DNA from: Faecalibacterium sp.
GTDB lineage: Bacteria > Bacillota > Clostridia > Oscillospirales > Ruminococcaceae
NCBI GenBank assembly: GCA_029264955.1
Contig: JARHYC010000013.1
Span: 1-39,957, forward strand
Length of the DNA stretch: 39,957 bases
Direction of reading: 5' to 3'
The position numbers and the translations under genes are program-made. The notes under the pieces are model-generated. The model was not told the origin of the DNA, ran no database searches, and saw only the letters and a program-made list of their open reading frames with translations. Shown in pieces: positions 1 to 39,957 of this stretch; within the stretch, counting starts at the first letter, position 1; every line of letters begins with the position of its first letter.

Positions 1-21
1 TACCAACTGCGCTACACCCCG
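1..21 (-). tRNA. 5' end of a tRNA-Pro, running off the window
   Basis: Read on the minus strand, 21 to 1 begins CGGGGTGTAGCGC and continues into the D-arm. That is how a bacterial tRNA-Pro starts: a CGGGG acceptor strand, then U8 and the D-stem. Only the acceptor strand and part of the D-arm lie inside the window, so the anticodon cannot be read. The same 18 bases recur at 70-87, where an anticodon loop with TGG follows, which is why proline is proposed. Identity is moderately sure; completeness is unknown. Confidence 0.5.
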
Positions 22-39
22 ATATTCAGTTTTAGCGGC

Positions 40-90
40 GGTTCGCACATGCTCCCAAAGCAGGCGCGCTACCAACTGCGCTACACCTCA
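40..90 (-). pseudogene. truncated tRNA-Pro(TGG) 5' half
   Basis: On the minus strand, from about 88 down, the sequence gives a tRNA D-arm (GCGCAGTTGGTAGCGC), then an anticodon stem CCTGC and the seven-base loop TTTGGGA with anticodon TGG for proline. The 3' stem reads GCATG where GCAGG is expected, so one pair is lost. No variable loop, T-arm or acceptor 3' strand follows; unrelated sequence leads within about 35 bases into a second tRNA-Pro start at 21. The piece therefore cannot fold as a whole tRNA. It is either a remnant of a tandem duplication or an assembly artefact at the contig edge. Confidence 0.55.
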
Positions 91-177
91 GAAATGAATT
101 TTTTATATTATACCACATTCTGTCCAATCCGTCAAATCTATGATACAATAAATTTATATGAAAAGAAGTTTTTTCCT

Positions 178-1665
178 ATGACAGACACTTTGCAGAAGTT
201 ACGTGCGTTGGAAAAGCGTATGTATGGATATCGCTATGTCATGCATGTAATCGAAATTGATGAAGCTGCAGTAGCTCCCAGTGGCGGAAACGAGGGACGC
301 GGCGAGGCGCTTGAAATTTTTTCCAGTGCTCCGTACAATCTCATCGCTGGCGATGAACTGCCCCACCTGCTTGACGCAGCTAAAAAAGAAAATCTGGACG
401 AGCAGGCTGCCGCAGAAGTTCGTGAGCTGCTGCGTATGCATAATCAAATCACCAAGGTTCCTGCTACGGAATATGTTGCCGGGACACGTCTAATGACAAA
501 CGCTCGCAATGCTGGCATCAAGCGAAGCAGACTAACAACCACTGTTTGCGCCCTGGTTGGAGAATCTTGTAGACAATCGTCGTCGCCGGGCAGCGTACTT
601 TACTCCCAGCAAAGATGCCTTCGCTACCTGGCTGGATCAAAACCAGCAAGGCTTAATCATTGCAGACACAGATAAATTCTTTGCTTCACCGCAAAAGGCA
701 ATCGTTTCCCTGTCACGTCGTATCTAGACTGAGAGTCAAGCCCCCCACACACCGAATTGTTACAGGCAGAATGGCCGCTGGATAAGCAGAAAGAACTGTC
801 CGCATACGTTATGCAGGTAATGGGATTAGATCCTGCTCATTGCGTACTGGGTGAAACCGAGAATCCATTTACGCAGGAACTGTACGATGACGACGTCTGT
901 ATCACAACACACTATTATCTGAACGACATGATTTCCAACCTGTTTAGTGTTATCCATGAAGGTGGACACGCACTGTATGAGTTGCATGTGGATCCTTCCC
1001 TACGCTTTACTGTTCTGGCTGGTGGCGGTTCCATTGGGCTGCATGAAAGCCAAAGTCGTTTGTTTGAAAACCATGTCGGTCGTAGCCGTGAATTCTTGTC
1101 CTTCCTGTGGTCCAAACTGCTGGAATTATTTCCTGAAAATCTGGCTGGGGTAAATTTCGAGGAATTCTATCGCGCAGTAAACTACGTAGAACCCGGTCTG
1201 ATCCGCACAGAGGCTGATGAACTGACCTACTCTCTGCATATAATGATTCGTTACGAATTGGAGAAACAGTTCTTGAATGGCAGCCTAACGGTTTGTGAAC
1301 CGCCTGCCGCATAGAATCGCCTGTACAAAGAATATCATCTGGGGATCGATGTGCTGGATGACGCTCAAGGCGTCTTGCAGGATGTTCGCTGGAGTCAGGG
1401 TTCCTTCGGCTATTTCCTCGGCTACGCACTGGGTACCACTTATGCAGCGCATATGGTACACGAAATGCACAAGGATGTAGATTTTGATGAATGCTGTGCA
1501 ACTGGTCAGCTCCAACCTATTCTGGATTATCAGGCCAAACATTTGTGGAAGTATGGCATGATGCGCATCCCAGATATTTTGATTCGTCAGGCCTGCAGCG
1601 GTGAATTTGCTCCTTTTTTTGTCCAGCATTTGGAAAACAAGTACTCAGATGTTTACAAATTGTAA
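178..1665 (+). pseudogene. decayed M32-family metallocarboxypeptidase (carboxypeptidase Taq type)
   Basis: Intact members are about 500-residue zinc carboxypeptidases that remove C-terminal residues from peptides in the cytoplasm. The N-terminal part starts at 178 (MTDTLQKLRALEKR). Near 500-510 homology leaves the first frame (W-H-Q-A-K-Q-T-N-N is read in the third), and from 548 it moves to the second (APWLENLVDNRRR), which ends at TAG 725-727. From about 757 the first frame resumes with the zinc motif HEGGHALYE (about 955-981), then meets TAG at 1312-1314. The family signature continues in the same frame beyond it (NRLYKEY, then LQDVRWSQGSFGYF) to the stop at 1663. The flanking residues (PAA-stop-NRLY) indicate that this TAG replaces the family's conserved Trp (TGG). 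The usual HPFT motif reads NPFT. Two frame changes, two stops and motif erosion mean no functional enzyme. Family assignment is secure. Confidence 0.88.
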
Positions 1666-1687
1666 TTATATCCATTCATTTTACAAA

Positions 1688-1719
1688 AGCTGCACCAACA
1701 AGCTACTGGTACAGTTTTT
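1688..1719 (+). terminator. weak hairpin terminator after the M32 pseudogene
   Basis: CTGCACCA and TGGTACAG form an imperfect 8-bp stem around a 9-base loop, followed by five T. It lies 25 bases after the M32 stop codon. One mismatch makes it weaker than the next hairpin downstream. Confidence 0.4.
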
Positions 1720-1735
1720 GTATGCACTCTTTGTT

Positions 1736-1795
1736 TAGTCCAAACAAAAAAGCCGCTCCTCAAAAGAGGAGCGACTTTTTTAATTCTTTGGACTA
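1736..1795. terminator. bidirectional terminator between the M32 remnant and gapA
   Basis: GCCGCTCCTC (1752-1761) and GAGGAGCGAC (1766-1775) pair around an AAAA loop, with six T after it on the plus strand and a T-run on the minus strand. It sits just beyond the gapA stop and should end gapA transcription. It is nested in an outer perfect 9-bp inverted repeat, TAGTCCAAA (1736-1744) with TTTGGACTA (1787-1795). Confidence 0.85.
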
Positions 1796-1808
1796 AGCGG
1801 AGAACTAA

Positions 1809-2837
1809 TTACAGCTCAGCGAAGTACTTGATGGTACGAACCATCTGGCTGGTGTAGGAGTTCTCGTTGTCGTACCAAGACACGACCTGAACCTGGAAGG
1901 TTTCCTCGTCGATCTTGGTGACCATGGTCTGGGTTGCATCGAACAGAGAACCGAACTTCATGCCGACAACGTCGGAAGAAACGATCTGCTCTTCGTTGTA
2001 ACCGAAGGACTCAGAAGCAGCTGCCTTCATAGCAGCGTTGATGCCCTCAACAGTGACGTCCTTGCCCTTGACAACTGCAACCAGAATGGTGGTAGAGCCA
2101 GTGGGAACGGGAACACGCTGTGCAGAACCAATCAGCTTGCCGTTCAGCTCGGGGATAACCAAGCCGATTGCCTTAGCAGCACCGGTGCTGTTGGGAACAA
2201 TGTTCTGTGCACCAGCACGTGCGCGGCGCAGATCGCCCTTACGCTGAGGACCGTCCAGAATCATCTGGTCGCCGGTGTAAGCGTGAACGGTGGTCATGAT
2301 GCCGGAAACGATGGGAGCATACTTGTTCAGAGTATCAGCCATGGGTGCCAGGCAGTTGGTGGTGCAGGATGCTGCAGAAATGACCTTGTCTTCCTTGGTC
2401 AGGGTGTTCTCGTTAACAGAGTAAACGACGGTGGGCAGATCGTTGCCTGCGGGAGCAGAGATAACAACCTTCTTTGCGCCTGCCTCGATGTGAGCCATGG
2501 ACTTCTCCTTAGAGCAGTAGAAGCCGGTGCACTCCAGCACAACATCGACGTTCAGTTCGCCCCAGGGGCACTCCTTAGCGTCCTTAATAGCGTAAATCTT
2601 GATTTCCTTGCCGTCGACAACGATGGAATCATCGGTAGCCTCGACAGTGTGCTTGTTCTCGCCAATCTTGCCGCAGAAGGAACCCTGAGCGGTATCGTAC
2701 TTCAGCAGGTGAGCCAGCATCTTGGGGCTGGTCAGATCGTTAATAGCGACAACCTCGTAACCAGCAGCGTCAAACATCTGACGGAAAGCCAGACGGCCAA
2801 TACGGCCAAAACCATTGATAGCAACTCTAACAGCCAT
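1809..2837 (-). CDS. gapA: glyceraldehyde-3-phosphate dehydrogenase, NAD-type
   Basis: It catalyses the phosphorylating oxidation of glyceraldehyde-3-phosphate to 1,3-bisphosphoglycerate in cytoplasmic glycolysis. The product is 342 residues, a normal length. The N-terminal Rossmann motif [10 protein letters not shown] is at residues 6-15, and the catalytic cysteine is C158 in [12 protein letters not shown]. The C-terminal signature WYDNENSY is present. The start at 2837 (MAVRVAING) is chosen because GGAGG lies 8 bases upstream; the frame stays open five codons further but only to a non-ATG start. The gene is monocistronic: its own promoter is at 2892-2920 and a strong terminator follows the stop. 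Its strand is opposite to the M32 remnant it converges with. Very sure. Confidence 0.98.
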
Positions 2838-2891
2838 GTTTCTAACCTCCAAAAATATACCTTGAAATATTTAGTATTCGCGGTTGTCTTT

Positions 2892-2920
2892 ATTCTACCT
2901 GAAATGGCAGAAAGTTTCAA
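2892..2920 (-). promoter_or_regulatory. sigma-A-type promoter for gapA
   Basis: On the minus strand TTGAAA (2920-2915) and TAGAAT (2897-2892) are separated by exactly 17 bases. This is close to consensus and about 55 bases upstream of the gapA start. Confidence 0.7.
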
Positions 2921-3037
2921 GCGTTTGCTAATGAAATAACAATGTTTTTCTGTTTTTACAGTTTTATCACAGATATTCATGTGAATTTCCAGCATATTGC
3001 GCCATTATTCACAAACAAACCGTACACATTTATCCAG

Positions 3038-3910
3038 TTATGTGCTCATTCGTCCAGATACATCTTTTTCACCAACTGTGCTTGGGTCGATCTGATGCAG
3101 GCTATATGTCAAACCCAGCAAACCTGTCATGCCCAAGATTACACTGTTCAGCAAATCCCCCATGGGAACATAACCCCGCGTCCATTGCACGGTGGAAAAA
3201 ACAAGCTCACAGCAAGTGCACACATAAAAACAAATCAATCCATTTCGTGTACAACTGCGCCCACGACCCGTTTCCGGGAAAAAGCAAACGCGCAGCAGCG
3301 AAAGTACAAACACAAGCCCAATCATTACGCTGAGTAACTGTACAATATGATACACGCGGTACATACTGGATGTATGCGCTAAAAATCGTTCAAACGCCAT
3401 ACCGCACAGATACAACATTCCAGATGCCGCAAAATAGATTCCACCTACCGGGCTATCCCCGGCCTTTGCAGTGTGCCAGAAATCACATTGTGCAAACAAG
3501 GTCCAAGCGCTAAGTAATGCAAGCACACCCATCAGGACATCCGGTCCACAGTTTGTCCGGAACAGTTCCTGCCACAGCTTACGATCGGCAGACTGTATGA
3601 TCGTTTGCAGCGCAGGGATCACAGTTGCCAATCGAAATGCACCTGCTATCGTATAAGCGACCCCACACAATCCGGACGCCACAGCAGACCAGTTGTTTTT
3701 CTGTCCGGATGCTGCAGTTCCTCTTGCTGACAGCATAGAAGCCACTACTGCCAGCAGACACAATGCCGCAAGTGCTCCATAGCGAACCAGAATACCGCCC
3801 ATTTGTGGAAACCCAGATATAGGGTCAATCCAATAGGTCACATCCAGCCAGCACATACCAGCGGCACCCAAGCCAGCCAGTATGAGTAAAGATTGAATAC
3901 TCTTTTTCAT
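3038..3910 (-). CDS. unknown polytopic membrane protein
   Basis: I do not recognise this 290-residue protein. It has about eight hydrophobic stretches, roughly at residues 7-25, 42-61, 76-98, 123-143, 156-172, 188-208, 223-240 and 252-270, with short loops and no visible catalytic motif. It is therefore an integral membrane protein with little soluble mass. It is fairly rich in cysteine in the last third (CFYVCTCCELV). The start at 3910 has AGAGGA about 10 bases upstream. It lies upstream of gapA on the same strand, but gapA has its own promoter, so a shared function is not implied. It is divergent from the SpoIID-like gene. It is a real gene by ribosome site and length; the function is open. 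Confidence 0.8.
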   Translation of the reverse strand: MKKSIQSLLILAGLGAAGMCWLDVTYWIDPISGFPQMGGILVRYGALAALCLLAVVASMLSARGTAASGQKNNWSAVASGLCGVAYTIAGAFRLATVIPALQTIIQSADRKLWQELFRTNCGPDVLMGVLALLSAWTLFAQCDFWHTAKAGDSPVGGIYFAASGMLYLCGMAFERFLAHTSSMYRVYHIVQLLSVMIGLVFVLSLLRVCFFPETGRGRSCTRNGLICFYVCTCCELVFSTVQWTRGYVPMGDLLNSVILGMTGLLGLTYSLHQIDPSTVGEKDVSGRMST

Positions 3911-4122
3911 CGTTTCTATCCTCTGCTTATAGTTTCAGCTGTGTTTTTCTGTTTTGGCCGTATACCTGCGAACAATCTTTTACTGCACAGCCTTAATCGT
4001 TGTTTATCATATCGCTTTTCCGAAACAAATTCAATAAGAACCTGTCGAGTACATGTCGAACCGCATGATATGTTTTTTCCTGCCATGCTCCCCTGCTATG
4101 TTACAAACAGGAGGAAACTATC

Positions 4123-5181
4123 ATGAAACGAATCATTCTATCTTTACTTGCCCTTCTTCTGGCAGGCTCTTTGCTACCGGTACTATGCTATTACGGTTTT
4201 TCTGCCCTGATGCAGAAAGACGCTCGTACTGCTGCGCAAGACTTTTTACGTACATTTCAATCCGATTCGAGCTTTTCTTTTCCTGAACTTCCACACAGCA
4301 CCTCTTCTCCTGTGCCAGAAACCACACTGCAAACAGACGAAGATCTGGTTCCCATCTGGGATTCTGGTGCACAATGCGTCATTCAAGTTCCGCTGCGCGA
4401 ATACGTTATCGGTGCCGTAGCCAGTGAAATGCCCATCACCTGGTCCGACGCCGCACTACAGGCACAAGCAGTTGCTGCACACACTTATCTTTTATATAGC
4501 CGTGACCATAATGATACCTCTGCACTGGGGGGCGCATGGTTAAGCGCAGACCCTGCGCAAAGACAAGGATTTATGACAGACGAGGTTTTACATAGTTACT
4601 GGGGAACGCATTATAATGAAAATTACAGCCGTCTTTCTGCGTTGGTTGACCAGGTTCTGAATACGATCATCACCTATGAAGACAAACCCGCAGCCGCTAG
4701 TTATTTTGCCATTTCCAATGGCCGCACCGAAGCCAGCCAAAATGTCTGGACGGAGTCTTTACCCTATCTGCAAGGGGTCGACAGCAGCTGGGATAAAGAA
4801 GTCGAAGGCTACGCACAAACCATCACGCTTTCCAGCACACAAATGCATAGTGCACTGGTAACCGGATTGAATATTCGACCCGATGGGTTTATGCCATCAC
4901 AGTATTTTTCCAACTTTACTTACACAGACGCAGGATATATACAAATGTTGCATGTTTGTGGACAAGAAACACTGGGCACTGTGTTACGTAGTGCACTCAA
5001 TTTGCGTAGCAACTGTTTCACCATCGAATGGGATGGAAACAACTTTCAAATTACAACATATGGATATGGTCACGGCGTAGGCTTAAGTCAAACAGGTGCC
5101 CAAGAAATGAGCAAAAACGGTAATTCCTGGCAGGAAATTTTGCAACATTACTTCCCTGGAACTTCTTTATCAAATATATAG
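4123..5181 (+). CDS. SpoIID/LytB-domain protein (peptidoglycan lytic enzyme family)
   Basis: SpoIID is a sporulation lytic transglycosylase that trims peptidoglycan during engulfment; LytB is a paralogous amidase enhancer. The 352-residue product has one N-terminal membrane anchor (about residues 5-27) and then an extracytoplasmic domain. Family landmarks are REYVIGAVASEMP, with the likely catalytic glutamate E102 (E88 in B. subtilis SpoIID), YFAISNGRTE and YGHGVGLSQTGAQEM near the C-terminus. AGGAGG precedes the start at 4123. No SpoIIQ or other engulfment gene adjoins it, so it may be SpoIID itself or a vegetative paralogue. Family is sure; developmental role is inferred. Confidence 0.93.
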   Translation: MKRIILSLLALLLAGSLLPVLCYYGFSALMQKDARTAAQDFLRTFQSDSSFSFPELPHSTSSPVPETTLQTDEDLVPIWDSGAQCVIQVPLREYVIGAVASEMPITWSDAALQAQAVAAHTYLLYSRDHNDTSALGGAWLSADPAQRQGFMTDEVLHSYWGTHYNENYSRLSALVDQVLNTIITYEDKPAAASYFAISNGRTEASQNVWTESLPYLQGVDSSWDKEVEGYAQTITLSSTQMHSALVTGLNIRPDGFMPSQYFSNFTYTDAGYIQMLHVCGQETLGTVLRSALNLRSNCFTIEWDGNNFQITTYGYGHGVGLSQTGAQEMSKNGNSWQEILQHYFPGTSLSNI

Positions 5182-5192
5182 TAGAACTTTAC

Positions 5193-5221
5193 TTGCATTC
5201 TCTGCTTTGGGCGGGTATAAT
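5193..5221 (+). promoter_or_regulatory. sigma-A-type promoter for the nucleotidyltransferase gene
   Basis: TTGCAT (5193-5198) and TATAAT (5216-5221) are spaced by 17 bases and lie 80 bases upstream of the start codon at 5301. Confidence 0.75.
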
Positions 5222-5300
5222 AGAATCGTTCGTTAGGCATATAACTATTTTATGTCTTGTGCAAAAAATTGCAAGAAAAGAAGCACTAGGAGGAACGTAT

Positions 5301-6221
5301 ATGAATAAGCCGGTTCTGGTCGTTATGGCCGCAGGCATGGGAAGCCGTTACGGCGGCATGAAACAAATCGATCCGGTGGGCCCCAACGGAGAGGTCATCA
5401 TCGACTATTCTATTTATGATGCACGCCGCGCTGGTTTCGAAACCGTTGTTTTTGTCATCAAGCATGAAATCGAGGACGCATTCAAGTCTGCTATCGGCGA
5501 CCGTATGTCCAAGATCATGAATGTAAAATATGCTTTCCAGCAGCTGGATAATCTGCCCGCAGGCTTCACTGTTCCGGAAGGCCGTGAGAAGCCTTGGGGC
5601 ACCTGCCACGCTATCCTGGCTGCAAAGGATGTCATTGATGGACCTTTCGCTGTCATCAATGCAGATGACTACTACGGCCCTGAGGCTTTCAAGGTCATGT
5701 ACGATTACCTGTCCACCCATGAGGATGGCACTTTCTACGATTACTGCATGGTCAGCTACCTGCTGAAGAACACCGTTTCTGAAAACGGCAGCGTAGCTCG
5801 TGGCGTTTGCGTACCCACCGATGACGGCTGCCTGGCAAACGTCACCGAGCGCACCCGCATCGAGACCTTCGAGGATGGCTCCATCCGTTACACTGAAGAC
5901 GGCGAGAACTGGGTTACCCTGCCTGATGACACTCCTGTCAGTATGAACCTGTGGGGCTTCAGCAAGAGCTTCTTGGTCGAGGCTGAACAGCGTTTCGCAG
6001 CATGGCTGGAAAAGAATGTTCCGCTGAATCCCATGAAGTGCGAGTACTTCCTGCCTCTGGTCGTCAGTGCTCTGATCGACGAGAATAAGGCCAAGGTCAA
6101 GGTTCTGCAGAGCACCGACAAGTGGTACGGTGTCACCTACAAAGAGGACAAGCCCGTTGTCGTTGCTGCTATCCAGCAGAAGATCGAGGACGGCCTGTAT
6201 CCTGCTAACCTGTGGGGCTAA
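5301..6221 (+). CDS. sugar-phosphate nucleotidyltransferase family protein
   Basis: The N-terminus VVMAAGMGSRYGGMKQIDPV is the nucleotide-binding signature (G-x-G-x-R, then a Lys) of the NTP-transferase fold. Such enzymes join an NTP to a sugar phosphate to give a nucleotide sugar for cell-surface polymers. VINADDYYG holds the metal-binding aspartates. The product is 306 residues. The exact sugar cannot be read from the sequence, and the protein differs from standard GalU or RmlA in its later motifs. The start at 5301 follows AGGAGG at 8 bases; an open frame upstream to 5193 is rejected because it overlaps the promoter. It is monocistronic, with its own promoter and a strong terminator. Codon use is strongly biased to C-ending codons, which suggests high expression. 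Confidence 0.9.
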   Translation: MNKPVLVVMAAGMGSRYGGMKQIDPVGPNGEVIIDYSIYDARRAGFETVVFVIKHEIEDAFKSAIGDRMSKIMNVKYAFQQLDNLPAGFTVPEGREKPWGTCHAILAAKDVIDGPFAVINADDYYGPEAFKVMYDYLSTHEDGTFYDYCMVSYLLKNTVSENGSVARGVCVPTDDGCLANVTERTRIETFEDGSIRYTEDGENWVTLPDDTPVSMNLWGFSKSFLVEAEQRFAAWLEKNVPLNPMKCEYFLPLVVSALIDENKAKVKVLQSTDKWYGVTYKEDKPVVVAAIQQKIEDGLYPANLWG

Positions 6222-6260
6222 TTTCTATCACGCGTCTTTTACTCCTACATATAAAAGCAA

Positions 6261-6291
6261 AGCGGAGATGCAGCAGCATCTCCGCTTTTTT
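6261..6291 (+). terminator. terminator after the nucleotidyltransferase gene
   Basis: AGCGGAGATGC (6261-6271) pairs perfectly with GCATCTCCGCT (6276-6286) around an AGCA loop, followed by a six-T tract. Confidence 0.93.
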
Positions 6292-6426
6292 GTTTTGCCA
6301 TTTCTCAAAATACGCAATGACAAAACATTCTGTGTGCAAAAGGCTTTTATCTTTTCCTTTCTATTTTTTCTGTATTGATATTGATGTACGCAGTCAAATT
6401 ACCTTACCGTACTCCAGCATAAAATA

Positions 6427-6465
6427 AAACCTCCGATGCAACAAATAAAGTCACATCAGAGGTTT
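6427..6465 (-). terminator. terminator after the msmK-type gene
   Basis: On the minus strand AAACCTCTGATG pairs with CATCGGAGGTTT, with one internal mismatch, around a 15-base loop. It is followed by a T-rich run. It lies about 50 bases past the ABC ATPase stop. Confidence 0.7.
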
Positions 6466-6516
6466 CTTTACAGCCAGAGCAACCCCCAGCTGAGATTCAT
6501 TTTAGAAAGCGTTCGA

Positions 6517-7635
6517 TTAGTTCAGAATGGTCAGCTCAGTCTCAGGATCGAACAGGTGAACCTTATTCTTATCGAATGCAACGGTGATGTTGTCGCCGCT
6601 CTTTGCAGTAGAAGTGGGAGCAACGCGTGCGGTCATCTTCTTGCCCTGATACTCCAGGTACAGGTAAATCTCAGCACCCATCATTTCGGAAACGTCAACT
6701 GTAGCGGTCAGATGGCAGTCGCTGTGCTTCTCCATGAACTCAGGCTCATCATCAATATCTTCAGGACGGATGCCCATCTGCACAACCTTGCCAACATAAG
6801 CATCCAGCTTGCCGTCTGCGGTCTTTTCCTTGGGCAGAGGGATCAGGTCGGTCTCGGTCAGCTGTACATAGTACTGATCATCCTTCTTGACCAGAGTGCC
6901 GTCCAGGAAGTTCATCTGGGGGCTGCCAATAAAGCCTGCAACGAACATATTGCAGGGGAAGTCATACAGGTTCTGGGGAGTATCGACCTGCTGCACGATA
7001 CCATCCTTCATGACAACGATACGGTCGCCCATGGTCATTGCTTCGGTCTGGTCATGAGTAACGTAGATGAAGGTGGTAGCCAGCTTCTTGTGCAGCTTGA
7101 TGATCTCGGTACGCATACTGGTACGCAACTTAGCATCCAAGTTGGACAGGGGCTCGTCCAGCAGGAAGACTGCCGGGTTACGAACCATTGCACGACCCAA
7201 AGCAACGCGCTGACGCTGGCCGCCGGACAGAGCCTTGGGCTTACGATCCAACAGGTGCTCGATCTCCAGGATCTTAGCAGCTTCGTGAACGCGCTTGTCG
7301 ATTTCATCCTTCGGCGTCTTACGCAGCTCCAGACCGAAAGCGATGTTCTTGTAAACGGTCATATGGGGGTACAGAGCGTAGCTCTGGAACACCATTGCGA
7401 TATCACGGTCCTTGGGAGGAACGTCATTGATCAGACGGCCGCCAATGTACATCTCGCCCTTGGAGATTTCCTCCAGACCAGCGATCATGCGCAGCGTAGT
7501 GGACTTACCACAGCCGGAAGGACCAACGAAGATGATGAATTCCTTATCCTCGATTTCCAGGTTGAAATCGGTAACAGAAGGTGCGGTTGCACCGGGATAA
7601 ATCTTGTAGATGTGACGGCAGCTGATAGAAGCCAT
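6517..7635 (-). CDS. msmK: ABC transporter ATPase for sugars, MsmK/UgpC type
   Basis: This is the cytoplasmic ATPase that powers carbohydrate ABC importers of the CUT1 class. In order it has Walker A (GPSGCGKSTT, about residues 37-46), the Q-loop (MVFQSYALYPHM), the signature LSGGQRQR, Walker B (FLLDEPLSNLD), the H-loop (YVTHDQTEA) and a C-terminal TOBE regulatory domain to residue 372. The length is standard. The start at 7635 has GGAGGA seven bases upstream. No permease or binding-protein gene adjoins it, so it is an orphan ATPase. In Firmicutes one MsmK often serves several sugar transporters encoded elsewhere, which fits. The substrate cannot be assigned from this window. It is divergent from an AraC-type regulator. 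Confidence 0.95.
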   Translation of the reverse strand: MASISCRHIYKIYPGATAPSVTDFNLEIEDKEFIIFVGPSGCGKSTTLRMIAGLEEISKGEMYIGGRLINDVPPKDRDIAMVFQSYALYPHMTVYKNIAFGLELRKTPKDEIDKRVHEAAKILEIEHLLDRKPKALSGGQRQRVALGRAMVRNPAVFLLDEPLSNLDAKLRTSMRTEIIKLHKKLATTFIYVTHDQTEAMTMGDRIVVMKDGIVQQVDTPQNLYDFPCNMFVAGFIGSPQMNFLDGTLVKKDDQYYVQLTETDLIPLPKEKTADGKLDAYVGKVVQMGIRPEDIDDEPEFMEKHSDCHLTATVDVSEMMGAEIYLYLEYQGKKMTARVAPTSTAKSGDNITVAFDKNKVHLFDPETELTILN

Positions 7636-7668
7636 AAGTATATCCTCCACTTTATATTTTTCGCACCC

Positions 7669-7697
7669 TTGACGGTGTGTTTTCTTGCTGGTACTAT
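7669..7697 (+). promoter_or_regulatory. candidate promoter for the AraC-family gene
   Basis: TTGACG (7669-7674) and TACTAT (7692-7697) are 17 bases apart. An overlapping TATAAT at 7695-7700 is a second -10 option. It lies in the divergent gap between msmK and the regulator. Confidence 0.45.
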
Positions 7698-7754
7698 AAT
7701 AACAGATAATATCCTGGTATTAAATAGCATTTTATTGATAGGAGCTGTTATTTT

Positions 7755-8552
7755 TTGCTATATGACGGAACTACTGCGCTGCGCCTGACAAACAGTGTGA
7801 ATCAAACGCTGTCCGTTCAGGAAACGATTCAATTTTCCAGTGATGGTTTATGGGTCATTCTGCTTTCCAGCGGTGAGGGAACCTTTGCAGATAATCCGCC
7901 GCAAAAAGCAACCGCTGGTATGCTTGCCTTATGCCGTGATGCAACCACCTTCACGGCCGACCAACCCTGTCATCTGTTGGCTGGTCTCTTTGAGGGGCGG
8001 ATTGCTTCCGATTTCATTTCCGGACTTCCTTTTGATTTCTATCTGGCAAAAGGCGAAAGCTGCCCTCAGGCTGCCCAATTATTAGATGAATTACTGCGCA
8101 ACAACAATCTGCTGGAACAAACACAGATCGGTTTTGCGTTGCTCTGCGAACTGGGCAGCGCTGATAGCGCAGCACCTGCGTTGCCACCGCTTGTAGCAGA
8201 AGCTGTCGAGGATATTCGTGCCCACTATGCAGAATTGTATGGTGTAGAAGAGCTGAGTGAACGGCTGGGTGTTTCCAAGAGTCATCTGGTGCGCTCTTTT
8301 CATCAGGCGATGGGAATTTCTCCGGGAAAGTACCTGACCGAAATTCGAATCCACGCTGTCAAACAACTTTTGTTGCATCGAGAGTACAGTTTGGAGGTCA
8401 TCGCCAGCCTGTGTGGTTTTTCTGGCAGTAACTACCTATGCCGTGTTTTTAAGAAAGAAGTCGGCATCTCCCCTGCTGCCTGGCGCGCTAATGCTTTGTC
8501 CCGCAGCACGATCCTGCCACACTCGGAGGCAGAACAAAGTTTGTACATCTAA
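7755..8552 (+). CDS. AraC-family transcriptional regulator
   Basis: The 265-residue product has a C-terminal DNA-binding domain of two helix-turn-helix motifs, about residues 150-250 (ELSERLGVSKSHLVRSFHQ, then VIASLCGFSGSNYLCRVFK). This is the arrangement of sugar- or stress-responsive AraC proteins. The N-terminal 120 residues resemble a cupin-type sensor but have no obvious metal ligands. The start is a TTG at 7755, preceded by AGGAG about 10 bases upstream; no ATG gives a full N-terminus. It is divergent from the orphan sugar ATPase, so it may control that gene, which is inference only. DNA-binding class is very sure; ligand unknown. Confidence 0.9.
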   Translation: MLYDGTTALRLTNSVNQTLSVQETIQFSSDGLWVILLSSGEGTFADNPPQKATAGMLALCRDATTFTADQPCHLLAGLFEGRIASDFISGLPFDFYLAKGESCPQAAQLLDELLRNNNLLEQTQIGFALLCELGSADSAAPALPPLVAEAVEDIRAHYAELYGVEELSERLGVSKSHLVRSFHQAMGISPGKYLTEIRIHAVKQLLLHREYSLEVIASLCGFSGSNYLCRVFKKEVGISPAAWRANALSRSTILPHSEAEQSLYI

Positions 8553-8564
8553 AAATTAACATTG

Positions 8565-8593
8565 TTGCGTTTTTCTCTCTGTCACGGTATACT
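8565..8593 (+). promoter_or_regulatory. promoter for the small Cys-rich membrane peptide
   Basis: TTGCGT (8565-8570) and TATACT (8588-8593) are 17 bases apart, about 43 bases upstream of the start at 8636. Confidence 0.65.
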
Positions 8594-8635
8594 AAACAAT
8601 ACATCTTATTCACCAAAAGAATCGAGGAAGGTTAT

Positions 8636-8806
8636 ATGTCTTTAAATAGCATCTTGGTCATTTTGGCAATGATTGGCTTGTTTATCTTGGCAATCATCTG
8701 GATTTCCAAGCAGGGAGGCTGGCAGAGCGGCGGATGCAATGGCAACTGTGGTAGTTGCATGAGTGGTTGCTCCAGCCATCCGAAACAGGATAAGCCGGAA
8801 GAATAA
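8636..8806 (+). CDS. FeoB-associated-type Cys-rich membrane peptide
   Basis: This 56-residue peptide has one N-terminal transmembrane helix (about residues 6-23) and a short tail rich in Gly and Cys (SGGCNGNCGSCMSGC), with cysteines C34, C38, C41 and C45. That architecture is typical of the small proteins annotated as FeoB-associated Cys-rich membrane proteins, which usually sit next to the ferrous iron transporter and may bind iron or sense redox state. No feoA or feoB is in this window. GAGGAAG precedes the start. It has its own promoter and terminator, so it is a separate transcription unit. The gene is very likely real; the iron link rests on family resemblance. Confidence 0.8.
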   Translation: MSLNSILVILAMIGLFILAIIWISKQGGWQSGGCNGNCGSCMSGCSSHPKQDKPEE

Positions 8807-8827
8807 TTTCCCGCGATTGGAATAGAA

Positions 8828-8862
8828 AGCTCCACAGCGATACATTGCCGTGGAGCTTTTTT
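8828..8862 (+). terminator. terminator after the Cys-rich peptide gene
   Basis: AGCTCCAC (8828-8835) pairs with GTGGAGCT (8850-8857) and is followed by six T. It isolates the small gene from the GNAT gene that starts at 8891. Confidence 0.85.
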
Positions 8863-8890
8863 CAGAAAACAAACAGAAAGGTATCCTTCT

Positions 8891-9373
8891 ATGCACATTC
8901 GAACTGCTATTCCCGCCGATTTGTCTACCCTGCTGGATATTTACGAAACCGCGCGCCAGTTCATGGTCGAAAATGGAAATCCTACCCAATGGCCTGCCGG
9001 TTTCATCAATGCAACTGCTTTGTCCGAGGATATTGTGCAGCGTACGCTGTACGTCTGCGAGGACGAAAACGGCATTCAGGGCGTTTTCATGTTTGCCGAC
9101 GGGCCGGATCCCACCTATGCAGTAATTGAAAATGGCAGTTGGCCGTCTGACGCGCCCTATTCTGTCATTCATCGTGTTGCCTCCGCCGGGTATGTAAAGG
9201 GTCTGCTGGCGCAGATGATTGCTTGGGCTTCGGAGCGTGCAGAGGTGCTGCGCATTGATACCCACGCTGACAACTATCCCATGCAGCATCTTTTGGCAAA
9301 GCTTGGCTTCACCCGCTGCGGCACCATCTTTGCAGAGGATGGTACGCCCCGCATTGCCTATCAAAAAGGCTAA
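8891..9373 (+). CDS. GNAT-family N-acetyltransferase
   Basis: GNAT enzymes transfer acetyl from acetyl-CoA to an amine on a small molecule or protein. The 160-residue product starts MHIRTAIPADLSTLLDIYE, the usual first strand and helix. The acetyl-CoA region is around residues 95-115 (VASAGYVKGLLAQMIAWA), where the usual Q/R-x-x-G-x-G/A loop is altered. The C-terminal LLAKLGFTRCGTIF is the usual last motif. The start at 8891 has AGAAAGG upstream. The acceptor cannot be predicted. No clear promoter was seen in the 28 bases after the upstream terminator, so weak read-through or an unrecognised promoter must serve it. Confidence 0.88.
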   Translation: MHIRTAIPADLSTLLDIYETARQFMVENGNPTQWPAGFINATALSEDIVQRTLYVCEDENGIQGVFMFADGPDPTYAVIENGSWPSDAPYSVIHRVASAGYVKGLLAQMIAWASERAEVLRIDTHADNYPMQHLLAKLGFTRCGTIFAEDGTPRIAYQKG

Positions 9374-9407
9374 GCGCGAAAATCACTGCATTCCCATTTA
9401 TATATAA

Positions 9408-9451
9408 TAAAAGCCGAGCTGATGGAGAAAAGCCATCAGCTCGGCTTTTAT
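9408..9451. terminator. bidirectional terminator between GNAT and the ECF operon
   Basis: AAAAGCCGAGCTGATGG and CCATCAGCTCGGCTTTT form a 17-bp stem with a short loop, T-rich on both strands. It ends the GNAT transcript and the minus-strand sigma operon. Confidence 0.93.
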
Positions 9452-9467
9452 TTATTGTATCTGGTTT

Positions 9468-10421
9468 TTAACCCAATTCAGAAGAACCGTCCCGCATTTC
9501 ATCCATGGCAGACTGGTAACCCAGCTGTTTTCCTTCCTCAAAGGCTTGTTTCAATGCCTCTGCATCCACCAACAAACCGCTTTCCTTCATTTCGTTATAG
9601 CGTTCTTCGCTTTTGGAGGTATACGACATATCCTGATCTAAGAAAATCTTTCTATGATCTACTAGCTTTACCAGCTGTTCTGCCGTTGCATCTGCCAAAG
9701 CGTAAGCACTATTTGTGCTAAACTCATACTCATCCTGCGTACCATTTGAATAGATGCACGCATACGAAACATCTTCCTTTGCCAATACTTGCAAAACATC
9801 TGCTGCAGCCACACTAAACTGCTCTTTACTCTCAAAATTATCTGGCAAGTGTACCCTAGCATTCCACTCGATATCACTTTCCTGCCCATAATAACTTGTG
9901 TTTGCGTAGACCACTACCTCTTTTATAGAAGTGGGATCAATCTGTGCATAAATCTCTCGCTCTTTTTGAGATTCCTCTTTCTCCACTGCTGCGTGCACCT
10001 CAGGATCAAAGACTTTCCAAACTTCGGGCAGCAGGGCGAAACATACCGAACCGCCAATTAGGAACAGGCACAAAATCACCATACCGAAGCCAACCTTGAC
10101 CTGACGATCCCCATGCCGAATGGAAGATACCAGAATCTCCAGACCCAGTGCGACCAAAATCAGCGGCGCAAATTTAGCCAGCTTGGTCAAGTCTAGGCCA
10201 GGCATAAGCAACCCTGCCGTAATCAACACACCCACTATAATCAAAGCAATGCCCAATGTAATGCGTCCTGCATATTGGATTTTTCGTTCCTTCACGGGTG
10301 ACGTTTTTTTTGCAGGCGTTTCCACCGTAGGCCGCTGGTCGTTTGCTGTATATTCACTTACATCACAATCCTGCATGACTGCGGATGCCATCTGTTCCAA
10401 ATCCTTATCGTTCTGTTCCAT
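9468..10421 (-). CDS. membrane protein with LiaI/LiaF-like transmembrane region, last gene of the ECF operon
   Basis: The 317-residue protein has a cytoplasmic-looking polar N-terminus of about 50 residues, three transmembrane segments (about 53-74, 84-101 and 110-131) and then about 185 soluble residues. The first two segments (ITLGIALIIVGVLI and FAPLILVALGLEILV) resemble the paired helices of LiaI/LiaF-like envelope-stress proteins. The C-terminal part has no family I recognise; it is acidic and has several Tyr and Ser. The start at 10421 overlaps the previous gene by 17 bases and has GGGAGAAG upstream, so it is translationally coupled. A role in sensing or relaying envelope stress to the sigma/anti-sigma pair is inferred from position. 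Confidence 0.82.
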   Translation of the reverse strand: MEQNDKDLEQMASAVMQDCDVSEYTANDQRPTVETPAKKTSPVKERKIQYAGRITLGIALIIVGVLITAGLLMPGLDLTKLAKFAPLILVALGLEILVSSIRHGDRQVKVGFGMVILCLFLIGGSVCFALLPEVWKVFDPEVHAAVEKEESQKEREIYAQIDPTSIKEVVVYANTSYYGQESDIEWNARVHLPDNFESKEQFSVAAADVLQVLAKEDVSYACIYSNGTQDEYEFSTNSAYALADATAEQLVKLVDHRKIFLDQDMSYTSKSEERYNEMKESGLLVDAEALKQAFEEGKQLGYQSAMDEMRDGSSELG

Positions 10422-10968
10422 CGTGATCTTCTCCCTTATATTCCACAAACTCGTCTTCCTTCTTACCGCCGCGCACCAGCCACAAACCAACTGCGACAAA
10501 TACTATGCCAATCGCCAGACCAGGGACGGAATAAATGATATTTCTGATTGCGTCATGCAGTGGGTTTTCATATCCAATCAATGAGACCAGGCTGTACAGA
10601 ATCGGTTCAACAAAAGACTTATACAGACCGCATCCACCCAACAGGACAAAGCCCCAGCCAATCAGCTGATTCTTTTCCGTAAGCAGCTTTTTGAAATCGT
10701 CGTCCATCAAGTTCAGATGGACCAGGTAGTCATCCTCCGGCTCGATTCCATCCAGAATCATACCGCGCAGATTCAGCGAATCAAAGAAACTATACATATA
10801 TGCCACTGCTGCCAGAGCGGTAAGCACCGGCATAAAAGCCGCACCTACCATAATCGGAATCACGAAAAGCAATACCAGCGACAAACCGCGTTTCATATAA
10901 CCCTGGTACATTTGACCTGCACCGGGAATGAGAGAAAAGAATAAAGTCCAAAGTTTATTCCGTTTCAT
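10405..10968 (-). CDS. four-helix membrane protein with SLIPGAGQMYQGY motif, third gene of the ECF operon
   Basis: The 187-residue protein begins with the motif FSLIPGAGQMYQGYMKRGLS, seen in TM2-domain-like small membrane proteins. Transmembrane segments are at about 28-45, 46-62, 103-118 and 143-166. A polar loop (residues 63-102) separates the two pairs, and the tail is acidic. Its ATG overlaps the stop of the anti-sigma gene by four bases (ATGA), so it is co-translated with it. No enzymatic motif is visible. Its role is unknown; a signal-input or scaffold partner of the anti-sigma factor is a reasonable guess. Confidence 0.82.
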   Translation of the reverse strand: MKRNKLWTLFFSLIPGAGQMYQGYMKRGLSLVLLFVIPIMVGAAFMPVLTALAAVAYMYSFFDSLNLRGMILDGIEPEDDYLVHLNLMDDDFKKLLTEKNQLIGWGFVLLGGCGLYKSFVEPILYSLVSLIGYENPLHDAIRNIIYSVPGLAIGIVFVAVGLWLVRGGKKEDEFVEYKGEDHDGTER

Positions 10969-11519
10969 AATGATTGATCCTCCAATGTTTCATGATTTGT
11001 TTGGGTCTTATCGATACGTTTTTGTGCCGGGGCACGAAATGCGGGAGCTGCTGCATCCTGTACACGCATAGACCAGTCATCTACCGCTTTGCGAATCATA
11101 TCGCTCAGGCTGTTGCGCTCTGCAACGGGTTCCATCTCCTGCATCGCAATATTCTGCTGGTGATGTTGCTGCAACATTGTTTCCGGGCTTTCAACAAATG
11201 CTTTGCCTACCATATGAAAAGTACCGGTATACCACAGAACACTTCCAATTGCTACCGCAGCTGCTGCCGTAGCATAGCGACGCACTGCAGTATTGACCTG
11301 CCGCTTGTGCACTTGACGCATTACCGGCAACGTTTGGTGTGTTTCCGGTTCTTCCAGTACATCTGCCGTCAAGAGTGCTGTATAGCGATCCAGACAGCAA
11401 TCGCAAAAACTAAGATGCTCGCCTACTTCCAGCCGAGCCAGTTCGTCCAAGCTCCCATCCACAAGCCCTTGCAAAGCTTCATCGGTCAAATGTCCATCCG
11501 AAAAAAATAATTCTTTCAT
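10965..11519 (-). CDS. zinc-finger anti-sigma factor with one membrane helix
   Basis: The 184-residue protein has the ZAS anti-sigma signature H-x3-C-x2-C (H35, C39, C42 in GEHLSFCDCC) and one transmembrane segment at about 82-103. Its extracytoplasmic tail of about 80 residues is rich in Gln, Met and His near residues 115-130. Such proteins hold their ECF sigma factor at the membrane until a signal triggers release. Its ATG overlaps the stop of the upstream sigma gene by four bases, the classic sigma/anti-sigma pairing. The 4-base overlap with the next gene continues the chain. Confident in class; the signal is unknown. Confidence 0.9.
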   Translation of the reverse strand: MKELFFSDGHLTDEALQGLVDGSLDELARLEVGEHLSFCDCCLDRYTALLTADVLEEPETHQTLPVMRQVHKRQVNTAVRRYATAAAAVAIGSVLWYTGTFHMVGKAFVESPETMLQQHHQQNIAMQEMEPVAERNSLSDMIRKAVDDWSMRVQDAAAPAFRAPAQKRIDKTQTNHETLEDQSL

Positions 11520-12040
11520 GGTACAGCGCTCCTTTCTTTAATTTTCTGCTGCAATAGCTTTCTTGCACGCATGAGCTGCGTATGTACGGTTTTTCGTGGT
11601 CTATGCAACGTTGCAGCGATTTCTTCCACGGTGCGATCCTGTAAGAAATACATTTGGGAAACCAACAAATATGGTTCTTTCAGTTGCTCTACCATTTCGC
11701 GAATCGCCGTGGCTTCATTTTCTGTTTCGAATAGTTCCTCCGGTCCCATCGGAGCAGCAGACCCCGGCAATGGCGTTTCTGGCATTCCCTCGTCGCCCGG
11801 TGTATCCACATGCCGATTCCATGCACTTCGCAAGTAATCTGTTGCCTTGTTTGCTGCAATACGTGCAAGCCATGGCTTGTATTTTTCCGGCGGGCAGGAA
11901 TCCATGTGTGTAAAGGCTGCCAAAAAGGTTTCCTGTGTAAGATCCTCAGCCAGTTGATGATCTCGCACCAGCTGAAAGCAGACGGTGTACACAAGCTTTT
12001 GGTATTGATCTACAATCTTTGCAAATTGAGTATTTGTCAC
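11516..12040 (-). CDS. ECF-type RNA polymerase sigma factor
   Basis: The 174-residue protein has region 2 at about residues 10-70 (QLAEDLTQETFLAAF, then WLARIAANKATDYLR) and region 4 at about 120-168 (EEIAATLHRPRKTVHTQLMRA). The two are joined by a linker rich in Pro, Gly and Glu. It has no region 1 or 3, as expected for the ECF group. The start is a GTG at 12040 with GAGGAGGG 10 bases upstream. It is the first large gene of an overlapping four-gene minus-strand operon and is followed by its zinc anti-sigma. ECF operons of this kind usually control their own promoter; a GAAACC and CGTTTT pair lies upstream on the minus strand but the fit is weak. Confidence 0.95.
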   Translation of the reverse strand: MTNTQFAKIVDQYQKLVYTVCFQLVRDHQLAEDLTQETFLAAFTHMDSCPPEKYKPWLARIAANKATDYLRSAWNRHVDTPGDEGMPETPLPGSAAPMGPEELFETENEATAIREMVEQLKEPYLLVSQMYFLQDRTVEEIAATLHRPRKTVHTQLMRARKLLQQKIKERSAVP

Positions 12041-12076
12041 ACCACTGCTTCCCTCCTCTCTGTGTCCTTCTGTACA

Positions 12077-12196
12077 TTAAAACGATTCTGCCAGTCTGGT
12101 TTCTTCAAGTATTTGAAATTTTTTATAAAGTAAAAATCCGCAAAATGAGGCAACAATCATACGCAAAATCAAAATATATACGCTTTCACGTTGCAT
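12077..12196 (-). CDS. possible 39-residue hydrophobic peptide ahead of the ECF operon
   Basis: A short frame starts at 12196 with GAGGAAAG five bases upstream and ends 36 bases before the sigma start. The product is a single hydrophobic helix (VYILILRMIVASFCGFLLY) followed by a charged tail (KKFQILEETRLAESF), like many small membrane peptides. It is in the same direction as the sigma gene and could be its leader gene. The frame is too short to prove by itself. Confidence 0.35.
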   Translation of the reverse strand: MQRESVYILILRMIVASFCGFLLYKKFQILEETRLAESF

Positions 12197-12257
12197 TTCA
12201 TCTTTCCTCTTTCTCTTACAGAAATCAATTCTACAAAGCGCAGCATATATTGTCGTA

Positions 12258-12286
12258 TTGCACATTATTATTAACTATGATAAAAT
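12258..12286 (+). promoter_or_regulatory. promoter for the zinc-ribbon membrane protein
   Basis: TTGCAC (12258-12263) and TAAAAT (12281-12286) are 17 bases apart, 39 bases upstream of the start codon. Confidence 0.6.
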
Positions 12287-12325
12287 ACATTTATTCAATT
12301 TGTCGCAAATGCAAGGAGGAATTCT

Positions 12326-13303
12326 ATGAATAACAAGGTTTTACAGAATTACAATGCACTGGCACAAAATTTAGGTTTGAAATTTGATGCCGAAGGTGGC
12401 GCAATCTACGGAAAGCGCGGAACCTATGATGTCACCATCTACGCACAAAATACAAGCTACCCGTATATGCTCACTGTAACAGTTTCTGCTCAGCGACAAG
12501 GCGGTCCGCTATCGAAAGACATCTGCAAAAATTTCAAGCGAGAAAACAAACCTGTTTCTGCTCTTGTACAGAACGGTTCGATTTTTACTATGTCTTTGAA
12601 AAACTATGTAAAGCAGGAGGTTCTGCTGGACAATCTCAATCAGGTACTGAATGCGTTCGTCAATTTCTTACGAACGGAAGGTTTCCAGAACTGCTGCCAA
12701 TCCTGCGGCTGCGAAAACACTTCTACCTGTTATGTTGCCGGCAGCTATATGCATTTGTGCCCGACTTGTTTCGCCAAGCTGCAAAACGATACTACCATGA
12801 CATATGCCCAGAAGAATAACCGTTCGGAAAATGTAATCGGCGGAATCGTAGGTGCGTTGCTTGGCTCTCTGTTGGGTGCAGCCTCGATCATAATTTTCAG
12901 CCAGCTGGGATACGTCGCTGTGGTAAGCGGTATTATCATGGCAATTTGCACACTGAAGGGCTACGAGCTGCTAGGCGGCAAGTTGACGAAAAAAGGCATT
13001 ATTATCAGCATTGTGATGATGCTCGTAATGACGCTTTTCGGGGACCGGCTGGACTGGGCAATCGTCATCGCACAACAAGCAGAAATTGATTTGCTGACCG
13101 CCTTCCGTATTTTCCCCGAACTGCTGCAAGAGGGAATTGTCGAGATGAGCGTTTATGTTGGCAATCTGGTTATCCAGTATCTGTTTGTTGTGCTGGGTGC
13201 TGTTCCGACTATTCTTAGCACGATAAAGAATCATAAGATTCAAAACCGTATCTACTGTCTGGACGGCGTTATGCACAACTCCACCAGTGAATCTTTTGAG
13301 TGA
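12326..13303 (+). CDS. unknown membrane protein with a central zinc ribbon
   Basis: The 325-residue protein has three parts. Residues 1-118 form a soluble domain of beta-strand character. Residues 119-150 carry two CxxC pairs (C124/C127 and C145/C148, 17 residues between) that look like a zinc ribbon. Residues 170-300 hold about four membrane segments (170-192, 195-212, 224-240 and 285-300). The start at 12326 has AAGGAGGA at a good distance. It is divergent from the ECF operon, about 130 bases from the small peptide frame, and has its own promoter and terminator. I do not recognise the family. A cytoplasmic sensor domain tied to the membrane is the simplest reading of the layout. Confidence 0.82.
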   Translation: MNNKVLQNYNALAQNLGLKFDAEGGAIYGKRGTYDVTIYAQNTSYPYMLTVTVSAQRQGGPLSKDICKNFKRENKPVSALVQNGSIFTMSLKNYVKQEVLLDNLNQVLNAFVNFLRTEGFQNCCQSCGCENTSTCYVAGSYMHLCPTCFAKLQNDTTMTYAQKNNRSENVIGGIVGALLGSLLGAASIIIFSQLGYVAVVSGIIMAICTLKGYELLGGKLTKKGIIISIVMMLVMTLFGDRLDWAIVIAQQAEIDLLTAFRIFPELLQEGIVEMSVYVGNLVIQYLFVVLGAVPTILSTIKNHKIQNRIYCLDGVMHNSTSESFE

Positions 13304-13356
13304 GTTCTAATAGTTCTCCACATATCCCTACAAATTTATGGCGGACATTCTTCCCC

Positions 13357-13382
13357 AAAAAAGGCGGAATGCCCGCCTTTTT
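13357..13382 (+). terminator. terminator after the zinc-ribbon membrane protein
   Basis: GGCGG (13363-13367) pairs with CCGCC (13373-13377), extended by A-T pairs on both sides, and is followed by a T-run. Confidence 0.82.
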
Positions 13383-13408
13383 GAATCCCTATCCTTTTAT
13401 TTTCCTGC

Positions 13409-13453
13409 AAAAGAAAGGGTGCAGCTTAGAAACTAGCTGCACCCTTTCTTTTT
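13409..13453. terminator. terminator of pheST
   Basis: AAAGAAAGGGTGCAGCT and AGCTGCACCCTTTCTTT form a 17-bp stem around a 9-base loop, with a T-run on either strand. It lies about 60 bases past the pheT stop and ends the minus-strand operon. Confidence 0.92.
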
Positions 13454-13514
13454 ATATAACAGAATCCTATGGAATGTTCATCCACTTCAGCCGTCAATTT
13501 TCTCCATGTAGAAA

Positions 13515-15923
13515 TCAGCGTAGTTCAATGTTCAGCTTGAACTTCAGATCCTTCAGGATCTTATCCATTGCACGCTCAACCTGCTCTGCCGCCAGCTCCT
13601 TACTTTCATCAGCCAGCATCAGAGAGAACGCCATACTCTTCTTGCCTTCGCCCAGGTTTGCGCCGCGGTAAATATCAAACAGTTTGATTTCCTTGACCAG
13701 TGCGCTAGCCTTATGGATAACCTGCTCAATTTCGCCACAGCTTACAGCTTCGTCGCAAACCAGCGCCAAGTCACGCTTGACCGGAGCAAAGGGGCTGATG
13801 GGCTTGCAGTGATAATCACGCTGGAACATACTAGACAGCAGCTTATAATCCAGCTCTGCCAGATAGATGTTCTGATTCGACTTCTGATCTTTTGCGATTT
13901 CCAGTTCGGCGTTGATTTCGTTTGCCAGCTTACCGAACACACCGATTTTCTGACCATTGCAGGAAACAGAAGCTGTCATGCCGGGGTGCAGGTAGCACAC
14001 CTGATCCCGCTCATAGGTGAAGGTTAGATTAAAGGCTGCCGCCATTGCTTCCAGAACGCCCTTCATGGTGAAGAAATCTTCTTCGCTTCCGTACATACCC
14101 AGGCACAGAACTGCACGCTCGTCCGGCTGCTCGGTCAGGGGCAGGCTGTGCGGGATATACACCTTAGACAGCTCAAACAGGCGCCCCTCCGCATTGCCCT
14201 TCTTCAGGTTCTCCACAATGATATTCAGCATGGAAGGAGCCATCATGGTGCGCATGATAGACAGATGCTCGCTGATGGGGTTCATAATGCGAATCGTCTG
14301 ACGTGCTGGAGAATCTGCGGGAACGTGCATCTTATCCAGATCTGCCACAGAGTAGAAAGCCATGGTAGATGCTTCATAGAAGCCCTGACCAGCCAGCAGA
14401 CGCTTCATCTTCATTTCCTGCTTTTGCGCCAAATTCAGGCCGCCATTCGTAACGGTTGCGTGCTTCAGGAAGGTCGGCTCGATGTGCTCATAGCCGTACT
14501 CGCGAATGATTTCCTCAGCCAGATCCGGGAAGTCTTCTACGTCATCACGGTAGCGAGGAACGCTGACAGTCCAGATGCCGTTGTTATCGGCCACTTCAAA
14601 ATCCAGCCGGGCCAGAATGTCCTTCATGGTTTCTTCCGGCACTTCGATTCCCAGCACACTGTTAATGCGAGCGGGTGTTGCAGTAACGGTCTTGCGCTCC
14701 AAAGAAGCACCGTTGGAGCAATCAAAGCTAGTGGGAGTAATATCACCGCAATCCAACTCCTGAATCAGGTGCAGCGCACGCTTCAGGCCCAACTCGGTGC
14801 TATACTGGTCCACACCCTTTTCGTAACGGAAGGAAGAGTCACTGTTCTGACCCAGTGCACGGCTGGTTTTACGAACGCTGTCGCGTGCAAAGGTAGCGCA
14901 CTCGAACAGCAGCTCGGTGGTGTCATCCTGAATACCACTGTGCAGACCACCCATGATACCTGCTAGAGCAACTGGCTTGTGGGTATCGCAGATAACCAGG
15001 TTATTCTCGTTCAGCTTGAACTCTTTCTCGTCCAGGGTAACGATTGTTTCGCCGGGCTTTGCGCGGCGCACACAAATGCTGCGGTCGTCCACATGGTTCA
15101 GGTCAAATGCGTGCATGGGCTGACCGATTTCCAACAGGGTGTGGTTGGTGATATCCACCACGTTATTGATACTGCGAAGACCCATCAGTGCCAGATGACG
15201 CTTCATCCAGCGAGGAGACTCACCGATGCGGATGTTGCGCACGAAGTGTGCCAGATAACGAGGGCACAGGTCGGGTGCTTCCACACGGACAGAAATTGAA
15301 TCGTCCGGCTCAGCGGTGCAGGTGTAATCGATTGCCGGCATCTTCAGGGGCTTGTTCAACAGGGCAGCAACCTCACGCGCCATGCCCAGAACAGACTGGC
15401 AATCCGGACGGTTTGCGGTAACATCAATGTCAAAGATGTAATCATTCAGACCCACTACGTCCTGGATGGGAGTGCCTGCTACCGTATCCTGAGGTAAATC
15501 CAACAGACCGTTTACCTCACTGCCGGGGTATAGGTCATCATTCAGTCCCAGCTCTACACCAGAGCACAGCATACCATTGGACTGCACCCCCTGCAGCTTG
15601 CGACCTTTGATTTTGATACCGCCGGGCAGGGTAGAGCCGTCCAAAGCAGCAGGCGTGTGCATACCAACATACACATTGGATGCGCCAGTAGAAATCTGAA
15701 TGTCATGACCGTACTCGCCGCAATCCACCTTGCAGATATGCAGATGTGTACCCTCCTGCGGGACAGCCTCGGTCACAATGCCAACGACGACCTTATCCAT
15801 GCCGCCAGCCATATCGATCAGTTCTTCTACCTCGAAGCCGCAGGAGAACAAACGCTTCTCCAGCTCCTGTGCGGTAATGTCAATATCAACGTATTCTTTC
15901 AGCCAACTGAATGGTACTTTCAT
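13515..15923 (-). CDS. pheT: phenylalanyl-tRNA synthetase beta subunit
   Basis: The beta subunit of the alpha2-beta2 enzyme that charges tRNA-Phe. It has 802 residues, the normal length. It contains the N-terminal tRNA-binding (EMAP-like) domain to about residue 150, the B3/B4 editing domain (about 205-385), the B5 domain (about 405-475), and the C-terminal FDX-ACB anticodon-binding domain from about 710 (ISPFAPVKRDLALVCD). The start MKVPFSWLKEYVDI is the family consensus and has AGGGAGG upstream. It begins 15 bases after pheS. Transcription is governed by the T-box leader in front of pheS. Confidence 0.98.
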   Translation of the reverse strand: MKVPFSWLKEYVDIDITAQELEKRLFSCGFEVEELIDMAGGMDKVVVGIVTEAVPQEGTHLHICKVDCGEYGHDIQISTGASNVYVGMHTPAALDGSTLPGGIKIKGRKLQGVQSNGMLCSGVELGLNDDLYPGSEVNGLLDLPQDTVAGTPIQDVVGLNDYIFDIDVTANRPDCQSVLGMAREVAALLNKPLKMPAIDYTCTAEPDDSISVRVEAPDLCPRYLAHFVRNIRIGESPRWMKRHLALMGLRSINNVVDITNHTLLEIGQPMHAFDLNHVDDRSICVRRAKPGETIVTLDEKEFKLNENNLVICDTHKPVALAGIMGGLHSGIQDDTTELLFECATFARDSVRKTSRALGQNSDSSFRYEKGVDQYSTELGLKRALHLIQELDCGDITPTSFDCSNGASLERKTVTATPARINSVLGIEVPEETMKDILARLDFEVADNNGIWTVSVPRYRDDVEDFPDLAEEIIREYGYEHIEPTFLKHATVTNGGLNLAQKQEMKMKRLLAGQGFYEASTMAFYSVADLDKMHVPADSPARQTIRIMNPISEHLSIMRTMMAPSMLNIIVENLKKGNAEGRLFELSKVYIPHSLPLTEQPDERAVLCLGMYGSEEDFFTMKGVLEAMAAAFNLTFTYERDQVCYLHPGMTASVSCNGQKIGVFGKLANEINAELEIAKDQKSNQNIYLAELDYKLLSSMFQRDYHCKPISPFAPVKRDLALVCDEAVSCGEIEQVIHKASALVKEIKLFDIYRGANLGEGKKSMAFSLMLADESKELAAEQVERAMDKILKDLKFKLNIELR

Positions 15924-15938
15924 GTTCGTAAACCTCCC

Positions 15939-16961
15939 TTATTCCTGGAACTGCTTGAGGAACCGCAGGTCGTTTTCGAACAGCAGGCCCATATTATTGA
16001 TACCGTACTTCAGCATAGCGATACGCTCGATGCCAATGCCAAATGCAATACCGGAGTAAATATCCGGATCCACGTTACAGTTCTCCAAAACCTTGCGGTT
16101 CACAACGCCACCGCCCAGAACTTCAATCCAACCAGTGCCCTTGCACAGACTGCAACCCTTGCCACCGCACTCGAAACAGCTTACATCAACTTCAACGCTG
16201 GGCTCAGTGAACGGGAAGAAAGACGGTCGCAACCGGGTACGTACTTCCGGTCCGAACAGGTTGCGTACCAGTTCATTCAGCATACCTTGCAAGTCACATA
16301 GGGTGATTCCTTTATCCACGACCAGACCTTCCATCTGATGGAACATAGGGCTGTGGGTTGCGTCAGAATCAGAGCGGAACACACGACCGGGAATCAAAAC
16401 CTTCAATGGCAATTCATGCTCATCCATGAAACGAATCTGACCACCGGAAGTCTGGGTCCGGAGCATCAGATCATTGCTCAGGTAGAATGTATCCTGCATA
16501 TCACGCGCAGGGTGATCCTTCGGCACATTCAGGCGAGTGAAGTTGTGGTCATCATCCTCGATTTCGGGAGAATCATACACTTCAAAGCCCATACCAGCAA
16601 AAGCGTCAATGATCTGGTTCTTGACCAGCGTAATCGGGTGTAATGCACCAATGGGGCGAATCTTTGCAGGCATCGTAATATCTACTGCCTCAGCAGCATT
16701 ACGAGCAGCCATTGCTTCTGCCTCGATACGCTGTGCAGCAGCATCATAGCGCTCCTGCACCTGTGCCTTAAATGTATTAACGATTTTACCTGCTGCGGGG
16801 CGATCCTCCGGTGCCACGTTGCGCATCTGCTTCATCAGAGAAGGGATCTTGCCGTTTTTGCTCAGATATTCCTGCCAAAAGGCGCTCAGGGTTTCTTTGT
16901 TGTTGACCTTTGCCAGATCGGTCTCGACCTGAACTGCCAACTGGTCGATCAGTTTCTGCAT
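15939..16961 (-). CDS. pheS: phenylalanyl-tRNA synthetase alpha subunit
   Basis: The catalytic alpha subunit, 340 residues. It has the N-terminal coiled coil (residues 1-90), then the class II core: motif 1 around HPITLVKNQIIDAFAGMGFE, motif 2 around GRVFRSDSDATHSPMFHQ and motif 3 FGIGIERIAMLKYGI. The motif usually written RTHTSPVQ reads RTQTSGGQ here, which is unusual for a residue stretch near the active site. A Cys-rich insert (CFECGGKGCSLCKGTGW) is present before motif 3, as in many bacterial PheS proteins. The start at 16961 has AAAGGAG at 8 bases. It is first in the pheST operon. Confidence 0.97.
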   Translation of the reverse strand: MQKLIDQLAVQVETDLAKVNNKETLSAFWQEYLSKNGKIPSLMKQMRNVAPEDRPAAGKIVNTFKAQVQERYDAAAQRIEAEAMAARNAAEAVDITMPAKIRPIGALHPITLVKNQIIDAFAGMGFEVYDSPEIEDDDHNFTRLNVPKDHPARDMQDTFYLSNDLMLRTQTSGGQIRFMDEHELPLKVLIPGRVFRSDSDATHSPMFHQMEGLVVDKGITLCDLQGMLNELVRNLFGPEVRTRLRPSFFPFTEPSVEVDVSCFECGGKGCSLCKGTGWIEVLGGGVVNRKVLENCNVDPDIYSGIAFGIGIERIAMLKYGINNMGLLFENDLRFLKQFQE

Positions 16962-16989
16962 TTTTTTCTCCTTTCAAAATCGCAGAGAA

Positions 16990-17266
16990 AGAAAAAAGAC
17001 TCCGTCCCCAAAAAGGGACGAAGCCTTGAAAATCACTCCGCGGTACCACCCGAATTTTGTCCGCCATATCTATCTGCAGACAACACTTGCAGCTGTTAAC
17101 GACGCCACCCGTCCTGCACTACTAAGTTTTCACCGTTGGCACAGGCCGCTCGGGAGTGAACTTCGGTACTGCTTCCACCGAGAACCCTTTCAGCCGGTGA
17201 GGTTCTTCTCTATACCGGGGTTTGCTGTACTTACTTTCTCCGTCTACGCGTTTGATTCCTATAACA
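16990..17266 (-). promoter_or_regulatory. T-box leader (tRNA-Phe-sensing) of pheST
   Basis: The minus strand carries the T-box motif GGGTGGTACCGCGG (17051-17038), then a terminator hairpin with CGTCCC/GGGACG (17020-17003) and a T-run (to 16991). Upstream lies a long structured Stem I region. A TTC phenylalanine codon at 17160-17158 (minus) is a plausible specifier. Uncharged tRNA-Phe would base-pair with the leader and block termination, raising pheST expression. Open frames inside this segment are shadows. T-box identity is very sure; the specifier assignment is less so. Confidence 0.93.
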
Positions 17267-17272
17267 AAGTTT

Positions 17273-17301
17273 ATGGTATCATATTTTACGCAGAATGACA
17301 A
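17273..17301 (-). promoter_or_regulatory. promoter for the pheST T-box transcript
   Basis: On the minus strand TTGTCA (17301-17296) and TACCAT (17278-17273) are 17 bases apart. The expected start is near 17266, just before Stem I of the T-box. Confidence 0.55.
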
Positions 17302-17610
17302 GCTCTTCACCCGCCTGATTTTACATTTTCTTCGTGTGCATATGTAGCGACGTCATTTTTCTCTACGCATTTCTATACATTATATATAAAGCTCTTTGTT
17401 TTATACATTTTTTCCTTCTACCAGAATACAGTTTGAACAAATGTATTGTTTATGTTATACTATTGCCAGTGCAAAAAGCACAATTTTTTATTACGATGGA
17501 TTTTCATTCCGTAATATTTTAGAAACAGCTTGTTTATGATCATTTCGCACAAATTTTACTCAACTTCCTTAAACGATGCGCCGAAAAGTGTTTATCTCAT
17601 CCAAAATGAA
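17302..17610. other. non-coding gap between pheST and the PTS operon
   Basis: No convincing gene is here; composition is AT-rich. The only structure I see is a promoter-like pair on the plus strand, TTGAAC (17433-17438) and TATACT (17456-17461) at 17 bases. It is followed at once by a 4-bp hairpin GTGC/GCAC and six T (17469-17489). A very short transcript would result, if any. Confidence 0.4.
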
Positions 17611-17639
17611 TTGACAATTTATGCTAAGAAAGGTATCCT
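17611..17639 (+). promoter_or_regulatory. promoter of the licT-PTS operon
   Basis: A perfect -35 TTGACA (17611-17616) and TATCCT (17634-17639) lie 17 bases apart. Transcription would start about 10 bases before the RAT site. Confidence 0.75.
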
Positions 17640-17655
17640 TAATTTCAGCAGAAGC

Positions 17656-17741
17656 GGATTGTTACTGTACGGCAGGCAAAACCAGATTTTGCGAAAGGAT
17701 ACCCGCATTGTCGGATGTTTTTTCGGAAAATCTGGTTTTTT
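17656..17741 (+). promoter_or_regulatory. RAT antiterminator site overlapping a terminator
   Basis: GGATTGTTACTG and GGCAGGCAAAACC (17656-17683) form the RNA hairpin bound by BglG/LicT-type proteins. Its 3' edge overlaps the left arm of a terminator: AAACCAGATTTT (17679-17690) pairs with AAAATCTGGTTT (17727-17738), followed by a T-run. Binding by the antiterminator stabilises the RAT and prevents the terminator from forming. The site is immediately upstream of the antiterminator gene, so the whole operon is under this control. Confidence 0.93.
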
Positions 17742-17759
17742 GTTTCCATGGAGGCTTCT

Positions 17760-18599
17760 ATGCTTGTCAATAAAACCATCAACAATAATATTGTAAGTTG
17801 TCTGGATGATTCCGGGCACGAACTCATTGTGATGGGGCGCGGTCTTGGCTTTCAATGTAAGCCCGGCACCCCCCTTCGTGCTGATTTGGTGGAAAAAGTC
17901 TTTCATTTGGAAGATCCCCAGCAAGCAGACCGATTCAAAAATCTGGTGCGCAATCTGCCCCCAGCTTATCTGAATCTTTGCACGCGTATCATTGACTATG
18001 CAGCCGAAGTATTAAATGTCCCTTTGCAGGAAATCATTTATCTAACTTTGACCGATCATGTCAGCTTCGCCATTGAGCGGCAAAAGAAGGATATTAGTTT
18101 TCATAATTCGCTGGAATATGAGGTTCGCACCTTTTACCCGCGCGAGTATGCCGTTGGTCGCCATGCATTGACTATGATTCGTGAGGAACTCAACATTGCC
18201 TTGCTGGAAGATGAAGCCGCCAGCATTGCGCTGCATTTCATCAACGCTGAATGTGACGTTTCCTTGCAGGATACCTTGCGCTGCACACAGACACTGCATG
18301 ATATTCTGGATTTGCTGACAACATTTCCGCAGTTAGATCTGCATCCGGGTAAGCCTTATTATGATGAACTAGCAGTCCTGTTAAAGTTTCTGGTACAGAG
18401 GAGTTTCTCCGAACCAGTTTCTACTGCATCAGATCCTGTCCTAGTCGATGTGGTTCGACAGCACTGTCCGCAATCTTTCGAGATTGCACAGCGCATCATA
18501 CAACATTTGGAAAAAACCTGCGGGCATTCTATCCCTGATGAGGAAGCTGCCTGTCTGGCGATTCATATAAGGCGGATTGCAAACGCCGCAAGTACGTAA
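17760..18599 (+). CDS. licT: BglG/LicT-family transcription antiterminator
   Basis: This RNA-binding protein lets transcription pass the upstream RAT terminator when its sugar is present. The 279-residue product has the co-antiterminator RNA-binding domain (residues 1-55: INNNIVSCL, GRGLGFQCKPG) and two PRD domains. PRD1 has both histidines, H100 (TLTDHVSFAIER) and H159 (LHFINAE). In PRD2 the second is present, H269 (AIHIRRI), but the first position is L207 (AVLLKFLVQR; LicT has His there). Numbering matches B. subtilis LicT without gaps. The start at 17760 has GGAGG in place; upstream in-frame ATGs at 17715 and 17749 lie in the terminator or ribosome site. The gene could equally be named glcT given the glucose-type PTS downstream. 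Confidence 0.93.
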   Translation: MLVNKTINNNIVSCLDDSGHELIVMGRGLGFQCKPGTPLRADLVEKVFHLEDPQQADRFKNLVRNLPPAYLNLCTRIIDYAAEVLNVPLQEIIYLTLTDHVSFAIERQKKDISFHNSLEYEVRTFYPREYAVGRHALTMIREELNIALLEDEAASIALHFINAECDVSLQDTLRCTQTLHDILDLLTTFPQLDLHPGKPYYDELAVLLKFLVQRSFSEPVSTASDPVLVDVVRQHCPQSFEIAQRIIQHLEKTCGHSIPDEEAACLAIHIRRIANAAST

Positions 18600-18640
18600 A
18601 CCATTTTTTAGAGACGAACAAAAGAAAGCAGGTACACATT

Positions 18641-19126
18641 ATGGGTTTTTTGGATAAGTTGTTCGGCACGTCCGAACTGGAGATTTGCGCTCCTGTTGCA
18701 GGTAAGGCTGTCCCCGTAAAGGAAGTCAGCGATCCCACCTTTGGCGAAGAGATCATGGGCAAAGGTATCGCAATTCGTCCTACCGGCAATCAGATCGTTG
18801 CTCCTTGCGACTGCACTGTTGACCTGGCTTTCGATACCGGCCACGCTGTCAGCTTGATTGCTGATTTTGGTGCTGAGATTCTGATTCATGTTGGTCTGGA
18901 AACCGTCAGCCTGAAAGGCGAGCACTTCTCCGTCAAGGTGAAGAACGGCGACAAGGTCAAGAAAGGTGACGTTCTGATTGAGTTTGACCGTGAGGCAATC
19001 GCTGCAGCAGGTTTTGATACCATCACCCCCATTGTTGTCTGCAACAGCAGCGAATATGCAACCTTCAACACCTATGTTGATAAGGATGTCAATCCCGGTG
19101 ATAAAATCATCGGCCTGAAGAAATAA
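18641..19126 (+). CDS. crr: PTS glucose-type enzyme IIA
   Basis: A cytoplasmic phosphocarrier that takes phosphate from HPr and passes it to IIB. It has 161 residues, a standard Crr-type length. The active-site histidine H83 is in EILIHVGLETVS and the supporting H68 is in DTGHAVSLI; the N-terminal CAPVAGKAVP is the family signature. It is a stand-alone IIA here, because the IICB protein at the end of the operon lacks a IIA domain. AAAGCAGG lies upstream of the ATG. Second gene of the PTS operon. Confidence 0.96.
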   Translation: MGFLDKLFGTSELEICAPVAGKAVPVKEVSDPTFGEEIMGKGIAIRPTGNQIVAPCDCTVDLAFDTGHAVSLIADFGAEILIHVGLETVSLKGEHFSVKVKNGDKVKKGDVLIEFDREAIAAAGFDTITPIVVCNSSEYATFNTYVDKDVNPGDKIIGLKK

Positions 19127-19153
19127 CTCCTATAGCAGAAAGGACATATTAGC

Positions 19154-20770
19154 ATGAAACAGGGTACTGGACGTCCCGCTTTCTCTGGTGTAGCTATCGG
19201 ACCGGCGTATGTTTATCGCAAGGAATCGAATCAGCTGCCCACTTCTTGCGGTGATCCCGCAGCAGAACAACAGAAATTCGATGAAGCTTGCCAAATTGCC
19301 AGTGAGCAATTAGGCGAGCTGGCCGAAAAGACCCGCCGCGATTTGGGTGACGAGCAGGCTCAAATTATGGAAGTTCAGCAACTGATGCTGTCTGACTTGG
19401 ACTTTTTGGACAGCGTTGCCGACATGATTCGTGCCGGCGCTAGCGCAGCACAGGCTACGCAGGACAGTGGTGATTCTTTCAGTGCAGCATTCGCTGCAAT
19501 GGACGACGAGTACATGAAAGCACGCAGCGTAGATATCAAGGACGCTTCTCAGCGTGTTGTAACCATCCTGTGCGGTGGTAAAACCGGCTTTACCATGGAC
19601 AAACCCGGTATCCTGGTGGCAGAAGACTTGACACCCAGCGAAACCGTGCAGCTGCCCAAGGATAAGATTCTGGCTTTTGTGACCCGTCAGGGTTCTTCTA
19701 ACAGCCACACCGCTATTCTTGCCCGCATCATGAACATTCCCTCTTTGGTGCAGACCCAGATTACTCTGGATGACACCATCGATGGTAAAATGATGATTGT
19801 GGACGGCTTTGAGGGTTCCTATTATATCGACCCCGATGAAGCTACCCTGACCACCATGCAGGCAAAACAGAAGAGCGCCAGCGAGTATCGCCAAGCTTTA
19901 GAGCAGTTCCGCGGCAAGGAAAGTATCACCAAGAAGGGTCGCAAAATCAATGTTTACGCGAACATCGGCAACCCGGAAGATGCGAATATCGCCATGAAGG
20001 GTGACGCCGAGGGTATCGGTTTGATGCGCAGTGAATTCCTGTATCTGGGTCGTGAAACCTTCCCCACCGAAGAAGAGCTGTTCCAAGCATACAAGACTGT
20101 GGTGGAAACCATGCAGGGTCGCCGCGTTGTCATTCGTACGCTGGATATTGGCGCTGACAAGCAGGTTGATTACTTCGGTCTGGAAAAGGAAGAGAATCCC
20201 GCTCTAGGCTACCGCGGCATCCGTATCTGCCTGACGCAGGAAGAAATTTTCCGTCCACAGATGCGTGCTGTTTACCGCGCAAGTGCATTTGGTCCCGTCA
20301 GCGTAATGTTCCCCATGATCACTTCTGTGTGGGAAGTACGCAAGATCAAAGAGTTCTGTGCAACCATTCGTGCAGAACTGACCGCCGAAGGCATCGCCTT
20401 TGGTGAAGTTGAACTGGGCATCATGGTGGAAACCCCTGCTGCTGCTGTTATCAGTGATCAGCTTGCTCAGGAAGCTGATTTCTTCAGCGTTGGTACCAAC
20501 GATCTGACCCAGTACACGCTGGCTATTGATCGTCAGAATGCTAAGCTGGACGATTTCTACGACGCGCACCACCCCGCCGTTCTGGCTCTGATGGAGCTGA
20601 TTGCCAAGAACGCACATGCCGCTGGCATCTGGTGCGGTATCTGCGGCGAGCTGGGTGCTGATTTGACCTTGACGGAAGACTTTATCCGTATGGGCTATGA
20701 TGAACTTTCCGTATCTCCTGGACGCGTTCTGGAGTTGCGAAAGAAAATTTGCGAAAGCGAGGAAGGCTAA
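19154..20770 (+). CDS. ptsI: PTS enzyme I
   Basis: Enzyme I takes phosphate from phosphoenolpyruvate and hands it to HPr. The 538-residue product is slightly short of the typical 570. H185 in GSSNSHTAILAR is the phosphorylated histidine. The C-terminal PEP-binding domain has GIGLMRSEFLYL, FGEVELGIMVETPAA and GICGEL. AAAGGA lies upstream of the start at 19154. It sits 27 bases after crr and 2 bases before ptsH, so it is firmly within the operon. General PTS genes in a sugar-induced operon mean that enzyme I supply itself depends on antitermination, unless another copy exists elsewhere. Confidence 0.98.
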   Translation: MKQGTGRPAFSGVAIGPAYVYRKESNQLPTSCGDPAAEQQKFDEACQIASEQLGELAEKTRRDLGDEQAQIMEVQQLMLSDLDFLDSVADMIRAGASAAQATQDSGDSFSAAFAAMDDEYMKARSVDIKDASQRVVTILCGGKTGFTMDKPGILVAEDLTPSETVQLPKDKILAFVTRQGSSNSHTAILARIMNIPSLVQTQITLDDTIDGKMMIVDGFEGSYYIDPDEATLTTMQAKQKSASEYRQALEQFRGKESITKKGRKINVYANIGNPEDANIAMKGDAEGIGLMRSEFLYLGRETFPTEEELFQAYKTVVETMQGRRVVIRTLDIGADKQVDYFGLEKEENPALGYRGIRICLTQEEIFRPQMRAVYRASAFGPVSVMFPMITSVWEVRKIKEFCATIRAELTAEGIAFGEVELGIMVETPAAAVISDQLAQEADFFSVGTNDLTQYTLAIDRQNAKLDDFYDAHHPAVLALMELIAKNAHAAGIWCGICGELGADLTLTEDFIRMGYDELSVSPGRVLELRKKICESEEG

Positions 20771-20772
20771 TT

Positions 20773-21030
20773 ATGAAAGAGTTCTCTTATGTAATTCAGG
20801 ACCCAATGGGTCTGCACGCACGTCCCGCTGGTCTGCTGGCTAAGGCAGCAGCTGGCTACGCTTGTGATGTAAAGCTGACCGTCAACGGCACTACTGTTGA
20901 TGCAAAGCGTATCATGGGTGTTATGCGTCTGGCAGCGAAGCAGGGCATGGAAATGACCGTTTCCTGCGAGGGTGCTGACGAAGAAAAAGCTGCAGCAGAG
21001 CTGCAGGCTTTCGTTGCTGCGAACCTGTAA
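20773..21030 (+). CDS. ptsH: PTS phosphocarrier HPr, lacking Ser46
   Basis: HPr relays phosphate from enzyme I to IIA. The 85-residue product has the active-site H15 in MGLHARPAG. At residue 46, where Firmicute HPr carries the serine phosphorylated by HPr kinase, the sequence is AKRIMGVM: R46 (codon CGT) instead of Ser. Residue 52 is also Arg. All else is canonical. The start at 20773 lies two bases after ptsI, whose end supplies the GAGGAAGG ribosome site. This HPr can support sugar transport but cannot be made into HPr-Ser-P, the usual CcpA corepressor. The loss is read directly in the sequence; its effect is inferred. Confidence 0.97.
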   Translation: MKEFSYVIQDPMGLHARPAGLLAKAAAGYACDVKLTVNGTTVDAKRIMGVMRLAAKQGMEMTVSCEGADEEKAAAELQAFVAANL

Positions 21031-21114
21031 GCAGCATTTAAGGTTTCGGCCAAAAGATCGTTGTGGGCCGACGGTCTAAAATATAGGCAAAAGAATTAAG
21101 GAGGATCAATTCTT

Positions 21115-22596
21115 ATGATGAAACATTTGCAGAAGCTCGGCAAAGCTTTGATGCTTCCCGTAGCTACCCTGCCCATCTGCGGTATCCTGATGGGTTTGGG
21201 CTATGCACTGGCTCCCGGCGTTATGGGTGTTCCTGACGCTCCCACCTCTGGCTTTATGTATGTTTTGGGCTTCTTCCTGATCAAAGCAGGCGGTGCCCTG
21301 ATTGACAACATGGCTCTGCTGTTCGCTATCGGCGTTGCAGTTGGCCTGGCTGACGACAACGACGGCACAGCCGGTCTGGCTGGTCTGGTTTCTTGGCTGA
21401 TGATCACCAACCTGCTGAGTGTTGGCGTTGTTGGCACCATTGCTCCCGCTATGATCGCTAACAAGACCAATGAGGTTGCTTTCTCCAAGATTGCTAACCC
21501 CTTTATTGGTATCCTGTGCGGCGTTATTGGCGCACTTTGCTACAACAAGTTTAAGAAGACCCAGCTGCCTGATGTTCTGGCATTCTTCTCCGGCAAGCGC
21601 TCTGTCGCTATTGTTACCGGCGTTGTTTCCATTCTGGTTGCTGTTGTTCTGCTGTTCGTCTGGCCCATCGTCTTTGGTGTTCTGGTTGCAATCGGCAACG
21701 CAATCAAGGGTATGGGTGTCGTCGGCGTTGGTCTGTACGCATTCCTGAACCGTTTGCTGATTCCTACCGGCCTGCATCACGCTCTGAACAACGTATTCTG
21801 GTTTGACACCATCGGCATGGGCGACCTGACCGCATACTGGAACCCCACCTCTGAGCTGGCTATGAATGCTAACTGGTCTATCGGTTCTTACATGGCTGGT
21901 TTCTTCCCCTGCATGATGTTCGGTATTGGCGGTGCTGCTCTGGCTATGATTCGCACTGCTAAGCCTGGCAAGCAGAAGGTCGCTATGGGCGTTGTTGGTT
22001 CTGCTGCTATCTGCGCTCTGCTGTGCGGCGTTACCGAGCCGTTCGAGTTCGCATTCATGTTCCTGGCATTCCCCCTGTACGTTGTCTACTCTGCACTGTA
22101 CGGCATCTTTGCTGCTGTTACCGTTGCTCTGGGCTTCCGCGCAGGCTTCTGCTTCTCTGCTGGTCTGACTGACCTGATCTTCTCTGCATCTCTGCCCGCA
22201 GCAGCTAAGACTTGGCTGATCCTGCCCCTGGGCGCAGCTGCATTCATCGTCTTCTACCTGGTCTTCCGTTTCGCTATCGTGAAGTGGGACCTGAAGACTC
22301 CCGGCCGTGAGGACGACGAGGAAGGCGAGATGAAGATTGAGCTGGCAAACGATGACTACACCGCTATGGCTTCCATCATTCTGGAAGGTGTTGGCGGCAA
22401 GGACAACCTGGTTTCCATCGACAACTGCATCACTCGCCTGCGTCTGGAAGTTAAGGATCGCCTGCTGGTTGACGAAAAGAAGATTAAGTCTTCTGGCGCT
22501 GCTGGCGTGATCCGTCCGGGCAAGACCTCTGTGCAGGTTATCATCGGACCTAAGGTTCAGTTCGTTGCTGACGAGTTCAAGAAGCTGGCTAAGTAA
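21115..22596 (+). CDS. ptsG: PTS glucose/N-acetylglucosamine-type enzyme IICB
   Basis: The membrane permease and the last phosphocarrier. The 493-residue protein has an EIIC domain of about ten helices (residues 1-390) with the signature GVTEPFEFAFMF, and a C-terminal EIIB domain with the phosphorylated C438 in IDNCITRLRLEV. No IIA is fused, so it must use the Crr-type protein of the same operon. AAGGAGG lies 10 bases upstream of the first of two tandem ATGs. Glucose and N-acetylglucosamine permeases share this architecture and I cannot separate them by eye. Codon use is very strongly biased, as in highly expressed genes. Confidence 0.94.
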   Translation: MMKHLQKLGKALMLPVATLPICGILMGLGYALAPGVMGVPDAPTSGFMYVLGFFLIKAGGALIDNMALLFAIGVAVGLADDNDGTAGLAGLVSWLMITNLLSVGVVGTIAPAMIANKTNEVAFSKIANPFIGILCGVIGALCYNKFKKTQLPDVLAFFSGKRSVAIVTGVVSILVAVVLLFVWPIVFGVLVAIGNAIKGMGVVGVGLYAFLNRLLIPTGLHHALNNVFWFDTIGMGDLTAYWNPTSELAMNANWSIGSYMAGFFPCMMFGIGGAALAMIRTAKPGKQKVAMGVVGSAAICALLCGVTEPFEFAFMFLAFPLYVVYSALYGIFAAVTVALGFRAGFCFSAGLTDLIFSASLPAAAKTWLILPLGAAAFIVFYLVFRFAIVKWDLKTPGREDDEEGEMKIELANDDYTAMASIILEGVGGKDNLVSIDNCITRLRLEVKDRLLVDEKKIKSSGAAGVIRPGKTSVQVIIGPKVQFVADEFKKLAK

Positions 22597-22681
22597 TTTA
22601 TACTTACCTAATTCTGATTCGAAAGACTTTCGCTCTTTTGCAGGTTACGGGTTAGGCCCACTGCCCGCATGACTGCATTAT

Positions 22682-22724
22682 AAAAAATCCCCGCTGCAGT
22701 ATTAATTGCAGCGGGGATTTTTTA
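22682..22724 (+). terminator. terminator of the PTS operon
   Basis: ATCCCCGCTGCA and TGCAGCGGGGAT pair, extended by A-T pairs, around an 8-base loop and followed by a T-run. It lies about 90 bases after the IICB stop. Confidence 0.93.
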
Positions 22725-22745
22725 TCTGTTCTTCCCTACTCAAGC

Positions 22746-22779
22746 AAAAAGTGGTGTGTATTCGGTACACACCACTTTT
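22746..22779 (-). terminator. terminator of the DUF2500/C_GCAxxG_C_C operon
   Basis: AGTGGTGTGTA and TACACACCACT pair perfectly around a TTCGG loop, with A and T runs outside. On the minus strand it follows the stop at 22786 directly. Confidence 0.88.
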
Positions 22780-22785
22780 GTATTC

Positions 22786-23253
22786 TTACTGCGCTTTCGG
22801 ATGCTGTTGGATATACGCACCCACCAAATCTGCTGCCTCAGCAACAAGCTCCGGGCAGGGACGCTTTTTGTAGTATGCCTCTGTACGTGCTTCTGCCTGT
22901 GGATTGCCTTCCGGCTCAGCCAAACCCAGCAACTCTCGGCAAATCAGACTGCCTCCGCTCTGCGCCTTAAATTTAGGTGCCAGTTCCTGCACAATTGTAT
23001 AAATATTAGATTTATCTTGCGGATCATCTGGATTTGCGTAGTACAGGCTGACAACCTGAGTTACGCCACAAAATGCACCACAGACTTCACGCATACGGCC
23101 AATACCACCACCGAAACCAGATGCCATGCGCAGTGCCAACGATTCCGAAATACCCAAATCTTCGGCAAATGCTGCTACAACACTCTGGCTGCAATTATAG
23201 CCTTTACGGAAGTACTCTTCGGCCTTTTTTCCGTATATTCCGAATTCTTTCAT
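22786..23253 (-). CDS. C_GCAxxG_C_C-family putative redox protein
   Basis: This family of small, mostly clostridial proteins is named for spaced cysteines and is thought to be redox-active, with no proven reaction. Here YNCSQSVVAAFAEDLG and GFGGGIGRMREVCGAFCG carry the signature, plus further Cys in LICRELLG and RPCPELV. The product is 155 residues from 23253, the start that has GAGGAA seven bases upstream. An in-frame ATG at 23268 would overlap the upstream gene stop as ATGA and cannot be excluded. It is second in an operon with the DUF2500 gene. Family is sure; role unknown. Confidence 0.88.
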   Translation of the reverse strand: MKEFGIYGKKAEEYFRKGYNCSQSVVAAFAEDLGISESLALRMASGFGGGIGRMREVCGAFCGVTQVVSLYYANPDDPQDKSNIYTIVQELAPKFKAQSGGSLICRELLGLAEPEGNPQAEARTEAYYKKRPCPELVAEAADLVGAYIQQHPKAQ

Positions 23254-23264
23254 TCTCTTATTCC

Positions 23265-23618
23265 TCATTCTCGCTCAAAACCAAGATATCGGTCGCCTTG
23301 GAAAAACAGCTTGCCATAATCGCCTTCGATCAGCATTCCGTAATCTTTTCCGTAAACGCACAACTCTATACGGTCACCGCTTTCTACTTCAAAGGTGACA
23401 TAATACTGTGTATTGGTTGTATGTTGATCATTATTATACCGCTGGCCTGTACGCTTTGATACCACGCTGGCATTCACTGTCAAACGTGGTTGATGATCAT
23501 TGAATCTCGCTCGTTTGAATGCCTGAAACAGAAACACAAAGACAAATCCAAAAATCAGGATACTCATTAATGGAAGCATAAAAAAACCAAGCCCCATTCC
23601 CATCATTCCCATATGCAT
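23265..23618 (-). CDS. DUF2500-family membrane protein
   Basis: A 117-residue protein with one N-terminal membrane helix (about residues 10-32), after a Met-rich start MHMGMMGMG, and a soluble domain of beta type (RLTVNASVVSKRT, YYVTFEVESGDRIEL, YGMLIEGDYGKLFFQG). This matches the DUF2500 proteins, whose job is unknown. The C-terminal motif GDYGKLFFQGDRYLGFE is typical. GGAGGTG lies upstream of 23618. It is first of two genes; its stop overlaps a possible start of the redox protein. Confidence 0.88.
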   Translation of the reverse strand: MHMGMMGMGLGFFMLPLMSILIFGFVFVFLFQAFKRARFNDHQPRLTVNASVVSKRTGQRYNNDQHTTNTQYYVTFEVESGDRIELCVYGKDYGMLIEGDYGKLFFQGDRYLGFERE

Positions 23619-23737
23619 CTTTTTTCACCTCCTCGGGCTAAATCTTGTTTTTCATTGTACCATATTCTTATTTCTCTTTCCAGCCAGCACAGGATATGTC
23701 GGGATTCTTAATTTTTTATGAAATGCACCGTTCGGGC

Positions 23738-23766
23738 TTGCATTTTATTTTCAAAAGGGGTATATT
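23738..23766 (+). promoter_or_regulatory. promoter of htpG
   Basis: TTGCAT (23738-23743) and TATATT (23761-23766) are 17 bases apart. The -10 element overlaps the CIRCE operator, so HrcA binding would block polymerase. Confidence 0.75.
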
Positions 23767-23791
23767 AGCACTCGAAAGATACGAGTGCCAA
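23765..23791 (+). promoter_or_regulatory. CIRCE operator (HrcA site) in front of htpG
   Basis: TTAGCACTC, nine bases, GAGTGCCAA: this matches the CIRCE consensus (TTAGCACTC-N9-GAGTGCTAA) at 17 of 18 positions. It puts htpG under HrcA heat-shock repression. In B. subtilis htpG is not an HrcA target, so this is a lineage difference. A third half-site follows at 23812-23824. Confidence 0.93.
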
Positions 23792-23848
23792 ATCAATTTT
23801 GATTTTGATTTTTGGCACTGCTAATAAAAGAATCGAGGTAATTTTCTC

Positions 23849-25777
23849 ATGGCTCTAAAACAGTTTAAGGCTGAAAGCAAAAAATTGATGGACATGATGA
23901 TTCACTCCATCTATACCAATCGAGAGATTTTCCTGCGCGAGCTGATCAGCAACGCATCCGATGCCTTGGACAAGCTGTATTTCCGCAGCCTGACCGACTC
24001 CAATGTCGGCATGACCAAGGATGACTTTGGCATTCACCTAACCCTGGATAAGGAAGGCCGTCTGCTGACCATCACCGATAATGGTATCGGTATGACCAAG
24101 GAAGAACTGGAAAAGAATCTGGGCACCATCGCTCATTCCGGCAGCTTGGATTTCAAGACGGAGAACAAGGACGAAAACATCGACATCATCGGTCAGTTTG
24201 GTGTTGGTTTCTACGCAAGCTTCATGGTTGCAGACCATGTAACCGTCGTCAGCCGTGCTTACGGCAGCGATGAGGCATGGCAGTGGGAAAGCTCTGGTGT
24301 GGATGGCTACAAAATCGAGCCTGCTGACAAGGACGAAGTAGGTACCGATATCATCCTGCATATCAAGGAGAATACCGAGGACGAGCGCTTCGATAATTTC
24401 CTGTCTGAATCCGATATCGTTGCAATCGTGAAGAAATACAGCGACTATGTGCGCTATCCCATCACTATGTATCGTGAAAAGAGCCGAATGAAGGAAAAGC
24501 CCGAAGATGCCGGCGAGGATTACAAACCCGAGTATGAAACCTACACCGAACTGGAAACCCTGAACAGCATGGTCCCCATCTGGAAAAAGCAGAAGAGCGA
24601 AGTTACCGACGAAGAGTACAACGACTTCTACAAGTCCAAGTTCCATGACTTTTCCGATCCCGCTCGCGTGATTGTGTCCCGTACTGAAGGCACCGCAAAC
24701 TATAATGCCCTGCTGTTTGTTCCGGATCGCCCCGCTTACGACTATTACAGCAAAGACTTTGAAAAAGGGTTGGCTCTGTATGCTTCCGGTGTGCTGATTA
24801 TGGAAAAGTGTGCAGACCTGCTGCCTGACTACTTCAGCTTCGTCAAGGGCATCGTGGACAGTCAGGATCTGAGCCTGAATATCAGCCGTGAAATGCTCCA
24901 GCAGGACAATCAGCTGAAGCTGATTCGCAACGCCTTGGAGAAGAAGATCAAGAACGAGCTGCGTGCAATGCAGATGAACGAACGTGAGAAGTACGAAAAC
25001 TTCTGGAAAAACTTTGGTCGCCAGATCAAGTTTGGCTGCTACGCCGATTACGGTATGCACAGTGCTCTGCTGAAGGATCTTTTGATGTTCTACTCTGCAA
25101 AGCAACAGAAGATGATTACGCTGGACGAATACACCGAATCAATGCCCACTGAACAGAAGTACATCTACTTCGCAGCTGGTGACGTAAGCGAGCGTTTGGC
25201 TAAACTGCCTTCTACCGAGCTGGTTCTGGATAAGGGATATGATGTTCTGCTCTGTACCGAGGACGTGGATGAGTTCTGTCTACAGATTCTGCATTCTGCT
25301 GATGCGAAAGACGCTGAGGGTAAGGACCGTTCCGTTGCGTTCAAGAACGTAAACAGCGGCGATCTGGGTCTTGAAACCGAGGAAGAAAAGAAGGCTGCTG
25401 AGAACGCTACCGCAGAAAACAAAGAGCTGTTCGACGCTATGACTGCTGCTTTGGACGGCAAAATCAAGCAGGTCAAGATTTCTACCCGCCTGAAAGAGCA
25501 TCCCGTTTGCCTGTCCTCTGACGGTCCTCTGTCCATCGAGATGGAAAAGGTGCTGCGCAGCCAGCCGGGCGGTGAAGATGTTACCAGTGAAAAGATCCTG
25601 GAATTGAACGCACAGCATCCTGTTTTTGCTGTTATGCAGGCTGCACAGGCTGCCGGCAATACCGAAAAGATTAAACAGTATGCTACCATTCTGTACGCAC
25701 AGGCTCAGCTGATTGAGGGCCTGCCTGTAGACGATCCTGCTGCTTATACACAGGCTGTCTGTGCCCTAATGCAGTAA
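23849..25777 (+). CDS. htpG: chaperone HtpG (Hsp90)
   Basis: The bacterial Hsp90, an ATP-driven cytoplasmic chaperone dimer. It has 642 residues, normal length. The N-terminal GHKL ATPase motifs are ELISNASDALDKLYF (about 30-45), DNGIGMTKEEL (about 77-87) and IGQFGVGFYASF (about 115-126); the middle and C-terminal dimerisation domains follow. GAGGTAA lies upstream of the start. It is monocistronic, with its own CIRCE-controlled promoter and a terminator. Very sure. Confidence 0.98.
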   Translation: MALKQFKAESKKLMDMMIHSIYTNREIFLRELISNASDALDKLYFRSLTDSNVGMTKDDFGIHLTLDKEGRLLTITDNGIGMTKEELEKNLGTIAHSGSLDFKTENKDENIDIIGQFGVGFYASFMVADHVTVVSRAYGSDEAWQWESSGVDGYKIEPADKDEVGTDIILHIKENTEDERFDNFLSESDIVAIVKKYSDYVRYPITMYREKSRMKEKPEDAGEDYKPEYETYTELETLNSMVPIWKKQKSEVTDEEYNDFYKSKFHDFSDPARVIVSRTEGTANYNALLFVPDRPAYDYYSKDFEKGLALYASGVLIMEKCADLLPDYFSFVKGIVDSQDLSLNISREMLQQDNQLKLIRNALEKKIKNELRAMQMNEREKYENFWKNFGRQIKFGCYADYGMHSALLKDLLMFYSAKQQKMITLDEYTESMPTEQKYIYFAAGDVSERLAKLPSTELVLDKGYDVLLCTEDVDEFCLQILHSADAKDAEGKDRSVAFKNVNSGDLGLETEEEKKAAENATAENKELFDAMTAALDGKIKQVKISTRLKEHPVCLSSDGPLSIEMEKVLRSQPGGEDVTSEKILELNAQHPVFAVMQAAQAAGNTEKIKQYATILYAQAQLIEGLPVDDPAAYTQAVCALMQ

Positions 25778-25802
25778 AAGTATTTTTCAGCAAACACTTA
25801 AC

Positions 25803-25848
25803 AAACGTGTCATGTTCTGCTATCATAAGAGCATGGCACGTTTTATTT
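25803..25848 (+). terminator. terminator of htpG
   Basis: AAACGTGTCATG (25803-25814) pairs with CATGGCACGTTT, with one G-U pair, around a 17-base loop and followed by a T-rich tail. Confidence 0.72.
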
Positions 25849-25879
25849 TGTAACATATTGTGTGCAGGGAGATTTCAGC

Positions 25880-27088
25880 ATGGCATTTTATAAGGTGTAT
25901 AACGACAACAACAATGACAACAAGGGACCGTTTAATTGGTTCTTAGTGCTCTTCATGTTTATAATTGGCGCTTGGCCGATTGCGTTAATGCTCACCCTCG
26001 GGAATCTTGCCCCTATGTTGGAACGGCTCGTGAATCGCACCCGTACACAACAAAATGGTAACAGCCACCGTGGCACATATCATCAGGGACAAGCAAGTTT
26101 TTCTGGTGCAGCTTCAGCAGATATGGCCCAGGCCGGCAAGAAAGAAAATATTGATCAGGAACACGCACGCAGCCTGAAAAATCGCAAAGTTCTCTCTTCT
26201 ATCTTTTTGATTCTGGGAGCCCTCATTGCAGTAACTGCGTTGCCCCACTGTATGGGTATTCTGGATGATATTATTTATGGATTGTTTGATAGCTTCACAT
26301 TCCGTTATTCTGTTCTGCCTGCCTTATATTCGTTGATTGGCGGTGGTGCATTTGCTTGGGTGGGCTCCCGCATGAAACGCACGTTACGCTTGGAAAAGCT
26401 CATGGCTACCATCACCGGTGATGCTGATAATATTTCCATTAAAAAACTCAGTTCTTCCAGCGGATACAACAAAAAGGAAACTCTGGAGCTGGTGAAAGGC
26501 GCTATCAATCACGGTCTGTTTGGTTCTACTGCTTACATTGATATGAGCACCGACACCTTAGTGATTCGTGGTGAAGCACCTGCTCCTGCTCCCAAAAAGC
26601 CTCGTAAGAAAAAGGAAGAAACAGACAAAAAAGAATCTAAACCCGAAAATGCTTACGCCCATATTCTACAGCAACTGCGCAGCGTCAACGATGCGATCCC
26701 TGGCGAAGAAATGAGTGCCAAAATTGACCGACTGGAAGATATTTCTACCCGTATTTTCACGCTCGTCGAAAAAGCACCTGAGAAAAAGCCGCAGATGAGT
26801 AAGTTTATGGATTACTACCTGCCTACGGCGCTGAAGCTGCTGGATACTTATGCCACACTGGATCAGCAGGGCTTGCAGGGACAGAATGTGACCGAAACCA
26901 AGTCCAGCATTGAAAACGCAATGGATATGCTGATTGATGCATTTGAGGGCCAGTTGGACAAACTGTTCCAGACAGATGCACTGGATGTTTCCAGTGATAT
27001 CGCGGCACTGCAGAATATGCTGACCATGGATGGTCTGACCCCAGATGGTCTGTTTGACGCCACTGTACAGCCTTCTGATCTCAACTAA
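25880..27088 (+). CDS. XpaC-family membrane protein (5-bromo-4-chloroindolyl phosphate hydrolysis type)
   Basis: The 402-residue protein has membrane segments at about 19-41, 104-124 and 143-163, a Lys/Glu-rich linker near 236-258, and a C-terminal helical domain of about 140 residues. That domain (DYYLPTALKLLDTYATLD, ENAMDMLIDAFEGQLDKLF) is the XpaC signature. XpaC proteins usually stand next to a TelA-type toxic-anion-resistance gene and are linked to envelope processes; no TelA gene is in this window. The start at 25880 has CAGGGAG upstream; a GTG at 25862 is rejected because it would precede the ribosome site. Family is fairly sure; function unknown. Confidence 0.87.
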   Translation: MAFYKVYNDNNNDNKGPFNWFLVLFMFIIGAWPIALMLTLGNLAPMLERLVNRTRTQQNGNSHRGTYHQGQASFSGAASADMAQAGKKENIDQEHARSLKNRKVLSSIFLILGALIAVTALPHCMGILDDIIYGLFDSFTFRYSVLPALYSLIGGGAFAWVGSRMKRTLRLEKLMATITGDADNISIKKLSSSSGYNKKETLELVKGAINHGLFGSTAYIDMSTDTLVIRGEAPAPAPKKPRKKKEETDKKESKPENAYAHILQQLRSVNDAIPGEEMSAKIDRLEDISTRIFTLVEKAPEKKPQMSKFMDYYLPTALKLLDTYATLDQQGLQGQNVTETKSSIENAMDMLIDAFEGQLDKLFQTDALDVSSDIAALQNMLTMDGLTPDGLFDATVQPSDLN

Positions 27089-27104
27089 TTCTCTTTTCAC
27101 AAAT

Positions 27105-27145
27105 AAAAGTGCCTCGAACAAATCATGTTCGAGGCATTTTTATTT
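27105..27145. terminator. bidirectional terminator between xpaC-type gene and ydcF-type gene
   Basis: AAAAGTGCCTCGAACA and TGTTCGAGGCATTTTT pair around a 5-base loop, T-rich on both strands. It ends two converging transcripts. Confidence 0.92.
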
Positions 27146-27164
27146 GTGTTTATACTTACATTCA

Positions 27165-27971
27165 CTACAATCCATACAGCCGCAAGAAACCAACTGTACC
27201 GCGTAAAGGGCCTGCTGTGGGGCTCTTAAATACCCAGTAGTATAATACTGCCAATGCTTCTCGCAGATAGCTTGTTGGGATTTGCGTCAGTGGCAACCCC
27301 GCCGGGACAGCGTGTGCTTGCGTAAATCCTTCCTGTGCGGCATATTTACCGGCACGATAGCAATGGAATCCATTGGTTACATAAGCAATCGGCTGGGTGG
27401 GATCTTTTCCATGCTGACGCAGGATTTCGGCTGCAAATCGGAAATTTTCTTCTGTGGAAGTGCTTCTCGCCTCCATCAGAATACTTTCTTCCGGTACACC
27501 ATGATTCACCAGCCAGCGTTTCATGGCAAGTGCTTCTGAAATATTCTCCTGAGGTCCCTGACCGCCACAGACCACAACGGTTGTGTCTGGGTTTTCCTGG
27601 TAGTAGTGCAGTGCTGCACGCAGCCGATACACCAAAACCAACGAAGGCTGATCACCATGTACTGCACAGCCTAATACTACTAACGTTTTCTCTGTTCCTT
27701 CTGCGGTGTTTTTGATTTGTCCGAAAACAATCACCGCAATCGTCAAAGCCATGACCAGACAGCCTGCCAGTACGATGCCCAGCAGGATGCGTCCCGCCAA
27801 CGTCTGGGTTGCCCATGGGTCAATTTTACGCCAGAAGACCGCATACAACAGGCTGACTGCCGTCAGCAGCCAAACCAGCAGATTACCCAGATTAAAATTA
27901 CTGAATAGCAGATAGTAAAGGCTCAAAAGTGCCAATCCTATCGTCAGGATATTCAGAATCAGCTGTTTCAT
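27165..27971 (-). CDS. YdcF/SanA-type DUF218 membrane protein
   Basis: The 268-residue product has three N-terminal membrane segments (about 3-23, 29-46 and 61-86), then a DUF218 domain. Its landmarks are VVLGCAVHGDQPS, GGQGPQENISEALAMKRWL and ARSTSTEENFRFA. DUF218 proteins have been linked to envelope integrity and antibiotic tolerance; the ligand is unknown. Its start ATG overlaps the deoB stop by four bases, so it is translated from the deoB message. The pairing with deoB has no obvious metabolic sense. Confidence 0.9.
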   Translation of the reverse strand: MKQLILNILTIGLALLSLYYLLFSNFNLGNLLVWLLTAVSLLYAVFWRKIDPWATQTLAGRILLGIVLAGCLVMALTIAVIVFGQIKNTAEGTEKTLVVLGCAVHGDQPSLVLVYRLRAALHYYQENPDTTVVVCGGQGPQENISEALAMKRWLVNHGVPEESILMEARSTSTEENFRFAAEILRQHGKDPTQPIAYVTNGFHCYRAGKYAAQEGFTQAHAVPAGLPLTQIPTSYLREALAVLYYWVFKSPTAGPLRGTVGFLRLYGL

Positions 27972-29146
27972 TCCAGGACCTCAGCCAGCAGACTTTCCCC
28001 TGCCAGCGCATCAGCAGGCACATCCAAATAATCGCAGATCGTCTTTGCAATGTGGCCAAAGCACATCCGCGTGCCCATATTGACACCTGCCTTGACCTTG
28101 GGGCCGCAAACCAGCAGCGGCACATACTCACGGGTATGATCGGTCGTTTTGGTAAAGGAAGGATCGCAGCCGTGGTCTGCGGTGACCATCAGGATATCAT
28201 CCTCCCGCATACCGGGAACAAACTCGCCCAAGAAGCGGTCAAACTCCGTAGCCGCCGCAGCATAACCCGCCACATCGCGACGATGACCATACAGCATATC
28301 AAAGTCAACCAAATTCACAAAAGCCAGACCTTCGAAATCGCGGGTCTGCAGTGCCTTGGTAAATGCAATACCATTGGTATTGCCCGTAGTCTTGATGCTT
28401 TCCGTAACACCCTTGCCATCGAAAATATCCGAAATCTTGCCTACCGCAATAACATCCTTGCCGGCAGCCTTCAGCACATCCAGCATCGTATCGCGCGGAG
28501 GTGGCAGGCTAATGTCATGACGGTTGGTGGTGCGGTAGAAGTCCTCTGCGCCGCTACCCAGGAACGGACGTGCAATCACACGACCTACCCCCCATTCGCC
28601 CTGCAGCATTTCACGCGCAAGCTCACAATACTCATACAGCTTTGCCACAGGAACCATTTCCTCATGTGCAGCAACTTGGAACACGCTGTCTGCACTGGTG
28701 TACACGATCAATGCATTCTCGCGCAAGGCCTGCTCACCATAATCTTTCAAAACCTGCGTACCTGAGTACGGCTTGTTGCACAGTACCTTATGACCGGTAG
28801 CCTGCTCAAATTTATGAATCAGCTCGTCCGGGAATCCATTCGGGAATGTGGGCAGCGGCTGATTGCTCACCACGCCGGCAATCTCCCAGTGACCGATAGT
28901 TGTATCTTTACCCTGGCTCTGTTCCTGCAGGCGTGCAAAAGATCCTGTCAACTCCACCGGATTTGCTGAAACCTTTACACCATCTATATTCAATAAGCCT
29001 AGCTTGTGCATATTCGGCGTGTTAAAATTAGGGTGTGCTGCGATTGCCGCCAGCGTATTTGCGCCAACATCACCGAAAGCGGCAGCATCCGGCTCTTCGC
29101 CAATGCCGAAACTATCCAGTACAATCAGAAATACACGTTTTGCCAT
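27968..29146 (-). CDS. deoB: phosphopentomutase
   Basis: It interconverts (deoxy)ribose-1-phosphate and (deoxy)ribose-5-phosphate in nucleoside salvage. The 392-residue product has the alkaline-phosphatase-fold metal ligands: the N-terminal FLIVLDSFGIGEEPDA, VTADHGCDPSFTKTTDH and a C-terminal His region. YTSADSVFQVAAHEE holds the threonine that becomes phosphorylated. The start at 29146 has AAGGAG upstream. It is first of a two-gene operon. No purine phosphorylase or deoxyribose aldolase gene adjoins, so the salvage partners are elsewhere. Confidence 0.97.
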   Translation of the reverse strand: MAKRVFLIVLDSFGIGEEPDAAAFGDVGANTLAAIAAHPNFNTPNMHKLGLLNIDGVKVSANPVELTGSFARLQEQSQGKDTTIGHWEIAGVVSNQPLPTFPNGFPDELIHKFEQATGHKVLCNKPYSGTQVLKDYGEQALRENALIVYTSADSVFQVAAHEEMVPVAKLYEYCELAREMLQGEWGVGRVIARPFLGSGAEDFYRTTNRHDISLPPPRDTMLDVLKAAGKDVIAVGKISDIFDGKGVTESIKTTGNTNGIAFTKALQTRDFEGLAFVNLVDFDMLYGHRRDVAGYAAAATEFDRFLGEFVPGMREDDILMVTADHGCDPSFTKTTDHTREYVPLLVCGPKVKAGVNMGTRMCFGHIAKTICDYLDVPADALAGESLLAEVLE

Positions 29147-29181
29147 ATTGATCTACTCCTTTATAAAATAGTCATTTTTTC

Positions 29182-29200
29182 AATATAGTAACACTATATT
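29182..29200. repeat. palindrome upstream of deoB
   Basis: AATATAGT, AAC, ACTATATT: an 8-bp perfect inverted repeat with a 3-base spacer, 36 bases upstream of the deoB start. It could be an operator for deoB, but I cannot name the regulator. Confidence 0.45.
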
Positions 29201-29276
29201 TCTATTTTACTATACTTATCTGTTTTTTTCTACACCCAGCAGGCTTTGTCTATTTATAAACAATAGTCGCAAAGTA

Positions 29277-29305
29277 TTGCAGTTCAACAAATTTTTAGTT
29301 ATAAT
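29277..29305 (+). promoter_or_regulatory. promoter of pyk-luxS
   Basis: TTGCAG (29277-29282) and a perfect TATAAT (29300-29305) are 17 bases apart. The leader to the ATG is about 85 bases. Confidence 0.75.
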
Positions 29306-29395
29306 GTATGTGTAGGAAATTTGATTTTCGTCAAAATGACAATAATCCAAGAACGTAATTAAAGTCAAAATACAAAGAAAAGGAGATTACAACTT

Positions 29396-31150
29396 ATGGG
29401 TACAATCCGCAAGACAAAGATTATCTGCACCCTGGGCCCCTCGACTGATAAGGAGGGCGTGCTGCGCAAAATGATGCTGGCTGGCATGAACGTAGCGCGT
29501 TTCAATTTCTCTCATGGCTCACACGAAGAGCACATGGGGCGTTTGAAGCTGCTGCGCAGCCTGCGCGAAGAACTGGATCTGCCTGTTGCAACTCTGCTGG
29601 ACACCAAGGGTCCCGAAATCCGTCTGAAGGATTTCAAGAATGGTGTTGAAATGCTGGAAGCCGGTCAGACCTTCACCCTGACCACCCGTGATGTGGAAGG
29701 CACCAAGGAAATCTGCTCTATCACTTACGGCGATCTGCCCAATGACGTTTCCGCCGGCGGCACCATCATGCTGGACGACGGTCTGATTCAGCTGACCATT
29801 CAGGAAGTTACTTCTACTGACATCGTTTGCACCGTTGTCAACGGCGGCAAAATCAAGAACAAAAAGGGCGTTAATGTCCCCGGCGTTCACCTGTCCATGC
29901 CCTACATGAGCCAGCGTGATAAGGAAGATATCCTGTTCGGTATCGAGAACGGTTATGACTTCATCGCAGCCAGCTTTGTACGCACCGCGCAGGATATTTA
30001 CGACATTCGTCAGGTCTTGAACGAGCACAACTCTCACATCCGCATCATTGCAAAAATCGAAAACCAGGAAGGCGTTGACAACATCGACGCTATTCTGGCA
30101 GCAGCTGACGCTGTCATGGTTGCTCGTGGCGACTTGGGCGTTGAAATCGACTTCACCGAGATTCCCAGCATCCAGAAGAACATCATCCACCGCTCCTTCA
30201 CCTTCGGCAAGCCGGTTATTACCGCTACCCAGATGCTCGACAGCATGATGGAAAATCCCCGCCCCACTCGCGCTGAAATCACCGACGTTGCAAACGCAAT
30301 TTACGACGGCACCTCTGCTATCATGCTGAGCGGCGAAACTGCTGCAGGCAAGTACCCCGATGAAGCTGTCCGCACGATGGCTGCTATTGCAGAGCGCACT
30401 GAATCTGACCACAACTATCTGGCAAGCTTCCGCAACGGTCTGAACGGCAGCAATCTGTCCATCAGCGACGCAACTGCACACGCTGCTTGCACTACCGCAA
30501 TGGATATCAATGCAAATGCTATCGTTACTGTTACCGAAAGCGGTACTACTGCTCGCCTGCTGAGCAAGTACCGTCCTGAGCCGCCCATTATCGCTTGCGT
30601 GATGGACGAGCAGGTTCAGCGTCAGCTGTCTCTGTCCTGGGGCATTACCCCCCTGCTGATGGAAGAGGCACACTCTACCGACGCTCTGATTGAAATGTCT
30701 ACTGCTGCTGCTGAAAAGGCTGGTTTCCTGCAGAGCGGCGATCTGGCTGTTGTGACCGCTGGTGTTCCCGTTGGTATCTCCGGCACCACCAACATGATCA
30801 AGGTGCACATGGTCGGCGATTGCCTGAGCATGGGCAACGGCGTTGGCAACCACTCTGTCGCACGCGGTGTCGCTTGTGTCTGCCGTACGCTGGATGAGAT
30901 CAGCGCTAAGTTCACTCCCGGCTGTGTACTGGTTGTCCCTGGCACCACCAATGCAATGCTGCCTTGGATTCGTAATGCCGCTGCTGTTGTCACCGAAGAA
31001 GGCGGCATGAACAGCCATGCTGCTATTGTTGGTCTGACACTGGACAAGCCTGTGATCGTTGGTGCATTCTCCGCTACCGAGAACATCAAGGATGGTCAGA
31101 TGATCGCTGTGGACAGCGCCCACGGCACCGTTCAGAGCCTGCAGGTCTAA
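29396..31150 (+). CDS. pyk: pyruvate kinase with C-terminal PEP-utiliser domain
   Basis: It converts phosphoenolpyruvate and ADP to pyruvate and ATP, the last glycolytic step. The 584 residues exceed the 470-residue core because of a C-terminal phosphohistidine-type domain (GGMNSHAAIVGLTLDKPV) like that of Bacillus pyruvate kinase. The core shows ATLLDTKGPEIR, VMVARGDLGVEI and TATQMLDSMMENPRPTRAE. AAGGAG precedes the start at 29396. LuxS follows 21 bases after the stop, so the two form an operon. Very sure. Confidence 0.98.
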   Translation: MGTIRKTKIICTLGPSTDKEGVLRKMMLAGMNVARFNFSHGSHEEHMGRLKLLRSLREELDLPVATLLDTKGPEIRLKDFKNGVEMLEAGQTFTLTTRDVEGTKEICSITYGDLPNDVSAGGTIMLDDGLIQLTIQEVTSTDIVCTVVNGGKIKNKKGVNVPGVHLSMPYMSQRDKEDILFGIENGYDFIAASFVRTAQDIYDIRQVLNEHNSHIRIIAKIENQEGVDNIDAILAAADAVMVARGDLGVEIDFTEIPSIQKNIIHRSFTFGKPVITATQMLDSMMENPRPTRAEITDVANAIYDGTSAIMLSGETAAGKYPDEAVRTMAAIAERTESDHNYLASFRNGLNGSNLSISDATAHAACTTAMDINANAIVTVTESGTTARLLSKYRPEPPIIACVMDEQVQRQLSLSWGITPLLMEEAHSTDALIEMSTAAAEKAGFLQSGDLAVVTAGVPVGISGTTNMIKVHMVGDCLSMGNGVGNHSVARGVACVCRTLDEISAKFTPGCVLVVPGTTNAMLPWIRNAAAVVTEEGGMNSHAAIVGLTLDKPVIVGAFSATENIKDGQMIAVDSAHGTVQSLQV

Positions 31151-31171
31151 TCATAAGAAAGGGAGTTTCCC

Positions 31172-31624
31172 ATGGAACGTATTGCCAGCTTTTGTGTTGA
31201 CCACACTGTTCTGGAGCGTGGTATGTATCTGAGCCGTCGTGACGGCGATGTTGACACCTGGGACATCCGTATGAAAAAGCCTAATCAGGGCGATTATCTG
31301 ACGACCAGTACTGCTCATACGCTGGAGCATCTTTTTGCTACTCTGGCACGCAACAGTGCCCAGAGTGAGAATGTGATTTACGTTGGTCCGATGGGCTGCC
31401 GCACTGGGTTTTACCTATTGACGCGTGGTCTAGACGATGCGCAGGTGTTGCATCTGACACAAGACTGCTTCCGTCAGATGGCTGTATTCACCGGTGATAT
31501 TCCCGGTGCCAGCGAGGTAGAATGCGGCAACTATCAGGATATGGACCTGGAGGGCGCACGCCAAGAAGCTTCTTCCATGTTGTCTATTCTGGACAGCTGG
31601 AGCCCCGAAAAAATGCGATATTGA
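31172..31624 (+). CDS. luxS: S-ribosylhomocysteine lyase
   Basis: It splits S-ribosylhomocysteine into homocysteine and the autoinducer-2 precursor DPD. The product has 150 residues. Iron ligands are H49 and H53 (HTLEHLFA) with E52 as base, C76 in GPMGCRTGFYL, and the third metal ligand C118 in EVECGNYQDM. GAAAGGGAG lies upstream of the ATG. It is co-transcribed with pyk and closed by a strong terminator. No pfs (nucleosidase) gene is in the window, though that enzyme is needed to supply its substrate. Confidence 0.97.
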   Translation: MERIASFCVDHTVLERGMYLSRRDGDVDTWDIRMKKPNQGDYLTTSTAHTLEHLFATLARNSAQSENVIYVGPMGCRTGFYLLTRGLDDAQVLHLTQDCFRQMAVFTGDIPGASEVECGNYQDMDLEGARQEASSMLSILDSWSPEKMRY

Positions 31625-31638
31625 TTGTATCGCCATAA

Positions 31639-31662
31639 GTGACTGCTCTTGCTAACAGTCAC
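31639..31662 (+). repeat. hairpin after luxS
   Basis: GTGACTG and CAGTCAC (7 bp) pair around a 10-base loop between luxS and its terminator. There is no T-run, so it may protect the 3' end rather than terminate. Confidence 0.45.
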
Positions 31663-31667
31663 AATAG

Positions 31668-31705
31668 AAAAATGCCCGACACCAAATAAGGTGTCGGGCA
31701 TTTTT
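31668..31705. terminator. bidirectional terminator of luxS and the ComEC-like gene
   Basis: AAAAATGCCCGACACC and GGTGTCGGGCATTTTT form a perfect 16-bp stem around a 6-base loop. Confidence 0.94.
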
Positions 31706-31707
31706 CT

Positions 31708-32712
31708 TTATGGACGGTATCTGGGTTTCTTACGTTCTGTATACACCGTTGGATCACCGTATTGGTCTGCCACAACGATGATATCCCCATACAAATCTGT
31801 TTCGTAAAATTCTGCACCAATCGCAGCAAAATTTTCCATTGCTATACTATGGGGATGTCCATACAGATTATTCCATCCACAGCTGGCCACCACAATTTTC
31901 GGATGAACGGCTTGCAGAAACTCAGCCGTATTACTGGAACTAGAGCCATGATGTCCTGCTTTGAACACGTCTGCTTGCAGCGGATATCCCTTCGACAACA
32001 TTTTTTCCTCCGCCTCTGCTTCTGCATCTCCTGTATCCAAAAAAGAAAAATCCCCCATTTGGAACATCGTACACAACGAAAGATTGTTATATCCCTGCTC
32101 TTTTCCTGATTGCACAACACCATCACCAATCAGTGTAATCGTACCGTCCCCTAATGGGAATGCTGTTTTTTCTGCTGGCACGACTATCTTTGTACCACAT
32201 ACATCTGCACAATCCAAAATTTCCTGATAGGAATCACCTGTTGGGGTAACCGCTTTTGAAAAATCTGGAATCCAAAGCTCTTGTACCGGAAATTCTGCAA
32301 TAACATCATCCATTGCACCGATATGATCACTGTCTGGATGGGTCATCACCAGAAGCTCTAACTGCTCGACCTCTTTTTGCCTCAAGTACATCAGAAGATT
32401 TTCTTTTGCTTCATTGGGTCCAGCATCAATCAATGCAAAATGATCTCCTTGCTGAATTAAAACCGCATCGCCTTGCCCCACATCAATAAAATGGACTTGG
32501 GTGTCTCCCGCTTCTGGCGGAACGCTTCGTGGCGATGGTGCAATTTCAGCCCAGCGGTAGATATCATCCCAAGTAGGAACAGTTCCATTGCCACCAAAGG
32601 TGGAAATAACCAGGCAGAACAGCAGGAAGACCGATGCCAGACCAATCCGCAGTCTCTTCTGCAGCGCCTTCTTTTGCGCCGCAGAAAGTTCACCGTACAT
32701 TGCCCATTTCAT
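31708..32712 (-). CDS. ComEC/Rec2-like metallo-beta-lactamase-fold hydrolase
   Basis: The 334-residue protein has one N-terminal membrane helix (about residues 22-41) and then an extracytoplasmic metallo-beta-lactamase domain. Metal motifs are VHFIDVGQGDAVLI, VMTHPDSDHIGAMD and FKAGHHGSSSSNTAEF. It matches the C-terminal hydrolase part of the DNA-uptake protein ComEC without the channel part. Such stand-alone proteins may be nucleases. It starts six bases after the ygiQ stop and has no clear ribosome site, so translation is likely coupled. Confident in fold; substrate unknown. Confidence 0.92.
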   Translation of the reverse strand: MKWAMYGELSAAQKKALQKRLRIGLASVFLLFCLVISTFGGNGTVPTWDDIYRWAEIAPSPRSVPPEAGDTQVHFIDVGQGDAVLIQQGDHFALIDAGPNEAKENLLMYLRQKEVEQLELLVMTHPDSDHIGAMDDVIAEFPVQELWIPDFSKAVTPTGDSYQEILDCADVCGTKIVVPAEKTAFPLGDGTITLIGDGVVQSGKEQGYNNLSLCTMFQMGDFSFLDTGDAEAEAEEKMLSKGYPLQADVFKAGHHGSSSSNTAEFLQAVHPKIVVASCGWNNLYGHPHSIAMENFAAIGAEFYETDLYGDIIVVADQYGDPTVYTERKKPRYRP

Positions 32713-32718
32713 AGATGG

Positions 32719-34745
32719 TTAACGTTTCTTCTTACCATTGGAGCGGTTTTGTCCAGGCTTTGCGCCTTTTCGACCGCCACGGGGCGCGAAACGCTCATTT
32801 TCCTGCGCAGGCTTGCGATTGCTGTGTGGTTTGTTGCGCGGTGCGACTGTGTAGCGGCCATCTGGATGAATAGTAATTTCCGGGCTCTGCTCCTGCTGGC
32901 GCTTGCGCTGAATCGCACGCCGTGCTTCAGACGGCACCAGTTTGGGGATCAGATCCTCACGATGGGTCATCTTCAATGCCTGCACGACCTTCTGCGCATT
33001 GCGCGGCTCATAGTATTGCAGCAACGCACGTTGCAGAGCCTTGCCTTCCGGGCTCTTTTCTACAAAGACAGGCTTGAGCGTGTATGGGTCCAAACCAGTA
33101 TAATACATACAGGTGCTGACCGTGCCGGGTGTGGGATAAAAATCCTGTACCTGCTCCGGGCGCATATTGTTATTGTACAAGTATTCTGCCAAATACACAG
33201 CATCTTTCAGGGTGCTGCCGGGATGGCTGGACATCAGATACGGCACCAAATACTGCTTTTTTCCAGCTTTCTTGCTCAATGCATAGAAACGATCCTTGAA
33301 CTTATTGAATACCTCAATAGGCGGCTTACCCATGTAAGCCAGCGTATTCGGTGCGCAATGCTCCGGTGCAACCTTCAGCTGACCGGAAACATGATACTCT
33401 ACCAGTTCCTTAAAGAAAGTTTCATCCGGATCTGCAATCAGATAGTCAAAACGAATACCACTGCGGATAAAGACCTTTTTCACACCGGGCAAATCACGCA
33501 GACGACGCAGGATCTTTAGATAATCGCTATGATCCACAATCAGATTCTTACAGGGTCTCGGCGCCAGACAGTGTTTACCACCGTTGCACATACCCTCTTT
33601 CATCTGCTGTGCACAAGATGGGAATCGGAAGTTTGCGGTCGGCCCACCTACATCGTGAATATAGCCCTTGAAATCCGGTTCCTGGGTCATGCGGCGTGCT
33701 TCTTCCACAATACTATCTGCACTGCGCGCCGTAACACGGCGGCCCTGGTGCATGGTAATGGCACAGAAGTTACAGCCGCCATAGCAGCCGCGGTTCTGAA
33801 TGATCGAGAACTGTACTTCCTCAATGGCAGGTACACCACCCATCGGGATATACATAGGGTGATAGTGTCTGGTAAACGGCAGATCAAACACCTTGTCCAG
33901 TTCTTTTCGGTTCAGCGGACGTGCAGGTACATTCTGCACCAGATACAGTTCGCTCTGTTTCTGTACAATAGGTAAACCAGTAACGACATCCTGATTATCC
34001 ATCTGGATACGGCAAGCCTTCGCATACGCAACCTTATCAGCACTGACCTTGTGGAAGCCCGCACACTCCACATAGCGTTCCGGCAAATGATCAAAAGTCG
34101 TCATGTAGCAGGTACCGGCCACATCGGTAATGGTTTCCACCGACTCGCCCGCCGCCAAACGTGCAGCGATCTGGTGCGTCTGGTGTTCACCCATGCCAAA
34201 TGCCACCAAATCGGCTCCGCAGCTCTCCATAATGCTGGGCATGACCACGTCGTCCCAATAGTCATAGTGGGCAAAACGGCGCAGAGAAGCCTCTAAACCG
34301 CCCAAAACAACAGGTACATCCGGGTAGGCTTCTTTTGCCAGTCTGGTATATACAATTGCGCTGCGGTCCGGGCGCTTACCCGCTACACCGCCGGGAGAAT
34401 ACTCATCGATTGCGCGGCGTTTCTTGGCAACCGAATAATGGCTGACCATACTGTCTACATTGCCGCCGCCAATCATAAAGCCATACTTGGGCTTGCCAAA
34501 TCGCTTAAAATCCTCGCAGTTATCAAAACGAGGCTGTGCCAAAATACCCACCCGGTAGCCGTCAGCTTCCAGCAAACGGCTGATGATCGCGGGGCCAAAG
34601 CTGGGATGGTCCACATAGGCGTCACCGCTGACCACCACAAAGTCCAGCTGATCCCAGCCGCGTGCCTGCATATCTTCACGGTTCACAGGCAGAAATTCGG
34701 TATACCGTTTGGTTGTTTCTTCGCTCATATGTCCTCTTTCTGTCA

Positions 34746-34746
<1 letters not shown>
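32719..34746 (-). CDS. ygiQ: YgiQ-family radical SAM protein
   Basis: A large radical SAM protein of the UPF0313 family whose reaction is not established. The 675 residues include an N-terminal B12-binding-like Rossmann region (FVVVSGDAYVDHPSFG, VLGGLEASLRRFAHYDYW), then the cluster motif C-x3-C-x2-C in NRGCYGGCNFCAITMHQ. A Lys/Arg-rich tail of about 50 residues (APRNKPHSNRKPAQENER and following) may bind nucleic acid. The start at 34746 is chosen because GGAGGAAATTTG precedes it and it overlaps the ftsK stop by one base (TGATG); an ATG at 34728 lies too close to its AGAGG. It is the middle gene of a minus-strand trio. Confidence 0.94.
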
Positions 34747-37688
<2,942 letters not shown>

Positions 37689-37775
37689 CACTGCACTCCT
37701 CGCTACTCCACATTCACCGGGCAGAGCCTCTCTGCCTCAACTTCTATTTTCAAAAGGGGATACTCCCCTACTTTA

Positions 37776-37805
37776 ACTATATTATTGTACCATAGGAACT
37801 TGCAA
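37776..37805 (-). promoter_or_regulatory. promoter of the ftsK-ygiQ operon
   Basis: On the minus strand TTGCAA (37805-37800) and TATAGT (37781-37776) are 18 bases apart, about 90 bases from the ftsK start. Two small hairpins, AGGGG/CCCCT (about 37755-37769) and GGCAGAG/CTCTGCC (about 37720-37736), lie in the leader. Confidence 0.55.
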
Positions 37806-37830
37806 TAGGCAAACCAGCCGCCTGTTTCCG

Positions 37831-37860
37831 CAACAAAAATACCGTGACTTTCGCCACGGC
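37831..37860 (-). terminator. terminator of tepA
   Basis: On the minus strand CCGTGGC and GTCACGG pair around a GAAA tetraloop, with one G-U pair, then TATTTTTG. It separates tepA from ftsK transcription. Confidence 0.7.
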
Positions 37861-37866
37861 ATCTCC

Positions 37867-38586
37867 TCAGATATTTTCTTTTTGATCCTGTGCATCAATC
37901 GCATCATAAAGCCAGTTCAGTGCACTGGAAATCCCGCCCAGTTCATCAATCAAGCCTTCTTCCACTGCACGGGGCCCATCCAGCATAGTTCCCACATCCA
38001 TGACCAGTTCTCCTGTATGCAAAAGCAGCTGTGTAAAACGACGGCGGGAAATTCTGGAATGACTGGTAATAAAACCTGTAATACGATCCTGCATTTCTTC
38101 AAAGCAGCGCATCGTTTGGGGAACCCCCAGCACAACCCCTGCATGACGCACCGGATGCACTGTCATTGTAGCGGTTGGTACAATAAAGCTGCGCTGAGCA
38201 GAAACCGCCAGCGGAATACCAATGGAATGCCCACCACCCAGCACCAGCGTTGCCGTAGGTTTGGTTATTCCGGCAATCAATTCTGCGATTGCAAGCCCCG
38301 CTTCTACGTCACCCCCCACTGTATTGAGTACCACCAGAAGTCCCTCAATTTCCGGATCTTCCTGTACAGAGATGATTTGTGGAATCACGTGTTCATACTG
38401 GGTTGTTTTCTGTCCCTGCGGTGCCGCCACATGCCCTTCGATTTGGCCCACGACAGTCAGACAGTAAATCGAGTGCGGACCTTTTGTGTGCAGTAAGCTG
38501 CCCATATCCTCTACCATTTCTTTTTCGAAGCGTTTTTCCTCGATTTTTTCTGACGCTTCTTCGGTCTGTTTTGCTTTGCGCTCCAT
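37867..38586 (-). CDS. tepA: TepA-type ClpP-fold protease
   Basis: A ClpP-class serine protease, in Bacillus found next to spoIIIE and linked to protein translocation and signal-peptide processing. The 239-residue protein has a charged N-terminus (residues 1-40), LLVVLNTVGGDVEAGLAIAE (oxyanion loop), the likely catalytic Ser in LGGGHSIGIPLAVSA, the His in TMTVHPVRHAG, and a C-terminal ALNWLYDAID. GAGAGGGGG lies upstream of 38586. The arrangement tepA-ftsK is conserved in Firmicutes, which supports both calls. Own terminator, so a separate transcript. Confidence 0.92.
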   Translation of the reverse strand: MERKAKQTEEASEKIEEKRFEKEMVEDMGSLLHTKGPHSIYCLTVVGQIEGHVAAPQGQKTTQYEHVIPQIISVQEDPEIEGLLVVLNTVGGDVEAGLAIAELIAGITKPTATLVLGGGHSIGIPLAVSAQRSFIVPTATMTVHPVRHAGVVLGVPQTMRCFEEMQDRITGFITSHSRISRRRFTQLLLHTGELVMDVGTMLDGPRAVEEGLIDELGGISSALNWLYDAIDAQDQKENI

Positions 38587-38735
38587 CCGGATTCCCCCTC
38601 TCTGTCAGATGCTTTTTCTGCACCCGGCTTTCCTAGTATTTCCATCGTACGCACGTCTATACATATCAGCATATCTATTACAAAATTTTCACTTTTTATG
38701 CATAGAATTTCTCTCGCTTTTCATTCATTTTTTAT

Positions 38736-38763
38736 TTGACAATGCTCCAAAAACGTATATACT
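38736..38763 (+). promoter_or_regulatory. promoter of rex
   Basis: A perfect -35 TTGACA (38736-38741) and TATACT (38758-38763) are 16 bases apart, 44 bases upstream of the start codon. Confidence 0.72.
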
Positions 38764-38806
38764 AAATGATGAAAGTTTATCAGAATTTACAGATGGAGGT
38801 CTGTCT

Positions 38807-39460
38807 ATGAATAATAACGGAGCTAAAGTGTCGCTGCCCGTAATCAAGCGACTACCTAAATATTATCGTTACCTGACGAATCTGCGTGCAAGCGGTGTCA
38901 CCAGTATTTCTTCCCGCGAGCTGGCCGCACATCTGGGCGCAACCGCATCTCAGGTACGCCAGGATTTCAATTGCTTTGGTGATGTAAATGGTCGTCAAGG
39001 CATCGGTTATAATGTCGATACCCTGCTGGCAATGCTGGAATCCTTGCTGTTTGGCGAAGGTGATTTGATTCCTGCAATTTTGATTGGTTCTGGTCGCTTG
39101 GGTAAAGCTGTCAGCCGTTTCATTTCCCGCAATACCAACGGCTACAAGCTAACGGCTGTATTTGATTCTAACCCAGCTGAAGTCGGCAAACATATGGATG
39201 ATTCCGACGTAGAGATTCTGCACATTGACGAGCTGACAACTTTCTGCAAACAACATCATCCTCGTGTTGCTGTCCTGTGTGTTCCCCGTGAGAGTGCAAA
39301 GCAGCTAACCGAACAACTGGTTAATTTGGGTATTGAAGGTTTCTGGAACTTCAGCCACTATGATATGTCTGTCGATTATCCTGACGTCGTAGTCGAAAAT
39401 GTTCACCTGGGCGACAGCCTGATGAGTTTGGGCTATCGTCTGCGTAACGACAACCACTAA
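38807..39460 (+). CDS. rex: redox-sensing transcriptional repressor Rex
   Basis: Rex senses the NADH/NAD+ ratio and represses fermentation genes when NADH is low. The 217-residue protein has an N-terminal winged helix (ELAAHLGATASQVRQDFNCFG, about 38-58) and a Rossmann domain with ILIGSGRLGKAVSRF. The C-terminal FWNFSHYDMSVDYP and VHLGDSLMSLGYRL match Rex. The start at 38807 has GGAGG upstream; the long in-frame extension to 38486 is rejected because it runs through the promoter. I found no obvious Rex operator at its own promoter. Very sure. Confidence 0.96.
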   Translation: MNNNGAKVSLPVIKRLPKYYRYLTNLRASGVTSISSRELAAHLGATASQVRQDFNCFGDVNGRQGIGYNVDTLLAMLESLLFGEGDLIPAILIGSGRLGKAVSRFISRNTNGYKLTAVFDSNPAEVGKHMDDSDVEILHIDELTTFCKQHHPRVAVLCVPRESAKQLTEQLVNLGIEGFWNFSHYDMSVDYPDVVVENVHLGDSLMSLGYRLRNDNH

Positions 39461-39478
39461 TTAAGGAGCTTTATTTCC

Positions 39479-39526
39479 ATGGCGAAATTATATTTGTCAC
39501 GCGACGGTCATTATTATAACCAATGA
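39479..39526 (+). pseudogene. 15-codon truncated reading frame after rex
   Basis: AAGGAG lies 9 bases before an ATG, giving MAKLYLSRDGHYYNQ and a stop at 39524. The ribosome site and position (19 bases after rex) look like the start of a real downstream gene, but the frame ends inside an inverted repeat. Beyond it the sequence changes to AT-rich. The rest of the gene is missing. It may be a cut gene or the last native piece before a chimeric join. Confidence 0.4.
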
Positions 39527-39531
39527 CCGTC
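39503..39531. repeat. 10-bp perfect inverted repeat at the composition break
   Basis: GACGGTCATT (39503-39512) and AATGACCGTC (39522-39531) pair perfectly around a 9-base loop. The next T-run is about 14 bases further, so it does not look like a normal terminator. It lies exactly where base composition changes. Confidence 0.7.
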
Positions 39532-39560
39532 GATCTGTCAATACCTTTTTTAAAAAAAGT

Positions 39561-39957
39561 TTAATTTTTTTTGATTTTAATTTTTTCGTCTGCAGTTAAA
39601 GTAAACTTTTTAATTTCAATGTCTTGATTGAACACAATTTCAGACGCTAATTCATCCTCAATATCACGTCTTACAGAGTCACGAAGACCACGAGCATTTT
39701 TCTTTGAACCATAAGCCTCTTTGGCAATATATTCAGTAACTGAATCGTCATACACAAGTTCTATACCCTTATCTTTTAAACTCTCTACAAGTTCATCTAT
39801 CATAAGACGAGCAATCTTTTTAAAGTCTTCTAAGTTAAGAGTATTAAATATAACTACCTCGTCTACCCTGCCAAGAAATTCTGGTCTAAGGAAACGTTCA
39901 AGTGCTTTTACAGTTACTTCTTTGTTAATATCATTTTCACTTTTACCAAAGCCAACT
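39561..39957 (-). CDS. Clp ATPase (ClpB/ClpC type), C-terminal end only
   Basis: The frame enters at the window edge and ends at TAA 39563-39561, giving 131 residues. It begins VGFGKSENDINKEV and carries RPEFLGRVDEVVIF, then the D2-small domain with YGSKKNARGLRDSVRRDIED (sensor-2 Arg region). These are hallmarks of the second AAA+ domain of ClpA/B/C unfoldases, whose job is to unfold proteins for ClpP or rescue aggregates. The 5' part lies outside. Codon use is AT-rich (AAA, ATT, TTA) and GC is about one third, unlike every other gene here. Either transferred DNA or a misjoined contig. Confidence 0.88.
   Translation of the reverse strand, partial: VGFGKSENDINKEVTVKALERFLRPEFLGRVDEVVIFNTLNLEDFKKIARLMIDELVESLKDKGIELVYDDSVTEYIAKEAYGSKKNARGLRDSVRRDIEDELASEIVFNQDIEIKKFTLTADEKIKIKKN

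Follow-up and report, generated by a model that had tools for sequence, protein, structure and literature searches.

Arg46 in the HPr of a clostridial sugar PTS operon whose antiterminator appears to be losing PRD2

HPr is the textbook small protein in which two competing phosphorylation sites link sugar transport with catabolite repression. The DNA analysed here, a stretch of 39,957 nucleotides from Faecalibacterium sp. (the window), carries a PTS operon in which residue 46 of HPr is arginine and a PRD2 histidine of the LicT-type antiterminator is replaced by leucine. A preliminary description read the two substitutions as one paired event that deprived the operon of both of its catabolite-control handles and left PRD1 in charge. 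Are they a single event, and if not, how might such an operon be controlled?

The operon spans positions 17656 to 22596, with all of its elements on the forward (+) strand, in the order RAT/terminator, licT-like gene, EIIA, EI, HPr and EIICB; the order antiterminator-EIIA-EI-HPr-EIICB was found in 29 of 80 named loci. In the leader, the ribonucleic antiterminator (RAT) element GGATTGTTACTGTACGGCAGGCAAAACC (17656..17683) matches the LicT-class RAT pattern exactly. Its 3′ end is overlapped by an intrinsic terminator hairpin (17680..17742), recognised from its fold and the T run past the stem, with a folding energy of -28.8 kcal/mol (z -6.07) and no equally stable sequence among 200 shuffles; the RAT overlapping a terminator is the leader arrangement of BglG/LicT-type regulators. 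Allowing five mismatches at most, we found the RAT pattern in the 500 bases preceding 101 of 114 homologous genes, as against none of 114 shuffled upstream sequences. The genes encode a LicT/GlcT-type antiterminator of 279 amino acids with CAT_RBD, PRD1 and PRD2, assigned by profile matches and alignment (17760..18599), a free-standing EIIA of the glucose class (18641..19126; TIGR00830, 146.5 bits, above the cut-off of 97.5), an enzyme I of 538 amino acids (19154..20770; TIGR01417, 539.6 bits, above 341.7), HPr with H15 and R46 (20773..21030; TIGR01003, 98.6 bits, above 47.9) and an EIICB of N-acetylglucosamine/glucose type (21115..22596), whose TIGR01998 score of 527.2 bits lies below the cut-off of 553.2. 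The EIICB is the sole match in the genome to PTS_EIIC (PF02378), the permease family covered by the search. A terminator-like hairpin with a 20-pair stem and a T run (22680..22725) lies 3′ of the operon.

The antiterminator belongs to the BglG/LicT type (PF03123, 70.5 bits, cut-off 25) and aligns over its full length with B. subtilis LicT, with which it shares the CAT RNA-binding domain, PRD1, PRD2, the numbering of the histidines and the LicT-class RAT overlapping a terminator. In register with the B. subtilis LicT sequence, it has H100, H159, L207 (codon 18378-18380) and H269, just as had been described. LicT has both PRD2 histidines (207 and 269), whereas the window protein has leucine at the first, and although LicT is its best NCBIfam model (NF046042), its 275.1 bits fall short of the curated equivalog cut-off of 300. 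It also differs from LicT in governing an operon that encodes EI and HPr as well. In this it resembles B. subtilis glcT - ptsG-ptsH-ptsI, where the antiterminator adjoins an operon for a permease and general PTS proteins; however, the window has a separate EIIA gene, another gene order and an HPr lacking Ser46, and its antiterminator scores 193.2 bits with the GlcT equivalog model (NF047357), as against a curated cut-off of 320.

Across 116 antiterminators, H100 was kept in all and H159 in 115, while one or both PRD2 histidines were missing in 36. A single PRD2 histidine remains in 19 of these 36 damaged domains (HHHS in 10, HHHY in 3, HHHN in 3, HHHC in 2 and HHLH in 1) and both are gone in the other 17 (HHNN in 6, HHQS in 3, HHDC in 2, HHNQ in 2, HHFN in 2, HHNS in 1 and HHDE in 1), relatives of the window among them, which suggests that complete loss of the PRD2 histidines is tolerated in the group. 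The window is the only one of the 116 to have L207 with H269 retained. Since its nearest relatives combine an R46 HPr with a retained H207 and a missing H269, we rejected R46 and L207 as one joint event.

Turning to HPr itself, the window protein has H15, R17, P18 and R46, the last encoded by a CGT codon at 20908-20910, as the preliminary description had it. Its TIGR01003 score and the phosphorylatable His15 with Arg17 place it among the HPr phosphocarriers; it lacks the Ser46 of an HprK substrate and, because residue 46 is arginine, cannot be a Ser46 target. The premise that a Firmicute HPr should carry serine here does not apply to this subfamily. All 58 operon-encoded HPrs of antiterminator-PTS loci have His15 and 57 of the 58 are without Ser46, so that R46 is a property of the group and not a local loss. 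In an unrooted HPr tree with 80 members, a single change accounts for the S46 trait.

Neither an S46 HPr nor hprK is missing from the genome as a whole. We found three full HPr genes, with R46 (the window), S46 (C13) and T46 (C24), together with an intact hprK (P-loop GDSGIGKS), and therefore rejected a loss of HprK. The C13 protein has H15 and S46 with a full His15 loop, and its gene lies away from both EI genes. Among relatives, hprK was present in 49 of 50 (once as a short partial match), 29 of 30 had an S46 HPr, and 28 of 30 had both a Ser46 and a non-Ser46 HPr; in 22 of 50 genomes the S46 copies are 77-95% identical to that of the window genome. The His15 loop of the Ser46 copy is decayed in six relatives, with Tyr15 in L137, the only HPr among those read with Y15 and S46, and HNRQA or HNKQA in five other genomes. 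The genome bin G161 has an H15/R46 HPr plus a Y15/S46 HPr, and G172 and G173 have an additional S46 HPr with an intact His15 loop. As for CcpA, for which a search had been proposed, the model TIGR01481 had no match at E 0.001 in the window genome (99.6% complete), and LacI-type matches to it in 47 of 50 relatives were all below the CcpA cut-off. The window genome thus has no recognisable CcpA through which CcpA-dependent catabolite repression could act.

Does residue 46 then track the loss of PRD2? In raw counts PRD2 is damaged in 32 of 42 operons with R/K46 and in 0 of 16 with another residue, mostly within one clade; the specific pair R46 and L207 with H269 retained is confined to 1 of 116 loci. 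All four PRD histidines are present in 10 of the 42 R/K46 loci, including L105, L181, L191, L045, L046, L049, L057 and L060, and also L184 and L206, which lie outside the clade rich in PRD2 loss. Six independent pairs differing in R/K46 gave about 1.0 in which PRD2 differed the same way, 0.2 in which it differed the opposite way and 4.8 with no difference (sign test p 1), and the link was likewise unsupported by independent pairs from a smaller locus set. The same kind of test gave no support for a link of PRD2 loss with the presence of HPr or of EI. When regain was forbidden, we counted eight PRD2 losses, seven of which fall where the operon HPr has R/K46, on branches that account for 21% of the scanned length (P ~1e-4 by a binomial test), in a test devised after seeing the data that takes seven losses from a single clade as independent; with loci lacking HPr scored as unknown, the R/K state covered 80% of the tree and the test was uninformative. 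Since seven of the eight inferred losses fall inside one clade, any clade-specific factor could account for them. The relatives were the best 80 of 409 from a scan whose seed alignment came from the same clade. When the class as a whole was sampled to look for independent origins, 26 of 391 genomes, that of the window among them, had a match at E 1e-60. The long branch of the window makes its placement in the tree uncertain. On these sequences, loss of PRD2 histidines looks later than the change at HPr residue 46, and repeated. At the 15 loci whose HPr has D, N, G or Q46, no PRD2 is damaged; these HPrs too are barred from being Ser46 targets, yet their PRD2 is intact.

Starting from what was observed, namely the sequences, the gene order, the paralogue split and its distribution, hprK, the terminator and the RAT, we favour, at somewhat better than even odds (about 0.55), a reading in which HPr has split into a PTS carrier and a separate HprK substrate, after which the PRD2 input became dispensable. 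The operon would be a self-contained, substrate-induced PTS of the GlcNAc/glucose type, and its HPr an old branch dedicated to phosphoryl transfer, in which His15 was kept and residue 46, if Ser46 was ancestral, became mostly Arg or Lys and closed to HprK. The HprK substrate would be the separate, highly conserved H15/S46 HPr elsewhere in the genome, Crh-like in some relatives. Blind to HprK, the operon HPr would have a His-P level that no longer reports the HprK/FBP state, the HPr~P input to PRD2 would carry little information, and the PRD2 histidines would decay by different routes, through H269 in most relatives and H207 in the window. Control would then rest on PRD1: without substrate, EIIB~P is predicted to phosphorylate H100/H159 and hold the antiterminator off, and with substrate the antiterminator would bind the RAT and prevent the terminator. 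The S46 HPr of the window genome may still join the PTS and phosphorylate H269, since its full His15 loop is retained.

A rather unlikely alternative is ordinary lineage drift. B. subtilis glcT-ptsGHI encodes the main PTS and its regulator is not known to need HPr activation; were the operon likewise the main PTS, PRD2 could decay for that reason, independently of a residue 46 fixed long before. The R/K46 loci with intact PRD2 and the absence of a link in the independent pairs fit this account, as does the single PF02378 permease, which perhaps leaves little need for a hierarchy among PTS sugars. However, six of nine damaged-PRD2 loci in a mostly Lachnospiraceae clade have no operon EI (L067, L077, L079, L087, L096 and L101), and PRD2 damage therefore does not depend on the operon being the main PTS; B. 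subtilis GlcT, moreover, has kept its PRD2 histidines. It is less probable still that PRD2 works on one histidine, with H269 (H207 in relatives) alone phosphorylated by HPr~P, as the 19 domains with one histidine left would allow; the 17 with none, in relatives of the window too, argue against it. Least probable is the paired loss first described, with an operon free of catabolite control. R46 and L207 are both real, R46 does bar phosphorylation at residue 46, a PRD2 histidine is gone and PRD1 is intact; but the genome has hprK and an HPr with both S46 and H15, R46 is common to the group, R/K46 coexists with four PRD histidines elsewhere, and in the nearest relatives it is H269 that has gone, with H207 still in place.

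Under the split of HPr that we favour, the antiterminator of this sugar operon would be in the process of losing its HPr-reading sensor, PRD2. A broader and more tentative proposal is that Oscillospirales and some neighbours have undergone reciprocal HPr subfunctionalisation, with a His15/Arg-Lys46 carrier and a Ser46 HprK substrate whose decaying His15 loop would amount to a second Crh-like invention; at least one genome bin, G161, would have completed the division. HprK signalling would thereby be cut off from PTS flux, the PRD2 of the main antiterminator would be vestigial, and HPr-Ser-P would act in the window genome without a recognisable CcpA.

Bacillus Crh, according to PMC3526391, is an HPr-like protein without His15, and the Ser46 paralogues seen here resemble it in being distinct from the PTS carrier and, in six relatives, in an altered residue 15 or loop (Tyr15 or HNRQA/HNKQA). 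In contrast to Bacillus, where the carrier HPr retains Ser46, the operon carrier here lacks it and the sites are split both ways. With Crh defined by Ser46 and a replaced His15, neither the window HPr (H15/R46) nor the C13 HPr (H15/S46) qualifies. Clostridial ptsH can be non-contiguous with ptsI, as parts of PMC4706839 describe, and the S46 HPr gene of the window genome is similarly distant from both EI genes; a second HPr without Ser46 is unmentioned in those parts. Our literature search, in a library that lacks most subscription papers, returned no account of clostridia in which an HPr devoid of Ser46 is accompanied by an S46 paralogue; this does not prove that none exists. The wider HPr paralogue split in relatives is the new part of the picture. 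Clostridia with the two sites on two proteins would be a natural separation-of-function experiment. They would reveal the role of HPr-Ser-P where neither PTS flux nor CcpA is involved, and show whether reading a doubly regulated HPr is what the PRD2 sensor of antiterminators is for.

Divergence of PRD2 at matched PRD1 identity gave a mixed picture. In the Oscillospiraceae set, PRD2 identity fell 2-8 points below that of intact pairs in six bins but exceeded it in the 70-80% bin, and in the small Lachnospiraceae set PRD2 diverged relative to PRD1 in both directions.

The antiterminator of the window is a LicT/GlcT-type protein of 279 residues (ORF 17760-18599, plus strand) that keeps H100, H159 and H269 and carries L207; with the start codon used, the numbering is identical to that of LicT. 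The operon leader holds an exact match to the LicT-class RAT (17656-17683, plus strand), overlapping a terminator hairpin (17680-17742, plus strand; fold -28.8 kcal/mol, z -6.07), and genes for EIIA, EI, HPr and EIICB follow on the 3′ side of the antiterminator. The HPr (20773-21030, plus strand) has His15 and, at 20908-20910, the codon CGT for Arg46; both substitutions noted in the preliminary description were thus confirmed. The best-matching model for the EIICB is that for N-acetylglucosamine (527.2 bits, below the cut-off of 553.2), which makes GlcNAc or glucose the probable substrate. The EI (19154-20770) has 538 amino acids and a short C-terminus, as its family-model match stops at position 537 of 565, and the EI-HPr spacing suggests that it is likewise short in several relatives. 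On the minus strand, pheS/pheT-like genes (named by eye) start next to the operon and point away from it, with a T-box leader (RF00230, 99 bits; 17011-17255, minus strand) upstream of them.

The preliminary description took the two substitutions for a joint local loss of both catabolite-control handles, a reading that the relatives do not sustain. Eight family antiterminators seeded a scan from which the 80 best of 409 relatives were kept as named loci (Oscillospiraceae, Lachnospiraceae and others); 29 of these 80 share the order antiterminator-EIIA-EI-HPr-EIICB. We compared 116 antiterminators (the 80 loci, 40 further stretches and the window, minus five duplicates). All 116 keep H100 and 115 keep H159, the exception being L208 (HDHH), in which this second PRD1 histidine is Asp. 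Loss in PRD2 is recurrent: 36 of the 116 are affected, 19 of them lacking one histidine and 17 lacking both. The window's closest relatives carry the labels Anaerofilum, Gemmiger, Fournierella and Pygmaiobacter, and in them H207 is kept and the other histidine, H269, is lost. L207 together with H269 is found in the window alone (1 of 116). R46, for its part, is common to the group: the operon encodes an HPr in 58 loci, all with His15, and residue 46 is R in 34, K in 8, D in 7, N in 4, G in 2, Q in 2 and S in 1. A residue other than Ser46 is therefore the rule for such operon HPrs within this sample. The seven Asp46 loci are mostly Lachnospiraceae (L052, L055, L063, L069, L081, L086, L098), and in four of them (L063, L069, L081, L086) a separate S46 HPr adjoins an EI-like gene upstream. 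Asp at 46 is a laboratory substitution meant to mimic HPr-Ser-P.

Elsewhere in the genome (1.88 Mb, 99.6% complete) a Ser46 HPr and hprK remain, which is also at odds with joint loss. The searches proposed in the preliminary description recovered hprK on contig C28, its P-loop intact, and, besides the R46 gene, two full HPr genes, one with H15 and S46 on C13 and one with T46 on C24. It had also named a second Ser46 HPr serving this antiterminator as evidence against joint loss, and of this the presence is established by the C13 gene. The search for ccpA came back empty, the CcpA model matching no protein at E 0.001; among 50 relatives it picks up LacI-type regulators in 47, with its cut-off passed in none, and hprK is present but without any such match in G167, G177, G184 and the window genome. 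The T46 gene adjoins a second EI of 575 amino acids (C24, as locus L110:7760-9755), and by eye the neighbouring ORFs listed include no PTS permease. The window's antiterminator and permease are the only CAT_RBD and PF02378 proteins found in the genome.

The same pairing of HPrs recurs among relatives. In 30 of them, 75 of 77 full-length matches were read, the other two being the R46 HPrs of L029 and L030. Of the 30, 29 have an S46 HPr (exception G159, a metagenome bin), 29 have one without Ser46 (the G165 operon contig stops short of HPr; in G154 and G160 it is a Q46 protein outside the operon), and 28 have both kinds; hprK occurs in 49 of 50 relatives, counting G196, where the match is short and partial. 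In 22 of the 50 genomes searched, the S46 copy shares 77-95% identity with that of the window genome; the window's operon HPr shares 54-69% with those of L027-L046. An unrooted tree of 80 HPrs, computed with the sites in question left out, shows one change of Ser46 and three of R/K46; the protein is short and many forks are weakly supported. Ser46 would be the older state. The His15 loop of the S46 copy is decayed in six genomes (GLYNRQAT in G161, GLHNRQAT in G162, GLHNKQAT in G163, G165, G172 and G173), G172 and G173 carrying a further S46 HPr with the loop intact. G161 has just two full-length HPrs, H15/R46 and Y15/S46, plus a third match that is weak and without the region around residue 15; in this one bin, the two HPr sites are split both ways. 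Bacillus has half of such a split, its HPr having both sites and its Crh no His15 (excerpts of PMC3526391).

Damaged PRD2 was found in 32 of 42 loci with an R/K46 HPr versus none of 16 with another residue there; among loci without an operon HPr it was found in 3 of 53 (L033, L039, L177), and one more damaged locus, L044, ends before HPr. R46 with all four histidines occurs in L105, L181, L191, L045, L046, L049, L057 and L060, which sit within the damaged Oscillospiraceae group or next to it and so suggest that R46 arose before PRD2 damage; L184 and L206, elsewhere in the tree, also combine R/K46 with four histidines. Barring any regain of histidines, PRD2 was damaged at least eight times, in seven cases on branches whose operon HPr is R/K46. 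Such branches make up 21% of the length scanned, giving a P of about 1e-4, a value to be read with the facts that seven of the eight losses lie in one clade, that the seed came from that clade and that the test was devised afterwards.

In our best explanation (probability about 0.55), HPr was split into a PTS carrier and an HprK substrate, making the PRD2 input dispensable. PRD1 phosphorylation by the cognate EII inactivates such antiterminators and HPr~P on PRD2 activates them (passages of PMC6148471, PMC7430163, PMC4706839). If HprK could not touch the carrier, HPr~P would report PTS flux only; with the substrate already reported by PRD1, PRD2 would have little left to sense and might decay differently in different lineages. 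Substrate-induced antitermination should persist, PRD1, CAT and RAT being intact. Drift in an operon that never needed PRD2 input, regardless of residue 46, would be plainer, and six independent pairs differing in R/K46 gave no support for a PRD2 link (about 1.0 changing the same way, 0.2 the other way, 4.8 with no difference); we hold drift possible rather than likely, and the rival explanations are not all mutually exclusive. All 15 operons with D, N, G or Q46 have an intact PRD2, hence the absence of Ser46 is not enough by itself for PRD2 to be lost.

What seems worth keeping is the wider pattern of two dedicated HPrs, one a carrier and one a target of HprK, with partial decay towards a Crh-like form. 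Excerpts returned by literature searches held no report of a clostridial HPr lacking Ser46 beside an S46 paralogue; in the sections consulted, a 2008 PTS-chain phylogeny (PMC2405797) does not mention Crh and refers to serine once, in a general statement on Ser46. Some virulence regulators have been proposed to carry vestigial PRDs (PMC8560693, in part). The lone S46 HPr agrees with clostridial ptsI and ptsH not being contiguous, as stated in part of a review (PMC4706839). In two bins labelled Spirochaetales (G174:C17, G175:C2) the S46 HPr directly adjoins hprK, and their antiterminator operons have their own R46 HPr.
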